From: Streptomyces yatensis
GTDB lineage: Bacteria > Actinomycetota > Actinomycetes > Streptomycetales > Streptomycetaceae
Length of the DNA: 64,000 bases
Direction of reading: 5' to 3'
Assembly: GCF_018069625.1 (NCBI RefSeq)
Contig: NZ_CP072941.1
Coordinates: forward strand, 2,356,001 to 2,420,000
The notes under the pieces were generated by a model. That model did no database searches and was not told the DNA's origin. It was given only the letters and a program-made list of their open reading frames with translations. Shown here one piece after another: positions 1 to 64,000 of the stretch; position 1 is the first letter of the stretch; the number at the start of each line of letters is the position of its first letter. Made by a program: the position numbers and the translations under genes.

Positions 1-78
1 ACCATCCCGACCACGGCAACCCGACAACGGCAGAGGCAGGCGACGGTGCCGTCGCCGCGGCACCCCCCCGCGGCGGCG

Positions 79-189
79 GCACCGTCGCGTATCGGCGCAG
101 CACCGTCGCGTATCGGCGCTGCCCCGTCGCGTGTCGGCGCTGCCCCGTCGCGTGTCCGCCCGGGGCTGTCGCGTGTCCGCCCGGGGCCG
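79..189. repeat. Short tandem repeat upstream of the CGNR gene
   Basis: About five imperfect copies of a 21-bp unit built on GTCGCGTATCGGCGC / GTCGCGTGTCCGCCC lie in a row. Later copies drift (TATCGGC to TGTCGGC to TGTCCGC). The repeat ends about 95 bp before the chosen start of the next gene. It can be read as an Arg/Pro/Ala-rich peptide, but that reading has no ribosome-binding site and I treat it as non-coding. No gene is seen in bases 1-283. Confidence 0.7.
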
Positions 190-283
190 TCCGGTGACCG
201 CCCGGCGCCCGGCAGGGCTAGAGTCGGGCAGATCGAGGGCAGCCCAGGGGCAGCCGCCGACCCAGCCGGCCAGGGAGCCAATC

Positions 284-853
284 GTGCTGATCAACCACGA
301 CACCCGGTGCGCGCTCGACGCGGTCGTCGATCTGGTGAACACCGCGCCCGAGGGTGCGGACCAGGATGACCTCGCCGATGTCGCCGCCCTGCGCCGGTTC
401 GTCGAGCGCAATGACATCAGCGACATCGGCACGCTCGGGGAGCGCGACCTCATCGCCGTCCGGGCCGTACGGGACCGGTTCGCCGAGGTCTTCTCGGCGG
501 CCGGGAACGAGGCCGCCACCCGCCGCTCCGCCGAGCTGCTCAACGCGATGATCGCCGCGGCCGGCACCACGCCCCGGCTCACCGACCACGACGGCTTCGA
601 CTGGCATGTGCACTACTTCGCACCCGGGGCCTCGCTGGCCGACCACCTCGCCGCCGACTGCGGCATGGCGCTGGCGTTCCTCGTGGTGGCGGGCGAGCGG
701 GAGCGGCTGCGCCGCTGTGAGGCCCCGGACTGCCGCCACGCCTTCGTGGACCTGTCCCGCAACCGCTCCCGGCGCTACTGCGACAGCCGCACCTGCGGCA
801 ACCGGCTGCACGTGGCCGCGTACCGGGCCCGGCGCCGAGAGGCCGCGAGCTGA
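284..853 (+). CDS. CGNR zinc-finger / ABATE-domain protein
   Basis: 189-aa protein of the stress-linked ABATE plus CGNR zinc-finger family, usually annotated as putative transcriptional regulators. The C-terminal finger is clear: Cys145, Cys150, Cys166 and Cys171, the last inside CGNR (171-174), followed by a basic tail (YRARRREAAS) suited to nucleic-acid binding. The N-terminal 130 residues match the usual ABATE layout, including an LVNT motif near residue 17. I chose the GTG at 284 because GGGAG lies 8 bp upstream and family members begin close to this point; an open frame continues upstream through repeats. It stands alone, and its target genes cannot be told from the sequence. Confidence 0.88.
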   Translation: MLINHDTRCALDAVVDLVNTAPEGADQDDLADVAALRRFVERNDISDIGTLGERDLIAVRAVRDRFAEVFSAAGNEAATRRSAELLNAMIAAAGTTPRLTDHDGFDWHVHYFAPGASLADHLAADCGMALAFLVVAGERERLRRCEAPDCRHAFVDLSRNRSRRYCDSRTCGNRLHVAAYRARRREAAS

Positions 854-909
854 CCGCCCGCGCCCGGCGGCCGGCGGCCGGGCGGAGAGGGAACGGGCGG
901 GGCGCCGCC

Positions 910-1083
910 TCACCACCGGTGGAGGTCGTGAACGGCGGTCACGAAGAGCAGGGTGCCGATGAACGCCAGGAACAGCATCAGCGGCGGCTGCGAGAGGGCG
1001 AAGAGACAGCCACGGGTCTCGTCGCTCGGCGGAACAGGGGGTCTTTCGATGGGGGATTGCTCCCCGGGCGGTGATTGCAACAT
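910..1083 (-). CDS. 57-aa single-pass membrane peptide
   Basis: Short reading frame, convergent with the CGNR gene. The product has a polar, Pro-rich N-terminus (residues 1-30) and then one hydrophobic span of about 17 residues (PLMLFLAFIGTLLFVTAV) ending in HDLHRW. The clean soluble-then-membrane layout and strong G/C wobble suggest it is real, but I see no good Shine-Dalgarno before the ATG at 1083, so the start could be internal. Function unknown; similar tiny membrane proteins are common in Streptomyces. Confidence 0.55.
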   Translation of the reverse strand: MLQSPPGEQSPIERPPVPPSDETRGCLFALSQPPLMLFLAFIGTLLFVTAVHDLHRW

Positions 1084-1151
1084 CTCGCGGAGATCATGAC
1101 CCAGCCCTCACCCCGCCTGCGACCGGTGATCGTTTTTTGATCGGTCGCTTG

Positions 1152-1610
1152 TCAGATCCCGTGCTTTTTGAGTATGGCCTCGATGTCGGAGAAGTCATCT
1201 GTGCCAGAGCTCGTTCCGCCCTTGGCCTTCGGCCGCTCCGCGGCCTTCGCCCCGGCGGCTCCCCGGCCGGACCCCAGCGCGGGCTCCGAGGCCCCCGCGG
1301 ACACCCCGGCCCTTCCGGCCGCGGCCGCCGCCCTGCGCTCCTTACGGGTGCCGCCGGAGCGGCGCTCCACCGCCCGGCTGATCATGAACAGCAGCCAGGA
1401 GAGGCCGAGCACGCCGAAGCCCAGCCAGACGGTCGGCTTGAAGACCAGGTCGGCCACCCAGTCCAGGACGCCGGTCATCGCCAGGCCCAGCGGGACCAGG
1501 GCGTAGGCGGCGATCCGGGTCGCGGCCAGGAACCGCTTGCGGTAGGCGGTCACCCCGGCGATGCCCAGACCGGCCGCGGACAGCGCGGCACAGATGGTGT
1601 CGGTCAGCAT
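1152..1610 (-). CDS. Small membrane protein with conserved acidic C-terminus
   Basis: 152-aa protein. Two hydrophobic segments (about residues 1-18 and 30-55) and a third around 62-82 are followed by an Arg/Ala/Gly-rich linker and a C-terminal DDFSDIEAILKKHGI. That tail is typical of a Streptomyces membrane-protein family, some members of which have been loosely labelled cellulose synthase; nothing in the sequence (no D,D,D,QxxRW) supports such an activity. ATG at 1610 is preceded by GGGAGGAACG, a strong ribosome-binding site. Divergent from the DsbA-like gene at 1743. Function unknown. Confidence 0.8.
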   Translation of the reverse strand: MLTDTICAALSAAGLGIAGVTAYRKRFLAATRIAAYALVPLGLAMTGVLDWVADLVFKPTVWLGFGVLGLSWLLFMISRAVERRSGGTRKERRAAAAAGRAGVSAGASEPALGSGRGAAGAKAAERPKAKGGTSSGTDDFSDIEAILKKHGI

Positions 1611-1742
1611 CGTTCCTCCCGCGACTGGCGTTCCGGTATGTCCATCGTGCACCCCGTAAGGCGGCCGGGGCCATGGCCCCGGCCCGGGATCAGGGACATC
1701 TCCGGGTACGGAGCGGGGACCAGGGACTGGAAGACTGGTCCC

Positions 1743-2258
1743 ATGAGCCACACCGACCCCTCCCCTCGTCCCGTGCTCGACGTCTGGTGCGAGCTGCAGT
1801 GCCCGGACTGCCGTACCGCCCTGGGCGATCTGCGCGCGCTGCGCGAGCGCTTCCAGGACGCCCTGGACATCCGGCTGCGCCACTTCCCGCTGGAGCGCCA
1901 CCGGCACGCCCACGCGGCGGCCCAGGCGGCCGAGGAGGCCATCGCGCAGGGGCGCGGCTGGCCGTATGTCGAGGCCGTCCTGGAGCGCACCGAGGAGCTC
2001 GGCACCCGGGGTGAGCCGCTGCTGGTGGAGGTGGCCCGGGAACTGGGGCTGGACGCCGAGGAGATGGACACCGCGCTGGTCGACGGCCGGCACATCCTGA
2101 TCGTGGACGCGGACCAGGCCGAGGGCAAGGCGATCGGGGTCACCGGCACCCCCACGTATGTGATCGGCGGCGAGCGGCTGGACGGCGGCAAGAGCCAGGA
2201 GGGGCTGCGGGAGCGCATCGAGGAGATCGCCGCCCGCCTCGTCGCCGAGCGGCCGTAA
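1743..2258 (+). CDS. DsbA-family thioredoxin-fold oxidoreductase
   Basis: 171-aa cytoplasmic protein with a thioredoxin-fold, DsbA-like layout: a CPDC redox centre at residues 20-23 after the first beta strand (VLDVWCELQ), a helical insertion in the middle, and the cis-proline loop TGTPT at 134-138. There is no signal peptide, so it probably acts in the cytosol as a disulfide reductase or isomerase, in the manner of FrnE or 2-hydroxychromene isomerase relatives. Start at ATG 1743; the longer open frame upstream runs antisense through the neighbouring membrane-protein gene and is not credible. An additional Cys16 precedes the active site. Confidence 0.85.
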   Translation: MSHTDPSPRPVLDVWCELQCPDCRTALGDLRALRERFQDALDIRLRHFPLERHRHAHAAAQAAEEAIAQGRGWPYVEAVLERTEELGTRGEPLLVEVARELGLDAEEMDTALVDGRHILIVDADQAEGKAIGVTGTPTYVIGGERLDGGKSQEGLRERIEEIAARLVAERP

Positions 2259-2302
2259 GGCCTCCGGCAGGGCCCCAGAGGGCCCGGGAAGGCTCTTGGC
2301 CC

Positions 2303-3148
2303 TCAGAGCAGCGGCTTGTAGAGCTGGTACTCGGTCGGCTCGTAGCCCAGCGACTCGTACAGCCGCAGCGCCGGGGTGTTGCCGCCGAAGACGTACAGGC
2401 CCAGGCTGCGTGCCCGGTGTTCCAGGCTCGCGTGCTCGGCGGCCAGCATCAGGGTGCGGCCGTGTCCGCGGCCGCGGTGCTCCTCGGTGACCTCGACGGC
2501 GTAGACGTACGCCTCCCCGCCCTCGGCGGCGTCGGGCTCCCCCGCGCGCAGCGCGACCCAGAGGGTGCCCACGTCCGTACCGCCGTGGGCGAGGACGCGC
2601 AGCAGGGCCCCGGGGGTGTCCGGGCCCTGCGGCAGCAGCGTCGCGTAGTCGCTGTCCGCCTTGGTCTCGGCCTGTTGCCGGGTGACTCCGCGTTCCAGCA
2701 GGTCGGCGATGTATCCGGCCCGCTCCTGGGCGCGCCAGGCCGGGTACTCGGCCTCCGTCATGGGGCGTATCGCGCTGTCCCCGGGCAGTTCGGGCGGCTC
2801 GGTGAGCCGCTTGAGCATGTTGCGGCCGCGCTCGCTGTAGCCGAGCGCGGCCGCGAGCCCGAGGGCGGTCGTGGCCGCCGCGGGGACCTCCACCACGAGC
2901 TGGGTGCAGCCCCAGCCGCGCAGCACCTCCTCGGCGGCGAGCGCGGCGACCGTGCCGCGGCCCCGGTGCCGCTCGCCCTCGTCGATGTGGAGCCGCTCGA
3001 TGCGCCCGGCCGCCGGGCCCAGACGGGCGTCGGTGGTGAGCCGGACGGAGCCGACGGGGCGGCTGTTGACGCACACCTCGTACGAGCGGGCACGCCCGCC
3101 GCCGTCGGTGGGCTGTTCGGGCGCGGTGGGCCGCAGAGTGGTGGTCAC
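2303..3148 (-). CDS. Tandem GNAT acetyltransferase (mycothiol-synthase-like fold)
   Basis: 281 aa with two GNAT modules. The N-terminal one (about 20-110) carries RIERLHIDEGERHRGRGT. The C-terminal one (about 125-281) carries VYAVEVTEEHRGRGHGRTL, the classic acetyl-CoA loop, followed by NTPALRLYESLGYEP. This double arrangement resembles mycothiol synthase, but the length and loops are not enough to assign that substrate, so I call it a general N-acetyltransferase. GTG start at 3148 fits the family N-terminus (MTTTLRP). It converges on the DsbA-like gene, with a 44-bp gap between the two stops. Confidence 0.85.
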   Translation of the reverse strand: MTTTLRPTAPEQPTDGGGRARSYEVCVNSRPVGSVRLTTDARLGPAAGRIERLHIDEGERHRGRGTVAALAAEEVLRGWGCTQLVVEVPAAATTALGLAAALGYSERGRNMLKRLTEPPELPGDSAIRPMTEAEYPAWRAQERAGYIADLLERGVTRQQAETKADSDYATLLPQGPDTPGALLRVLAHGGTDVGTLWVALRAGEPDAAEGGEAYVYAVEVTEEHRGRGHGRTLMLAAEHASLEHRARSLGLYVFGGNTPALRLYESLGYEPTEYQLYKPLL

Positions 3149-3217
3149 GAGGGTGTTCTACCGGTCCGCCGGGCCGGCGTCACCCGTTTTCGGCGCGGAT
3201 CCGCCGCGACCGGCAGG

Positions 3218-4045
3218 TCAGGGGTCGATGTCCGCGGCGGCCCGCTCGGTGAAGATCCGCAGGGCCTCGGCGGTGACCGGGCCGGGGGCGCCGGGCAGGC
3301 TGCGGGTGTCCACCCGGTGCACGCCCTGTACGTCGCGGGTGGTGGAGGTCAGGAAGACCTCCTCGGCCCGGCTCAGCGCATCCAGCGGCAGGTCGGTCTC
3401 CTTGGCGCCCACCCACTCCAGCACCAGGGCGCGGGTGATCCCGGCGAGGCAGCCGGAGGAGAGCGCCGGGGTGTGCAGCTCGCCGTCGAGGACCACGAAG
3501 ACGTTGGTGCCGGTGCCCTCGCAGAGCGCGCCGACCGTGTTGCCGAAGAGGGCCTCGGAGGCGTCCTGCTCACGGGCGCGGGCCAGCGCGACCACGTTCT
3601 CGCCGTACGAGGTGGTCTTCAGGCCGGTGAGCGCCCCGCGCTCGTTGCGCGCCCAGGGGACGGTGATCACGGCCGTGGCGTCGGGCCGCCGGGACGCCTC
3701 GGCCAGCGCGACCACCAGGGTGGGCCCGGCCGTGCCCCGGTCGGAGCCGAGCGGCGAGAGCCCGCCGGTGTAGGTGATCCTCAGCCGCCCGAACGGCACC
3801 GGGTGGGCCTTGAGCACCTCCTCGCAGCCCCGGCGCACCTCGTCCAGGTCCGGCTCGGGAAGCCCCAGGCCCTCGGCGGAGCGCGCCAGCCGCCGCAGAT
3901 GGCGGGTGAGGGCGAAAGGCTGTCCCTCGGTGGCCTTGACGGTCTCGAAGACACCGTCGCCGACCGTGAGCCCATGGTCGAAGACGGACACCCTGGCGCT
4001 GTCCGCGTCGCAGAGGGATCCATCGAGCCAGATGGCCGGTTTCAT
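3218..4045 (-). CDS. pabC: Aminodeoxychorismate lyase / class IV aminotransferase
   Basis: 275-aa fold-type IV PLP enzyme. The PLP lysine is probably Lys143 (in GLKTTSYGEN), and the family strand DHGLTVGDGVFET is at 23-35. It sits directly after pabB-like DNA with an ATGA overlap (4 bp), which favours aminodeoxychorismate lyase: removal of pyruvate from 4-amino-4-deoxychorismate to give p-aminobenzoate for folate. D-amino-acid or branched-chain aminotransferases share the fold, so the call leans on context. Start at ATG 4045; the open frame extends 27 codons upstream into pabB. Confidence 0.85.
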   Translation of the reverse strand: MKPAIWLDGSLCDADSARVSVFDHGLTVGDGVFETVKATEGQPFALTRHLRRLARSAEGLGLPEPDLDEVRRGCEEVLKAHPVPFGRLRITYTGGLSPLGSDRGTAGPTLVVALAEASRRPDATAVITVPWARNERGALTGLKTTSYGENVVALARAREQDASEALFGNTVGALCEGTGTNVFVVLDGELHTPALSSGCLAGITRALVLEWVGAKETDLPLDALSRAEEVFLTSTTRDVQGVHRVDTRSLPGAPGPVTAEALRIFTERAAADIDP

Positions 4046-5097
4046 CGCGTCGCCCTTCCCGTCGGCTGCTGTACGCCCGACGCTACCGCGAGCAGCCGGG
4101 CGGCCTTGAGTTCGGTTTCGTCCCATTCGCTCTCCGGGTCGGAGCCCCAGGTGATGCCCGCCCCGGTGCCGAACCGCAGCACGGCCCCGGCCGGGCCGCG
4201 GTCGATCCAGAAGGTGCGTATCCCGACCGCCAGCTCACCGGTGCCGCGGTCGGCGTCGACCCAGCCGATGCCGCCGCAGTACGGGCCGCGGGGCGCGGTC
4301 TCCAGCTCCTCGATGACGCGCAGCGCGCTGGACTTGGGCGCGCCGGTGACCGATCCGGGCGGGAAGGCGGCCGCGAGCAGTTCCGGCCACCCGGCGCCGG
4401 GGGCGAGTTCGCCCCGCACCGTGGAGACGAGGTGGACCAGCCCCGGATGCGGTTCGACGGCACAGAGGGCCGGGACGGTCACCGAGCCGGTGGCGCAGAC
4501 CCGGCCCAGGTCGTTGCGGACCAGGTCCACGATCATCACGTTCTCGGCGTGGTCCTTCTCCAGCAGGTCTTCGGGGCCGCGGCCGGTGCCCTTGATGGGG
4601 CCGGACTCCACGGTGCGCCCGGTACGCCTCAGGAACAGTTCGGGCGAGGCCGTGGCGACCTCCACCCCGTGGCCGGGCAGCCTCACGGTGCCCGCGTACG
4701 GGGCGGGGTTGCCCAGGGCCAGCAGCGCGGTCAGCGCGTCCACATCGGCCCCGGCCGGATCGGGCAGCGGCGCGGTCAGCACCCGGCAGAGATTGGCCTG
4801 GTAGACCTCGCCGGCCGCGATGCGCCGCCGGATGTCGCGCACCCCGGCGGTGTAGGCGGCCCGGTCCAGGGACGAGGTCCACTCCCCGGCCGCGGGGCCG
4901 TACCAGCCGCCGGGCGCGGGGGGCGGCACGGGCTCGGTCCGTACGTCCCCGAAGCGTGCACAGACCAGACGGCCCTCGAAGTCCGCGACAACGGCCCAGA
5001 AACCCTGGGTGTCCAGGGCCGACGGGTCGCTGGTCACATCGCGTAGATCGGTGGCGAGCAGCCCGCCGAAGCGGGCGAGCGGGGGCAGATCGTGCAC
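4042..5097 (-). CDS. pabB: Aminodeoxychorismate synthase component I
   Basis: 351-aa chorismate-binding enzyme of the TrpE/PabB/MenF family, somewhat short because the N-terminal lobe is trimmed. Core motifs are intact: VYQANLCR (98-105), SPELFLR (151-157), PIKGT (167-171), DLVRNDLGRV (191-200), PPGSVTGAPK (246-255) and CGGIGW (274-279). The lysine in PIKGT (Lys169) matches the residue that forms the covalent intermediate in E. coli PabB, where anthranilate synthases have Ala, so PABA synthesis is preferred over tryptophan synthesis. The amidotransferase partner PabA is not in the window. GTG start at 5097, with only a weak ribosome-binding site. Translationally coupled to pabC. Confidence 0.88.
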   Translation of the reverse strand: MHDLPPLARFGGLLATDLRDVTSDPSALDTQGFWAVVADFEGRLVCARFGDVRTEPVPPPAPGGWYGPAAGEWTSSLDRAAYTAGVRDIRRRIAAGEVYQANLCRVLTAPLPDPAGADVDALTALLALGNPAPYAGTVRLPGHGVEVATASPELFLRRTGRTVESGPIKGTGRGPEDLLEKDHAENVMIVDLVRNDLGRVCATGSVTVPALCAVEPHPGLVHLVSTVRGELAPGAGWPELLAAAFPPGSVTGAPKSSALRVIEELETAPRGPYCGGIGWVDADRGTGELAVGIRTFWIDRGPAGAVLRFGTGAGITWGSDPESEWDETELKAARLLAVASGVQQPTGRATR

Positions 5098-5257
5098 GGT
5101 TGCGAGTCTATGGTGCCCAGGTCAGGGCGGCCTCGGGAGGGCGTGTGGCGGCCGAGCAGGGCAGCACGCTGCGGAAACGGAATTTGAGCTGGCCGGGGAA
5201 TCCGCTAGAGTTCAACACGTCGCCGGGACGCGGAAGCGCCCCGGACAAACGACACCT

Positions 5258-5330
5258 GCGGACGTGGCTCAGTTGGTAGAGCATCACCTTGCCAAGGTGA
5301 GGGTCGCGAGTTCGAATCTCGTCGTCCGCT
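5258..5330 (+). tRNA. tRNA-Gly(GCC)
   Basis: 73 nt. The acceptor stem GCGGACG pairs with CGTCCGC, discriminator T. The anticodon loop TTGCCAA closes on CACC/GGTG and gives anticodon GCC. The T-loop TTCGAATC is present. CCA is not encoded. First gene of a five-tRNA run. Confidence 0.96.
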
Positions 5331-5358
5331 CGGAGTGGGGGTTTCGACCTCCACGGTT

Positions 5359-5429
5359 GGTGGAGTGGCCGAGAGGCGAGGCAACGGCCTGCAAAGCCGT
5401 CTACACGGGTTCAAATCCCGTCTCCACCT
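5359..5429 (+). tRNA. tRNA-Cys(GCA)
   Basis: 71 nt. Acceptor GGTGGAG/CTCCACC with discriminator T, as expected for tRNA-Cys. Anticodon loop CTGCAAA gives GCA; T-loop TTCAAAT. No encoded CCA. 28 bp after tRNA-Gly. Confidence 0.96.
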
Positions 5430-5430
5430 C

Positions 5431-5502
5431 GGACGATTAGCTCAGCGGGAGAGCGCTTCCCTGACACGGAAGAGGTCACTGGTTCAATCCCAGTATCGTC
5501 CA
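5431..5502 (+). tRNA. tRNA-Val(GAC), copy 1
   Basis: 72 nt. Acceptor GGACGAT/ATCGTCC with discriminator A; anticodon loop CTGACAC gives GAC. It begins one base after tRNA-Cys ends, so the tRNAs must be cut from one transcript. Confidence 0.96.
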
Positions 5503-5503
5503 C

Positions 5504-5544
5504 TCGGATCCTCGCGGATCCACTTCGGATCCTCATGGATCCAC
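5504..5544. repeat. BamHI-site-rich 20-21 bp tandem duplication between tRNA-Val genes
   Basis: TCGGATCCTCGCGGATCCAC (5504-5523) is followed by TCGGATCCTCATGGATCCAC (5525-5544), 18 of 20 identical. Each copy holds two GGATCC hexamers that can pair with one another. It separates tRNA-Val copies 1 and 2 and may be a processing spacer or a duplication scar. Confidence 0.75.
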
Positions 5545-5546
5545 CT

Positions 5547-5618
5547 GCGCGATTAGCTCAGCGGGAGAGCGCTTCCCTGACACGGAAGAGGTCACTGGTT
5601 CAATCCCAGTATCGCGCA
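5547..5618 (+). tRNA. tRNA-Val(GAC), copy 2, altered acceptor stem
   Basis: 72 nt, identical to copies 1 and 3 except in the acceptor stem, which reads GCGCGAT/ATCGCGC in place of GGACGAT/ATCGTCC. Two base pairs have changed on both strands, so pairing is preserved. Anticodon GAC, discriminator A. Confidence 0.95.
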
Positions 5619-5629
5619 CGCAGTCCCGC

Positions 5630-5701
5630 GGACGATTAGCTCAGCGGGAGAGCGCTTCCCTGACACGGAAGAGGTCACTGGTTCAATCCCAGTATCGTCC
5701 A
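5630..5701 (+). tRNA. tRNA-Val(GAC), copy 3
   Basis: 72 nt, same sequence as copy 1 including the GGACGAT/ATCGTCC acceptor stem. Last tRNA of the cluster; a terminator hairpin follows 12 bp later. Confidence 0.96.
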
Positions 5702-5713
5702 CACTGATCGGCG

Positions 5714-5742
5714 GAGGGCCGGAGCGAAGAGCTCCGGCCCTC
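5714..5742 (+). terminator. Terminator after the tRNA cluster
   Basis: Perfect 12-bp stem GAGGGCCGGAGC / GCTCCGGCCCTC with loop GAAGA, followed by TGTCGTTT. It lies directly after the last tRNA-Val. Confidence 0.85.
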
Positions 5743-5781
5743 TGTCGTTTCTCGGCTCTCGTCCTCAGTCCTCAGCCCTCA

Positions 5782-5824
5782 GTTCTCAGGACGAGAAGAG
5801 CTTGGTTCTCAGGACGAGAAGAGC
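5782..5824. repeat. 23-bp-period duplication across a stop codon
   Basis: GTTCTCAGGACGAGAAGAGC occurs at 5782-5801 and again at 5805-5824, 20/20 identical with a 3-bp spacer. The second copy contains the last codons and the stop (5809-5811) of the zinc-ribbon gene on the minus strand, so the 3' end of that gene has been duplicated just downstream of itself. Confidence 0.85.
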
Positions 5825-6093
5825 ATGTGTCCGAAGCCCCGCTTGTGGTGGCCGTGGTGACCACCGTGGTGCCCGTGCTGCGGCGCGCCCCACGCGGGCG
5901 CGGGCGCGGCCGGGTACCCCTGCGGGCCGGGGGCGGCGGGCGGCATCTGCTGGGTCCACTGCGTCTCAAGGCGGGTCAGCGCCTCCAGCTCCCCGTAGTC
6001 CAGGAAGATCCCCCGGCAGCCGCTGCACTGCTCTATCTGCACGCCATTGCGGTTGTACGTGTGCATCGGCGCATGGCACTTGGGACACTGCAT
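5809..6093 (-). CDS. TFIIB-type zinc-ribbon protein with His-rich tail
   Basis: 94-aa protein. It opens with a zf-TFIIB-like zinc ribbon: CPKC at 3-6 and CSGC at 23-26, followed by RGIFLDYGELEAL, the standard WLDxGEL-like helix of this family. The second half is Pro/Ala-rich and then His/Gly-rich (HGHHGGHHGHHKRGFGH), which could bind metal. ATG at 6093 has GAGGAG about 10 bp upstream. Function is not established for the family, though nucleic-acid or metal handling is plausible. The last residues (FSS) lie in a duplicated 20-bp stretch. Confidence 0.85.
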   Translation of the reverse strand: MQCPKCHAPMHTYNRNGVQIEQCSGCRGIFLDYGELEALTRLETQWTQQMPPAAPGPQGYPAAPAPAWGAPQHGHHGGHHGHHKRGFGHMLFSS

Positions 6094-6158
6094 GGTCCGC
6101 TCAACTCCTCATGCTTCGGACAACAACGCGCCGGAACATCCCTCCGACCGCGTGGACT

Positions 6159-7208
6159 TCACCCTACGGCCTCCATGTACCGGGCGATGCGGACAGCCGC
6201 CTCCACCATCGCCTCCTCGGCCTCGTCCAACGCCCGTCCGGCGGCCGCCGCTTTGGCGAGCGCGAGCGCGGCGGTCTGCACGGTGAGGGCGCGGGCGGGC
6301 ACGTCCAGCCGCGGCCACGGGTCGCCCTGCCCCGCGGCGGAACCGCCCGCCGCCCGGTACGCCCCCAGAAACCGGTCCCAGTCCTCGGGGGCGAGCAGCC
6401 CGGCGGCGTACCAGGCGGCGGGCCGCGCGAGGTCCCAGGCCGGGTCGCCGAGGCCGAGGTCGTCGATGTCGATGAGCCGCCAGTCGGTGGCGCGGTGGCG
6501 GATGAGCTGACCGAGGTGGAGATCGCCGTGGCAGAGCCTGTTGGCTTCTTGCCGGTCCGCGCGCTCTCGGCGCTCCGGGAGGTCCCGGCGGTCCGTGCGG
6601 CCCCCGCGGTCCCGGCTGTCCGTGCGGTCCCCGCGGTCCCGGCTGCCCGTGCGGTTCGGGTCCACGCGGTCCGTACGGTCGTCCATGCGGTCCACGCCCC
6701 GCGCCCAGTCCGGCAGACCGGCCCAGGCGTGCAACACGGCCCGGATCGCCGCGCTGTCGGGGAGTGCCGCCGCGCGCAGCCGGGCGATGGCGCGGGCCGC
6801 CTTGACCGGGCCGCGCATCGCCGGGAGGGGGCCGGGCAGTTCGGCCACCGGCACGGCGTGCAGCCGGGCCAGCAGGTTCCCCGCCTCGACCCACGGGGCG
6901 GCATCCGGCGCGTCGGGCGCCACGGGTTCGCCGTACGGCCAGAGGGTGACCCGCCGGCCGTCGGGCAGTGCGGCCAAGCCGTCGTCGACCGGCGGCAGCA
7001 GTATCCCCGCGCACCGAGGGTGGGCCGCGACCCCGAGCCGGACGGCCAGCTCGGCCGGGTCCGTGCCGGGCGGATGTGCCTTGGCGACGACATGGCCGCA
7101 CCGCACGACGGTGGCGTCGGGCCGGTCGGCCAGGACGGTCACCTCGGCGGTGGCGTCACGGCGGCCCCGGCGAAGGGCGGCGACGAGCTGCGCCGCGGTT
7201 TGGCTCAC
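6159..7208 (-). CDS. Aminoglycoside-phosphotransferase-like kinase
   Basis: 349-aa APH/choline-kinase-fold protein. The N-lobe Lys43 lies in VVAKAHPP. The catalytic loop HGDLHLGQ is at 227-234 and the metal-binding [16 protein letters not shown] follows at about 244-259. Between the lobes, residues 171-220 are a charged Arg/Asp repeat tract ([20 protein letters not shown]) encoded by tandem DNA repeats, which is unusual for the family and probably a disordered insertion. The substrate cannot be read; resistance is only one option, and many such genes act on small metabolites. GTG start at 7208 has GGGGGAG very close upstream. Confidence 0.82.
6555..6690. repeat. In-frame tandem repeats inside the APH-like gene
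   Basis: Several copies of a roughly 30-bp unit built on CCCCGCGGTCCCGGCTGTCC and its variants encode the Arg/Asp-rich insert of the kinase. The unit length is a multiple of three, so the reading frame is kept. Confidence 0.75.
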
Positions 7209-7302
7209 GGCTCCCCCATGTCATCGGCTGCCCCGGGATCGTAGCCCCTGCCGGGCCGGGTGCCGGTGCTCCGCCCCTCCGGACGTCGGGCGCTCACCCG
7301 AG

Positions 7303-7506
7303 TGCGGGCTGCGCGTCATCATCGCCGACGGCGTCACCGCCGGTGACTTCACCTGCTCCGACCCCGCCGCAGCGGCCCGTACCGTCTTCGACGCCACGGT
7401 GGCCTACCACCACCCCGCGCACGCCCCCGAGTGGCAGGCCCCGGGCGCCGGGGCGGCCTTGGAGGCCGTGTGCGCCCTGCTCATCAACGGCCTGCGCTTC
7501 CGCTGA
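7303..7506 (+). pseudogene. C-terminal remnant of a TetR-family regulator
   Basis: The frame reads LRVIIADGVTAGDF, DPAAAARTVFDATVAYHHPAHAPEW, ALEAVCALLINGL and then a stop. This is the characteristic ligand-domain end of TetR/AcrR regulators, including the PAAAARxVFDAT helix and the HHPAH motif. No helix-turn-helix part and no plausible start exist upstream, where the APH-like gene begins on the other strand. I infer that the 5' two-thirds was lost, perhaps when the APH or HxlR genes arrived. Confidence 0.7.
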
Positions 7507-7549
7507 TCCGTCCGCGTGGGGACGGGCCGCGCCGTGGCCGTAGGACGAG

Positions 7550-8014
7550 TCAGCCCGTGCCGTCCGCACCGCCGAGCTTTTCGACGAGGGTCTCGTCCGG
7601 GCCGACGGGGCGCCCGTCGCTGGAGCGGATCTCCAGCGGGCTCAGGGGGTGCCCGTTCCGGCGGTCGAGGAGTCGCGAATGCTCCTCCCCCGGGCCGAAG
7701 CAGTGCGCCTCGCCCCACTGGCGCAGCGCCACGATGACGGGGAAGAGCGCGCGGCCCTTCTCCGTGAGCACGTATTCCTGGTAGCGGCTGCCGTCGGCGG
7801 CGGGCACGGTGGTCATCACTCCGGTCTGCTCCAGCGTGCGCAGCCGGCTGGTGAGGATGTTCTTGGCGATGCCCAGGCTTCGCTGGAACTGGCCGAAGCG
7901 GCGACTGCCGTCGAACGCGTCGCGCACGATCAGCAGGGACCACCAGTCGCCGATGGCGTCGATCGACCGGGCAACGGGACACGGTTCGGCGTCGAATCGC
8001 GTGCGGGCGACCAT
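7550..8014 (-). CDS. HxlR-family winged-helix regulator
   Basis: 154-aa MarR/HxlR-type regulator. It carries CPVARSIDAIGDWWSLLIVRDAF (about 12-34), the hallmark HxlR helix with an N-terminal Cys12 that in relatives can sense oxidants or electrophiles, then the winged helix RRFGQFQRSLGIAKNILTSRLRTLEQTGVM and a C-terminal dimer helix. ATG at 8014 is preceded by a near-perfect AGGAGG; an upstream ATG lacks one. Divergently transcribed from an MFS exporter, with a large inverted repeat between, so it most likely controls that exporter and itself. Confidence 0.9.
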   Translation of the reverse strand: MVARTRFDAEPCPVARSIDAIGDWWSLLIVRDAFDGSRRFGQFQRSLGIAKNILTSRLRTLEQTGVMTTVPAADGSRYQEYVLTEKGRALFPVIVALRQWGEAHCFGPGEEHSRLLDRRNGHPLSPLEIRSSDGRPVGPDETLVEKLGGADGTG

Positions 8015-8048
8015 CGCACTTCCTCCTTGCAACCTCGCAACACATCTG

Positions 8049-8101
8049 GTTGCAACATGCTACCTCCTGCCTTAAGGTCCGGTCAGGTAGCAAGTTGCAA
8101 C
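8049..8101. promoter_or_regulatory. Inverted-repeat operator between HxlR and MFS genes
   Basis: Left arm GTTGCAACATGCTACCT (8049-8065) and right arm AGGTAGCAAGTTGCAAC (8085-8101) are inverted repeats matching at 16 of 17 positions, separated by 19 bp. Additional GTTGC half-sites occur at 8027-8041. Position and symmetry fit a dimer-of-dimers operator for the adjacent HxlR protein. Confidence 0.8.
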
Positions 8102-8124
8102 CATCAATGAGGGGGAGGCGCCGT

Positions 8125-9357
8125 ATGCCGAGCGACTGCTCGACGGCCGAGGGCCGGACGGCCGTGAACACCGCACTCGCTCCACCCGGGCCGCCGCCCG
8201 CGCGCCTGATCCTGCTCTTCGCCGTTGCCTGCGGCAGCGCGGTGGCCAACGTCTACTTCGCCCAGCCCCTGCTGGTCACGCTCGGCGAGCAGTTCGCCCT
8301 CGGCCCCGGCCTGCTCGGCGCCATCGTCGCAATCACCCAACTCGGCTACGCCGCGGGTCTGTTCCTGCTCGTCCCGCTCGGCGACCTCGTCGACCGGCGC
8401 AGGCTGATCACGCTCCAGCTCGGCCTGCTCGCCGCCGCGCTGCTGCTCGCGGGTCTGGCACCTGGGACCGCCGCGCTCCTCACCGCCCTCGCGGCGGTCG
8501 GTGCGCTCGCCGTCGTCGCCCAGACCATGGTCGCCGCAGCGGCCCACCTCACCGCTCCCGCCTTTCGGGGGCGGGTCGTCGGAGCGGTCACCAGCGGGGT
8601 GATCACCGGCATTCTGCTGGCCCGCACGGTGGCAGGCGTCGTGGCCGACCTGGCCGGATGGCGCGCCGTCTACCTCCTCTCGGCCGTGCTGACCGCGACG
8701 CTCGCCGTGCTCCTGCGCCTGGCCCTGCCGACCGACCGGCCGCCGACGGTCACCATGCCGTACCGGCGTCTGCTGGCATCGACCGTCGCCCTGTTCGCCC
8801 GCCACCCCCTGCTCCGGGTCCGCGGCATGCTGGCGCTGCTGGTCTTCGCGGCCTTCAGCACGCTGTGGAGCAGCGTCGTCCAGCCGCTCAGCAGTCCGCC
8901 CTGGTCGCTGACGCACACCGCGATCGGCGCATTCGGGCTCGCCGGAGCGGCCGGAGCCGCGGCCGCGGGAGCCGCCGGCCGATGGAACGACCGCGGCCTC
9001 GCCCAGCGGACCACGGGTACCGCACTGGTCCTGCTCGCCGTGTCATGGCTCCCCCTGGCCCTCGCCCGGCAGTCACTCTGGGCCCTGGCCATCGGCGCGA
9101 TCCTCCTGGACTTCGCCGTCCAGGCCGTGCACGTCACCAACCAGTCCCTCATCTACGCCGCCCAACCTGACGCGGGAAGCAGAATCATCGGCGGCTACAT
9201 GGTCTTCTACTCGGCCGGCAGCGCCCTCGGCGCCATCGGCTCCTCCGCGGCGTACGCGGCGGCCGGGTGGCCGGCGGTGTCCGCCCTGGGAGCGGCATTC
9301 AGCTGCGCAGCCCTGCTGCTGTGGGCGACGACCCGGCGCCTGGGCCGAGCGGCGTGA
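8125..9357 (+). CDS. MFS drug/sugar efflux transporter
   Basis: 410-aa major facilitator with about 12 hydrophobic spans. The motif-A loop GDLVDRRRLI follows the second span, and the early NVYFAQPLL sequence is typical of the YfcJ/AraJ-like efflux subfamily. ATG at 8125 has GGGGGAGG 7 bp upstream and is preferred to the in-frame ATG at 8107. Probably exports a toxic compound sensed by the divergent HxlR regulator; the substrate is unknown. Confidence 0.9.
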   Translation: MPSDCSTAEGRTAVNTALAPPGPPPARLILLFAVACGSAVANVYFAQPLLVTLGEQFALGPGLLGAIVAITQLGYAAGLFLLVPLGDLVDRRRLITLQLGLLAAALLLAGLAPGTAALLTALAAVGALAVVAQTMVAAAAHLTAPAFRGRVVGAVTSGVITGILLARTVAGVVADLAGWRAVYLLSAVLTATLAVLLRLALPTDRPPTVTMPYRRLLASTVALFARHPLLRVRGMLALLVFAAFSTLWSSVVQPLSSPPWSLTHTAIGAFGLAGAAGAAAAGAAGRWNDRGLAQRTTGTALVLLAVSWLPLALARQSLWALAIGAILLDFAVQAVHVTNQSLIYAAQPDAGSRIIGGYMVFYSAGSALGAIGSSAAYAAAGWPAVSALGAAFSCAALLLWATTRRLGRAA

Positions 9358-9643
9358 CGTCCTGAACCACCCCGCTGCCAAGCGCCACGTGCGCTACCGG
9401 AAGTAGCCAACGGACTTGTCTCGGGCGATCATGTGACCGGGGTGTGCACGGCAACGCCACCGTAGGGCCGCTCGCGGCCGCGCGGAGCGCCCTGTCATTA
9501 CTGCCGCACTTCTTGCCCTGTAGCGCTCCACACCCGTCTCGCACCCTGGGTACCGTCTGAGGTGTACGCCTGACGGATGGAGCACGGATGTATCGCCGCC
9601 CGCTTGAACCCCGTCGGCGCCACACCACAAAGGGGGCGCACTG
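9358..9643. other. Intergenic region before the XRE regulator
   Basis: 286 bp without a convincing gene on either strand. It presumably holds the promoter of the XRE gene; no clear operator is seen. From here to about 14.0 kb the base composition is visibly less GC-rich than the flanks. Confidence 0.5.
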
Positions 9644-10873
9644 ATGTTGGAAGAAGCCGAGGAGATCGGCCGTCGCGCACGTCGCGCACGGCTCCGTCTC
9701 GGGATGCCCCAGGCCGACCTCGCCGCCGCCCTCGGGAAGTCTCAAGGGTGGGTGTCGAAGATGGAACGCGGCCTCATCGAACTTGACCGGGTCGGCCTGC
9801 TCAATCTGCTCGCCGCCGAGCTCCATGTGCACCCGAACGACCTGATCGGCCGTCCGTACAACAGCTCGCCAGAAGAGAATCAATGGCAGGTCGCCGCGTC
9901 ATCCGTCCTGCGCGAGCTGCGCCGGTACGACCTCGCCCCCCTTTTCGACGGCACCCCGCGGCCTGCTGGTCAGCTCTGGCAGGAGACCACCCGACTGCAC
10001 CGCCTACGTGACGCAGCGGCGAACGTGGCGATCATGCAGGTGCTTCCCGACCTGTTCCGTGAAGCTCGCGCCCTCGCCGAGGTGTCCACCGGCCATGAGC
10101 GCGAGGAAGCGTTCGCGATCTACGCCGTGTGCTGCAAGTTCGCGCACACCGCCGCACACGCCCTCGGCCACCCCGAATTGGTCGCCATGGCCTGCGAACG
10201 AGCCGCATGGTCGGCCCGGCTGTCCGGCGACTCCGTCATGCCGGCCATGGCCGACTGGATGCGGGTATGGGACATGTGGGCAACCGCAGATTGGGCGGAC
10301 GCCGTCGCCCTCTCGGACAAGGCGCTACAAAGCGTGCAGCAGGGGTACGACCAGGGCGAACCGCTGGCCATCCGCGCATGGGGATCGCTGCAACTGCGCG
10401 CGGCGGTCTCGGCAGCACGGGGTGGACGCCGAGCAGAGGCCGAGGACCGCATCGCGCACGCCAGGGACGCCGCGGACCGATTGGGCGAATACTCCGGTCC
10501 CCCGGTGTACGACCGGCATTCGCTCACGTTCTCGCCGGGCAACGTGCAGATTCACGCCATCAGCGTTGCGCTTGAGATGCGCGAGCAGCGAAGGGCTCTG
10601 GCCATAAACCGGAAGACCGGTTCGGAACTTGTCGCCGGGCTCCCCAACTCCCGCCAGGGACACCACCACATGGACCTCGCCCGCGCGTGGCTTTGGGATG
10701 GCAACCGGGACAAGGCGTTGAAGGAACTGGAGCAGGCCGAACGCATCGCGCCCCAGCTCATCCGCAACCACCCCATTGCGCGGTCAACTCTGCGCAGCCT
10801 CGTCTACGCCGAACGAGCGACCACCCGCGAGAAGCTGCGCCGCATGTCAGACCGCTTTCACCTCGACGGATGA
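9644..10873 (+). CDS. XRE-family regulator with long helical C-terminal domain
   Basis: 409 aa. The N-terminal helix-turn-helix (about 7-62) reads RRARRARLRLGMPQADLAAA followed by KSQGWVSKMERG. The remaining 330 residues are helical and Ala-rich with TPR-like spacing, as in the large Streptomyces XRE regulators that bind a small peptide or protein ligand. ATG at 9644 follows AAGGGGG. It heads an accessory block with two unknown genes, a radical SAM enzyme and a methyltransferase, all on the plus strand, so it is the probable pathway regulator. Confidence 0.85.
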   Translation: MLEEAEEIGRRARRARLRLGMPQADLAAALGKSQGWVSKMERGLIELDRVGLLNLLAAELHVHPNDLIGRPYNSSPEENQWQVAASSVLRELRRYDLAPLFDGTPRPAGQLWQETTRLHRLRDAAANVAIMQVLPDLFREARALAEVSTGHEREEAFAIYAVCCKFAHTAAHALGHPELVAMACERAAWSARLSGDSVMPAMADWMRVWDMWATADWADAVALSDKALQSVQQGYDQGEPLAIRAWGSLQLRAAVSAARGGRRAEAEDRIAHARDAADRLGEYSGPPVYDRHSLTFSPGNVQIHAISVALEMREQRRALAINRKTGSELVAGLPNSRQGHHHMDLARAWLWDGNRDKALKELEQAERIAPQLIRNHPIARSTLRSLVYAERATTREKLRRMSDRFHLDG

Positions 10874-10928
10874 GGGCGATATTCCTGCGGTTCATATTCG
10901 GCTGCCGCCCCACTCCTAGCTTCGGAGC

Positions 10929-11369
10929 ATGGCCGAACAGACCTCGAAGCAACTTCCCGCGCAGGGCGCCGAGTTAAGCGCAGGCGCCCCGTTTCACCCC
11001 CGGCTCGGCGACCTCGTCTCAGACCTCGCGGAGAAAGGGCGGATCGGCGTCGTCGTCGCCGTGCCGAGCGCAAGCTCGGCGTCCTACCACCTGCGCCCGC
11101 CAGGAGGCGGTCGGGAATGGTCGGCCCCGTCCAGCGGCGCCACCTTGCGCCCCATGCCCGTGCCGGTCACCCACGTCAGTCCCCTGAAACGTGATGTCAT
11201 CTATGACCACCGGGCGCACCAGGCCGCCCTACCGGTCATGGTCCACCGCGAGGACGGCGGCATGTCCGAGTCAGTCCTGATTCTGGAGCCCGGACAGGTC
11301 GAGCTGTACCGAATCCAGCTCGACCACATCATCGAGCAGCGGCGACAGGCCCGCGAGCGTAACCGGTGA
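10929..11369 (+). CDS. Unknown protein with LRPPGGGREW motif
   Basis: 146 aa, not recognised with confidence. The central HPRLGDLVSDLAEKGRIGVVV...YHLRPPGGGREW resembles a small KOW-like module common in Streptomyces accessory islands. The C-terminal part (EPGQVELYRIQLDHIIEQRRQ) is helical. No signal peptide. ATG at 10929 has CGGAG about 7 bp upstream. Its stop overlaps the next start by 4 bp (GTGA), so the two are co-translated. Confidence 0.7.
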   Translation: MAEQTSKQLPAQGAELSAGAPFHPRLGDLVSDLAEKGRIGVVVAVPSASSASYHLRPPGGGREWSAPSSGATLRPMPVPVTHVSPLKRDVIYDHRAHQAALPVMVHREDGGMSESVLILEPGQVELYRIQLDHIIEQRRQARERNR

Positions 11370-11881
11370 GCACGGCTGTGCTGACGCTCGTTCCGCCTGG
11401 CTCGGCACACACTTCCGCGCGGCTCCCCCTCGCCTTCCACTGTGCGGCGACCGCCCATGACCTGAGCGGCGCCCGCGAGGTCGTACTCGCCACCTACCGA
11501 GCGCCCACTCCTCGACTGGCCGTCCGATGGATGCAAGCGGAAGCGCTGCGCCTCGCCCGCCTGCTCGACCCCCACCCTGGCGAGCCCTACCTCGGGAGGG
11601 CTCCCGTTGTCCCTACCGGGCCTATGTGTCCCCGCCCTCACGCGTACCTGTACGCATGGGCTCGGGAACCCGGCCGGTATGAGCAGGCCCTGTTCACCCT
11701 CGCCGCCGCCGAGTCGTACCGCGTCAGCGTCGCCGACTACGACGCCCGGTACAACCTGCTCGCCGCGCCCCTGCTGATACCTCCCATGCCCCCACCACCT
11801 CACTCCCCCGCCGGGTGCCAACCCTCCTCGGCGAGGGCGGGCCGGCGCCGCCGGAAACCGGCGAGACACGCTGCCCGTTGA
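11366..11881 (+). CDS. Unknown 171-aa protein coupled to the preceding gene
   Basis: Unrecognised. GTG start at 11366 overlaps the stop of the upstream gene. The body has a helical stretch (LAVRWMQAEALRLARLLDPHPGEPYLG) and an aromatic segment (PHAYLYAWAREPGRYEQALF); the end is Pro-rich and then strongly basic (RAGRRRRKPARHAAR), which could contact nucleic acid or mimic a leader. It lies 108 bp before the radical SAM gene. Its length and composition do not look like a ribosomal peptide precursor. Confidence 0.65.
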   Translation: MSTAVLTLVPPGSAHTSARLPLAFHCAATAHDLSGAREVVLATYRAPTPRLAVRWMQAEALRLARLLDPHPGEPYLGRAPVVPTGPMCPRPHAYLYAWAREPGRYEQALFTLAAAESYRVSVADYDARYNLLAAPLLIPPMPPPPHSPAGCQPSSARAGRRRRKPARHAAR

Positions 11882-11989
11882 CCGCTGCCCCCGCGTCTTT
11901 ACCGGCTCCGCCCGGGACGTGGGGGCGGTGCGCCACCCCAGGCGACCGCAGGGCCAGGGTCGCACCCGTCTACTCATGGAGGCACATGC

Positions 11990-12878
11990 ATGAGCACATC
12001 TGTCATTTCCGGTATCCAGTCGATTGAGCTGGAGATCACCGGCACGTGCCAACTCCGGTGTACCCACTGCTGCACCAACAGCGGTCCGCAGGCACCCGCC
12101 GGGCGCATGACCCGCGAGGACTGGTCGCGCGTCATCGCGGACGTGGCCGAGCTGGGCATCCCCATGGTGCAGTTCATCGGCGGCGAGCCGACCCTCTCGC
12201 CGCACCTCCCGCAGTTCATCGATGAGGCGCTCGACGCCGGCCTCGGTGTCGAGGTGTATTCGAACCTCACCCACGTACGGCCGTCGCTATGGGGCTCCTT
12301 CAGCCGCCAGGGCGTCTGCCTCGCCACGTCCTACTACAGCGACGACCGGGCCCAGCACGAGGAGATCACCCGCACGCGCGGAAGCCTCGACCGCACCAGG
12401 GCGAACATCGCCGAAGCGGTCCGCCGCGGTATCCCTCTGCGCGCCGGCATCGTGGAAGTGATCGAGGGGCAGCGCGTCGAGCAGGCCAAAGCAGAGCTGC
12501 ACCGGCTCGGGATCAAGGAAATCCAGATCGACCGCATGCGCAGGATCGGCCGTGCGGCCGAGCCGGACGCGAGTACGCCGACCGCCGCCCGAGCTGTGCG
12601 GACACTGCTTTCGGCACCGCGTGTCCGTCTCCCCCGACGGGGCCGTGTCCGGCTGCATCCTCAGTCGCTTCATGGTCGCCGGCAACGTCCGCGAACAGCG
12701 TCTCGCCGAGATCCTGCACAGCGACCGATGGGGCGAGATGATGGCGGCCGTGCCGGAGCCGCGCGCCGGCGCCTGTACCCCGGACGATTCGAACGACTGC
12801 GACCCCGCCCGTACGCCCGCCTGCAACCCAAAGCATTTCGCGCCCGCCCCGTCGCCCTCCCTTGGAGTCCACGCGTGA
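11990..12878 (+). pseudogene. Radical SAM/SPASM peptide maturase, single-base frameshift
   Basis: The N-terminal frame (from ATG 11990, after GGAGG) has the radical SAM cluster motif CxxxCxxC at Cys20, Cys24 and Cys27 and the GGEPT SAM-binding motif at 64-68. After RRIGRAAEPDASTPTAA the frame loses meaning. The +1 frame then reads ELCGHC, SVSPDGAVSGC and GNVREQRLAEIL, a SPASM-type auxiliary-cluster domain, to a stop at 12876-12878. Removing one C from the CCC run at 12588-12590 would restore a protein of about 295 aa whose stop overlaps the next GTG. This looks like a mutation or a base-call error; a programmed shift cannot be excluded. The family modifies ribosomally made peptides. Confidence 0.8.
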
Positions 12879-14014
12879 ACTGGACCACTTGCGCCGCCGC
12901 TCTGGCCGACGTCTCAACTCACCGGCACTCCCGATGGGCGCCGGCCGTCGCCGCCACGCCACGGCACCTGTTCATCCCCCGATGGTGGACGCGCGCTGCC
13001 GATGGCTGGGAGCTGCGTGACGGTCCCACCGATACGGACCGCTGGTTTGAAGCGGCATACCGCGACACCTCGCTCGTGACCCGTGTCGGCCCCTTACACG
13101 CCGATCACGCCACGGCGGCCGACCGGCCGCACGGTCGGCCGACGTCCTCGGCCACCCTGCCGAGCCTGGTCGTGGGCATGTTCCAGCATGCCCGCATCGA
13201 TGACGGCGACCGCTTGCTCGACGTGGGCACGGGAAGTGGGTACGGGGCCGCCCTCGCCGCTCGCAGACTGAGCGACGAGCAGGTGACGAGCGTCGACGTC
13301 GACCCCTACCTGACCGAGGTCGCCCGCAAGCGGATGAGCGAGACAGGCGCCGCTCCCACGCTCGACACGATCGACGCGACCGGGGACCTGCCGTACGAGC
13401 CCGCGAGCTTTGACCGGATCGTCGCCACGGTGTCCGTACGCACGATTCCCGCAAGCTGGCTCCGGGCGCTCTGCCCCGGCGGTCGGCTGGTGACCACGAT
13501 CGCCGGTACCTCCCTCCTCGTGACGGCCGAGAAGGACGAGGACGGGGGTGCGACCGGGCGCGTCGAGTGGGACCGGGCAGGGTTCATGCACGCTCGCCAC
13601 GGCGACGACTACCCGCCCGGTGCGGCCGTTCGCCTCGCCAAGGCCGCGGAGCTGGACGGAGATGAAGTGACTCGCGGTCCGTATCCCGTCGTCGACGTGG
13701 CGAACGCGTGGGACCTCGCTTCCATGCTCGAGGTCGAGGCGCCCGGTATCGAGCACGAGTACCGGGAGGACGGTGAGCAGCGTGTCGCGCTCATGGCACA
13801 TGCCGACGGATCGTGGGCCCGGGCGACGGCGACCGGGAACGAGCGGCCCACCGTGCACCAGGGCGGCCCCCGCCGACTGTGGGATGCCCTCGACAAGGTC
13901 CGCGACTACTGGCTCAGCAACGGCGAGCTACCGGTACGAGGGGCCCGCGTGGACATCACACCCGACGGTCGTACGTTCCTCGGCCGCGGAAAGTGGTCTG
14001 CTGAGCTGAGGTGA
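12875..14014 (+). CDS. PIMT-like O-methyltransferase with C-terminal extension
   Basis: 379 aa. Residues about 90-215 match protein-L-isoaspartate O-methyltransferase: SSATLPSLVVGMFQHARIDD leading into motif I LDVGTGSGYG (115-124), then acidic VDVDPYL. The 90-residue N-terminal part and the 160-residue C-terminal part are not in housekeeping PIMT but are like the extended PIMT homologues that methylate Asp in lanthipeptides, lasso peptides and graspetides to form aspartimides. GTG at 12875 overlaps the stop of the radical SAM gene (GTGA), so both act together. In the unshifted frame it would be fused to the truncated radical SAM domain. Confidence 0.85.
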   Translation: MNWTTCAAALADVSTHRHSRWAPAVAATPRHLFIPRWWTRAADGWELRDGPTDTDRWFEAAYRDTSLVTRVGPLHADHATAADRPHGRPTSSATLPSLVVGMFQHARIDDGDRLLDVGTGSGYGAALAARRLSDEQVTSVDVDPYLTEVARKRMSETGAAPTLDTIDATGDLPYEPASFDRIVATVSVRTIPASWLRALCPGGRLVTTIAGTSLLVTAEKDEDGGATGRVEWDRAGFMHARHGDDYPPGAAVRLAKAAELDGDEVTRGPYPVVDVANAWDLASMLEVEAPGIEHEYREDGEQRVALMAHADGSWARATATGNERPTVHQGGPRRLWDALDKVRDYWLSNGELPVRGARVDITPDGRTFLGRGKWSAELR

Positions 14015-14106
14015 TCACAGCGGGACCGGCGGCACCGGCGCACCGCCTGCCGCCGAGGGACCCTACGGCGGGCCGCATCGGTCTCCGCACGCGCCCAGAC
14101 GGCGCG

Positions 14107-14138
14107 ATGCCCGGACAGCTCCCCAGCTGTCCGGGCAT
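14107..14138 (+). terminator. Terminator after the radical SAM/PIMT block
   Basis: Perfect 14-bp stem ATGCCCGGACAGCT / AGCTGTCCGGGCAT with a CCCC loop, about 90 bp after the methyltransferase stop. No T-tract, as is usual in Streptomyces. Confidence 0.8.
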
Positions 14139-14223
14139 TCGTGCCGTCCGCCGCACCCCCGTCCCCACGGGGTTAAATGGCCGGAAGTCCCCGGCCCGGG
14201 CCGCTCTCCCGGGCCTGGGGCGC

Positions 14224-14442
14224 TCAGCGCCCCAGCATTCCCGCCACGGACGACGCTTGTGTGACGACTGCGTCCCAGCCGCCGAAGGTGATGGTCAGGA
14301 GGATGGCCATCGGCAGCACCATCGCCGCCGCGACCAGAGGGTGGCGGGTGCCGGTCTGCGGGCCGCCGAAGGCGTCGGCCGCCGCGCGAATGGACCTGCG
14401 ACGACGCGTGTGGATGACCGTGCGTCCAGCCGTGTCCGCCAT
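14224..14442 (-). CDS. Small single-pass membrane protein
   Basis: 72 aa. A basic N-terminal half (HTRRRRSIRAAADAFGGPQTG) precedes one hydrophobic segment (about 36-55, HPLVAAAMVLPMAILLTITFG). ATG at 14442 has GGAGGAGG upstream. The N-terminus is predicted cytoplasmic. Function unknown; it belongs to the core side of the boundary with the accessory block. Confidence 0.75.
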   Translation of the reverse strand: MADTAGRTVIHTRRRRSIRAAADAFGGPQTGTRHPLVAAAMVLPMAILLTITFGGWDAVVTQASSVAGMLGR

Positions 14443-14573
14443 CGTCCCTCCTCCGTCACATCTGGGGGCGGCGAGCGTCTGACCTCGGGGGACGAGTGCT
14501 GCGCCCGCCGCTTGAGCACAACATTAGGTGCGCACCCCGGTCCTCGGCGTCATGCCTTCGTACCGATTGCCGG

Positions 14574-14600
14574 GCCTCCCGGAGGATGACCCCGGGAGGC
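14574..14600 (-). terminator. Probable terminator, minus strand
   Basis: Stem GCCTCCCGG / CCGGGAGGC with a 9-nt loop, downstream of the 78-aa gene that ends at 14729. The remaining bases between 14443 and 14728 show no gene. Confidence 0.5.
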
Positions 14601-14728
14601 GTCGACTACTCCCCTGGGTGGAGATGCGCCCTCACGCCTTGGGGTCTTCCCGGAGGGGTCCGGGGAATCGATCCTTCCGGAGCCCTTCCGGTGACCACGG
14701 AGTGTGCCCCTCCGAGCGCGTGCGAGCT

Positions 14729-14965
14729 CTACTCACCCTCTCCCTCCTCGCCCCGCGGTACCGGCTGCTCCACCAGTGCCAGGACGCGATTGGCCATGAA
14801 GCGGGCCGTCCGCACCACGGACCCATTACGGGTGACTTCGCTCACTTCCACCACCCCCCGCCGGACCGCTGTCTCGACCCTCCGGCCCGCCCTGCTGGCC
14901 ACCACTTCATACGTCCGCGTCGTGTCCCCCGCATCCACGACTATCTCCACACGATCACCCTTCAC
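14729..14965 (-). CDS. Conserved-looking 78-aa hypothetical protein
   Basis: Begins VKGDRVEIVVDAGDTTRTYEV and continues with alternating beta-like strands (VEVSEVTRNGSVVRTARFMANRVLALVEQ), suggesting a small beta-barrel or SH3-like fold. GTG at 14965 has AAGGGGG about 9 bp upstream. Function unknown. It is divergent from the Ser/Thr kinase at 15271. Confidence 0.65.
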   Translation of the reverse strand: MKGDRVEIVVDAGDTTRTYEVVASRAGRRVETAVRRGVVEVSEVTRNGSVVRTARFMANRVLALVEQPVPRGEEGEGE

Positions 14966-15270
14966 GGTCTCAATCCCCCTTCTGAGACGGCCCCTTGAGA
15001 TCACGCAGCACGGAGCCGAGCGTGGATTGCCACGATTCCGGCCCACTTCTCCAGGATCTCAGGCACCACTGACAATCCATCGGCCGACGCATGCGCGGCC
15101 TCTCAGCGCGCGGGGCCGTCAATCCGTAAGCTGTGCACGTCAGACGGACAGCGACGGACAACAGCGGCGGACTGACGGCAGATCAGCGGCAAACGGCAAG
15201 CAGACGGCAGCGGATGGGGCTCCCCACCAGGGGTTGAGGGAGGGCTCCCCACCGGAGGTAGGGGACGGAC
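14966..15270. other. Intergenic region upstream of the kinase
   Basis: 305 bp with no convincing gene. The last 150 bp contain several short GACGG/AACGG-containing near-repeats and presumably the kinase promoter. Confidence 0.45.
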
Positions 15271-16611
<1,341 letters not shown>

Positions 16612-16639
16612 GGCGCGTCCGGCGCGGGTCTTGGCGCCT

Positions 16640-16870
16640 GCGGCGGGCTGTTCCCCTCCCCGCCCCTTCCCGCAACTGGGGCTCCGCCCCAGACCCCGCT
16701 CCTCAAACGCCGGAAGGGCTGGAAGGCGGGGCTACGCCCCAGCAACCCCCGGGGCCAGCGGCGGAGCCGCTGCCACGCGGCGGAGCCGCACATCGGCGCC
16801 GTGGGAGGGGGCAGGACGGGAAAGCGTCGATATGCGGCTACGCCGCGTGGCCCGCCGGGCAGCCCCGTAG
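16640..16870. repeat. Dispersed intergenic hairpin cassette, copy A
   Basis: Contains the modules CCCCTCCCCGCCCCTTCCCG, the hairpin GGGGCTCCGCCCC followed by AGACCCCG, and CGGCGGAGCCGC with TATGCGGC variants. The same modules recur near 35580-35700, 48195-48295 and, hugely expanded, 61590-62125. It fills the convergent junction of the kinase and RNA methyltransferase genes and may serve as a terminator. Confidence 0.7.
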
Positions 16871-16873
16871 CGG

Positions 16874-17692
16874 TCAGAGCCCCGGTCTGCCCGAGGTGAC
16901 GGCGTAGAAGGCGACCGCCGCCGCCGCGCCCACGTTGAGGGAGTCCACACCGTGGGCCATCGGGATGCGGACCCACTCGTCCGCGGCCATCAGCGCCTGG
17001 GTGGACAGCCCGTCGCCCTCCGCGCCCAGCATCAGCGCGACCCGCTCCAGGCGGTGCGGGGCCGCGTCGTCGATGGTGGTGGCCTTCTCGTCGGGGGTCA
17101 GGGCGAGGATCTTGAACCCGGCGTCCCGGACCGCCTCCAACCCCCGCGGCCAGCTCTCCAGACGGGCGTACGGCACGGAGAAGACGGCGCCCATGGAGAC
17201 CTTGACCGAGCGCCGGTAGAGGGGGTCGGCGCAGTCCGGGGAGAGGAGCACGGCGTCCATGCCGAGGGCCGCCGCGCTGCGGAAGATCGCGCCGGTGTTG
17301 GTGTGGTCGTTGACGGATTCCATGATGGCGACGCGCCGGGCGTCCTGGAGGACCGACTCCGCGTCCGGCAGCGGCTTGCGCTGCATGGAGGCGAGGGCGC
17401 CGCGGTGGACGTGGTAGCCGGTGACGCGTTCGGCCAGTTCGGGGCTGACGGCGTAGACGGGGGCGGGGACGTCCTCGATGACGTCCCGCATCACATCGAC
17501 CCACTTGGACGACAGCAGCATCGAGCGCATCTCGTAGCCGGCGAGGCGGGCGCGTCGGATCACCTTCTCGCCTTCGGCGATGAACAGGCCCTCGGCCGGC
17601 TCCCGCTTACGTCGTAGCTCCACATCGGTCAGACCCGTGTAGTCGCGCAGCCGCGGGTCGTCCGGATCATCGACGGTGATGAGATCAGCCAC
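16874..17692 (-). CDS. SpoU/TrmH-family RNA 2'-O-methyltransferase
   Basis: 272 aa. N-terminal substrate-binding region (1-105), then the SPOUT knot: motif 1 NDHTNTGAIFRSAAALG, motif 2 LMLGAEGDGLS and motif 3 IPMAHGVDSLNVGAAAAV. These residues bind SAM and the ribose target, so it methylates a 2'-OH in rRNA or tRNA; the exact nucleotide cannot be told. Start at ATG 17692, consistent with MADLITVDDPDDPRL, typical of the family. Not obviously in an operon with the cobalamin gene 81 bp upstream. Confidence 0.9.
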   Translation of the reverse strand: MADLITVDDPDDPRLRDYTGLTDVELRRKREPAEGLFIAEGEKVIRRARLAGYEMRSMLLSSKWVDVMRDVIEDVPAPVYAVSPELAERVTGYHVHRGALASMQRKPLPDAESVLQDARRVAIMESVNDHTNTGAIFRSAAALGMDAVLLSPDCADPLYRRSVKVSMGAVFSVPYARLESWPRGLEAVRDAGFKILALTPDEKATTIDDAAPHRLERVALMLGAEGDGLSTQALMAADEWVRIPMAHGVDSLNVGAAAAVAFYAVTSGRPGL

Positions 17693-17772
17693 TTAAGTGA
17701 TACTGCCTTGTCCTGGATGCGGTGCCAATGAGCCCGACGCGAATAAGTTACCGGCGGTTACGTCCGCTTACG

Positions 17773-18993
17773 TCAGCGGTGGTCACGGGCCGAGAGGGCG
17801 ACGACATCGCCGATCACCACGACCGCCGGGGGGCGTACCCCCTCGGCCGCGACCTTCTCCCCGACGGTGGCGAGGGTCGCGTCCACCCGCCGCTGGGCCG
17901 GGGTGGTGCCCTCCTGGACCACGGCGACGGGGGTGTCGGCGGCCCGGCCGTGGGCGACGAGGGTCGCGGCGATGGCGCCGATCTTCTCCACGGCCATCAG
18001 CAGCACCAGCGTGCCGCGCAGCCGGGCCAGCGCCGCCCAGTCCACCAGGGAGCTGGGGTCGTCAGGGGCGACGTGGCCGCTGACCACCGTGAACTCATGC
18101 GCGACGCCCCGGTGAGTCACCGGGATCCCGGCCGCGCCCGGGACACTGATGGAGCTGGAGATGCCGGGCACGACGGTGCACGGGATACCTGCCTCGGCGA
18201 GCGCCTCGGCCTCCTCCATGCCGCGTCCGAAGACGAAGGGGTCGCCGCCCTTGAGGCGGACGACCGACTTGCCCGCCTTGGCGTGCTCGATCAGCGCGTT
18301 GTTGATCGCCTCCTGCGCCATGAAGCGGCCGTACGGGATCTTCGCCGCGTCGATCACCTCGACATGCGGCGGGAGTTCATCGAGCAGATCGCGCGGGCCG
18401 AGCCGGTCGGCCACCACCACGTCCGCCTCGGCGAGGAGGCGGCGGCCGCGCACGGTGATCAGGTCCGGATCGCCCGGCCCGCCGCCCACCAGCGCCACCC
18501 GCGGGCCGCGGCTGCGGTGGCGGGGCGCGGCGAGGGTGCCGTCGCGCAGCCCCTCCACCACGGCGTCCCGGACGGCGGCGGAGCGGCGCGGGTCCTGTCC
18601 GGTGAGCACGGCGACGGTGACGCCCTCGCTGCGCCCGGTGGCCGGGGTCCAGGCGGAGGCGGCCTCGGCGTCATCGCTGCGGACGCACCAGATGCGGCGC
18701 GCCTCGGCCTCGGCGGACGCGGTGGCGTTGGCCTCCGGGTCGTCCGTGGTGATCAGGACGTACCAGGCGCCCTCGAAGTCGCCCTCCTGGTAGCGGCGGC
18801 GCTCCCAGCGCACCTCCCCCGCCTCGGCCATGGCCTCGACGGAGGCGGTGGCGGACGGCGAGATCAGCAGGATGTCCGCACCGGCCGCTATCAGCGCGGG
18901 CAGGCGGCGCTGGGCGACCTGCCCCGCCCCGAGGACGACCACACGCCGCCCGGAAAGGCGCAGTCCGACGGGGTATGCGAAGTGTTCGGACAT
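17773..18993 (-). CDS. cobA: Bifunctional precorrin-2 dehydrogenase / uroporphyrinogen-III C-methyltransferase
   Basis: 406-aa CysG-like fusion. Residues about 1-150 are a Rossmann precorrin-2 dehydrogenase (RRVVVLGAGQVAQRRLPAL). Residues about 165-400 are the SAM-dependent uroporphyrinogen-III methyltransferase, with VALVGGGPGDPDLITVRG (GxGxG near the start), VRLKGGDPFVFGRG and CTVVPGISS. It makes precorrin-2 and can oxidise it to sirohydrochlorin, feeding siroheme or cobalamin. ATG start at 18993. It lies downstream of the BluB-CobT fusion on the same strand, separated by an 18-bp tandem-repeat tract. An alternative name would be cysG. Confidence 0.92.
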   Translation of the reverse strand: MSEHFAYPVGLRLSGRRVVVLGAGQVAQRRLPALIAAGADILLISPSATASVEAMAEAGEVRWERRRYQEGDFEGAWYVLITTDDPEANATASAEAEARRIWCVRSDDAEAASAWTPATGRSEGVTVAVLTGQDPRRSAAVRDAVVEGLRDGTLAAPRHRSRGPRVALVGGGPGDPDLITVRGRRLLAEADVVVADRLGPRDLLDELPPHVEVIDAAKIPYGRFMAQEAINNALIEHAKAGKSVVRLKGGDPFVFGRGMEEAEALAEAGIPCTVVPGISSSISVPGAAGIPVTHRGVAHEFTVVSGHVAPDDPSSLVDWAALARLRGTLVLLMAVEKIGAIAATLVAHGRAADTPVAVVQEGTTPAQRRVDATLATVGEKVAAEGVRPPAVVVIGDVVALSARDHR

Positions 18994-19044
18994 GGCGGTG
19001 CGGCTCTCCTCGTGCGAATGCGCGGCCGCTGCGGCGCTGGAGCG

Positions 19045-19106
19045 GCTGATCGGCTGGGGCTTGATCGACTGGAGCGTGATCGGCTGGGACGTGATCGGCT
19101 CTGGTG
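19045..19106. repeat. 18-bp tandem repeats between cobT and cobA
   Basis: Three to four imperfect copies of a unit like GTGATCGGCTGGGACGT / CTGATCGGCTGGGGCTT lie in the gap between the cobT stop and the cobA start. No gene is seen in them. Confidence 0.7.
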
Positions 19107-19145
19107 CGGAGCCCCCGCCGACACCCTACGCGGCGGGGGCGCGCA

Positions 19146-22100
19146 TCAGTTCTTCTCCGTGACCCCCGCGGAGTCGAACGTGGCCACCTCGTGCATCGCC
19201 CGTGCGGCGCTCTGCACCACCGGAAGGGCGAGCAGCGCCCCGGTGCCCTCGCCGAGCCGCAGATCCAGGTCGACCAGGGGGCGCAGGCCCAGCTTGTTCA
19301 GGGCCGCCACATGGCCCGGCTCGGCGCTGCGGTGGCCCGCGATGCAGGCCGCCAGCACCTCGGGGGCGATGGCCCGGGCGACCAGCGCGGCGGCGCCCGC
19401 GCTCACCCCGTCCAGGATCACGGGCGTACGCAGCGAGGCGCCGCCCAGCAGCAGCCCGGTGATCGCGGCGTGCTCCAGGCCGCCGATCGCCGACAGGACG
19501 CCGATGGGGTCGGCCGGATCGGGCTGGTGCAGTTCGAGACCGCGCCGTACGACATCGATCTTGCGGGCGTGCATCTCGTCGTTGATGCCCGTGCCGCGCC
19601 CGGTCACCTCGGCCGGGTCGGCGCCGGTGTAGATGGAGACCAGGGCGGCCGACACGGTGGTGTTGGCGATCCCCATCTCTCCGGTGAGCAGCGCCTTGTT
19701 CCCGGCGGCCACCAGATCGCGGGCCGTCTCGATGCCCACCTCGATGGCGCGCAGCACCTCCTCGCGGGTGAGCGCGGGGCCGACGGTGAAGTCGCCGGTG
19801 CCCGCCCGCACCTTGCGCGGCAGCAGCCCGGGGGTGCTGGGCAGATCGCTGGCCACCCCGACGTCCACGACGCACACCTCGGCGCCCACCTGGGCGGCGA
19901 AGGCGTTGCAGACCGCGCCGCCGCCCAGGAAGTTGGCCACCATCTGGCTGGTGACCTCCTGCGGCCAGGCGGTGACGCCCTGGGCGTGCACTCCGTGGTC
20001 GCCCGCGAAGATCGCGACGGCCGCGGGCTCCGGGATCGGCGGCGGGCACTGCCGGGACAGCCCGCTCAGCTGGGCGGAGATGATCTCCAGCATGCCGAGC
20101 GCACCGGACGGCTTGGTCATCCGCTTCTGCCGCTCCCACGCCTCGCCGAGCGCCTTGGCGTCCAGCGGGCGGATGCCCCGCAGGGTCTCCTGGAGCAGAT
20201 TGTGCGGGTCGCCGCCGGGCAGGGTGCGGCGGCCGTACGTCTCCTCGTGGACGACCCAGGACAGCGGGCGGCGCTTGGACCACCCGGCCTTCATCAGCTC
20301 CGGCTCCTGCGGGAACTCGTCGACGTAGCCGACGCACAGGTACGCCACGACCTCCAGATGGTCGGGCAGCCCGAGCTCCCGCACCATCTCGCGCTCGTCG
20401 AAGAAGCTGACCCAGCCGACGCCGAGGCCCTCGGCGCGGGCGGCGAGCCAGAGGTTCTCCACCGCGAGCGCGGAGGAGTACGGCGCCATCTGCGGCTGGG
20501 TGTGCCGGCCGAGGGTGTGACGGCCGCCGCGGGTGGGATCGGCGGTGACGACGATGTTGACCGGGGTCTCGAGGATAGCCTCGATCTTCAGTTCCTTGAA
20601 CTGCTTGGCCCGGCCCTTGGGGAGGGACTTGGCGTACGCGTCCCGCTGGCGCATGGCCAGCTCGTGCATGGCGCGCCGGGTCTCCGCCGAGCGGATGACG
20701 ACGAAGTCCCACGGCTGGGAGTGCCCGACGCTGGGCGCGGTGTGCGCGGCTTCGAGCACGCGCAGCAGCACCTCGTGCGGGATGGGGTCGGACCGGAAGC
20801 CGTTACGGATGTCCCGGCGCTCGCGCATCACGCGGTGGACGGCGGCGCGCTCGGCCTCGTCGTACCCCTCGGCGCGGGGGCCGATGGGGATGGGGATGAG
20901 CTCGGGCTCGGTGTCGGTCTCGGGGTCCGGTGTGGGTTCCTGGGCCTCGTCCGTTACGGGCTCGGGGGCCGTTTCGGGATCCGTTCGGGGCTCGGGCTCC
21001 GGCTCGGGGCTGTGTGCCTCGGGGTCGTCGGTGGCCGCGGGCTCGGTGGCTTCCGGGTCCGCGGGCTCCGGTCCGGCGGCCCCGGCCTCGGGCTCGGCGG
21101 CTTCGGTCACACCAACCTCGGGCTCGGCGACTTCGGCCGCATCGGCCTCGGGCTCGGCGGCTTCCGGGCCATCGGCCTCGGGGGGAGCGGCCTGCGGCTC
21201 CGTGGCTTCCTGCTCGGTGGTCCCGGGCTCCGTGGCTTCGGCTTCGGGTGCCGTTTCGGGCGTCGGGGCCTCGGGCTCGGTGGGCTGGGCTTCCGCCCCT
21301 GCTTCTGCCTCAGGCTCCGCCGCTGGCTCGGTGGCTTCGGCCGCGGCCTCCGGCACTGCCTCGGCCGCCGCCTCCGCGTCCGGCTCGGCGGTCTCGGACG
21401 CCTCCGCCTCAGCGGCTTCGCTCTCGGTGGCCTCGGCCTCCGGGACGTCCGGGGTGTCCGGGGTGTCCGGGGTGTCCGCCGCTTCGGCCTCGGGAGCCTG
21501 CGCCTCCGGGGACCGCTCCTCGGCCTCGGCCACGGTCTCCGGGCTCTCCGGCTCGGCCGCCGCCTGCTCAGGCGTCTCGGCAGACGGCTCCGGCATCGCT
21601 GCCTCCGCCTCCGGGACGACCTCCGCCTCCGGCGCGGCCTCGGCCTCCGGCTCGGCGGGCGCCTCCTGCTGAGGCGTCTCCGCAGCGGCCGGTTCCTCGG
21701 CGGCGGCTTCCTCGGGCTGAGGCGTCTCGTCGGCCACGTCGGCCACTATCGAGTGAGCCGGGCCCACCGCGATCGGCTCCGCCGATTCGGCGGGCGGCTC
21801 CGGGAGTTCCTGAGCGGCATCCTGGGCGGGGGCCTCGGCGGCGGGAGCGTACGGCTCCTCGGCCGTGACCGGCTCATGGGCCAATTGCGCCGGGATCTCG
21901 GGTGTGGCCTCCGCGGCCGGGGCGGGGGCGGGCTGGGCCTCGGGCTGCTCGGTGACGGGCTCGGTCTGCGCCTGGGCCGGGATGTCGACGACCTGCTCCT
22001 CGGCCACAGCGGCCTCCGGGGCGGGCTCCATGACGGGCTCCCCGGCCTGGGCCGGGATCGTCGCGCCCATCGGGTGCGGGCCCGCGGCCGCCGGGTCCCC

Positions 22101-23300
22101 GTACGCCTGGTCCATCGCGACCGGCTGTGCCTCCGGCGCCATCGCCTCGGGCTGGACGAACTGCTCGGGAGCGGGCTCCGCTTCGGGCCCCTCCGCGACC
22201 TGAGGCTCCTCGGCCGTACCGGCCGTCTCCGCGGGAGCGGGCGCGGGCGCGGCGGCCTGCGCGGCCTGCTGCGCCGGCGGGGTGGAGTCCCAGGCGTCCC
22301 CCGGCTGCGGGGCGTCGACCATCTGCGGGAGGTCCGCGAGCTGGGGCCCGGGGAGCCGGCTCACATCGTCGGGCTGCGCGGTGAAGTACTGCGGCCCTGC
22401 GGCGTACTGGGGCGCGGTGGAGTAGTCGGCCGCCAGCGGCTGCTCGAGCATGATCGGCTGCTCGGGAACGAGGAACTGCTCAGGCGCGCCGAACTGCTGC
22501 TCGGGCCCTGCGAACTGCTGCTCGGACTCGGCGAACTGCTCAGGAGCGGCGAACCGCTGCTCGCCCCCGGCGAACTGCTCGCCCTCGGCGAACTGCTGCT
22601 CGGGCCCGGCAAAGTGCTCCGGCCCGGCGAACTGCTGCTCCGCCATCCCGCCCTGCTCAGGCGCCGGAACGGCCTGCTGCGGCCCCGCCCCGTACTCGGG
22701 CTGGGACCCGGCCTGGTGCGGCACCTGGGGCTGCGGCTCCACCACGGCCTGCGGCTCCGGCTCCGGCGCGGCCTGCGGCTCGGGCTCCGGCTGGCGTACG
22801 GGCGCGGCGTGCCGGCCCGCGGCCGGGCCTCGGTCGGCGAGCGAACGCACCACGCCGTTGGAGGTGTCGGGCACCGGCGGACCCATGTGGAGCGGCCGCC
22901 GGGCGGGGGCGGCGGGTGCCGCGTACGCGGCCTGGGCGGGGGCCGACTGCGGTACGGGCTGCTCCGCCACGGGCTGCGGCTCGGGCATCTGGGTCTCGGC
23001 GTACGCGGCGGCGCCGGGGTCGAGCGCGCCCGCCTCGTAGGCCCCGGTCTGGTACTGGGCCTGCTGCTCGCTCCAGGCGCCCTGGGCGCCCGGCATCAGC
23101 AGCAGATCGTCCTCCTCGCCGACGTGTTCGGGCCCGTCGAGGAAGGTGTAGGCGGCGCCGGGAGGGACACCGGGATGCGGCTGTTCGATGTAACCGGCGT
23201 CGGCAGGCGGGGCATGGACATCCGCCGGGTGCGGATGTCCGAGTCGTCCGCCTGCGTTCTCCGGCAGTCCCTCTCCCGGGACCTGGCCGGTGTCGGTCAT
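19146..23300 (-). CDS. cobT: BluB-CobT fusion with ~800-residue disordered N-terminus
   Basis: 1384 aa. Residues about 1-800 are low-complexity, first Gln/Pro/Gly-rich (PEQQFAGPEQ-type repeats) and then Glu/Ala/Pro-rich. Residues about 805-1030 are BluB-like (RRDIRNGFRSDPIP, APSVGHSQPWDFVVI, GLGVGWVSFF), which cleaves reduced FMN to 5,6-dimethylbenzimidazole. Residues about 1035-1384 are CobT (IFAGDHGVHAQGV, FLGGGAVCNAFA, GEMGIANTT, GRGTGINDEMHARK), which attaches ribose phosphate to that base. Product of one step is substrate of the next. ATG at 23300 has GAGGGG upstream. The function of the huge tail is unknown; it may be a recently expanded linker, and a later start is possible but none is compelling. 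Confidence 0.88.
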   Translation of the reverse strand: MTDTGQVPGEGLPENAGGRLGHPHPADVHAPPADAGYIEQPHPGVPPGAAYTFLDGPEHVGEEDDLLLMPGAQGAWSEQQAQYQTGAYEAGALDPGAAAYAETQMPEPQPVAEQPVPQSAPAQAAYAAPAAPARRPLHMGPPVPDTSNGVVRSLADRGPAAGRHAAPVRQPEPEPQAAPEPEPQAVVEPQPQVPHQAGSQPEYGAGPQQAVPAPEQGGMAEQQFAGPEHFAGPEQQFAEGEQFAGGEQRFAAPEQFAESEQQFAGPEQQFGAPEQFLVPEQPIMLEQPLAADYSTAPQYAAGPQYFTAQPDDVSRLPGPQLADLPQMVDAPQPGDAWDSTPPAQQAAQAAAPAPAPAETAGTAEEPQVAEGPEAEPAPEQFVQPEAMAPEAQPVAMDQAYGDPAAAGPHPMGATIPAQAGEPVMEPAPEAAVAEEQVVDIPAQAQTEPVTEQPEAQPAPAPAAEATPEIPAQLAHEPVTAEEPYAPAAEAPAQDAAQELPEPPAESAEPIAVGPAHSIVADVADETPQPEEAAAEEPAAAETPQQEAPAEPEAEAAPEAEVVPEAEAAMPEPSAETPEQAAAEPESPETVAEAEERSPEAQAPEAEAADTPDTPDTPDVPEAEATESEAAEAEASETAEPDAEAAAEAVPEAAAEATEPAAEPEAEAGAEAQPTEPEAPTPETAPEAEATEPGTTEQEATEPQAAPPEADGPEAAEPEADAAEVAEPEVGVTEAAEPEAGAAGPEPADPEATEPAATDDPEAHSPEPEPEPRTDPETAPEPVTDEAQEPTPDPETDTEPELIPIPIGPRAEGYDEAERAAVHRVMRERRDIRNGFRSDPIPHEVLLRVLEAAHTAPSVGHSQPWDFVVIRSAETRRAMHELAMRQRDAYAKSLPKGRAKQFKELKIEAILETPVNIVVTADPTRGGRHTLGRHTQPQMAPYSSALAVENLWLAARAEGLGVGWVSFFDEREMVRELGLPDHLEVVAYLCVGYVDEFPQEPELMKAGWSKRRPLSWVVHEETYGRRTLPGGDPHNLLQETLRGIRPLDAKALGEAWERQKRMTKPSGALGMLEIISAQLSGLSRQCPPPIPEPAAVAIFAGDHGVHAQGVTAWPQEVTSQMVANFLGGGAVCNAFAAQVGAEVCVVDVGVASDLPSTPGLLPRKVRAGTGDFTVGPALTREEVLRAIEVGIETARDLVAAGNKALLTGEMGIANTTVSAALVSIYTGADPAEVTGRGTGINDEMHARKIDVVRRGLELHQPDPADPIGVLSAIGGLEHAAITGLLLGGASLRTPVILDGVSAGAAALVARAIAPEVLAACIAGHRSAEPGHVAALNKLGLRPLVDLDLRLGEGTGALLALPVVQSAARAMHEVATFDSAGVTEKN
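20890..22700. repeat. Low-complexity repeat-coding tract in the cobT fusion
   Basis: Densely repeated GGCCTCGGGCTCGG-type sextets and related GAACTGCTGCTCGGGCC-type units encode EPEAEA- and PEQQFA-like peptides. The bias leaves a 2013-codon open frame on the opposite strand, which is an artefact of composition. Confidence 0.8.
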
Positions 23301-23579
23301 GCGTACCCCTCGCCCATCGCTAGTGCTCCTTCCAACCGCCTACCGCCGAGAGCAAGCCCCCTGAGCAAGAACGAGCATGCGCCGTGCGCGGCACGTAGAC
23401 ACGCCGAGGCTTGCCTACCGCCACCCCTCCAAGGAAGGGGCATTTTCCGGCCTTTGGCCAATAAAGCGCCGAACGCCGGGCAGCGGTACAGGCAGTACAA
23501 CGATCCGCCAGCCTACCCCGCGCGGTGCCCCGGGCAGGTCACCGGGGCGAAGCTCGGGGCGAACGTCACAAGGACAAAA
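23301..23579. other. Intergenic region upstream of the cobT fusion
   Basis: 279 bp. I looked for a cobalamin riboswitch before cobT; a partial ACCTGCCC element is present but the conserved B12 box context is not convincing. A GGTAGGC element occurs three times. No other gene is supported. Confidence 0.4.
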
Positions 23580-24833
23580 TCACTGGTGCGGGCGGTGACC
23601 GCAGAGCATGAAGGCGACCGCGCGCTCCCGTTCGGTCCAGCCCCGCGTGTCCATTTCGACGGACTGCAGCAGCACGCATTCGACGGCGTAGCCGCCGTCC
23701 TCCAGCGCCTGGCCGATGGCCTCCGCCTCGTCGCGGGTCGCGGCGTGGGTGACGATGCGCTCGGGGCGGCGCGCGGCGCACGCGGCGACGACGGGTGCGC
23801 CCCCTCCCCCGACCCGCACCACGTCCGGCTCCGGCAGATCCTCCAGCACCTCGGGGGCGACGCCCTGGACGACCTGGAGCTGGACGCCGAAGCGGCGGGC
23901 CAGGGTGTCGGTGCGCTCACAGGCGTCCGGGTCGCGGTCGACGGTGATGACGGCGGCGCCGAACCCGGCGGTCTCGACGGCCGCCGCGCCGCTGCCCGCG
24001 CCGATGTCCCAGACCAGGTCGCCCAGGCGGGGGCCGATACGGGCGAGTTGAAGGGCGCGCAGCTGCGGGGACTCGCTCTCGCCCAGCACGGTCCCGTACG
24101 CGGGGCCGGGCAGCGCCCAGCCGCGGACGGCGCCGGGATAGCCGGGGTCGCGTCCGGCGATCCAGCCGCCGCTCTGCAGCGCGCCGCGGGCGGCGCCGGC
24201 CGCCGGGCCGCCGCGGACGGGAGTTATCCCGGAGCCGCCGATGACGATGACGACGTTGGGGTCGCGCCAGGCGTGGTCGGCCGCCTTGTCGGAGGTCAGG
24301 ACGGTGACCTGCTCGCGTTCTGTGCCCAGCGCCTCGCAGATGACGAAGGTGCGGTGCACCGGGCCGAGCAGCAGTGCGAGTTCGGCGGGGCCGGCGCCGG
24401 GCGAGGTGAGGACGGCGACCTTGGTGTGGGCGCGGCAGACGTTGACCGCGCGGCGCAGATCGCGGCTGTGGGCGACGACGACCTGGGCGTCGTCCCAGGG
24501 CATCCCGGCCCGGGCGAAGGCGGCGGCGACGGAGGAGACGGCGGTGACGACCTCGACCTCGAGTCCGTGCTCGGGAGCGCGCAGGGCGCGGACGACGCCG
24601 AAGAAGCCGGGGTCGCCGTCGGCCAGGACCACGGCGGTGCCGCGGTGCTGGGCGATCCTGCGGGCCGCGAGGTCCACGCTGCCGAGCCGGATCCGCTCGG
24701 CGCCCGGCGGGACTTCGGGCAGCGCCAGGTGGTGGGCGGCGCCGGCCACGAGGGTGGCTGCCGCGAGGGCGGAGCGGGCCGCGTCCGTCAGCGGGGTGCC
24801 GTCCCAACCGATCACCGTGACGCGGTCGGCCAT
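23580..24833 (-). CDS. cobL: Precorrin-6Y C5,15-methyltransferase (decarboxylating)
   Basis: 417-aa bifunctional CbiE-CbiT fusion. The N-terminal part (about 1-210) is a corrin C-methyltransferase (VTVIGWDGTPL, VLADGDPGFFGVV, AVSSVAAAFARAGMPWDDAQVV). The C-terminal part (about 240-417) is a Rossmann methyltransferase (LGDLVWDIGAGSGAAAVE, VDRDPDACERT, EVLEDLPEPDVVRVGGGG). It methylates C5 and C15 and removes the acetate side chain on the route to hydrogenobyrinate. ATG at 24833. Upstream of the cobT fusion on the same strand, with 279 bp between them. Confidence 0.93.
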   Translation of the reverse strand: MADRVTVIGWDGTPLTDAARSALAAATLVAGAAHHLALPEVPPGAERIRLGSVDLAARRIAQHRGTAVVLADGDPGFFGVVRALRAPEHGLEVEVVTAVSSVAAAFARAGMPWDDAQVVVAHSRDLRRAVNVCRAHTKVAVLTSPGAGPAELALLLGPVHRTFVICEALGTEREQVTVLTSDKAADHAWRDPNVVIVIGGSGITPVRGGPAAGAARGALQSGGWIAGRDPGYPGAVRGWALPGPAYGTVLGESESPQLRALQLARIGPRLGDLVWDIGAGSGAAAVETAGFGAAVITVDRDPDACERTDTLARRFGVQLQVVQGVAPEVLEDLPEPDVVRVGGGGAPVVAACAARRPERIVTHAATRDEAEAIGQALEDGGYAVECVLLQSVEMDTRGWTERERAVAFMLCGHRPHQ

Positions 24834-25126
24834 CGTCCTTGTTCTCCCCTATGTGTGGCGGGTTCGGGTCTGTCGGGTGCGTCGCGGTGGGCCGCGTGCG
24901 TCGCGTGGTGTGCCTGTGAGGGTTCACGGGCGGGTCGCGGCCGGTGTGCCGCGGATGCGCGGGGCACCGTCCCGGATGCGGCCGAGGCGCGGGTGCTCGG
25001 CGCGGACGAAGAGTACCCCGGCTGGTCCGGACCGCTGGAGCGGGGGCGGGCGTGGGGGTGGTGCGCCGGGGGCGCGGGCGGCGCGAATGCGCCGGATCTC
25101 CGCCCCGGCCGGGGCGCGGCGGGGCG
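24834..25126. other. Intergenic region upstream of cobL
   Basis: 293 bp, very GC-rich, no convincing gene on either strand and no recognisable riboswitch. It probably holds the cobL promoter and the end of the GNAT transcript. Confidence 0.45.
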
Positions 25127-25774
25127 TCAGCCCCAGTCGGAGTAGGTCGGATAGACGCCGAAGCCGTCGGGCTCGGAGATCCGGTCGGGCGCGCCGTCGA
25201 GGTCCTCGGCGAGCAGACTCCAGACGATGAGGTCGGTGCGCATATCGGTCCAGCCGCCGTCCTCCGTCTGGGTGCGGGCTATCCAGGCGTTGCGCAACAC
25301 ACCCTCGCTGATGCAGCCGACCTTCTGGGCGACCTGCTGGGCCGCGGTGTTGCCGGCGGCCGTGCGCAGCTCCAGGCGCTCGAACTTCTGGTCCTGGAAC
25401 AGCCAGCGGGCCACGGCGAGCACGGCCTCCGAGGCATAGCCCTCACCGCGCGCCCAGGGGGCGACGATATAGCTGGCCTCGGTGGCCAGCAGTCTCCAGT
25501 CGGTATGGCTCAGATGCACGATGCCGACCAGCCGCTGGGTGAGGAATTCGGCGACCGCGAAGACGATGCCCCGGCCCGTGGTCCGTTCCGCCGGGGCGAG
25601 CCGCAGCGCCTGGTCGCGGGCGTCCGCGGGGCTGTACGGATTGGGCGCCCGGGTCCAGGCGATGATGTGTTCGTCGTTCATCATGTCCGCGAGCGCGGGT
25701 ATGTCCGCTTCCTCGAACGGGCGCAGCACCAGCCGTTCCGTGCTGATGGAGATGTCCGGGAAGGTGGATGTCAT
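25127..25774 (-). CDS. RimJ/RimL-type GNAT acetyltransferase
   Basis: 215 aa, single GNAT domain of the RimJ/L subgroup: TERLVLRPFEEADIPALADMM at the start, APWARGEGYASEAVLAVARWLF for acetyl-CoA binding, then NTAAQQVAQKVGCISEGVLRNAW. Members acetylate N-termini of ribosomal proteins or small amines. ATG at 25774 has GGAG 8 bp upstream; a longer frame lacks one. Separated from metQ by a terminator. Confidence 0.87.
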   Translation of the reverse strand: MTSTFPDISISTERLVLRPFEEADIPALADMMNDEHIIAWTRAPNPYSPADARDQALRLAPAERTTGRGIVFAVAEFLTQRLVGIVHLSHTDWRLLATEASYIVAPWARGEGYASEAVLAVARWLFQDQKFERLELRTAAGNTAAQQVAQKVGCISEGVLRNAWIARTQTEDGGWTDMRTDLIVWSLLAEDLDGAPDRISEPDGFGVYPTYSDWG

Positions 25775-25873
25775 GCGCCGCTCCGTAACCGGGGGTCGTT
25801 TCAGGGCCGTAGAGAGGCCCAGCATGCAGCATCACGCAGGGGAAATGCAGCACGGGGGGTGAATCGGAAGGCC

Positions 25874-25900
25874 CCGCATCCGGTTGTGGTCCGGATGCGG
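25874..25900 (-). terminator. Terminator after metQ
   Basis: Perfect 10-bp stem CCGCATCCGG / CCGGATGCGG with loop TTGTGGT, 72 bp beyond the metQ stop. Confidence 0.85.
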
Positions 25901-25971
25901 AGCCCTGGGGATCCGCCGGTGGGCGGGAAGGTTGGCGCGATCGTTGCGGTGGTGTCGCGGTGCGCCGGGGA

Positions 25972-26793
25972 TCAGAAGGACGGCAGCACGGAGCCCTGGT
26001 ACTGGTCCTTGATGTACTTCTTCACCTCGGGGGAGGTGAGGAGCTTGGCCAGCTTCTTGACGCGCGGGTCGTCCTCGTTGCCCTTCTTCACGGCCAGGAA
26101 GTTGGCGTACGGGTTGTTCTTGGGCGATTCGATGAGGATGGCGTCCTTGGCGGGCTTGAGGTGCGCCTCGATGGCGTAGTTGCCGTTGACGACCGCGGCG
26201 TCCACGTCGTCGAGCGACCGCGGGAGCTGGGCGGCCTCCAGTTCCTTGAACTTCAGGCCCTTGGGGTTGGTGGCGATGTCCTTGGGGGTGGCCTCGTTGC
26301 CCACACCGCTCTTGAGCTTGATGACCCCGTTGGCGTCCAGCAGCTTCAGCGCGCGGGCCTCGTTGACCGTGTCGCTCGGAACGGCCACGGTGGCGCCCTT
26401 CTTGAGGTCGCCGGCCTTCTTCACCTTGTGCGAGTAGAGACCGAGCGGCTCGAGGTGCACGGTGACGACGGGCACGATGTCGGTGCCCTTCTTCTTGTTG
26501 AAGTCGTCCAGGAACGGCTGGTTCTGGAAGTAGTTGGCACCGACCGAGCCGTCCTGGGTGGAGAGGTTCGGCGTGTTGTAGTCGGTGAACTCCCGGACCT
26601 CCAGCTTGAGGCCCGCCTTGTCGGCCAGATGGTCCTTGACGTAGTTGAGTATCTCCGCGTGCGGGACCGGGCTCGCGGCGACGACCAGCGCGCCGTTCTT
26701 GTCGTTGGAGGACGAGGGGCTGCAGGCGGCGGCGCCCAGGGCGAGCGCGCCGGCGGCGAGGACGGTGGTGACGGTCTTGGTGGTGTTACGCAC
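25972..26793 (-). CDS. metQ: Methionine ABC transporter substrate-binding lipoprotein
   Basis: 273-aa NlpA/MetQ-family lipoprotein. Signal peptide 1-23 with the lipobox ending ALGAAAC; Cys24 would be lipidated. The mature part has NlpA features: HAEILNYVKDHLADKAGLKLEVREFTDYNTPN at the start and a central PSDTVNEARALKLL. It captures D/L-methionine outside the membrane for MetNI. GTG at 26793 with GAAAGG upstream. Third gene of metNIQ, 99 bp after metI. Confidence 0.93.
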   Translation of the reverse strand: MRNTTKTVTTVLAAGALALGAAACSPSSSNDKNGALVVAASPVPHAEILNYVKDHLADKAGLKLEVREFTDYNTPNLSTQDGSVGANYFQNQPFLDDFNKKKGTDIVPVVTVHLEPLGLYSHKVKKAGDLKKGATVAVPSDTVNEARALKLLDANGVIKLKSGVGNEATPKDIATNPKGLKFKELEAAQLPRSLDDVDAAVVNGNYAIEAHLKPAKDAILIESPKNNPYANFLAVKKGNEDDPRVKKLAKLLTSPEVKKYIKDQYQGSVLPSF

Positions 26794-26892
26794 GAAAAGT
26801 GCCTTTCTTCGGGGGCGCACGTAGCCGCCGCGGGTGCGGAAGCGGAATGACGGGCGGGCGGTACGGGAGGGGGACGGGAGGTGGGTGGGGGC

Positions 26893-27681
26893 TCAGGGGA
26901 CCTTGGTCGGCTCCACGGATTCGACCTCGGCGGGCGCGGCCTCCGGCTCCGGGGCCGGCGCGGGCTTCCCGGTCCGGGACGGTCCGCCGCGCAGCAGCAC
27001 CAGCCGCGGGGCGACCGAGGAGCGGCCGCGGTGGGAGAGGCCGCGGGCGGCGAGGTCGCCCGCGAACTGGATGACGGAGATGACCACCGCGAGGATGGCG
27101 ACGGTGATCCACATCAGCTTGGTCTCGAACCGCAGATAGCCGTAGCGGACCGCCAGGTCACCGAGGCCACCGGCACCGACCGTGCCGGCCATCGCGGAGT
27201 AGCCGATGAGCGCGACGATCGTGGTGGTCGCGCTGGAGATCAGCGCGGGCAGCGACTCGGGCAGCAGCACCTTGCGGACGACGGTCCAGGTGGAGCCGCC
27301 CATCGCCTGCACGGCCTCGACCAGCCCGCCGTCCACCTCGCGCACCGAGGTCTCCACGAGCCGGGCGTAGAAGGGGATGGCGCCGATGGCCAGGGGCACG
27401 ATCGCGGCCTCGGGGCCGATGGTGGTGCCCACGATCGCCCGGGTGAAGGAGATCAGGGCGACCATCAGGATGATGAACGGCATCGAGCGGGCGATGTTGA
27501 CGATCTGCCCGACGACCTTGTTCACCATGACGTTCTGCAGCACTCCGCCGCGGTCGGTGAGGACCAGCAGCACGCCGAGCGGCAGTCCGCCGACGACGGC
27601 GATCACCGCCGACCATCCCACCATGTAGAGGGTGTCCCAACAGGCCTGCTCCAGCAGGGGCTCCATCTCGGACCAGGTCAC
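26893..27681 (-). CDS. metI: Methionine ABC transporter permease
   Basis: 262 aa. Five or so membrane spans in the first 220 residues and the permease EAA-like loop around EAVQAMGGSTWTVVRKVLLPESLPALI. The C-terminal 45 residues are Pro/Ala/Glu-rich and cytoplasmic, beyond the usual MetI length of about 217. ATG overlaps the metN stop (4 bp), indicating coupled translation and a fixed stoichiometry with the ATPase. Confidence 0.94.
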   Translation of the reverse strand: MTWSEMEPLLEQACWDTLYMVGWSAVIAVVGGLPLGVLLVLTDRGGVLQNVMVNKVVGQIVNIARSMPFIILMVALISFTRAIVGTTIGPEAAIVPLAIGAIPFYARLVETSVREVDGGLVEAVQAMGGSTWTVVRKVLLPESLPALISSATTTIVALIGYSAMAGTVGAGGLGDLAVRYGYLRFETKLMWITVAILAVVISVIQFAGDLAARGLSHRGRSSVAPRLVLLRGGPSRTGKPAPAPEPEAAPAEVESVEPTKVP

Positions 27682-28733
27682 TTGGCGCCCTCCTTGAGCA
27701 GCGGGGTCGGGTTCGCGCGCGGGCCGTCGGCGACGGCCGCGACATCGACCTGCAGGCCCTGCTCCCGCAGGAAGCCGATCGGGACGACGTTCTCCTCGAA
27801 CCGGCCGGGCAGCTCGATCCGCATCCGGCCGACCTGGTGGCCGCCGACGGTGTCCATCGCGGCGCCCAGGATCGAGATGTCGATGTTGTACGTACGGGAG
27901 AGCTGGGAGATGACCGGCTTGGTGGCCGCCTCGCCCTGGAAGGTGACGTCCACGACCGTACGGTCCTCGCCCGAGGGCACCCCGCCGACCGGGAAGAGCT
28001 CCTGGGCCAACTCGGAGCCTGGCGTCGCCAGCAACTCGCTGACCTGGCCGGACTCCACGATCCGGCCGTCGCGCATCAGCGCGGCCGAGTCGCAGATCGT
28101 CTTGACGACGTCCATCTCGTGCGTGATGAGCAGCACGGTCAGACCGAGCTGCTCATTGAGGTCGCGCAGCAGCTGGAGGATCGAGCGGGTGGTCTCGGGG
28201 TCGAGCGCGGAGGTCGCCTCGTCCGAGAGCAGCACCTTGGGGTCGCCGGCGAGCGCGCGGGCGATGCCGACGCGCTGCTTCTGGCCACCGGAGAGCTGCG
28301 CGGGGTACGCCCTGGCCTTGTCGCCGAGGCCCACCAGCTCCAGCAGCTCCAGTGCCTTGCGGGTGCGCTCCTTGCCCGAGACGCCGAGGATCTCCAGGGG
28401 CAGCTCGACATTGTCCCGCACGGTGCGCGAGGAGAGCAGGTTGAAGTGCTGGAACACCATGCCGATACGGCTGCGGGCCTGGCGCAGCGCGGAGCCGGCG
28501 CTCTGCCGGCGCCCGGCGAGCGCGGTCAGGTCCTGACCGGCCACGGTGACCGTGCCGGAGGTGGGGCGCTCCAGGAGGTTGACGCAGCGGATGAGGGTGG
28601 ACTTCCCGGCGCCGCTCTGGCCGACGACGCCGTACACCTCACCCTCGCGGACATGCAGATCGACGCCGTCGAGGGCGGTGACCTCGCGGCCTCGTGAGCG
28701 GTAGACCTTGGTCAGGTCCGTGGTGGTGATCAC
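27678..28733 (-). CDS. metN: Methionine ABC transporter ATPase
   Basis: 351 aa. ABC domain with Walker A GQSGAGKST, Q-loop MVFQHFNLL, signature LSGGQKQR, and a Walker B-like VLLSDEATSAL where the usual LLxDE has Ser before Asp. The C-terminal NIL/ACT-like domain (about 265-340, VVDVTFQGEAATKPVISQLSRTYNIDISILG) binds methionine and allosterically shuts transport in E. coli MetN. GTG at 28733 preceded by GACGGAAA. First structural gene of the operon, with a 211-bp untranslated gap from the end of the leader peptide. Confidence 0.94.
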   Translation of the reverse strand: MITTTDLTKVYRSRGREVTALDGVDLHVREGEVYGVVGQSGAGKSTLIRCVNLLERPTSGTVTVAGQDLTALAGRRQSAGSALRQARSRIGMVFQHFNLLSSRTVRDNVELPLEILGVSGKERTRKALELLELVGLGDKARAYPAQLSGGQKQRVGIARALAGDPKVLLSDEATSALDPETTRSILQLLRDLNEQLGLTVLLITHEMDVVKTICDSAALMRDGRIVESGQVSELLATPGSELAQELFPVGGVPSGEDRTVVDVTFQGEAATKPVISQLSRTYNIDISILGAAMDTVGGHQVGRMRIELPGRFEENVVPIGFLREQGLQVDVAAVADGPRANPTPLLKEGAK

Positions 28734-28748
28734 AGGGTTTCCGTCACT

Positions 28749-28771
28749 GTTGAGTGCACGGCGGTTGGTGC
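28749..28771 (-). promoter_or_regulatory. Hairpin in the metN leader
   Basis: CGGCGG / CCGCCG stem with a CACCAA-type loop just upstream of the metN ribosome-binding site. It could act in attenuation together with the leader peptide; this is inference from position alone. Confidence 0.4.
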
Positions 28772-28944
28772 CGCCGGGCACGGCTCGTTCATTTCGGAAC
28801 GCGGCAGGGCGGACCCGAGGGGTTGCGCGGTGTGTGGGCGCGGTTCGGGTTCCGGTGACGCGGGGCGGCGCGGTCCGGCGCACTGGGCGCGCGGGTCCGG
28901 CTCAGCCGGTCTCGCTTCGGGGCGCGAGGCTCAGGCGGGGGCCC

Positions 28945-29031
28945 TCAGCAGTCACACATTCGACACCGACAACGAGCACCGGGCGTGGGGTTCGCCTCGG
29001 TCGCAGGGATGCGGCAGCTCGTCGTGGTCAT
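28945..29031 (-). CDS. Cys-rich 28-aa leader peptide of metNIQ
   Basis: ATG at 29031 to TGA at 28945-28947. The peptide starts MTTTSC and ends CRCRMCDC, so five of its six-odd sulfur-code positions sit in the last eight residues: Cys21, 23, 26 and 28 plus Met25, with Cys6 earlier. A -10-like TTTACT lies at about -13 to -8 from the ATG, so the message is probably leaderless. Short leaderless ORFs with clustered Cys codons act as cysteine-responsive attenuators before sulfur genes in mycobacteria; here the downstream operon is methionine uptake. No Shine-Dalgarno is present, in keeping with leaderless translation. Confidence 0.72.
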   Translation of the reverse strand: MTTTSCRIPATEANPTPGARCRCRMCDC

Positions 29032-29037
29032 GGCTGC

Positions 29038-29066
29038 AAGTAAAGCAGACACGTGTACGGGCCCAT
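29038..29066 (-). promoter_or_regulatory. Probable metNIQ leader promoter
   Basis: Reading on the minus strand, TTGATG then about 19 bp then TTTACT, ending a few bases before the leader ATG. The 19-bp spacing is one or two bases long. Position fits a leaderless transcript beginning at the leader ATG. Confidence 0.45.
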
Positions 29067-29096
29067 CAAGCATGTCCGTATAGTGGACATGCTTGA
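29066..29096. promoter_or_regulatory. Perfect 31-bp palindrome upstream of the metNIQ leader
   Basis: TCAAGCATGTCC and GGACATGCTTGA are perfect 12-bp inverted arms around a 7-bp AT-rich centre (GTATAGT). It abuts or overlaps the -35 region of the leader promoter, so a repressor site is the best reading. It is less GC-rich than its surroundings and has no T-tract, which argues against a simple terminator for the upstream HAD gene. Confidence 0.7.
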
Positions 29097-29135
29097 CCGG
29101 TCCGTGGACGGTGGAAGGGGTGCCCGGGACCCGGT

Positions 29136-29783
29136 TCAGACCCGGCAGGTGATCTCCACGGCCCCGTCGAGAAGCCGTGCGGACACGGCCGACAGGTCCT
29201 CGACCACGATGTCGGCGACCAGCTCTTCGCGGGCGGTCGTTGTGGTCAACGCCACGGTCCGCATCCCGGCCGCACGGCCCGCCGCGAGCCCGGCCGGGGC
29301 GTCCTCGAAGACCACACAGCGTGCCGGGTCGACTCCGAGCCGCTCCGCCGCCAGCAGGAACGGCTCCGGGTCGGGCTTGCCGCGGGTGATGTCGTCGGAG
29401 GTGATCAGCGTCCCGGGGCGTATCGCCACCTCGGCCAGGCGGGCCTCGGCCAGCGGGCGGTTGGCGGAGGTCACCACGGCCCAGCGCGCGGCGGGCAGCC
29501 CCGCCAGCAGCTCGGCGGTGCCGGGGAGCAGCTTCACCCCGCCCGGTACGTCCTCCAGCTCCAGCTCGTCGATGCGCGCCCGGGCCCGCGGGGCGCGGTC
29601 GGCGGGGAGCAGATCGGCGATGATGTCGTCGGCCGGGCGGCCGTGCAGCTCGACCCGGGCGAAGTCCTCCGCGGGAATCCCCTGCTCCTCGGCCCAGCGG
29701 GTCCAGCAGCGGTGCACCGAGTCCAGGGAGGAGACGAGGGTTCCGTCGTTGTCGAACAACAGCGCGTCAGCGGAGATCTTCAT
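29136..29783 (-). CDS. HAD-superfamily sugar-phosphate phosphatase
   Basis: 215 aa, subfamily IA with a helical cap. Motif I DNDGT (11-15, Asp11 nucleophile and Asp13 general acid), motif II TSAN, motif III Lys in RGKPDPEPF, motif IV FEDAPAG. The cap region and GKPDPEPFLLAAERLG resemble hexitol/2-deoxyglucose-6-phosphate phosphatases and beta-phosphoglucomutases; the asparagine in place of the common leucine or methionine between the aspartates favours phosphatase. ATG at 29783 with a weak ribosome-binding site. Upstream of metNIQ on the same strand, but the palindrome and promoter separate them. Confidence 0.88.
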   Translation of the reverse strand: MKISADALLFDNDGTLVSSLDSVHRCWTRWAEEQGIPAEDFARVELHGRPADDIIADLLPADRAPRARARIDELELEDVPGGVKLLPGTAELLAGLPAARWAVVTSANRPLAEARLAEVAIRPGTLITSDDITRGKPDPEPFLLAAERLGVDPARCVVFEDAPAGLAAGRAAGMRTVALTTTTAREELVADIVVEDLSAVSARLLDGAVEITCRV

Positions 29784-29931
29784 GAGCCGCAGCGTACGTG
29801 GGGGTCGCGGACGCCCTCGGGCGCGGGGCCGAGCGCAGCGCGGGCGGGCGGGCCGATTACCCTCGTCCCATGGTTGTCACTCCCTGTGTGCGCCGCCCTC
29901 GGGTGCGCCGCCGCACCGCGCGGAGGTCCCG

Positions 29932-30300
29932 TTGATCGACGCGCTGACGGTCGCGCTCGGTGTGACCGCGCTCCTTCTCGCCGCGTGGTGCGGCTTCGCC
30001 GCCTATCGGGACCAGCCGACCAAGGACTGGCACTTCATCGGCATGGCCGTGGTGGCACTGCTGGCGATCGTGCAGCTGGTCATAGGAGTGGTGCGGCTGG
30101 CGGGCGGCGCCGACCCGCAGCAGGGGGTGGCCATCTTCGTGGCCTACCTCATCGGCTCGGCGCTCGCCGTGCCGGTCGCGGCGTTCATGTCGCTCACGGA
30201 GCGGACCCGCTGGGGTTCGGCGACGGTCTCCGCGGCGGCCGTGGTCCTGGCCGTGCTCGAGGTGCGGCTGTACGACATCTGGGGAGGCGTCGGTGGCTGA
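29932..30300 (+). CDS. Integral membrane protein (TTG start)
   Basis: 122 aa with four hydrophobic spans (LTVALGVTALLLAAWCGFAA; FIGMAVVALLAIVQLVIGVV; VAIFVAYLIGSALAVPVAAF; ATVSAAAVVLAVLEVRLYDIW). TTG at 29932 has GGAGG 7 bp upstream and is the only start that keeps the first span without dragging in antisense of the HAD gene. Function unknown. It overlaps the next gene by 8 bp and forms a two-gene operon with it. Confidence 0.82.
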   Translation: MIDALTVALGVTALLLAAWCGFAAYRDQPTKDWHFIGMAVVALLAIVQLVIGVVRLAGGADPQQGVAIFVAYLIGSALAVPVAAFMSLTERTRWGSATVSAAAVVLAVLEVRLYDIWGGVGG

Positions 30301-30784
30301 TTCACAGGAGGCATCGGTGACCGAGGACTCGGCGGCCGGGACAACGGGCGGAAAGCCGGAGGCGAACGCGCGGACCGGACTGGGGCAGGGCCCCGGGCGG
30401 CTGCTGGTGCTGCTCTACGGGGTCTTCACCGTGGCCGCCGCGTCCCGCTCGATCTACCAGCTGATCGCCCAGTACCAGGAGGCCCCGCTCGCCTACATCC
30501 TCTCGGCGGTCTCCGCCGCGGTGTACGCGTTCATCACGGTCTCGCTGGTCCGCGGCGGCGAGGGCGCGCGCAAGGCGGCGATGGTCTGCTGTGCGGCGGA
30601 GCTGGTGGGGGTGCTGACGGTGGGGACCTGGACCCTTGCCGACCCCTCGGCCTTCCCCGACCAGACGGTGTGGTCCGACTACGGGATGGGCTATCTGTTC
30701 ATCCCGATCTTCCTGCCGGTCACGGGCCTGCTGTGGCTGCGCAAGGCCCGCCGGGGCGCACCGGATACGGCGTCGCGGGCCTGA
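30293..30784 (+). CDS. Integral membrane protein
   Basis: 163 aa. Polar Gly/Ala/Thr-rich N-terminus (1-35), then four hydrophobic spans (LLVLLYGVFTVAAASRSIYQ; AYILSAVSAAVYAFITVSLV; AAMVCCAAELVGVLTVGTWTL; YLFIPIFLPVTGLLWL). GTG at 30293 lies inside the end of the preceding membrane gene, and the shared topology suggests they form one complex. Function unknown. A tandem repeat begins at its stop codon. Confidence 0.82.
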   Translation: MADSQEASVTEDSAAGTTGGKPEANARTGLGQGPGRLLVLLYGVFTVAAASRSIYQLIAQYQEAPLAYILSAVSAAVYAFITVSLVRGGEGARKAAMVCCAAELVGVLTVGTWTLADPSAFPDQTVWSDYGMGYLFIPIFLPVTGLLWLRKARRGAPDTASRA

Positions 30785-30847
30785 CCCACGCCTCTGGCCT
30801 GACCCACGCCTCTGGCCTGACCCAACGCCTCTGGCCTGACCCAACGC
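30779..30847. repeat. 18-19 bp tandem repeat starting at a stop codon
   Basis: GCCTGACCCACGCCTCTG occurs twice exactly (30779-30796, 30797-30814), then twice with one extra A (from 30815 and 30834, the last cut short). The first copy contains the last Ala codon and TGA (30782-30784) of the membrane-protein gene, so the gene's own end is the repeated unit. Confidence 0.85.
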
Positions 30848-30946
30848 CGGGGGCCTACCGGGGCTCCGCCCCCGGATCCCGGCCCTCGGTCGCCGGGCGG
30901 GCCGGCAGTCCAGCCCGGCCGACGACCGGCCACCTCAGGCCACGGC

Positions 30947-31450
30947 CTAAGCGCTGGCGGCGTACGCGGCGGCCGTGGCGTCCTTCTCCAGGGTCACCAG
31001 GCTCAGCCGGCGGTTGACCTCCTCGGTGCCCACCTGGGCGTAGCCGTAGCGGCGGTACAGCCGCAGATTGCCCTCGCTGCGGTGCCCGGTGAACAGCCGG
31101 TACCGCTTGGCGGCCCGCTCCTCGGTCAGCCGCTCCTCGATGGCCGCGAGCAGCCGTCCGCCCAGGCCGTGCCGCTGCATCCGCGGGTGGACGATCAGCT
31201 TGCCGATGGCGGCGGTCCCCTTGTCGTCGACGACTCCGCGGACCGAGCCGACGACCTCCGCGCCGAGCCGGGCGACGAGCACGCAGCCCCCGCTCAGTTC
31301 GGCGCGCAGGTCGTCGAGCGACTGCGTCAGCGGTTCGATCGAGTAGTCGCCGTAGAGCTCCGCCTCGCCCTGGTAGCACAGATATTGCAGCTTCAGGATC
31401 TGCTCGGCGTCGTCCGCGGTCGCCGCGGAGATGGTCACGCTCATGCCCAT
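30947..31450 (-). CDS. GNAT N-acetyltransferase
   Basis: 167 aa single-domain GNAT: IGKLIVHPRMQRHGLGGRLLAAIEERL (acetyl-CoA loop), then GHRSEGNLRLYRRYGYAQVGTEEV. ATG at 31450 has AGGGGAGG about 10 bp upstream; a second ATG lies two codons in. Substrate not identifiable. Upstream of it, on the same strand, lies a sigma-like factor ending at a terminator. Confidence 0.87.
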   Translation of the reverse strand: MGMSVTISAATADDAEQILKLQYLCYQGEAELYGDYSIEPLTQSLDDLRAELSGGCVLVARLGAEVVGSVRGVVDDKGTAAIGKLIVHPRMQRHGLGGRLLAAIEERLTEERAAKRYRLFTGHRSEGNLRLYRRYGYAQVGTEEVNRRLSLVTLEKDATAAAYAASA

Positions 31451-31476
31451 GTGCGCATGCCTCCCCTATTCTCGGT

Positions 31477-31513
31477 CCCCCGGTCGCGGTGAGGGTAGGA
31501 GTGCGACCGGGGG
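31477..31513 (-). terminator. Terminator between sigma-like gene and GNAT gene
   Basis: Perfect 11-bp stem CCCCCGGTCGC / GCGACCGGGGG with a 15-nt loop. Confidence 0.65.
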
Positions 31514-31571
31514 TTCATGGCCTGGGTGGAGGCGCCGCATGGTGGGCGTCCGCCTCCGAGGCGCCGGTTGT

Positions 31572-32093
31572 CTATCGCTCCTTTCCCCATGGTTCAGGAG
31601 CCGCAACCTCCGCCGTGAGCATTCTGCGCAGGCAAGCCAGACATCGGGAACGTACCGGGCCCAGACTGCCCTGTGACATTCCCAACTGGCGCGCGATCTC
31701 GCGGTACGTGAGGTCGGAGCGGGAGAGCATCGCCGCGAGCAGCGCGGGGCAGCGGCCGGGCAGCCGCCGCACCGCCGCGCGCAGCGTCCGGCGGGTCTCC
31801 GCGGTCAGTACGGCGTGTTCGGCGGGGTGGGACTCGGGGCCGCTGAGCGGGCCGCCGGCCATCGGGTCGTACGGCACCTCGCGGCGCGCCCGGCGCCTGG
31901 CCCCGCGCACCTCGGCCCGTACGGCACAGCGCAGCCAGCGGGCGGGGTGGGGCGGCGGTCCGGTGTCCCGGGTGCGTTCCAGCAGCCGTAGCCAGACGGC
32001 CTGTTCGAGTTCGGCGGGCTCGACGCCGACGCCGTATGCCTCGGCCGCCGCTTCGGCGGCCAGCAGCGGGCCCAGGTGCTTCACAAGGTCCAT
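31572..32093 (-). CDS. Sigma-70-family RNA polymerase factor, ECF-like
   Basis: 173 aa. Region 2-like N-terminal half (VEPAELEQAVWLRLLERTRDTG, WLRCAVRAEVRGARRRARREVPYD) and a clear region 4 helix-turn-helix: RLPGRCPALLAAMLSRSDLTYREIARQLGMSQGSLGPVRSRCLACLRRML. The SQGSLGPVRSRCL recognition helix is the form found in the short Streptomyces ECF group. No anti-sigma factor is adjacent. ATG at 32093 with no strong ribosome-binding site. Confidence 0.85.
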   Translation of the reverse strand: MDLVKHLGPLLAAEAAAEAYGVGVEPAELEQAVWLRLLERTRDTGPPPHPARWLRCAVRAEVRGARRRARREVPYDPMAGGPLSGPESHPAEHAVLTAETRRTLRAAVRRLPGRCPALLAAMLSRSDLTYREIARQLGMSQGSLGPVRSRCLACLRRMLTAEVAAPEPWGKER

Positions 32094-32162
32094 GCCGGGC
32101 GGGACGAGGCCGGGTCGTGGGGTGGTTGCCGGGTGACGGTGGTCTCACTCGACCGGGGAAGC

Positions 32163-32198
32163 GGCGGGGCCGCGCCTTGACGCTCGCGCGGCCCCGCC
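32163..32198 (-). terminator. Terminator after glpQ
   Basis: 13-bp stem GGCGGGGCCGCGC / GCGCGGCCCCGCC with a 10-nt loop, 24 bp beyond the glpQ stop. Confidence 0.85.
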
Positions 32199-32221
32199 GT
32201 CACCCACCCGTAGGTGCGGAA

Positions 32222-33391
32222 CTACTTGCGGAAGTCCGCCGCCGCGAGGAGGGCGGTGTCCGCGTTGTCGGAGAAGATGCCGTCAATTCCGGTCGCGAAG
32301 TATGCCTTGAACGCCCCGAAAGCGTCACCGTAGGCGTTGGGGTCGGTGCCGCGGCGGAAGTCGGCCGGGAGGAAGGTGTTCTCGTTGCGCATGGTGTACG
32401 GGTGCAGGATCAGCCCCGCCGCGTGCGCGTCCTTCACCACGCTGGTCGGCGTGCCCAGCTTGCCGTCCGGCGTCCGGGGGATGATGACCGACAGATCCGG
32501 GCCGATGCCCTGGGCGTAGCTCGCGATCCACTTGAGGCCCTCGGGCTTGACCAGGTCCGCGACCGTACGCGGGTCGTTCGCCTCGACGAAGTCCCAGGGC
32601 CGGCTGTCCATGGTGGACAGCAGCACGACGGACGGGGTGCCGACCAGCTTGCGCAGCCGCTGGATGCTGCTCGGCTCGAAGGACTGGAGGAACAGCGCCG
32701 CGTCCTTCTTGTGGCGGCCGTACCGGCGCAGCAGCTTGGCCAGCGGCTCCTCGAGGCCGAGGCCCAGCTTGCGGAAGTAGGTGGGGTGCTTGGTCTCCAC
32801 GTACAGCCACACGCGGCGGCCGCGCCTGCGGCCCTCGCGCTCGGCCCACTGCAGCACCTCTTCGAAGGTGGGCACCTCCCAGCGGCCGTCGTAGAGCGTG
32901 TTGCGCTGGCGGTTGCCCGGGATGCGCTCCTTGGCGCGCAGCGTCTTGAGCTCGGCGAGGGTGAAGTCCTCGGTGAACCAGCCGGTGAGCTTGGTGCCGT
33001 CGACCGTCTTGGTGGTCTTGCGGTCGGCGAACTCCGGGTGCGCGGAGACGTCCGTGGTGGCGGTGATGTCGTTCTCGTGGCGGCAGACCAGATGGCCGTC
33101 CTTGGTGGGGACCAGGTCCTGCTCGACGATGTCCGCGCCCATGTCCAGGGCGAGCTGGTAGGAGCCGAGGGTGTGCTCGGGCCGGTAGCCGCTGGCGCCG
33201 CGGTGGCCGATCACGGTGGGAACCGGCAGCTCATGGCCCCGGCCGGACGTCTCGGCGGCGGCGGCCGCGCCCGGCGCCGTCCGCGTGTCCGCGGCCGTCG
33301 CCGTGCCCGCACCGCTCAGCGCCACCGCTCCCGCGCCGAGGGCCGCGGCCCCCAGGAGGGCGCGCCGTCCGGGCTGTTGCTCCCGCTCCAT
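32222..33391 (-). CDS. glpQ: Tat-exported glycerophosphodiester phosphodiesterase
   Basis: 389 aa. Twin-arginine signal (GRRALLGAAALGAGAVALSG, Arg9-Arg10; cleavage near ATA-A33) then a TIM-barrel GDPD domain. Catalytic/metal motif VIGHRGASGYRPEHT (His63, Arg64, Glu72) and VEQDLVPTKDGHLV; a second His is in VCRHEND. It releases glycerol 3-phosphate from glycerophosphodiesters outside the cell, supplying carbon and phosphate. ATG at 33391 has AAGGAG 5 bp upstream. Divergent from a plsC-like gene. In S. coelicolor glpQ genes are PhoP-linked; possible Pho-box-like elements lie upstream here. Confidence 0.93.
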   Translation of the reverse strand: MEREQQPGRRALLGAAALGAGAVALSGAGTATAADTRTAPGAAAAAETSGRGHELPVPTVIGHRGASGYRPEHTLGSYQLALDMGADIVEQDLVPTKDGHLVCRHENDITATTDVSAHPEFADRKTTKTVDGTKLTGWFTEDFTLAELKTLRAKERIPGNRQRNTLYDGRWEVPTFEEVLQWAEREGRRRGRRVWLYVETKHPTYFRKLGLGLEEPLAKLLRRYGRHKKDAALFLQSFEPSSIQRLRKLVGTPSVVLLSTMDSRPWDFVEANDPRTVADLVKPEGLKWIASYAQGIGPDLSVIIPRTPDGKLGTPTSVVKDAHAAGLILHPYTMRNENTFLPADFRRGTDPNAYGDAFGAFKAYFATGIDGIFSDNADTALLAAADFRK

Positions 33392-33407
33392 CTGCACTCC
33401 TTGATGT

Positions 33408-33540
33408 GGTGTTCAACACCTGTCAAATCCAGTCAGAAGATGGGCTGATGGTAGGCGTGGGCGGCTTTCCTACGGGAGACATCGGACGAAACGCGGGGGG
33501 AACGCGGGTCAACACTGCGTTCCAGGTGGGTGAACCTGGT
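33408..33540. promoter_or_regulatory. glpQ/plsC intergenic region with Pho-box-like elements
   Basis: GGTGTTCAACACC (33408-33420) is a 13-bp palindrome. GTTCAACACCT followed by GTCAAATCCAG resembles the 11-bp direct-repeat format of PhoP sites (GTTCACCC core). On the other strand GGTTCACCC occurs at about 33528-33536, inside the inverted repeat CCAGGTGGGTGAACCTGG. Assignment to PhoP is tentative. Confidence 0.4.
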
Positions 33541-33652
33541 GTGCGCCGGGGCGCAACCGGCGAGTATCGTCCTCATCGGCGCTCCGGTGCGGTACGAGGT
33601 TGACGGACCGTACAACGGTGCGCCCCAGACCTTGACCCCGACCGGAGGGCCC

Positions 33653-34327
33653 GTGTCCCGATTCGCGTTTCTGAAGGCAGTACTCGGTCCGCTGATGCGC
33701 CTGATGTTCCGCCCACGGGTCGAGGGGGCCGAGGGCATTCCGGGCTCGGGCCCGGTGATCCTCGCCGGAAACCATCTCACCTTCATCGACTCGATGATCC
33801 TGCCGCTGGTCTGTGACCGTCAGGTCTTCTTCATCGGCAAGGACGAGTACGTCACGGGCAAGGGCCTCAAGGGCCGCCTGATGGCCTGGTTCTTCACCGG
33901 CGTCGGCATGATCCCGGTGGACCGGGACGGCGGACGCGGCGGCGTCGCGGCGCTGATGACGGGGCGCCGGGTGCTGGAGGAGGGCCGGGTCTTCGGCATC
34001 TACCCCGAGGGCACCCGCTCCCCCGACGGCCGCCTCTACCGGGGCCGTACCGGTATCGCCCGCCTCGCGCTGATGACCGGCGCGCCCGTGGTGCCGTTCG
34101 CGATGATCGGGACCGACCGGATCCAGCCGGGCGGCAAGGGGCTGCCGCGGCCGGGCCGGGTGCGGGTCCGCTTCGGCGAGCCGCTGGAGTTCACCCGCTA
34201 CGAGGGCATGGACCGCGACCGCTATGTGCTGCGGGCCGTGACCGACGAGGTGATGAGCCACGTGATGCGGCTGTCGGGTCAGGAGTACGTGGACATCTAC
34301 GCCACGAAGGCGAAGGCGGCCGCCTGA
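33653..34327 (+). CDS. 1-acyl-sn-glycerol-3-phosphate acyltransferase (PlsC-like)
   Basis: 224 aa. Motif I NHLTFID (HX4D), motif II around GMIPVDRDGG, motif III IYPEGTRSPDG and motif IV VPFAMIG, all in the standard order. It acylates lysophosphatidate at the membrane face to give phosphatidate; it has a hydrophobic N-terminal helix for membrane association. GTG at 33653 with CGGAGGGC upstream; the longer frame lacks a ribosome-binding site. Divergent from glpQ, whose product also feeds glycerophosphate. Confidence 0.9.
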   Translation: MSRFAFLKAVLGPLMRLMFRPRVEGAEGIPGSGPVILAGNHLTFIDSMILPLVCDRQVFFIGKDEYVTGKGLKGRLMAWFFTGVGMIPVDRDGGRGGVAALMTGRRVLEEGRVFGIYPEGTRSPDGRLYRGRTGIARLALMTGAPVVPFAMIGTDRIQPGGKGLPRPGRVRVRFGEPLEFTRYEGMDRDRYVLRAVTDEVMSHVMRLSGQEYVDIYATKAKAAA

Positions 34328-34721
34328 CCTTTCGGGGCTGACCGCGGCGGTCCGGTGTTCGGGCCGCCGCGGTGGTGTGTCGGGGGCGCCGAGGTTCCGC
34401 GGCCGGGCGGCGGTTCGGGTTACGGCGGTTCATTGCGGCGGTTCAGGGTGTCGCGGTTCAGGTTGCGGCGGTTCGGGTTGCGGCGGTTCCGCCTCCGGTG
34501 GGCCGCCGGGGAGGCGTCCCGCGGTGAGCCGTCACGCCCACCCGTTCGGGCGAATCCGCGGCCCGCGCCCCGGCGAAACCGCCGTTACACGGCGTTCCGG
34601 TCAACCCGCCGGGCGCGGCGAGCTGTCGGCTCCGGTCGGCGTCGTCCGTCGCCATCGAGGCGGAAGATCTGATTCCGCTACCCGCTGGTCACCACCGGGC
34701 CCGGGCACTATGGTGCCGCGG
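34328..34721. repeat. GGTTGCGGCGGTTC repeats in a 394-bp intergenic region
   Basis: Between 34400 and 34500 there are six or more copies of a 12-15 bp unit such as GGCGGTTCGGGTTGC and GCGGTTCAGG. The rest shows no gene on either strand. The last 30 bp carry the putative promoter of the hydrolase. Confidence 0.7.
34686..34721 (+). promoter_or_regulatory. Probable leaderless promoter of the hydrolase
   Basis: TGGTCA, 17 bp, TATGGT (34709-34714), then 7 bp to the GTG at 34722. The spacing fits transcription starting at or next to the start codon. Confidence 0.4.
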
Positions 34722-35537
34722 GTGACCACGATGACCGTGCCCTCCCCCGACTTCGTGACGCTGCGCGGTCGGCGATTCGCCCTGACCGATTTCGGCGGAC
34801 CGGGCGATCCGGTGCTGGCCCTGCACGGCCACTTCGGCCGGGGCAGGATGTACGCGCCCCTGGCCGCCGCCCTCGCCCCCGAGCGGCGGGTGATCGCCCT
34901 CGATCAGCGGGGCCACGGGCTGACCGGCGGCGGTGGCCCGTTCACGCTGGACGAGTATGTGGCCGATGCCGCCGCGCTGCTGCGGGAGCTGCACCTGGGC
35001 CCGGTCCCGGTCGTCGCCCACTCCACCGGCGCGGTCGGGGCTTACGCCCTGGCCGCCCGCCATCCGGACCTGGTGAGCGCGCTCGTCGTCGAGGACATCG
35101 GCGCGGTGACGGACCGTCCGGTGGTCAGCCATCCGGTTCTAGACGTCTCGGGGTGGCCGACCTGGGCCGTGGACCGGGAGAAGCTGCGCGCGGACATCGA
35201 GTCCCGGGGCATCGCGGACGCCTCGTACTTCCTCGACAGCGCCGAACGGGACCCCCAAACGGGCGGCTGGCGGCTGCTGTTCGAGCCCAGCCATATGATG
35301 GCGTCCCAGCAGGCCATGTGCGGTGACTTCTGGGACGACTGGCTGGGGTCCTCCTGCCCCGCGCTGCTGATGCGCGGCGAGCACAGCTCGCTGCTGCCGC
35401 CGGGCCACGCCCACGAGATGGCCACCCGCCGCCCCAACACGAGGCTCCGCGAATTCGCCGGGTGCGGTCACTGGATCCACGACGACGCGCCCCGGCCGTA
35501 CGCCCGCGCCGTCCGTTCGTTCCTGAGCCTGCTGTAG
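34722..35537 (+). CDS. Alpha/beta hydrolase
   Basis: 271 aa. Oxyanion region LALHGHFGRGRMY, a dehalogenase/hydrolase-like DQRGHGLT, nucleophile elbow AHSTGAVGA (Ser between His and Thr), and C-terminal His in GCGHWIHDDAP. It lacks a signal peptide. The substrate is unknown; the family includes esterases, lactonases and C-C hydrolases. GTG 34722 is chosen because of the -10 element 7 bp upstream; ATG 34710 and ATG 34731 are alternatives. Confidence 0.85.
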   Translation: MTTMTVPSPDFVTLRGRRFALTDFGGPGDPVLALHGHFGRGRMYAPLAAALAPERRVIALDQRGHGLTGGGGPFTLDEYVADAAALLRELHLGPVPVVAHSTGAVGAYALAARHPDLVSALVVEDIGAVTDRPVVSHPVLDVSGWPTWAVDREKLRADIESRGIADASYFLDSAERDPQTGGWRLLFEPSHMMASQQAMCGDFWDDWLGSSCPALLMRGEHSSLLPPGHAHEMATRRPNTRLREFAGCGHWIHDDAPRPYARAVRSFLSLL

Positions 35538-35564
35538 GGGTGTCCGGCGGATCGTGCCGCCTGC

Positions 35565-35725
35565 GGCGGGCCACGCGGCGGAGCCGCATATCGATGCTTC
35601 CCCCTCCCCGCCCCTTCCCACAACCGGGGCTCCGCCCCGGACCCCGGGGTCCAGGGACGGGGTCCTGCCATGCGGCGGAGCCGCGTCCCCGGGCTGGAGG
35701 TGCCAGGGGGCCGACGGCCCCCCGA
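35565..35725. repeat. Dispersed intergenic hairpin cassette, copy B
   Basis: Holds GCGGCGGAGCCGCATATCGA, CCCCTCCCCGCCCCTTCCCA, GGGGCTCCGCCCCGGACCCC, a second GCGGCGGAGCCGC and a GGGGGCCGACGGCCCCC hairpin. Same modules as copies A and C. It fills the convergent junction between the hydrolase and the aldo/keto reductase. Confidence 0.7.
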
Positions 35726-35729
35726 TCCC

Positions 35730-36719
35730 TCAGGACCAGGGCAGCCCGGAGCGGTGGTGCCAGTAGGTCTCCGGGGTTTCGGCCGGCCGCTCCAGCTCGG
35801 TGAGCTGACGCTCGTCCAGGCGGAGGTCGGCCGCGGCCAGGTTGGAGCGCAGCTGGGCCGTGGTGGCGGCGCCGGAGAGGACGACGCCCACCCAGGGTCG
35901 GTGCAGGACCGCGGCCAGCGCGACGGCGTCCGGAGTCGCGCCCGTCTCCTCGGCCACCCGGCGCAGGGCCGCCGGAAGCCGCTCGGCCGCCTCGGTGAGC
36001 CGGCCGTTGGCCACGGCTTCCTTGACGATGACCGCCCGGCCCGCCGCCTGGGCCTCGGCCAGCGCGGCCCCGGCCGAGGGCTCCAGCAGGTTGTAGGTGG
36101 ACTGGACGGTACGGAAGAGCGGGCGCCCGTCGACCTCCACGGCCAGTGCGGCGCGGATCGCCTCGGCCTGGCGGGGGCCGCTGGTGGACACGCCGACCGT
36201 CACCCCCTCGGCGGCCAGCTCCGCCAGCCGCGTCTGCAGCTCGCGGTCGGTGAGGGCGGGGCTGTCGGGGGTCACCGAGTGGATCTGGTAGAGGTCCAGC
36301 CGGTCGCCGAGCAGCGCGTCGGTCAGCCCGCGCTGCCGCTCGAAGGTCTGGACGCCATGGTCCTTGACCTCATGGGTCTCGGCGTCCGTACGCCAGTCCG
36401 CGACATACGTATAGCCCCACTTGGAGCCGACCACCACGTTCCGCGCGGCGTCCGGGCGGTCGCGCAGCCAGTCGGCGAGGAACTCCTCGGCCCGGCCGTA
36501 GGAGCGTGCCGCGTCCAGATAGCGCACCCCGGCGGCGTAGGCGGCGTCCAGCAGTTCATGGCTGCGCTGCCGCATCACCTCGACCGGGCGCTCGGCCGGG
36601 AGGTCCCGGTCCCGGCCGAGGTTGATGTAGGCGGGGCGGCCGACCGCGGCCAGGCCGAGCCCGATCCGGGCCGCCCCCGCCCCGGGGGGCGCGATCTTCG
36701 CGAGTCGTTCGAAACCCAT
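35730..36719 (-). CDS. Aldo/keto reductase
   Basis: 329 aa TIM-barrel. Catalytic tetrad: Asp and Tyr in YLDAARSYGRAEEFL, Lys in VVGSKWGY, His in DLYQIHSVTPD. NADP(H)-binding end VLSGAATTAQLRSNL. Reduces aldehydes or ketones; substrate not determinable. ATG at 36719. It follows argH on the same strand after 46 bp, but there is no functional tie to arginine. Confidence 0.88.
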   Translation of the reverse strand: MGFERLAKIAPPGAGAARIGLGLAAVGRPAYINLGRDRDLPAERPVEVMRQRSHELLDAAYAAGVRYLDAARSYGRAEEFLADWLRDRPDAARNVVVGSKWGYTYVADWRTDAETHEVKDHGVQTFERQRGLTDALLGDRLDLYQIHSVTPDSPALTDRELQTRLAELAAEGVTVGVSTSGPRQAEAIRAALAVEVDGRPLFRTVQSTYNLLEPSAGAALAEAQAAGRAVIVKEAVANGRLTEAAERLPAALRRVAEETGATPDAVALAAVLHRPWVGVVLSGAATTAQLRSNLAAADLRLDERQLTELERPAETPETYWHHRSGLPWS

Positions 36720-36765
36720 GGCTTGGTCCCCACCTCTCCCTGATGAGCTGAAGCTGAGCTGATGT

Positions 36766-39524
<2,759 letters not shown>

Positions 39525-39554
39525 GGGTGCCTCCTGACGATCCAATGACGATCC

Positions 39555-39580
39555 ATGCATGCCTAAGCATAAGTATGCAT
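39555..39580. promoter_or_regulatory. Candidate ArgR site (ARG box) before argG
   Basis: An AT-rich 26-bp island bounded by ATGCAT at both ends, with an internal AAGCATAAGTATGCAT; the two ATGCAT hexamers are 20 bp apart. Such TGCAT-rich palindromes are the form of ARG boxes in Streptomyces. A further GCATGG follows at 39587. Confidence 0.6.
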
Positions 39581-39643
39581 CGGCTCGCATGGTTCGTCAA
39601 AGCGAGAGGCGGCGCGAGCCGCGGCACCTGGTCACCAGGCTCC

Positions 39644-39670
39644 GTATTGCAGCGCGACACGATGCAATAC
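39644..39670. promoter_or_regulatory. Inverted-repeat operator before the toxin-antitoxin pair
   Basis: GTATTGCA and TGCAATAC are perfect 8-bp arms around 11 bp, ending 19 bp before the antitoxin ATG. Consistent with autoregulation by the antitoxin or the complex. Confidence 0.65.
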
Positions 39671-39689
39671 GCCGCATTACACTGGAGCC

Positions 39690-39977
39690 ATGAAAACCAT
39701 CACGCAGCGCGAGCTGGCGGCCCGCTCCAAGGCGGTGCTCGACGATGTGGAAGCGGGCGAGACGTACCACGTGACCAGGAACGGCGTCGAAATCGCCGAG
39801 GTCCGCCCCCTGGAGACCCGACGCCGTCGCTTCGTCCCCGTCGAGGAACTTCAGCGCGAGTGGCGCAACGCCCCGCGCGTGGATCACGCCGCGATGCGGG
39901 CCGAAGCCGATGACTTCTTCGGCGACGAGGACCGGGTCAGCGATCAGGATGACCCGTGGGGGAAGTCAGGTGGCTGA
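39690..39977 (+). CDS. Phd/YefM-type antitoxin
   Basis: 95 aa. N-terminal Phd/YefM fold: TITQRELAARSKAVLDDVEAGETYHVTRNGVEIAEVRPL, a DNA-binding dimer that also docks the toxin. The acidic C-terminus (RAEADDFFGDEDRVSDQDDP) would wrap and block the toxin. ATG at 39690 with TGGAGC upstream. Its stop overlaps the toxin start. Confidence 0.9.
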   Translation: MKTITQRELAARSKAVLDDVEAGETYHVTRNGVEIAEVRPLETRRRRFVPVEELQREWRNAPRVDHAAMRAEADDFFGDEDRVSDQDDPWGKSGG

Positions 39978-40386
39978 ACGCGTGGCGGAACAACGGCCGC
40001 AGGGTCTGCTGGACACCTGCGTCGTCATCGATCTCGTGGACATCCCCTCGGACCGGCTCCCGGTCGAGGCCGCTGTCCCCTCCGTGGTCCTTGCCGAGCT
40101 GACCCAAGGCGTCGCCATGGCCACTGATCCGGTGGAGACGCTCACCCGAGCGCAGCGCGTGGCCGACATCGAGGCGCGTTTCTCCACCGTCCCCTTCGAC
40201 CGGGAAGCGGCCCGCCGCTACGGCACCATGGTCGCCCTGACCCTCAAGGCCAACCGCAATCCTCGCCCGCGCCGCATGGATCTCATGATCGCTGCCACCG
40301 CCGCCGCGCACGGACTGCCGCTTTACACCCGGAACCCGGACGACTTCAAGGGCCTGGAGAGCGGCCTTGAGGTCATCTCCGTCTGA
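39970..40386 (+). CDS. vapC: PIN-domain (VapC-type) ribonuclease toxin
   Basis: 138 aa. PIN-domain acidic residues: Asp in LLDTCVVIDL, Glu in SVVLAELTQG, Asp in RRMDLMIAATAAAHGLPLYT and Asp in NPDDF. Typical VapC length; predicted to cut a tRNA or rRNA when free of antitoxin. GTG at 39970 overlaps the antitoxin stop by 8 bp; a second start may lie at VAEQ five codons in. Confidence 0.9.
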   Translation: MAERVAEQRPQGLLDTCVVIDLVDIPSDRLPVEAAVPSVVLAELTQGVAMATDPVETLTRAQRVADIEARFSTVPFDREAARRYGTMVALTLKANRNPRPRRMDLMIAATAAAHGLPLYTRNPDDFKGLESGLEVISV

Positions 40387-40481
40387 CCGGGCTCGCGGAC
40401 CGCTCGTCCCGCCGACGGGGTGATGTCACCATGGTCGGTGCTGGGGAGAGACCGCTGCGGACCGAAGGGGAGTCGGGGCCC

Positions 40482-40724
40482 GTGGAGAAGAAGCAGATGT
40501 GGGTGCTCGGCGCGATCGTGGTGGGGGTGATGGTGATCAACAACCACGGTGACGGCAACACCCGCGACGGCAAATCGCCGAACCCGCATCAGACCGCCCG
40601 GTATCCGGTCCACTTCGAGAAGAAGAAGGACGACGGGAAGGGCACCAAGAGCGGGAAGGACAGCAAGAAGCAGCCCATACCGCGCTCTACGGTGTCCTAC
40701 CCGATCAAATTCGACCGTCGCTGA
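40482..40724 (+). CDS. Small membrane-anchored basic protein
   Basis: 80 aa. Short basic start (EKKQM), one hydrophobic span (WVLGAIVVGVMVIN), then a Lys/Asp/Gly-rich tail with ARYPVHFEKKKDD and a second similar VSYPIKFDRR at the end, so the tail holds a degenerate internal repeat (YPVHFE/YPIKFD). GTG at 40482 with AAGGGGAG upstream. Function unknown. Confidence 0.68.
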   Translation: MEKKQMWVLGAIVVGVMVINNHGDGNTRDGKSPNPHQTARYPVHFEKKKDDGKGTKSGKDSKKQPIPRSTVSYPIKFDRR

Positions 40725-40847
40725 CATCGTTCGCGAGAAACGATCGCGGTTCCCCGGCGGGTGGAACGCGACGGCGACTCCCGCCCGCCCAGGGCCGTTC
40801 ATGGCGCCGTGGGACGACGTTCGGAACCGGAACGCACGCTGACCGCC

Positions 40848-41708
40848 ATGAATCACCTGAATACTGCCCCCAGTCGACGCCGATTCCTCGCCGTGGCGGC
40901 CGGCCTCGGCGCCGCGGCCGCCGCCGGGACGTCCGGGGTGGCGGCCGCCGCCCCGGGCCCGCGGCGGCTGCGCGTGGCCACGTTCAACATCCACCACGGC
41001 GCGAGCCCCGCCGACGTACTGGACCTGGAACGCGTCGCCCGGGTGATCGAGGACCTGCGGGTGGACGCCATCGGCCTCCAGGAGGTCGACCGGTTCTGGA
41101 AGCGCAGCGGCTTCGTCGACCAGCCGGCCTGGCTGGCGGAGCGGCTGGGGATGCATCACGTCTTCGGCGCCAACCTCGACTTGGACCCGGAGGAGCCCGG
41201 GCGGCCGCGCCGTCAGTACGGCACCGCGGTGCTCTCCCGCGGGCCGATCCGGTCGTGGACCAACACCCACCTTCCGCTCGTCCCCGGCCATGAGCAGCGC
41301 GGCCTGCTCCAGGCCACCCTGGACGTGCGCGGGACCTGCGTCGAGTTCGCCGTGACGCATCTGCAGCACGACGACAACAAGGAGCGCGAGCGGCAGGCCG
41401 CCCGGATCGTCGAGCTCCTCGGCTCCTCCCCCGAACGCACCGTCCTGGTCGGTGACCTGAACGCCACGCCCGGGACCCCGGAGATCGGGATCCTGACCGG
41501 CGCGCTCGACGATGTGTGGCCGCGGGCCGGCAGCGGCGACGGCTTCACCTACGACGCCCTCAACCCGCATGCCCGCATCGACTTCCACCTCGCCTCCCGC
41601 GACCTGCGCCCGCTCACCGCCCAGGTGGTCACGGCGGACCCGGAGGCGTCCGACCATCTGCCCGTGGTGAGCGACCTGGAGATGCCCGTACGCCGCCACC
41701 GCCGGTAG
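40848..41708 (+). CDS. Tat-exported endonuclease/exonuclease/phosphatase-family protein
   Basis: 286 aa. Twin-arginine signal SRRRFLAVAAGLGAAAAAG (Arg10-Arg12) with likely cleavage after AAA near residue 36. EEP fold: ATFNIHHG, GLQEVDRFW, AVTHLQHDD, VGDLNATPGTPE, and SDHLPVV with the catalytic His. These match metal-dependent phosphodiesterases; exported relatives hydrolyse DNA, inositol phosphates or sphingomyelin. ATG at 40848 begins the Tat signal. Substrate undetermined. Confidence 0.88.
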   Translation: MNHLNTAPSRRRFLAVAAGLGAAAAAGTSGVAAAAPGPRRLRVATFNIHHGASPADVLDLERVARVIEDLRVDAIGLQEVDRFWKRSGFVDQPAWLAERLGMHHVFGANLDLDPEEPGRPRRQYGTAVLSRGPIRSWTNTHLPLVPGHEQRGLLQATLDVRGTCVEFAVTHLQHDDNKERERQAARIVELLGSSPERTVLVGDLNATPGTPEIGILTGALDDVWPRAGSGDGFTYDALNPHARIDFHLASRDLRPLTAQVVTADPEASDHLPVVSDLEMPVRRHRR

Positions 41709-41714
41709 ATCCCG

Positions 41715-41775
41715 GAACCTGTGATTCCGGGCCCGGACCTGTGAACCCCGACCGAAACCTGTGAATCCCGACGGC
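41715..41775. repeat. 20-bp repeat after the EEP gene
   Basis: Three imperfect copies of a unit like ACCTGTGAATCCCGACCGAA, beginning a few bases beyond the stop codon. Confidence 0.7.
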
Positions 41776-41841
41776 CTTTGAGTCATCCCGTGCTCGCGGC
41801 CGTATTCCCTTGCGCCGGAGCCCAAGGGAAGGGGACAGGCC

Positions 41842-43212
41842 GTGACGACGCTATTGAACAGCCGGGCCGGGCGGCGACAGGCCATGCGCCGCATCCAGCC
41901 TCGCCGTTCGCCGGCCGTGCCGTTGATCCTGCTCAGCTGGGCGGGCGCGGCGGCGGTGCTGTCGCTGTGGTGGCAGAACACTCCGAACGTCGAGGGCACC
42001 GCACAGTGGCTGACCCACGCGGGGCGGCTCAGCGGGCTGCTCGGCGGCTATGTCCTCGCCCTCGTCGTCCTGCAGATGGCCCGCGTTCCGGCGCTGGAGC
42101 GGCGCGTGGGGTCGGACCGGGTGGCGCGGTGGCACGCGATGAGCGGGCGGTACGCACTGTGCCTGATCGTGGCGCATGTCGGGCTGATCATCGCGGGATA
42201 CGCGGAGCAGGCCGGCACCGGCTTCGTCGACCAGTCGGTGACCGTGGTCACCGACTACCCGGACATGATCAAGGCGACGGTCGGCACCGCGATGCTGGTG
42301 GTCATCGGGCTGATCTCGGCAGGCATGGTGCGCCGCCGGATGCCGTACGAGGTCTGGTACTACCTGCATCTGTTCACCTATCTGGCGGTCTTCCTGACGT
42401 TCTGGCACCAGCTCGCCACCGGCGCCGAGTTCGTCGGGAACAAGACCGCGGAGACCGCCTGGTACGCGCTGTACGGCACGGTCACCGCGCTGGCCGTCTG
42501 GTACCGGCTGCTGGTGCCGCTGCGGCTGAACCTGCGGCACCGGATGCGGGTGGAGGCCGTCGTACCGGAGGCGCCCGGGGTGGTGTCGGTGCTGATCAAG
42601 GGGCGCAAGCTGCACCGGATCGGGGCGCAGGCCGGGCAGTTCTTCCGGTGGCGGTTCCTGGCGCCGGGCATGCGCTGGGGCTCCCATCCCTACTCGCTCT
42701 CCGCGCCGCCCCGGCCGGAGCTGCTGCGGATCACGGTGAAGGCGGTGGGCGGCCACAGCACCGGGCTGGCCTCGCTGCAGCCGGGGACGCGGGTGTGGGC
42801 GGAGGGGCCGTACGGCGCGATGACCGCGGCGCGGCGCAGCCGCGGCAAGGTGCTGATGATCGCGGGCGGGGCCGGGATCACCCCGATCCGGGCGCTCTTC
42901 GAGACGCTGCCGGGCAAGGGCAGCGACCTCACCCTGCTGTACCGGGCCCGCAGCGTCGAGGACCTGGCGCTGTGGAACGAGCTGAAGCAGATCGCGACCG
43001 AGCGCGGGGCCCGGCTGCTGTACGCCGTGAACGGCCCGGACGGCGCCCGGCCGGAGATCACCGCGGAGCGGCTGGGCCATCTGCTCCCCGATATCGAGGA
43101 CCACGACGTCTATCTGTGCGGCCCGCCGGGCCTGGCCGAGCACGCGTACGGGGCGCTGCGCGAGGCGGGCGTCCCGGATCGCCGGATCCACCACGAATCC
43201 TTCGAGCTGTGA
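41842..43212 (+). CDS. Ferric-reductase-like membrane flavoprotein
   Basis: 456 aa. N-terminal ferric-reductase-like membrane region with about six spans and paired histidines (WHAMSGRYALCLIVAHVGLI; YYLHLFTYLAVFLTFWHQLA) that could hold haem. C-terminal ferredoxin-reductase module: HPYSLSAPP for FAD, VLMIAGGAGITPIRALFETL for NAD(P)H, and DVYLCGPPGLAEHAYGAL at the end. It would pass electrons from NAD(P)H through flavin and haem across the membrane. GTG at 41842 after AAGGGGA. Functionally linked to the FMN-binding protein and ApbE at 44.7-46.0 kb, now separated by an IS element. Confidence 0.9.
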   Translation: MTTLLNSRAGRRQAMRRIQPRRSPAVPLILLSWAGAAAVLSLWWQNTPNVEGTAQWLTHAGRLSGLLGGYVLALVVLQMARVPALERRVGSDRVARWHAMSGRYALCLIVAHVGLIIAGYAEQAGTGFVDQSVTVVTDYPDMIKATVGTAMLVVIGLISAGMVRRRMPYEVWYYLHLFTYLAVFLTFWHQLATGAEFVGNKTAETAWYALYGTVTALAVWYRLLVPLRLNLRHRMRVEAVVPEAPGVVSVLIKGRKLHRIGAQAGQFFRWRFLAPGMRWGSHPYSLSAPPRPELLRITVKAVGGHSTGLASLQPGTRVWAEGPYGAMTAARRSRGKVLMIAGGAGITPIRALFETLPGKGSDLTLLYRARSVEDLALWNELKQIATERGARLLYAVNGPDGARPEITAERLGHLLPDIEDHDVYLCGPPGLAEHAYGALREAGVPDRRIHHESFEL

Positions 43213-43300
43213 CCGAGACGCCCGAGCCGTGACCGAGACGTTCACGCCGTGACCGAGACATTCGAGCCGTGACCCAGTCGTTCGAGCTGTGACCGAGGGG
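43206..43300. repeat. 20-21 bp tandem repeat across a stop codon
   Basis: Five imperfect copies of a unit like CATTCGAGCCGTGACCGAGA. The first includes the final codons and TGA (43210-43212) of the reductase gene (TTCGAGCTGTGA). The last runs directly into the end of the IS element. Confidence 0.85.
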
Positions 43301-43309
43301 AAGCCTTGA

Positions 43310-44675
43310 CTTCCTCCCCCGCTTAAAGGCGGGGGATTCCAGCGGTTGCCCGCTGGGGTTCCTGCTTCACCGACGACCGCCCCGTCCGGGAGGACTCCCG
43401 TTGAGGTCTTACACCGTCTCCACAGGCGGACGCCGCCAGCCCGGCGGCCAGGATGTTGCGTGCCGCGTTCACGTCGCGGTCATGCACAGTGCCGCAGTCG
43501 CACGTCCACTCGCGGACGTTCAGCGGCAGCTTCTCGCGGACCGTGCCGCAGGCCCCGCACAGCTTCGAGCTGGGGAACCAGCGGTCGACCGTGACGAGTT
43601 CACGCCCGTACCAGGCGCACTTGTACTCCAGCATCATGCGCAGGTCCGTCCAGGCCGCATCCGAGATGGCGCGCGCGAGGCGGCCGTTCTTCAGCAGGTT
43701 GCGGACGGTGAGGTCCTCGATCACGACCGTTTGGTTCTCACGGACGAGCCGAGTGGTCAGCTTGTGCAGGAAGTCCCGGCGCCGGTCAGCGATCCGCGCG
43801 TGCACCTTGGCGACGCGGCGGCGGGCCTTCTCCCGGTTCGCCGAGCCCTTCGCCTTGCGGGACAGCTCCCGCTGCGCCTTCGCCAGACGGGCCCGGTCGC
43901 GCCGTTCGTGCCGGGGGTTGACGATCTTCTCCCCGGTGGACAGGGTCACCAGGGAGGTGACCCCGGCATCCAGGCCAACCGCCGCACCCGTGGCGGGGGC
44001 CGGGGCGATGGTGTCCTCGACGAGCATCGCGACGAACCAGCGGCCCGCGCTGTCGCGGGACACCGTCACCGTCGTCGGCTCCGCACCCTCCGGGAGGGGA
44101 CGCGACCAGCGGATGTCCAGCGGCCCGGCCGTCTTCGCCAGCGTCAGGCGCCCGTCGCGCCACGTGAAGGCGCTGCGGGTGTACTCGGCCGACGCCCGGG
44201 ACGTCTTCCGCGACTTGTAGCGCGGGTACTTGGCCCGCTTGGCGAAGAAGTTCCCGAACGCCGTCTGGAGATTGCGCAGCGCCTGCTGGAGCGGGACCGA
44301 GGACACCTCCGCCAGGAAGGCCAGTTCTGCGGTCTTCTTCCACTCCGTCAACGCGGCGGAGGACTCCACGTAGGAGATGCGGCGCTGCTCGCCGTACCAG
44401 GCCCGCGTGCGCTCATCCAGCGCCTTGTTGTACACGAGGCGGACACAGCCGAACGTGCGCGACAGCTCAGCAGCCTGCTCATCCGTGGGGTAAAAGCGGT
44501 ACTTGAACGCCCGCTTGACCTGCTGCGGCACGCCTCACATTCTATCAGCTCCCGTGTGAGGGATGGGTGTCGGCCGGTGACCGCAGACGCCGAATCGCCC
44601 TGGCGGCGAGTCGCCTTTCCCTGCCCTGCTCCACAGGAGCTTCGCTTCCTCCCCGGTCTGAAGGCCGGGGTATCC
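43310..44675 (-). mobile_element. IS200/IS605-type tnpB-only element
   Basis: Bounded by related subterminal hairpins: CTTCCTCCCCCGC-TTAAAG-GCGGGGGATTCC-like at 43310-43340 and CTTCCTCCCCGG...CCGGGGTATCC at 44645-44675. There is one gene, tnpB; tnpA is absent, so movement would need a transposase in trans. The right-end hairpin contains the tnpB stop in its loop, as in ωRNA-producing elements. The exact termini need an empty site. Confidence 0.75.
43323..44531 (-). CDS. tnpB: TnpB (IS605 OrfB) RNA-guided nuclease
   Basis: 402 aa, full length for TnpB. N-terminal wedge/REC (FKYRFYPTDEQAAELSRTFG). RuvC-like triad: Asp188 in GLDAGVTSLV, Glu272 in VIEDLTVRNLLKN, and Asp351/353 in HDRDVNAARNIL. 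Zinc ribbon: Cys325, 328, 344 and 346. All key residues are present, so the enzyme may be active. ωRNA would span the 3' end and right terminus and carry a guide from the flank beyond it. Transcribed against the host reductase operon. Confidence 0.95.
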   Translation of the reverse strand: MPQQVKRAFKYRFYPTDEQAAELSRTFGCVRLVYNKALDERTRAWYGEQRRISYVESSAALTEWKKTAELAFLAEVSSVPLQQALRNLQTAFGNFFAKRAKYPRYKSRKTSRASAEYTRSAFTWRDGRLTLAKTAGPLDIRWSRPLPEGAEPTTVTVSRDSAGRWFVAMLVEDTIAPAPATGAAVGLDAGVTSLVTLSTGEKIVNPRHERRDRARLAKAQRELSRKAKGSANREKARRRVAKVHARIADRRRDFLHKLTTRLVRENQTVVIEDLTVRNLLKNGRLARAISDAAWTDLRMMLEYKCAWYGRELVTVDRWFPSSKLCGACGTVREKLPLNVREWTCDCGTVHDRDVNAARNILAAGLAASACGDGVRPQRESSRTGRSSVKQEPQRATAGIPRL

Positions 44676-44689
44676 ACGAAGGAGTCCCG

Positions 44690-45166
44690 ATGAAGAGGAA
44701 GCATCCGCTGCGCCGCATCGTCCTGGGCACGGCCGCCACCGTCTCCGGTGTGGTGCTGCTGCTCGCACTGAAGCAGCCCGGTTCCGGTGGCGGTGAGACC
44801 GTCGCCCAGAACCAGCCGGGCCAGGCGCCCCCGGTCGCGGCCACGGCACAGCCGGGCGGGGGCGGCGCGGGGGCCGGGGCGGGCGCGGGCGGCGCCCGTA
44901 CGGTCACCGGCGACGTCGCGCAGACCCAGTACGGCCCGGTCCAGGTGAGCCTCACGGTCAGCGGCGGGAAGATCACCGGCGCGCAGGCGGTCAAGACGCC
45001 GAACTCCGGGCCGCAGAGCGAGCAGATCGCCAAGGACTCCATCCCGAAGCTCAATCAGCAGGCGGTGGCCGCGGCGAAGGTGGATACGGTCTCCGGTGCC
45101 ACCTATACGAGCGAGGGCTATGCCAAGTCCTTGCAGAGCGCTCTCGACAAGGCGGGTGCCCAATGA
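44690..45166 (+). CDS. FMN-binding-domain protein, substrate of ApbE
   Basis: 158 aa. Signal anchor (RRIVLGTAATVSGVVLLLAL), an Ala/Gly/Pro linker, then an FMN-binding domain ending with DTVSGATYTSEGY, the motif in which Thr/Ser of the SGATxT box receives FMN by phosphoester bond. It would be an extracytoplasmic electron carrier loaded by the next gene's product. ATG at 44690 has AAGGAG 6 bp upstream, lying just outside the IS left end, so its normal promoter or read-through from the reductase gene has been displaced. Confidence 0.92.
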   Translation: MKRKHPLRRIVLGTAATVSGVVLLLALKQPGSGGGETVAQNQPGQAPPVAATAQPGGGGAGAGAGAGGARTVTGDVAQTQYGPVQVSLTVSGGKITGAQAVKTPNSGPQSEQIAKDSIPKLNQQAVAAAKVDTVSGATYTSEGYAKSLQSALDKAGAQ

Positions 45167-45954
45167 CGTACCGGACGGACGGACCCGAGCCGCTGCGCCA
45201 TGTCGAGCACGTCATGGGCACGGTCTTCTCCTTCGACGTACGCGAGGTCGCGGCCGCCGACCGGCCCCGGGTGCAGGCCGCGCTGGACGGGGCCGTGGTG
45301 GGGCTGCACCGGGTCGACGAGCTGTTCTCGACCTATCGGCCGGACAGCCAGATCAGCCGGCTGGGGCGCGGTGAGCTGACGCCGTCGCGGTGCGACCCGG
45401 AGGTCCGGGACGTACTGCGGATGTGCGAGGAGGCCGAGCACCGCAGCGGCGGCTGGTTCAGCGCCCGCTACGCCGGTGGCCGGCCCGACCCGACCGGCCT
45501 GGTCAAGGGCTGGGCCGTGGAGCGCGCCGCCCGGATGCTGGTCTCCTCGGGCGCCGGGTCGGTGTGTGTGAACGGCGGCGGCGACGTCCAGGTGCACGGC
45601 GGCCCCTGGCGGGTGGGCATCGCCGATCCGCTGCGCCGGGGCGAGCTGGCGGCGATCGTGGAGGCACACGGCGAACTGGCCGTGGCCACCTCCGGCCCGG
45701 CCGAGCGCGGCTGCCACATCCTGGACCCGCACACCGGACGCCCCCCGGCGCGGGGCCTGGTCTCGGTCACCGTGATCGCCACCAGCCTGGCCGACGCGGA
45801 CGCCTGGGCCACGGCCGCCTGCGCGATGGGCGCCGACCGCGCCCGCCCCTGGCTGGGACGGCTCCCCGACGCCGAGGCGTTTATCATCACCGCCGACGGC
45901 GCCACCTGGCACACCAGCGGCTTCGCCCGCTATTCGGCACAGCTGTACGTATAG
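45163..45954 (+). CDS. apbE: FAD:protein FMN transferase
   Basis: 263 aa. ApbE features: HVEHVMGTVFSFDV, LFSTYRPDSQISRL, PTGLVKGWAVERAARML, VNGGGDVQVHG, and HILDPHTGRPPARGLVSVTVI with SLADADAWATAACAMG. It splits FAD and attaches FMN to target proteins. It has no signal peptide or lipobox. ATGA overlap with the FMN-binding gene, so enzyme and substrate are co-translated. A roughly 20-bp repeat (ACGAGACGGCCCCTGGGCGT and variant) follows its stop. Confidence 0.95.
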   Translation: MTYRTDGPEPLRHVEHVMGTVFSFDVREVAAADRPRVQAALDGAVVGLHRVDELFSTYRPDSQISRLGRGELTPSRCDPEVRDVLRMCEEAEHRSGGWFSARYAGGRPDPTGLVKGWAVERAARMLVSSGAGSVCVNGGGDVQVHGGPWRVGIADPLRRGELAAIVEAHGELAVATSGPAERGCHILDPHTGRPPARGLVSVTVIATSLADADAWATAACAMGADRARPWLGRLPDAEAFIITADGATWHTSGFARYSAQLYV

Positions 45955-46017
45955 GACGCGGCGGAGCTGTGCGGACGAGACGGCCCCTGGGCGTACGAGG
46001 CGGCCCCTGAGCGGCGC

Positions 46018-46419
46018 TCAGCCGTCGTGGTCGCGGATCGCCTCGGCCAGGACCTGGACATGGCCGTGGTCGAGGTCCTTCACGGCCGTGAGGAGGGTGA
46101 GCGGGCCGGAGGTGGCCAGGGCGTGGAGGTGGTCGACGGCCTCCTGGCGCTCCGGGGTGGTGAGTTCGGCGCGGTAGCGGCGGGTGAATTCGGGGAAGCG
46201 GTCCGGTTCATGGCCGTACCAGCGGCGCAGTTCGGTGGAGGGGGCGACGTCCTTGGCCCATTCGTCCAGGTGGGCGTCGGCCTTGGCGAGGCCGCGGGGC
46301 CAGACGCGGTCGATGAGGACACGGGTTCCGTCGTCGGGGCCCGGGGGGTCGTACACCCGGCGGATGCGGATCGCGGGCCCGGTGGCGGACGCTCGCGCGG
46401 AGGCTTTCTTGGCGGCCAT
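46018..46419 (-). CDS. DUF488-family protein
   Basis: 133 aa. Contains the DUF488 hallmarks RRVYDPPGPDDGTRVLIDRVWPRGL, WAKDVAPSTELRRWYGH and LTLLTAVKDLDHGHVQVLAEAI. Biochemical role unknown; often a stand-alone small protein. Preceded by a basic Ala/Lys-rich start (MAAKKASARASA). ATG 46419 is the first sensible start; its ribosome-binding site is weak. Divergent from the PNPOx-like gene, 51 bp away. Confidence 0.85.
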   Translation of the reverse strand: MAAKKASARASATGPAIRIRRVYDPPGPDDGTRVLIDRVWPRGLAKADAHLDEWAKDVAPSTELRRWYGHEPDRFPEFTRRYRAELTTPERQEAVDHLHALATSGPLTLLTAVKDLDHGHVQVLAEAIRDHDG

Positions 46420-46457
46420 ACGCCCATGGAAGCATCGTCCCGGCGGCCACATGCAGG

Positions 46458-46470
46458 GATAATGCGCCAC
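46458..46470 (+). promoter_or_regulatory. -10 element of a leaderless start
   Basis: GATAAT at 46458-46463 followed by 7 bp to ATG 46471. Confidence 0.5.
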
Positions 46471-47061
46471 ATGGGAAAGGTGTACGAACGCATCGACGGC
46501 AGACTCCGCACCTTCATCGAAGAGCAGAAGATCTTCTTCACCGCCACCGCCCCGCTGGACGGGGACGGCACGGTGAACCTCTCACCGAAGGGGCTGGCCG
46601 GCTCCTTCGCCGTACTCGACGAACTGACCGTGGCCTACCTGGACTTCGCGGGGAGCAACGCGGAGACCATCGCCCATCTGCGGGAGAACGGCAGGATCAC
46701 CCTGATGTGGTGCGCCTTCACCGGCCCGCCGAACATCGTGCGCGTGCATGGCCGGGGCGAGCCGGTGTTCCGTGACGATCCGCGGTTCGGCGCGCTGCTG
46801 AAGCACTTCCCGGGCGTCGACGTGGACGCCCACGGGCTGCGGGCGGTCATCGTGGTGACCGCCGAGCTGATCCGGGACACCTGCGGCTACGCGGTCCCCT
46901 TCATGGACTACCGCGAGGAGCGCACCCTGCACGGCGACCGCTTCCGGCGGGAGGACGACGCGTCGCTGGACCGCTACTTCCACAAGAAGGAGCACATCGC
47001 CAGCAGTATCGACGGACTGCCGGGGCTGCCGCTGCCGCTGCCGCCCCTCGGCTCCCCATAG
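46471..47061 (+). CDS. PNPOx-like flavin/F420-binding oxidoreductase
   Basis: 196 aa split-barrel protein: FFTATAPLDGDGTVNLSPKGLAGSFAVLDELTVAYLDFAGSNAETIAHLRENGRITLMWCAF. The NLSPKG strand and the SNAETIAHLRENGRI stretch are typical of pyridoxamine-5'-phosphate-oxidase-like proteins that bind FMN or F420. The C-terminal third (HFPGVDVDAHGLRAVIVVTAELIRDTCGYAVPFMDY) is the form common in Streptomyces. Likely leaderless, ATG 46471; an in-frame ATG at 46462 is possible. Physiological substrate unknown. Confidence 0.85.
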   Translation: MGKVYERIDGRLRTFIEEQKIFFTATAPLDGDGTVNLSPKGLAGSFAVLDELTVAYLDFAGSNAETIAHLRENGRITLMWCAFTGPPNIVRVHGRGEPVFRDDPRFGALLKHFPGVDVDAHGLRAVIVVTAELIRDTCGYAVPFMDYREERTLHGDRFRREDDASLDRYFHKKEHIASSIDGLPGLPLPLPPLGSP

Positions 47062-47088
47062 TGGGTGTAGTGACCACATAACGAGACG

Positions 47089-48153
47089 GTGTTGCGGACA
47101 GCACCTCCGGAAGCGTTCGATCACGCGGTGCGATCCGAATCGAAGAGCTCCGCGGCGGACCCCTCGGCGACGGCGGCTCAGCCGCCCTCGCCGTCGCCGG
47201 AGTCCACTCCCGCCGACCGGGCGGCCCGGCGGGCCGTCACCGTCTTCCCCGTCCTGGTCCTCGCCGCCGGGGCGGCGGGCCTCGCCACGCCCGGCACCTT
47301 CAGCGGGTGGGCGCCGAATGTGCCCTATCTGCTCGGCGTGATCATGTTCTGCATGGGGCTGACCATGACCCCGCAGGACTTCTCCGGTGTGGTCAAGCGG
47401 CCGTGGGCGGTGGCCCTCGGGCTGGTCGCGCACTATGTGATCATGCCGGGGCTGGGGTGGCTGATCGCCAACGCCCTCGGTCTCTCCCCCCAGTTGGCGG
47501 CCGGAGTCATCCTGGTCGGCTGTGCGCCGAGCGGTACGGCCTCGAATGTGGTGACCTACTTGGCGCGCGGCGATGTGGCCCTGTCGGTCTCGGTCGCCAC
47601 CGTCTCCACAGTGCTCGCGCCCCTGGTCACCCCGCCGCTGACGCTGCTGCTGGCCGGGGAGTTCCTGCCGGTGGACGCGGGGTCGATGGTCACCGACATC
47701 CTCAAGACCGTGCTGCTGCCGGTGGTCGGGGGGCTGGTGGTGCGGCTGGTCGCCGGGCGGTACATCCACCGGGTGCTGGGGCTGCTGCCGTGGCTGTCGG
47801 CCGCCACCATCGGCGTGATCGTCGCGGTCGTGGTGGCGGCCAGCGCGGACGCCATCAAGTCGGCGGCGGCGCTGGTGCTGCTCGCCGTGGTGCTCCACAA
47901 CGGGCTCGGCCTGGCGCTGGGATACGGAGCCGGGAAGGTGGCCCGGCTGGGCGCGCCCGCGAGCCGGGCCATGGCCTTCGAGGTCGGCATGCAGAACTCG
48001 GGGCTCGCCGCCTCCCTGGCCGCGGCCCACTTCAGCCCGCTGGCCGCACTGCCGGCCGCCGTGTTCTCCGTCTGGCACAACGTTTCGGGGGCGGTGGTGG
48101 CGGCCTGGATGTCGTACCGGGCGCGCGGGGCGGAGAAGTCGGCGAGCGCCTAG
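47089..48153 (+). CDS. Bile acid:sodium symporter (BASS)-family transporter
   Basis: 354 aa. Disordered N-terminus (1-47) then about ten spans. Family motifs: NVPYLLGVIMFCMGLTMTPQDF and VGCAPSGTASNVVTYLARGDVALSVSVATVST, the discontinuous helix that binds sodium, plus EVGMQNSGLAASLAAAHF. It imports an organic anion with Na+; the substrate in bacteria is often pantoate, bile acids or 2-keto acids and cannot be told. GTG 47089 has CATAAC 6 bp upstream, suggesting leaderless translation; GTG at VRSESKSS (codon 15) is an alternative. Confidence 0.87.
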   Translation: MLRTAPPEAFDHAVRSESKSSAADPSATAAQPPSPSPESTPADRAARRAVTVFPVLVLAAGAAGLATPGTFSGWAPNVPYLLGVIMFCMGLTMTPQDFSGVVKRPWAVALGLVAHYVIMPGLGWLIANALGLSPQLAAGVILVGCAPSGTASNVVTYLARGDVALSVSVATVSTVLAPLVTPPLTLLLAGEFLPVDAGSMVTDILKTVLLPVVGGLVVRLVAGRYIHRVLGLLPWLSAATIGVIVAVVVAASADAIKSAAALVLLAVVLHNGLGLALGYGAGKVARLGAPASRAMAFEVGMQNSGLAASLAAAHFSPLAALPAAVFSVWHNVSGAVVAAWMSYRARGAEKSASA

Positions 48154-48159
48154 GGGTGT

Positions 48160-48298
48160 CCGGGCGGGTTTTTCGCGCCGGGGAACGTCCGGGCGGGTCT
48201 TTCCCCTCCCCGCCCCTTCCCGCTGCCAAGGGTTTCGCCCCTGGACCCCGGCGTCCGGGGCAGCACCCCACCACACGGCGGAGCCGCACATCGACACA
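48160..48298. repeat. Dispersed intergenic hairpin cassette, copy C
   Basis: Contains a pair of GTCCGGGCGGGT(C)TTT segments, CCCCTCCCCGCCCCTTCCCG, GGGTTTCGCCCCTGGACCCC and CGGCGGAGCCGCACATCGAC. Same modules as copies A and B. Lies between the convergent symporter and argR genes. Confidence 0.7.
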
Positions 48299-48321
48299 GC
48301 GCCGCGCCCCTTCTGGGCGCC

Positions 48322-48888
48322 TCAGCGCTCCTTCTGGGCCAGGCGCAGCAGGTGATCGGCGAGTTGCTGGCCGCCCACCGGGTCGCGGCTGATCAGCATG
48401 AGCGTGTCGTCGCCCGCGATGGTGCCGAGGATGTCGTGCAGCTCCGCCGAGTCGATGGCCGAGGCGAGGAACTGGGCGGCGCCCGGCGGAGTGCGCAGCA
48501 CCACGAGGTTGGCCGAGGCCTCCGCCGAGATCAGCAGCTCGGCCGCCAGCCGGGCCATCCGCGCCTCGCTCGCCGACTCGCCGAGCGGGGCGCGCGGCGT
48601 GCGGTCGCCGCCCTCGCTCGGCACCGCGTAGATCAGCTCACCGCCGGTGTTGCGGATCTTCACCGCGCCCAGCTCGTCCAGGTCCCGGGAGAGCGTCGCC
48701 TGGGTGACGGAGAGCCCGTCGTCGGCGAGCAGCTTGGCGAGCTGGCTCTGGGAGCGCACGGCCTGCCGGTTCAGGATGTCCACGATCCGGCGGTGGCGTG
48801 CGGTGCGGGTCTGCGGCACGGCCGGTCCGCCGTGGTTGGCGTCCTGCGCGTCGGTGTGCTGCGCGTCGGTGTGCTGCGCCTCGGTCAT
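48322..48888 (-). CDS. argR: Arginine repressor/activator
   Basis: 188 aa. N-terminal extension with [13 protein letters not shown] repeats, winged helix (about 28-95: [51 protein letters not shown]), and the C-terminal hexamerisation/arginine-binding domain ([11 protein letters not shown]). It senses arginine and binds ARG boxes. Last gene of the arg operon, 8 bp after argD. N-terminal repeats come from a 15-bp tandem DNA repeat at about 48840-48880 and look variable. Confidence 0.95.
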
Positions 48889-48896
48889 CGGTGTCG

Positions 48897-50099
48897 TCAG
48901 TCTCCGGCTCGTCGTTCCCCGTCACCCTCGCGTGCGGCGTCCAGAACGGCGGGCAGCTCCCGGAGGAAGGTGTCCACCTCCTCGTCGGCGATGACGAGCG
49001 GCGGGGCGAGCCGGATCACATCCGGCGCGACCGCGTTCACCAGGAGTCCCGCGTCCTGAGCCGCCTGCTGCACCTGCGGTGCGAGGGACTCTGTGAGCAC
49101 GATACCGAGCAGCAGCCCGGCGCCGCGGACCCGGGCTACCAGAGAGTGGTCGAGCGATTCGATTCCGTTACGCAGCCGCTCCCCCGCCCGCTTGACCCGG
49201 TCCAGGATGCCGTCGGCGGCGATCGTGTCGAGGACGGCGAGAGCGGCGGCGCAGGCGACCGGGTTTCCGCCGAAGGTGGATCCGTGCTGACCCGGGGTCA
49301 GCAGGTCGGCCGCGGGCCCGAAGGCGAGGGTGGCGCCGATGGGCAGCCCGGCGCCGAGCCCCTTGGCGAGGGTGACGACATCGGGCTCGACGCCCTGCGC
49401 CTGGTGCTCGAACCAGTGCCCGGTCCGCCCGATGCCGGTCTGGATCTCGTCGAGCACCAGCAGGGTGCCGGTGGCCCGGGTGATCTCCCGTGCCGCCGCC
49501 AGATAGCCGGCCGGCGGCACGATGACGCCGTTCTCGCCCTGGACGGGCTCCACGATGACGAGCGCGGTCTCGGTGGTGACGGCCGCGCGCAGCGCCGCCA
49601 CGTCCCCGTACGGCACATGCGTGACGTCGCCGGGCAGCGGAAGGAACGGCTCCTGCTTGGCGGGCTGGCCGGTCAGCGCGAGGGCGCCCATGGTGCGGCC
49701 GTGGAAGCCGCCGGTGGTGGCCACCATATGGGTGCGCCCGGTGCGCCGCCCGATCTTGACGGCGGCCTCGACCGCCTCCGCGCCGGAGTTGGAGAAGTAC
49801 ACGCGCCCGGAGCGGCCGAAGAGCTGGAGCAGCCGTTCGGCGAGCGCCACCGGGGGCTCGGCGACGAAGAGGTTGGAGACATGGCCGAGGGTGGCGATCT
49901 GGTCGGAGACGGCCCGGACCACGGCGGGGTGGGCATGGCCGAGGGAGTTGACCGCGATACCGCCGACGAAGTCGAGGTATTCCGTGCCGTCCGCGTCCCA
50001 GACCTTGGTGCCCTTGCCGTGGGTGAGCGGGAGGCGGGGGGTGCCGTAGTTGTCCATGAGCGCCCCCTGCCAGCGCTGCTTCAGCTCCGCGTTGCTCAC
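48897..50099 (-). CDS. argD: Acetylornithine aminotransferase
   Basis: 400 aa class III PLP aminotransferase. PLP lysine in [27 protein letters not shown] with the PLP-contact Asp; phosphate-binding [28 protein letters not shown]. Makes N-acetylornithine from the semialdehyde. GTG 50099 overlaps the argB stop (4 bp). Confidence 0.95.
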
Positions 50100-51079
50100 T
50101 GGTCCTCCCCCTTGTCTCCGTTGCCGCCCTTGTCCTGCTGGTCGATCACGGTCCCGTCCGGCAGGACCATCGTGCCGATGCCCTCGTCGGTGAAGATCTC
50201 CAGCAGGATGGCGTGCGGCACTCGCCCGTCCAGCACCCGGGCGGTGGTGACCCCGTGGCGCACGGCGTACAGACAGCCCTCCATCTTCGGCACCATGCCA
50301 CTGGCCAGCTCCGGCAGCAGCTTCTCCAGCTGGCTCGCGGTGAGCTTGCTGATCACATCGTCGCTGTTGGGCCAGTCGGCGTAGAGGCCCTCGACATCGG
50401 TGAGCACCACCAGCGTCTCGGCGCCCAGCGCGACGGCGAGGGCGGCGGCGGCCGTATCGGCGTTGACGTTGTAAACTTGGCCCCCTTTATCAAAATCGTC
50501 GGCGCTGCGGGCGATGGAGGAGACGACCGGGATGCGGCCGTCGTCCAGCAGGGCCTGGACCGCGCCGGTGTCGATCTCGGTGATCTGGCCGACCCGGCCG
50601 ATGTCCACCTGCTCGCCGTCGATCTCGGCGAAGTGCTTGGTGGCGGACATCAGATGGGCGTCCTCGCCGGTCATGCCGACGGCGAGCGGGCCGTGCCGGT
50701 TGAGCAGCCCGACCAGTTCGCGCTGGACCTGTCCGGCCAGCACCATCCGTACGACGTCCATCGCGTCGTCGGTGGTGACCCGCAGCCCGGCCTTGAACTC
50801 GCTCACCAGACCGTGCCGGTCGAGCTGCGCGCTGATCTGGGGGCCACCGCCGTGGACCACGACCGGGCGCAGCCCCGCGTGGCGCAGGAAGACGACGTCC
50901 TGGGCGAAGGCGGCCTTCAGCTCGTCGTCGACCATGGCGTTGCCGCCGAATTTGATCACGACGGTCTTGCCGTGGTGCCGGGTCAGCCAGGGCAGCGCCT
51001 CGATGAGGATGCGGGCCTTGGGCAGGGCGGTGTGTTTACGGGTGGGCTGTTTTCGCTCATCTGAGTGATTGACCGTCAT
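50096..51079 (-). CDS. argB: Acetylglutamate kinase
   Basis: 327 aa amino-acid kinase. [15 protein letters not shown] at about 40-54, [40 protein letters not shown] and GGMVPKM-like [10 protein letters not shown]. Phosphorylates N-acetylglutamate. It is 20-25 residues longer than average at both ends. A run of AT-rich codons (50470-50497; DFDKGGQVY) is out of keeping with the rest. Separated from argJ by 160 bp that hold a tnpB remnant, whereas other junctions overlap. ATG at 51079. Confidence 0.95.
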
Positions 51080-51099
51080 ATCCGACTTCCGGGAGACTT

Positions 51100-51228
51100 C
51101 GTTTCAGCCGCCGGGCGGGCGGTGCTGGCCTGTGGAGGCGACGTAAGACCTGTCTCGGATGCGTCCGAGCGGGCGGTCGCCGGTGAAGCAGGAACCCACG
51201 TCGGCGACGGCGGGGACCCGTGACAACC
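51100..51228 (+). pseudogene. Fossil of a tnpB 3' end between argJ and argB
   Basis: On the plus strand GCCGCCGGGC, GCCTGTGGAG, GTAAGACCT, GGGCGGTCG and GGTGAAGCAGGAACCC line up in order and spacing with the last 45 codons of the tnpB at 43.3-44.5 kb (AAGLAASACGDGVRP ... GRSSVKQEP). In frames, ACGGDVRP is kept, then a shift leads to GRSPVKQEPTSATAG. The N-terminal nine-tenths of tnpB is gone. It runs against the arg operon and accounts for the only long gap in it. Confidence 0.75.
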
Positions 51229-51239
51229 AAGCGGGCACG

Positions 51240-53434
<2,195 letters not shown>

Positions 53435-53445
53435 TCACACGATGG

Positions 53446-53502
53446 CATGACTATACGATTGATCGCAGCTTTATGCAAAGCCCCGCCCCCCTTTATGCAC
53501 AG
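53446..53502. promoter_or_regulatory. Candidate ArgR sites and promoter of argCJBDR
   Basis: An AT-richer stretch in very GC-rich DNA. GCATGACTATACGATTGAT is followed by two near-identical boxes, CTTTATGCAAAG (53469-53480) and CTTTATGCACAG (53491-53502), exactly 22 bp (two helical turns) apart. The TATGCA core resembles the argG site. Confidence 0.6.
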
Positions 53503-53651
53503 CCCGCCCGCCGCTCGCGGTTCGTTTGCGGGACGTGAGCGAGGCGTGAGTGAGACGTTTCCAGAACGTCAGTGGCCCCGGGAAAAGTGGTGTTCACACC
53601 GCGGGAAACGTCGAAGAAGACTCCCGCCACGAGACGCAGGGGAACCTGATC

Positions 53652-54344
53652 ATGCGTACTTCCCGGATTCGTACCGCCGCCCTGGCCACCGTCACCGCCG
53701 CGCTCGCACTGGGCCTGACCGCCTGCGGCGGCGCCGACGGCGACTCGAAGGCGGCGGGCGGCGACAACGCCGCCGGTACCTCGCAGAGCCGGTCCGTGTC
53801 CGACGGGGACGCCAAGGGCGGCGCGGAGCAGGCCAAGAGCGGCGGTGACACCAAGACGGGCACGCGCTCGACGACCGCCTCGGGCGGGTCGGACGAGGTC
53901 GCGAACAAGGCGGCCACAACCGCCGCCCGGCAGTGCGTCGGCGACGAGATGATGGTCACCGCGGTGCACGAGCTCGCCGACCAGCAGGGCGACCACCTGC
54001 TGATCACCGCGTCGAACGAGGGCGACAAGCCGTGCTGGGTCACCTCGTACCCGTCCGTGAAGCTGGGCGACGACGAGTCCGTACTGCCGCTTTCGAAGAA
54101 GGACAACGCGGGCGGCGACCAGCGCATCACCCTCCAGCCCGGCAGCACGGTCTACAGCGCGGTGAACCTCTTCGACTACGGCTCGGGGAACCAGACGGCG
54201 CAGTCGTTCGCCATCGCGCTGCGCGGCGCGGACGGCCAGGACGGCCCCTTCTACTCCGTCGACAGCAAGGGCGACAAGCCGCAGTTCAGCTGGAACGAGG
54301 CCGACGTGCTGAACTGGAACACCGAGAAGCCGTACGACTTCTGA
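53652..54344 (+). CDS. DUF4232-type secreted lipoprotein
   Basis: 230 aa. Lipoprotein signal with lipobox LTAC (Cys25), a Gly/Ser/Lys-rich linker (26-90), then a beta-rich domain with paired Cys (ARQCVGDEMMV... GDKPCWVTSYPSVKLG), the DUF4232 pattern. Function unknown; presumably surface-exposed. ATG 53652 with AGGGGA upstream. Confidence 0.85.
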   Translation: MRTSRIRTAALATVTAALALGLTACGGADGDSKAAGGDNAAGTSQSRSVSDGDAKGGAEQAKSGGDTKTGTRSTTASGGSDEVANKAATTAARQCVGDEMMVTAVHELADQQGDHLLITASNEGDKPCWVTSYPSVKLGDDESVLPLSKKDNAGGDQRITLQPGSTVYSAVNLFDYGSGNQTAQSFAIALRGADGQDGPFYSVDSKGDKPQFSWNEADVLNWNTEKPYDF

Positions 54345-54361
54345 TGCTCACGCCCCTCCGC

Positions 54362-55162
54362 TCAGCCCGGACGCCTCACGTCCACCGGGCCCAGGTGCGG
54401 GCGCTTGGCGGTGTGGCCGTCACCGGAGGAGCGCCCGCGCAGCCGCCGGGTGAGCCAGGGGCCGAGGAAGGTGGCGGTCCAGCGCAGTTCGGCGGGGGCG
54501 GCGCGCCATCCGGTGAGCACGGGCGTCGTCGGCGGGGGCAGCGGGTGGGTCCAGGTGTCGTCGGTGCCGGGGAGGCCGAGGGCGTGGGCGAGGGCGGCGG
54601 CGATGCGCTGATGGCCGAGGGGACTGGCGTGCAGGCGGTCGGTGCTCCACAGCCGGGGGTCGGCGACGACGGGGTGCCGGCTGGTCTCGGCGACGGTGAC
54701 GCCGTGGCGCCCGGCGGCTTCGCGGATGCGCTGGTTCAGGGCGACGACGCGCGGGGCGAGGGGCCGCGCCAGCGGGGTGATACGGGCCGGGTCGGGGAAG
54801 GTGAGCGTGGCCACGCGAGCGCCCTGGGCGGTGAGCGCGGCGAACATCGTCTCCAGGTGGTGGGCGACGTGGTCGGCGTCGAAGCGGGGGCGCAGCAGGT
54901 CGTTGACCCCGGCGACGACGGTGGCCAGGTCGGGGCGGAGGGACAGGGCGGGTGCCAGTTGCTCGGTGTGGACCTGCGCGGCGAGACGGCCCCGTACGGC
55001 GAGGTTGGCGTAGGAGAGGCCGGGGTTGTGGTGGGCGAGGTGTTCGGCCAGGCGGTCGGCGAAGCCGCGCAGACCGGTGGCCTCGTCGCCGTCGCCCAGG
55101 CCCTCGGTCTGGCTGTCGCCCAGCGCGACGTAGCGACGGCAGGGCGCGTCAGTGCCGGACAT
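54362..55162 (-). CDS. SGNH/GDSL-family hydrolase
   Basis: 266 aa. Block I ALGDSQTEGLGDG (Ser nucleophile), block II Gly in LAVRGRL, block III GVNDLLR (Asn), block V DRLHASPLGH (Asp, His). No signal peptide, so a cytoplasmic or non-classical esterase/lipase; substrate unknown. ATG 55162 overlaps the PadR gene by 14 bp, hence co-transcribed with it. The C-terminal 60 residues are Pro/Arg-rich and dispensable-looking. Confidence 0.9.
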   Translation of the reverse strand: MSGTDAPCRRYVALGDSQTEGLGDGDEATGLRGFADRLAEHLAHHNPGLSYANLAVRGRLAAQVHTEQLAPALSLRPDLATVVAGVNDLLRPRFDADHVAHHLETMFAALTAQGARVATLTFPDPARITPLARPLAPRVVALNQRIREAAGRHGVTVAETSRHPVVADPRLWSTDRLHASPLGHQRIAAALAHALGLPGTDDTWTHPLPPPTTPVLTGWRAAPAELRWTATFLGPWLTRRLRGRSSGDGHTAKRPHLGPVDVRRPG

Positions 55163-55718
55163 GGGTGTGCTCCCTCTGTCGCAGGACCGTGATCGTGCGC
55201 TCGCACCAGTCGCGGTTGCCCTGTTCCAGGGCCAGGCCGCGCAGGCAGGTCAAATACGGGCCGATGGGGCGGCCGTGGCGAAGGAACTCCTCCTCCGTCA
55301 GATCACCGCGGATCTTCCGCAGCAGCTTGCCGAAGAGGTCGATCTTGGCCCGGGCGAAGGCGGCCCGCTCGGTGAGCTGGTCGATCAGGGTCTCGGTGTC
55401 GACATGGTCGGCGGCCTGGACCTTGACGAGCAGGTCGTCACGGATGAAGGAGGGCTTCGCGAAGGCGGCCGTGAACTCCTCCAGCTCCGCAAGACCGGCA
55501 TCGGTCACCTGGAACAGGCGCTTGGTGGGGCGGGTCTCCTGGGCCACCTCCCGGCCCTCGATGAGCCCGTCCTTCTCCAGGCGGGTCAGCTCGGCGTAGA
55601 GCTGCTGCGGCTGGGCGTGCCAGAAGTTCGCCACGCCGATGTCGAACGCCTTGGTCAGCTGGTATCCGCTGAGCTCCCCTTCGAGCAGCGCCGCCAGCAC
55701 GGCGTGCCGTAGGGCCAT
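55149..55718 (-). CDS. PadR-family transcriptional regulator
   Basis: 189 aa. Winged helix: ALRHAVLAALLEGELSGYQLTKAFDIGVANFWHAQPQQLYAELTRLEKDGLIEG, then a long C-terminal helical dimer domain. ATG 55718 with AAGGAGG 9 bp upstream. Divergent from a SnoaL-like gene with a perfect inverted repeat between; probably represses both units and the co-transcribed SGNH hydrolase. Confidence 0.9.
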   Translation of the reverse strand: MALRHAVLAALLEGELSGYQLTKAFDIGVANFWHAQPQQLYAELTRLEKDGLIEGREVAQETRPTKRLFQVTDAGLAELEEFTAAFAKPSFIRDDLLVKVQAADHVDTETLIDQLTERAAFARAKIDLFGKLLRKIRGDLTEEEFLRHGRPIGPYLTCLRGLALEQGNRDWCERTITVLRQREHTHVRH

Positions 55719-55819
55719 GGGATCGCCTCCTTCATGCCGCTGCCTTCGTGTCTCTGCCGTCACATCTCTGCCGTCATGACGCCGCCGGAATGCCTCTGCC
55801 GCCGGACGCGGAACCATGA

Positions 55820-55837
55820 TAGTCATGAAAATGACTA
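55820..55837. promoter_or_regulatory. Inverted repeat, probable PadR operator
   Basis: TAGTCAT-GAAA-ATGACTA, perfect 7-bp arms, AT-rich in a GC-rich setting, in the PadR/SnoaL intergenic region. Confidence 0.7.
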
Positions 55838-55870
55838 ATCACATTCATGACCAGCGAAGGTGGGGCCGCG

Positions 55871-56302
55871 ATGAACGCCGCCGACCGTTTCCGTGCCGCC
55901 GTCGACGACAAGGACCTGACGGCCCTGGACGACCTCTTCACCGAGGACATCCGCCTCTACAGCCCCGTCAAGTTCACCCCCTTCGAGGGCAAGCCGATGG
56001 TGCTCGGCCTCTTCGGGGTCCTGCTGCGCACGTTCGAGGACTTCCGGTACGTCGGCGACTACACCGGCACCGCGCAGACCAGCGCCGACGGCACCTCCGC
56101 GCCGTCGGCGGTGCTGCTCTTCCGCGCCCGGGTGGGCGACAAGGAGATCCACGGCATCGATCTGCTGCACCTCGACGACGACGGCCGGATCAAGGAGTTC
56201 ACCGTGATGGTCCGGCCCCAGTCCGCCGTCCACGCCCTCGGCGAAGCGGTCCTCTCCGGGCTGGTCGAGGACGGCCTCGCACCTGCGCCCGCGGGCCAGT
56301 AG
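55871..56302 (+). CDS. SnoaL-like (NTF2-fold) protein
   Basis: 143 aa with the cone-shaped alpha+beta SnoaL/NTF2 layout: AADRFRAAVDDKDLTALDDLFTEDIRLYSPVKFTPFEGKPMVLGLF and a C-terminal HGIDLLHLDDDGRIKEFTVMVRP. Such proteins bind or cyclise small hydrophobic ligands; substrate unknown. ATG 55871 has AAGGTGGGG upstream; ATG 55847 is a leaderless alternative. Controlled with PadR. Confidence 0.83.
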   Translation: MNAADRFRAAVDDKDLTALDDLFTEDIRLYSPVKFTPFEGKPMVLGLFGVLLRTFEDFRYVGDYTGTAQTSADGTSAPSAVLLFRARVGDKEIHGIDLLHLDDDGRIKEFTVMVRPQSAVHALGEAVLSGLVEDGLAPAPAGQ

Positions 56303-56500
56303 ACGCACGCCCGGCCCGTCGGAGGCCACGCGGCGGACTTCTCGAAGCCCTGCTCGCGCCGCGACGCGGGCGCTCGGAGTCGCGGCCCGTCACGGCCACG
56401 GAGGGAGGCGCCCGCCGGACGGGCCGGGGCCGTCGGAGCGCGCGACACTGAAGGGGTCCCCCGCGCCACCATCCACGGCCTCGGACGAAAGGAAAGGGTC

Positions 56501-57766
56501 GTGACGGACCGGAATCGAGAGTCGGGCAGCAGGCGGCTGCTTGCCGGGCTGCTGGCCGCCAGCCATCTGATGCCGCTGGAGCTGCTGCCGGCCAGTTTGG
56601 CCGAGTACGCGGCACCCGCCGGTATCACCGAGGCGCGGATCTACCTCTCCGATGTGCAGCGGCGCGTGCTGCGGCGGCTGACCGGCGCGGGCGCGGTGGG
56701 GACGGCGGACGGACCACCGGAGGAGCTGGAGATCGAGGGCACCGTGCCGGGCCGGGCCTACCAGTACGGTCAGGTACTGCCCGCCGCCCCCGCCGATCGG
56801 GGCAGACACCAGTGGTGGATGCCGCTGCTGGACGGCACCGAGCGCATCGGTCTGCTGCGCCTCACCGCGGCCACCGACGACACGCGGACCCATGAGGACA
56901 TGGAGCTGCTCTCCGCCCTGGTGGCGCTCATCGTGGTCAGCAAGCGCGACTTCAGCGACGCCTACGCGCGGCTGGTCGGCAGCGAGTCGATGAACATCGC
57001 CGCCGAGATGCAGTGGCGCCTGATGCCACCGACCACCTACGCGGACGGCCGGGTGGCCCTCTCCGCCGTCATGGAGCCGGCGTTCGAGATCAGCGGGGAC
57101 GCCTACGACTACGCGACCGACGGACCGAGGGTGCACTTGTCGATCTTCGACGCGATGGGGCACGACACCGCCGCCGGCCTGACGGCCAACCTCGCCCTGG
57201 GCGCGTGCCGCAACGCCCGCCACCACGGCGCCGACCTGGTGCGGACCGGCGAGCGGGTCGACGAGGTGCTCATCGAGCAGTTCCAGGGGGCCCGCTACGC
57301 CACCGCCATCCTGGCCGATCTGGACACCCGGCGCGGAGAGCTCAGCTGGGTCAACTGCGGCCATCACCCTCCGCTGATCATCCGCGGCGGCCGCTGGACC
57401 ACCCAGCTGCGGTGTCCGCCAGCGCTTCCCCTCGGCATGGGCCTGGGGCTGGAGGCCACGCTCTGCCGCGAGCAGCTGCAGCCCGGCGACCGGGTCGTGC
57501 TCTACACCGACGGCATCACCGAGGCCCGGCGCCCCGGCGGTCGCGAGTTCGGGCTGACCCTGTTCACCGACTTCCTCATCCGGCACCACGCCGACGGCCT
57601 GCCCGTTCCGGAGACCCTGCGCCGCCTGGTCCGCGCCGTCATGGCCCACCACGACGGCCATCTCCAGGACGACGCCACGGTCCTGTTCTGCGAATGGCTC
57701 GGCCCCCAGCCCGGACCCACCGATCAGGCCGCCACCCTGATGGGCCTGCCTTCCGCGGGGCCGTAA
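56501..57766 (+). CDS. SpoIIE-type PP2C Ser/Thr phosphatase
   Basis: 421 aa. An N-terminal GAF-like sensor (about 25-160) then an RsbU/SpoIIE PP2C domain (about 175-405): [25 protein letters not shown] (metal Asp), [37 protein letters not shown] and DDATVLF. It probably dephosphorylates an anti-sigma antagonist. No sensor kinase or anti-sigma factor is adjacent. GTG 56501 with AAAGGAAAGG upstream. Confidence 0.93.
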
Positions 57767-57839
57767 GCAGGATCCGTGGCGGACGGGAGACGTAGCCGAC
57801 AAGCGCCGTGACGGACAGGAGCCGCAGGGGACGGACGAA

Positions 57840-57870
57840 GCGCCCCGGCCGGAGGTACCGGCCGGGGCGC
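57840..57870. terminator. Bidirectional terminator between spoIIE-like gene and icd
   Basis: Perfect 13-bp stem GCGCCCCGGCCGG / CCGGCCGGGGCGC with loop AGGTA, between convergent genes. Confidence 0.85.
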
Positions 57871-57888
57871 CGCGGTGCCGCCGGGGCG

Positions 57889-60761
<2,873 letters not shown>

Positions 60762-60770
60762 GCGCCGCTG

Positions 60771-60836
60771 TCACACCCCGTCCACGCGCGCCCCTCACAC
60801 CCCGTCCACGCGCGCCCCTCACACCCCGTCCACCCG
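60771..60836. repeat. 24-bp tandem repeat across a stop codon
   Basis: A 24-bp unit (TCACACCCCGTCCACGCGCG plus four C) occurs at 60771-60794 and 60795-60818 exactly, and partly at 60819-60836. The last copy is the true end of the histidine-phosphatase gene (stop 60819-60821), so its stop-codon region has been copied twice downstream. Confidence 0.88.
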
Positions 60837-61391
60837 CAGCCGCCACTCGCCCGCCCGGCCGGTGAGGGTGACGGTGGAGAGCGGGCGTATGTCGACGTTC
60901 CAGTAGCAGTGCGGCGGCGCCTTGATGGCGTACATCAGGGCGGCACGGACCACCCCGGGGTCGGCGACGGCCACCATCTTGGCGTTGTCCTCGGCCGGGC
61001 GGGTGTCCAGCCAACCGCCGATCCGCATGATGAACGCATGCAGCGACTCCCCGCCGTGCGGAACCGAGCGCGGATCGCCGAGCCAGGCGTCCACCTCCTT
61101 CGGTTCGCGCGCCATCACATCGGCGAGGGAGCGGCCCGCCCAGCGGCCCATGTCGCAGTCGCGCAGGGCGAGTTGGACCAGCGGGGTGAAGCCCAGCGCA
61201 TCGCCGGTCTCCCGGCTGCGGGCCGACGGCGAGCAGTAGCGCAGCTCCGCCGCGGCCAACGGTACGAGCGCGGGGGCCGCGCGCTCGGCGGCGAGCCGGC
61301 CCTCCGGATCCAGCGGCCGGTCGTCACCGAAGCGCTCCCCCAGCCGGGAGGAACTGCGACCGGCGGCGACCAGCGTCAGCCGAAACGTCAT
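60819..61391 (-). CDS. Degenerate histidine-phosphatase-fold protein
   Basis: 190 aa. Fold of the phosphoglycerate-mutase-like superfamily: LRYCSPSARSRETGDALG, DCDMGRWAGRSL, PHGGESLHAFIMRIGGWLD, VVRAALMYAIKAPP. The RHG motif expected at residues 10-14 is AAGRS, and the second catalytic His (usual SHGGVIR) is ADPGVVR. Both catalytic histidines are therefore missing, and phospho-transfer is unlikely. It may bind a phosphorylated ligand or partner. ATG 61391. Confidence 0.85.
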   Translation of the reverse strand: MTFRLTLVAAGRSSSRLGERFGDDRPLDPEGRLAAERAAPALVPLAAAELRYCSPSARSRETGDALGFTPLVQLALRDCDMGRWAGRSLADVMAREPKEVDAWLGDPRSVPHGGESLHAFIMRIGGWLDTRPAEDNAKMVAVADPGVVRAALMYAIKAPPHCYWNVDIRPLSTVTLTGRAGEWRLRVDGV

Positions 61392-61589
61392 CCCGGCATC
61401 GTACGGTCACGGCCACGGCTCCAGGACCCGTAACCAGCAGAAGAGCAGCGCCTTTCGGTGTGCGCCGGGTCACCGGGCGGCTCGAAGCGGCCGTCTCATG
61501 AACACCGTGCGCATCGCGGGTGGCGAGCAGAATGCGGCCGCCCCGAAGGGACGCGGAACCGCGCCGCTGTGCGGCCCCGCCGCGTGGCA

Positions 61590-62125
61590 GGGGCTCCGCC
61601 CCTGGACCCCGGGGTGTGGGGCGGAGCCCCGGTTTCGGGGTGTGAGGCGGAGCCCCGGCTCGGAGTTTGGGGCAGAGCCCCGGTGCGGGGTCTGGGGCGA
61701 AGCCCCGACCCGGGGCCGGGAGCAGAGCCCCGACCCGGGGCCTGAAGCGGAACCCCGATCCGGGGCCGGGAGCGGAACCCCGACCCAGGGCATAGCGCAG
61801 AGCCCCGACCCGAGGCCTGGGACGGAACCCCGACCCCGGGGCCTGGAGCGGAACCCCGGCCCAGGGCCTGAAGCAGAGCCCCGGTGCGGGGTCTGGGGCG
61901 AAGCCCCGGTCCCGGGGGTCTGGGGCGAAGCCCCGGTGCGGGGTCTGGCGCGGAGCCCCGGTTTCGGGGTCTGGGGCGAAGCCCCGGCTCGGGGTCTGGC
62001 GCGGAGCCCCGGTTTCGGGGTCTGGGGCGAAGCCCCGGCTCGGGGTCTGGCGCGGAGCCCCGGTTTCGGGGTCTGGGGCGAAGCCCCGGCTCGGGGTCTG
62101 GGGCGGAGCCCCGGTTTCGGGAAGG
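61590..62125. repeat. Array of about 19 hairpin-forming repeats
   Basis: Units of about 24-36 bp, each with a GGGGCGAAGCCCC or GGGGCGGAGCCCC hairpin (GGGGC stem, GAA/GGA loop) and a GGTTTCGGGGTCT-like spacer. Three copies in the second half (61955-62115) are almost identical 60-bp double units. The array occupies the 784-bp gap between the histidine-phosphatase and MocR genes. Long open frames exist in every direction because stops are rare; none has a start signal. Confidence 0.85.
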
Positions 62126-62175
62126 GGCGGGGTGGGGAACAGCCCGCCGCAGGCGGCAGGAGTCGCCGGGCACCG

Positions 62176-63630
62176 CTACGCCCGCCCGAGCACCTCGTCC
62201 CACGCGGTGCGCAACCGCCGCACCCCCTCCGCCAGTTCGCCGACACCCGCCACCGACGCGAAGCTCAGCCGCACATGCGGCGCGGGCGGTTCGGCGCAGA
62301 AGTACGGGCCGCCGGGGGCGACGGCGACCCCGGCACGCAGCGCGGCGGCGTCCAGCGCGGTCTCGTCGGTGCCCTGGGGCAGCCGCAGCCAGAGGTGGTA
62401 GCCGCCGGGCGGGACATAGCGCAGCTCCAGGGCGGGCAGTTCGCGCCGTACCGCGGTGACGAGCACCTCGCGGCGGGTGCGCAACTCGGCGGCGACGTTG
62501 CGCAGATGGCGGGGCCAGGAGGGGGCGCCGACCAGTTCCAGGGCGGCCTCCTGGAGCGGGCGGGGCACGAAGAAGCTGTCGACCACCTGGATCGCGCGCA
62601 GCCGCCCCAGCGCGGGGCCGCGGGCGGCGAGCGCGCCCACCCGCAGGCTGGGCGAGGTGGGCTTGGTGAGCGAGCACACATGGACCACCACCCCGTCGGG
62701 GTCGTCGGCGGCGAGCGTGGGGGCCAGCGGGGGCGCGTCCTCGTGGACGAGCCGGCGGGCGAAGTCGTCCTCGACCACGAACGCGCCCGCCTCACGGGCG
62801 ATCCGGATCACCTCGCGGCGCCGCTCGGAAGCGAGCATCGCCCCGGTGGGGTTCTGGAACAGCGGCTGGCAGACGAAGACCCGGGCGCCGGTCGCCCGCA
62901 GCGCCTCGGCGAGCAGCTCGGGCCGGACCCCCTCGGAGTCCACCGGCACCGGGACGGGGCGCAGCCCGGAGGCGCGGGCGGCGGCGAGCACCCCGGGGTA
63001 GGTCGGGGATTCCACGAGGACGGGCGCGCCGGGCGGGGCGAGGGCGCGCAGCGCGCAGGTGAGCGCGGACTGGCCGCCCGCGGTGATCAGTACGTCGGCG
63101 GCGCCGAGGGTTCCGCCCGGCCCGCCGATCTCGCGGGCGAACCAGGCGCGCAGCTCGGGGAGCCCCTCCACCGGCGGGCGGTCCCATGCCCCGGGCCGCC
63201 GTCCGGCACGGGCCAGGGCGGCGGACAGCGCCCGCTCCGGCTGGAGCGAGGAGTGCAGATAGCCGTTGTTGAACTCCAGGATCCCGGGCGGTGGGGCGGC
63301 GAGCGTGGCCAGGACGCCCGAGGCGTCCACCGAACGCCGCACCGGCTCGCCTGCCGTCTCCACGCTCAGCGCGACCTCCTGCCAGGAGGTGTCGCCCGGC
63401 CGGGGCGCCCCGGCCCCGGGGCGGTCGGCGCGGAAGGCACCGGCGCCGGGCCGGGTGACCACCAGCCCTTCGGCGGCGAGGGCGGCGAGGGCGCGGGAGA
63501 CGGTGACCGGGCTCACCCGGTGGCGTTCGACCAGCGCACGACTGGACGGCAGCTTCTCGCCGGGTGAGTAGCGGTCCAGCTCCTTCCGCAGCGATTTCGC
63601 GAGTTCGGCCACACTGCTACGCTGTTCCAT
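62176..63630 (-). CDS. MocR/PdxR-type GntR-aminotransferase regulator
   Basis: 484 aa. N-terminal GntR winged helix (about 1-75: SVAELAKSLRKELDRYSPGEKLPSSRALVERHRVSPVTVSRALAALAAEGL) and a class I aminotransferase-like C-terminal domain (about 110-480) with PLP lysine in SLTKPTSPSLRVG and QNPTGAML. Uses PLP or an amino acid adduct as effector. ATG 63630 shares two bases with an ATG on the other strand. Divergent from an EamA transporter, which is its probable target. Confidence 0.9.
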   Translation of the reverse strand: MEQRSSVAELAKSLRKELDRYSPGEKLPSSRALVERHRVSPVTVSRALAALAAEGLVVTRPGAGAFRADRPGAGAPRPGDTSWQEVALSVETAGEPVRRSVDASGVLATLAAPPPGILEFNNGYLHSSLQPERALSAALARAGRRPGAWDRPPVEGLPELRAWFAREIGGPGGTLGAADVLITAGGQSALTCALRALAPPGAPVLVESPTYPGVLAAARASGLRPVPVPVDSEGVRPELLAEALRATGARVFVCQPLFQNPTGAMLASERRREVIRIAREAGAFVVEDDFARRLVHEDAPPLAPTLAADDPDGVVVHVCSLTKPTSPSLRVGALAARGPALGRLRAIQVVDSFFVPRPLQEAALELVGAPSWPRHLRNVAAELRTRREVLVTAVRRELPALELRYVPPGGYHLWLRLPQGTDETALDAAALRAGVAVAPGGPYFCAEPPAPHVRLSFASVAGVGELAEGVRRLRTAWDEVLGRA

Positions 63631-63670
63631 GACAGCACAGGATAGCGCTACTGATGACAGTGCGATAGCG
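63629..63670. promoter_or_regulatory. Direct repeats between MocR and EamA genes
   Basis: ATGACAGCACAGGATAGCG (63629-63647) and ATGACAGTGCGATAGCG (63654-63670) are direct repeats sharing ATGACAG and GATAGCG, 25 bp apart at the 5' ends. Two in-line half-sites are the usual layout for MocR regulators. On the minus strand TATCCT lies 8 bp before ATG 63630. Confidence 0.6.
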
Positions 63671-64000
63671 GTGAGCGGCGGCCCCCGCAGGGGCCGGGAC
63701 GACACCGCGCGGGGCCCGGACGACACCGCCCGGGCCCGGGACAACTCCCCGTCACCGTCCGCCGCCCGCACCGGCACCGTGCTCGCCCTGCTCGGCGTGG
63801 CCGCCTTCTCCCTGACCTTCCCCGGCACCGCCTGGGCGCTCACCGGCCTCGGCCCCTGGACGGTGACCACCTGCCGAGTGGTGCTCGCCGCGCTGATCGC
63901 GGGCGGCGCGCTGGCCGCCCTGCGGGTGCCGGTGCCGGACCGCCGCCACTGGCCGGGGCTGCTGATGGTGGCGGCCGGGGTCGTCGTGGGCTTCCCGCTG
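63629..64000 (+). CDS. EamA/DMT-family transporter, 5' part
   Basis: Runs off the window. From ATG 63629 there is a polar, Asp/Arg-rich start, then TGTVLALLGVAAFSLTFPGTAWALTGLGPWTVTTCRVVLAALIAGGALAALRV, the first two spans of an EamA drug/metabolite transporter. GTG 63671 is an alternative start, and is preferred if the direct repeats are operator DNA rather than coding. Divergent partner of the MocR regulator. Confidence 0.8.
   Translation, partial: MTAQDSATDDSAIAVSGGPRRGRDDTARGPDDTARARDNSPSPSAARTGTVLALLGVAAFSLTFPGTAWALTGLGPWTVTTCRVVLAALIAGGALAALRVPVPDRRHWPGLLMVAAGVVVGFPL

Follow-up and report, generated by a model that had tools for sequence, protein, structure and literature searches.

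Whether the import of methionine can be governed by the supply of cysteine is the question raised by a short open reading frame in front of the metNIQ operon of Streptomyces yatensis. It lies on the minus strand of the stretch of 64,000 nucleotides analysed here (the window; features in Table 1) and was originally predicted to be a leader peptide in which ribosomes stall at cysteine codons. Our best reading, to which we give a probability of about 0.6, is that metNIQ stands under a leaderless ribosome-mediated attenuator that would sense sulfur amino acid charging, with cysteine in the first place and methionine probably too. Besides the Pfam domains given in Table 1, MetI exceeds its cut-off in NCBIfam, whereas the best matches of MetN and MetQ stay under theirs.

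Table 1. Features of the metNIQ operon and its leader region (positions in the window)
Feature	Position	Strand	Remarks
metQ (NlpA-type lipoprotein)	25972..26820	minus	Pfam NlpA lipoprotein
metI (permease)	26893..27681	minus	Pfam BPD_transp_1
metN (ABC ATPase, C-terminal NIL domain)	27678..28733	minus	Pfam ABC_tran and NIL
metN ribosome-binding region, strongly conserved	28734..28753	minus	
P5 hairpin just 5' of the metN ribosome site	28754..28781	minus	
C-rich spacer, possible Rho-loading stretch	28782..28910	minus	mean C 0.459 vs G 0.284
P4 hairpin after the leader stop	28911..28928	minus	CTCGC-GCCCCGAA-GCGAG, 5 bp
Leaderless leader ORF (metL-type)	29031-28945	minus	translation MTTTSCRIPATEANPTPGARCRCRMCDC*
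Sensor codons Cys-Arg-Cys-Arg-Met-Cys-Asp-Cys	28948..28971	minus	TGT CGA ATG near invariant
Three-way junction	28970..29024	minus	P1 29024-29017 with 28977-28970; P2 29013-29010 with 29005-29002; P3 29001-28993 with 28985-28978
-10-like box TTTACT	29039..29044	minus	ends 7 nt 5' of the leader ATG
Candidate -35 box TTGATG	29064..29069	minus	19-nt spacer, overlaps the palindrome; inferred from sequence, no call in the strict scan
Conserved palindrome, core GTCC-N7-GGAC	29066..29096	.	candidate IclR/NdgR-type operator, over the likely -35

Translation of the minus strand gives 28 residues followed by TGA and confirms the predicted end CRCRMCDC, with four cysteines and one methionine among the last eight residues. 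By base composition the chance of at least four cysteines in eight codons is about 1.2e-5, a value that applies to one given ORF only. The stop codon occupies 28947-28945 and is separated by 211 nt from the GTG start of metN at 28733, exactly as had been proposed. The leaderless-type -10 element of the original prediction is also found to be conserved, since TTTACT or TATAGT ends 6-7 nt 5' of the ATG in 133 of the 138 leaders described below, the transcription start having been measured in S. lividans only. A Shine-Dalgarno-like word occurs in 2 of these 138 leaders and is absent in front of the window leader, as would be expected of a leaderless start. No promoter was called when 28600-29200 was scanned with a strict E. 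coli-type model, so the evidence for the leader promoter is its conservation together with the S. lividans data.

For comparison 150 Streptomyces genomes were searched for MetI, and 142 were positive at E<=1e-60. From 143 MetI places 133 were used; omitted were the window's own (read directly), the second copy of G002, G050 (contig too short) and the places in G028, G054, G065, G066, G070, G071 and G149. An order-level search contributed 6 of 7 loci from another family of the same order (f3) and one paralog, so that 140 stretches upstream of metN (133 from the genus, 6 from f3, 1 paralog) and the window itself make up 141 loci. The comparison indicates that the leader is no chance ORF: it is present at 138 of the 141 metN loci, 132 of them from the genus and 6 from f3, and the loss of the ORF and its cysteine codons in relatives, named beforehand as one outcome that would speak against the prediction, is not what we see. 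The three loci without leader (L016, L124, L149) comprise two contigs that end early and the MetI paralog locus. The 132 genus leaders reduce to 99 unique peptides with the consensus MTTTSxRxxATEAxxTPGARCMCRMCAF. The f3 leaders (e.g. MIANTSSRMPAAAMAPGMMCCRFACRMCGC), with TATAGT 5' of the ATG, match them in little beyond the Cys-Arg-Met-Cys end. With leaders chosen by a score that favours Arg-Met-type ends, the frame and an Arg-Met near its end are kept in 98 of the 99 unique peptides, including all 27 whose length differs from 28 residues.

Two narrower signatures were tried and rejected. The exact CRCRMCDC codon pattern occurs in 4 of the 150 genus genomes, the window's included, and represents the window's own variant only. 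The sequence TGTCGAATGTG as a marker of further leaders gave 10 matches in the window genome (reversed control 0), one of which is the present leader; the other nine all fall within open frames exceeding 230 codons and do not look like leaders by eye. Outside the order 34 metN loci were read, one of them (L200) being cut too short. Other short cysteine-containing ORFs, by eye mostly with methionine, were seen at 11 of these loci (L180-L182, L185-L187, L190, L191, L194, L197, L213); two or more conserved types can be distinguished among them, A (L181, L186, L187, L213) and B (L185, L190, L194). The type A loci belong to family f19, in which a family-specific leader with GTG start and repeated Arg-Met-Cys precedes metN (L181: VNVAHGIDMTPQGRVMCRGTRMCGTARMCAMGGMPSMR).

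Which amino acid is read by the leader has to be judged mainly from its tail. Gap-free alignment is possible for 69 of the 99 unique leaders, and in these the conserved residues are Cys21 (62), Met22 (55), Cys23 (66), Arg24 (68), Met25 (68), Cys26 (52) and Cys28 (12); the window lineage has Arg at the usual position of Met22 and the additional final Cys. Over all 99 unique leaders the tail contains 1-5 cysteines (at least two in 98) and 0-4 methionines (at least two in 81), with cysteine more frequent than methionine in 67, equal in 30 and less frequent in 2. The extremes are represented by L055 with four cysteines and no methionine and by L101 with one cysteine and two methionines. The cysteine codons TGT and TGC are used 288 and 150 times in the leaders vs 4 and 284 times in metN, and codons 18-21 end with T in 112-126 of the 132 leaders, which is also unlike metN usage. 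The original prediction expected cysteine positions to be conserved while the surrounding DNA drifts. The first part is borne out by the tail counts, but the DNA itself is conserved down to the wobble bases. As the ORF is, in addition, overlapped by an RNA fold, cysteine sensing cannot be proved from the conserved codons alone. We thus favour cysteine as the main signal and methionine as a probable partner, a preference drawn from sequence for which conservation alone would be insufficient. Of the proposed coupling of methionine import to cysteine there remains a real and conserved leader that has kept its cysteine codons; cysteine as the sole signal is not supported, the methionine codons being conserved as well.

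The quadruplet TGT CGA ATG TGY (window 28955-28965), with the rare codons CGA and TGT, is fixed at the nucleotide level in two families and at one f19 locus; the sensor nucleotides are the same in another family and in L197. A pairing partner was sought for it and none was found, and TGT CGA ATG falls outside the P1-P3 stems. One may guess that slow decoding at the rare TGT and CGA favours stalling.

The tail also bears on the reading that ranks next, by which the leader would sense methionine, stalling at methionine codons would couple methionine import to methionine supply and cysteine would be secondary. It has the advantage that the cargo matches the signal, and the leader was published in this sense, as metL with methionine dependence (PMC8079986, in its Table 4). 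Met25 (68/69) is more conserved than any cysteine, Met22 is still present in 55/69, and the type A leaders of f19 are rich in methionine. Met22, however, is replaced in 14 of 69 leaders vs 3 of 69 for Cys23, the window tail keeps a single methionine and that of L055 none, and Met25 may be kept by the nucleotide conservation of TGTCGAATG. Moreover, MetN already possesses a NIL domain, through which we take methionine to feed back on the transporter protein itself; cysteine would then remain as a separate input. We therefore regard methionine as principal signal as rather unlikely.

The conserved wobble bases lead to the RNA. When 130 aligned sequences are folded together, a three-way junction appears within the ORF, with P1 (nt 8-15/55-62), P2 (19-22/27-30) and P3 (31-39/47-54), to which the T-ending wobble at codons 18-20 can be ascribed. 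The window sequence folds better than its shuffled versions (z = -3.26; 1 of 200 shuffles folds as well). Covariation in P1-P3 was evaluated on 52 of 130 distinct sequences picked at <90% identity. Standard pairs fill 95.8% of the pair cells (94.2% in shuffles, 26-47% in slid versions), and 13 cells are changed on both sides compared with 1.4 +- 1.1 in shuffles, a level that 0 of 500 shuffles reaches and that kinship can push above shuffles even in the absence of structure. Further pair types do not beat the shuffles (15 vs 13.8; 111 of 500). As many pairs hardly vary, the covariation is clear but modest. Downstream, both-side-changed cells number 4 in P4 (0.6 in shuffles) and 11 in P5 (1.0 in shuffles; inner stem 7 vs 1.6). 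A search of Rfam over the window at gathering thresholds found five tRNAs elsewhere and no match at the leader; with E up to 5 the region 28700-29150 gave two chance-level matches and none at E<2. Judged by these comparisons, the leader is a conserved ORF overlapping a covarying three-way-junction RNA without Rfam match.

A covariance model (R1) built from the 52 leader sequences matches in 142 of the 150 genus genomes, with one site each except in G002, where two sites lie on separate contigs. Within about 1.5 kb downstream metN or metI follows in 141 of these genomes; the R1 site of G073 lies on a different contig from its metI. Among the eight genomes without R1, six also lack MetI, and in two (G008, G050) the contig carrying MetI is cut off too early. 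G001 and G005 have R1 and no MetI match, yet metN is found downstream, G001 reaching the contig edge. In G005 (L243) metI is split across two frames, and leader, metN and metQ adjoin. Thus the R1 element is near-strictly associated with metNIQ in the genus. In 296 genomes of the class R1 was found in 28 of the genus and in one f19 genome (L180), there too before metN. Its matches to the f3 loci are unconvincing (best E 0.15), so that in f3 the codons persist and the fold is unrecognised.

Could the RNA fold itself be the regulator, either as a riboswitch-like aptamer or as a 5' structure that gates 70S loading or mRNA decay, with the codons of minor importance? Conservation at the nucleotide level, the covariation in P1-P5 and the stability against shuffles all agree with it, as do the codons of the P3 loop (14-16), which are free to change the amino acid. 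On the other hand, the ORF, its stop and the Arg-Met-ending frame survive insertions of 3n nucleotides. Several of these tail insertions bring in cysteine (CPC, CQC, RMC, LMC) and others none; three or more tail cysteines occur in 19 of the 27 length variants vs 46 of the 72 leaders with 28 residues, so the excess in the length variants is slight. The Cys-Arg-Met-Cys end of f3, a different family, without recognised R1 fold and the lack of any Rfam match at E<2 also speak against regulation by the fold, which we consider distinctly improbable. Still less credible is that the ORF encodes a functional small cysteine-rich protein (the idea being that its CxCxxC-like tail could bind metal) or that the conservation just marks a promoter/operator region (a conserved palindrome indeed precedes the promoter), since free codons 14-16, tail substitutions and changes in tail length speak against a folded product and the conserved blocks run on to the metN start, about 300 nt beyond the promoter.

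The preferred attenuator would operate as follows. RNA polymerase would start at or beside the A of the leader ATG, and a 70S ribosome would load on the 5' AUG, melt the three-way junction formed by the first 62 nt, then meet the Cys/Met run containing the rare codons TGT and CGA. If charged tRNA-Cys (probably tRNA-Met too) is scarce, the ribosome would stall at codons 21-28, where it would cover both P1 and P3 on their 3' strands, and metNIQ would be expressed. With ample sulfur amino acids it would reach the stop, the junction would refold and metNIQ would be attenuated in the 211-nt interval, either by Rho-dependent termination in the C-rich spacer, for which we have a slight preference, or translationally at metN. 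In this scheme we infer the stalling, cysteine as main signal and the sign of control. No intrinsic terminator (hairpin and U-run) was found on the minus strand of 28600-29200. C exceeds G in the spacer at 138 of 138 loci; as this also holds on average in the metN coding sequence (C 0.41, G 0.32), the Rho idea is weak, and Rho-dependent attenuation in the spacer can be considered as possible. A more far-reaching variant, in which one ORF reads cysteine and methionine jointly (its Cys-Arg-Met-Cys run sampling tRNA-Cys as well as tRNA-Met) and the junction refolds near the 5' AUG, the passage of each ribosome resetting the chance of a further 70S to load there, appears to us tentative and unlikely; if true, joint scarcity of both amino acids would set methionine import across Streptomyces and some relatives.

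Folding models suggest how little a stalled ribosome would change downstream. With a ribosome masked at the first cysteine codon the mean predicted pairing of P4 goes from 0.89 to 0.85 (n=124; 30 down, 15 up), and in the thermodynamic model the mean openness of the metN start region goes from 0.424 to 0.426 (n=132; 41 up, 37 down). The metN start codon is predicted to be mostly paired in every state (mean unpaired 0.10-0.11), and no conserved partner for the freed leader strand was found in these models. Several candidate pairings were rejected. An antiterminator of the P3 5' strand with P4, spotted by eye, shows more than two P3-P4 pairs in just 7 of 132 sequences, and P4 mostly persists under masking. 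A chain of alternative pairings at the metN start (GUGC/GCACU/AGUGA/UCAC) breaks by eye in several species through AGUG to AGCG. The metN start seemed to pair with the 5' end of the leader in 107 of 132, and a stalling-linked rise in pairing between leader and downstream region was apparent in 130 of 132; both are taken as an edge artefact because the partners moved when the 3' cut was shifted from +36 to +60. Finally, a long-range interaction between the P5 loop and the tail of the leader suits some species by eye, the window not being among them.

Methionine can supply cysteine by a pathway that includes cystathionine beta-synthase. This enzyme is encoded in the window genome (above the curated cut-off), so imported methionine could in principle feed cysteine. 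In S. coelicolor under H2O2, metN, metI and metQ are reported to rise 5.2-, 3.5- and 2.3-fold alongside cys and ssu genes, a response that the authors credit to HbpS-SenS-SenR, a SenR site being predicted near SCO1559 (PMC4991794). This co-induction by peroxide is consistent with metNIQ acting together with cysteine supply and would bear on the leader indirectly at most. The pairing of signal and cargo, originally called unusual, is therefore less odd than it seemed.

A second level of control may reside upstream of the leader. The palindrome is perfect in the window (TCAAGCATGTCC-N7-GGACATGCTTGA), and its core is near invariant in 132 genus sequences; the outer arms are complementary in 60% of cells, with 139 both-side changes vs 83 in shuffles. 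It resembles the published NdgR motif as far as given in PMC4340878, the main text of which does not contain SCO1557-1559. A MetF (PF02219) ORF has a similar perfect 17-bp palindrome in front of it, the start of which is 88 nt upstream (L251, G000:C1:7529538-7529554). Since it precedes metF, the sequences suggest that both palindromes might represent a shared methionine-regulon operator. A near match (L252, G000:C1:7656316-7656332) lies upstream of an ORF with an N-terminus that by eye is like that of a branched-chain amino acid binding lipoprotein.

Among known systems, polycysteine leaderless sORF attenuators with contiguous Cys codons were reportedly described before mycobacterial cysteine genes by Canestrari in 2020. 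There, stalling at these codons makes expression respond to cysteine and releases a sequestered ribosome site downstream. At the sequence level the Streptomyces element shares with them the leaderless-type sORF, several Cys codons near its end and the position before a sulfur gene. It differs in that there is no contiguous run, cysteine alternating with Arg or Met (consensus C-M-C-R-M-C), in that the cargo is methionine import and in the conserved three-way junction that overlaps the ORF. Cysteine leaders were also predicted for cys operons in mycobacteria and in Propionibacterium as well as for the Bifidobacterium cbs gene (Seliverstov 2005, PMC1262725); as far as accessible, the same study saw neither conserved structures upstream of methionine operons nor terminator hairpins conserved among the cys leaders. 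Like these actinobacterial leaders, ours has Cys codons near the stop and no obvious terminator. The profile NF042934 (cis_reg_atten) likewise describes short actinobacterial leader ORFs, some with cysteine, but of [HR]VDL type, and it does not match the window peptide. The window genome contains five NF042934 matches, and a Cys-bearing one (L214 1501-1581, G000:C1:6299094; MLLVARLHVDLCRLASAMCPRRAVAA) precedes a cysteine-synthase-like stretch as well as a small ORF that by eye resembles a sulfur carrier.

For the Streptomyces metNIQ leader the open-licence literature yielded the S. lividans paper only; the main texts of four reports on Streptomyces transcripts (PMC4895711, PMC6742748, PMC8780764, PMC8914203), as far as accessible, mention neither leader peptides nor attenuation, cysteine or methionine. 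In S. lividans TK24, metL (SLIV_29928) is listed as leaderless by RNA-seq and methionine-dependent with unclear termination (PMC8079986, Table 4), and L060 and L063 encode exactly the same peptide. It shares with the window leader the place before metNIQ and the ATEA...PGARC...MC frame and comprises 29 residues; in contrast, the window variant has more cysteine and less methionine. The published report deals with one strain, and the conserved RNA fold, the comparison across species and a role of cysteine are seen here and not in its accessible part. An element near-universal in the genus was found in the literature for one strain only, under methionine; the present comparison shows it to be a conserved RNA combined with a leader ORF whose Cys codons are at least as prominent as those for Met. 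It raises the questions of attenuation without an intrinsic terminator and of one leader reading two amino acids, and opens to test whether the leaderless cysteine sensing of mycobacteria also operates in Streptomyces and there serves the import of methionine. In summary, the leader is a known one, and what is new is its conserved RNA architecture together with a case for cysteine that is stronger than in the published reading.
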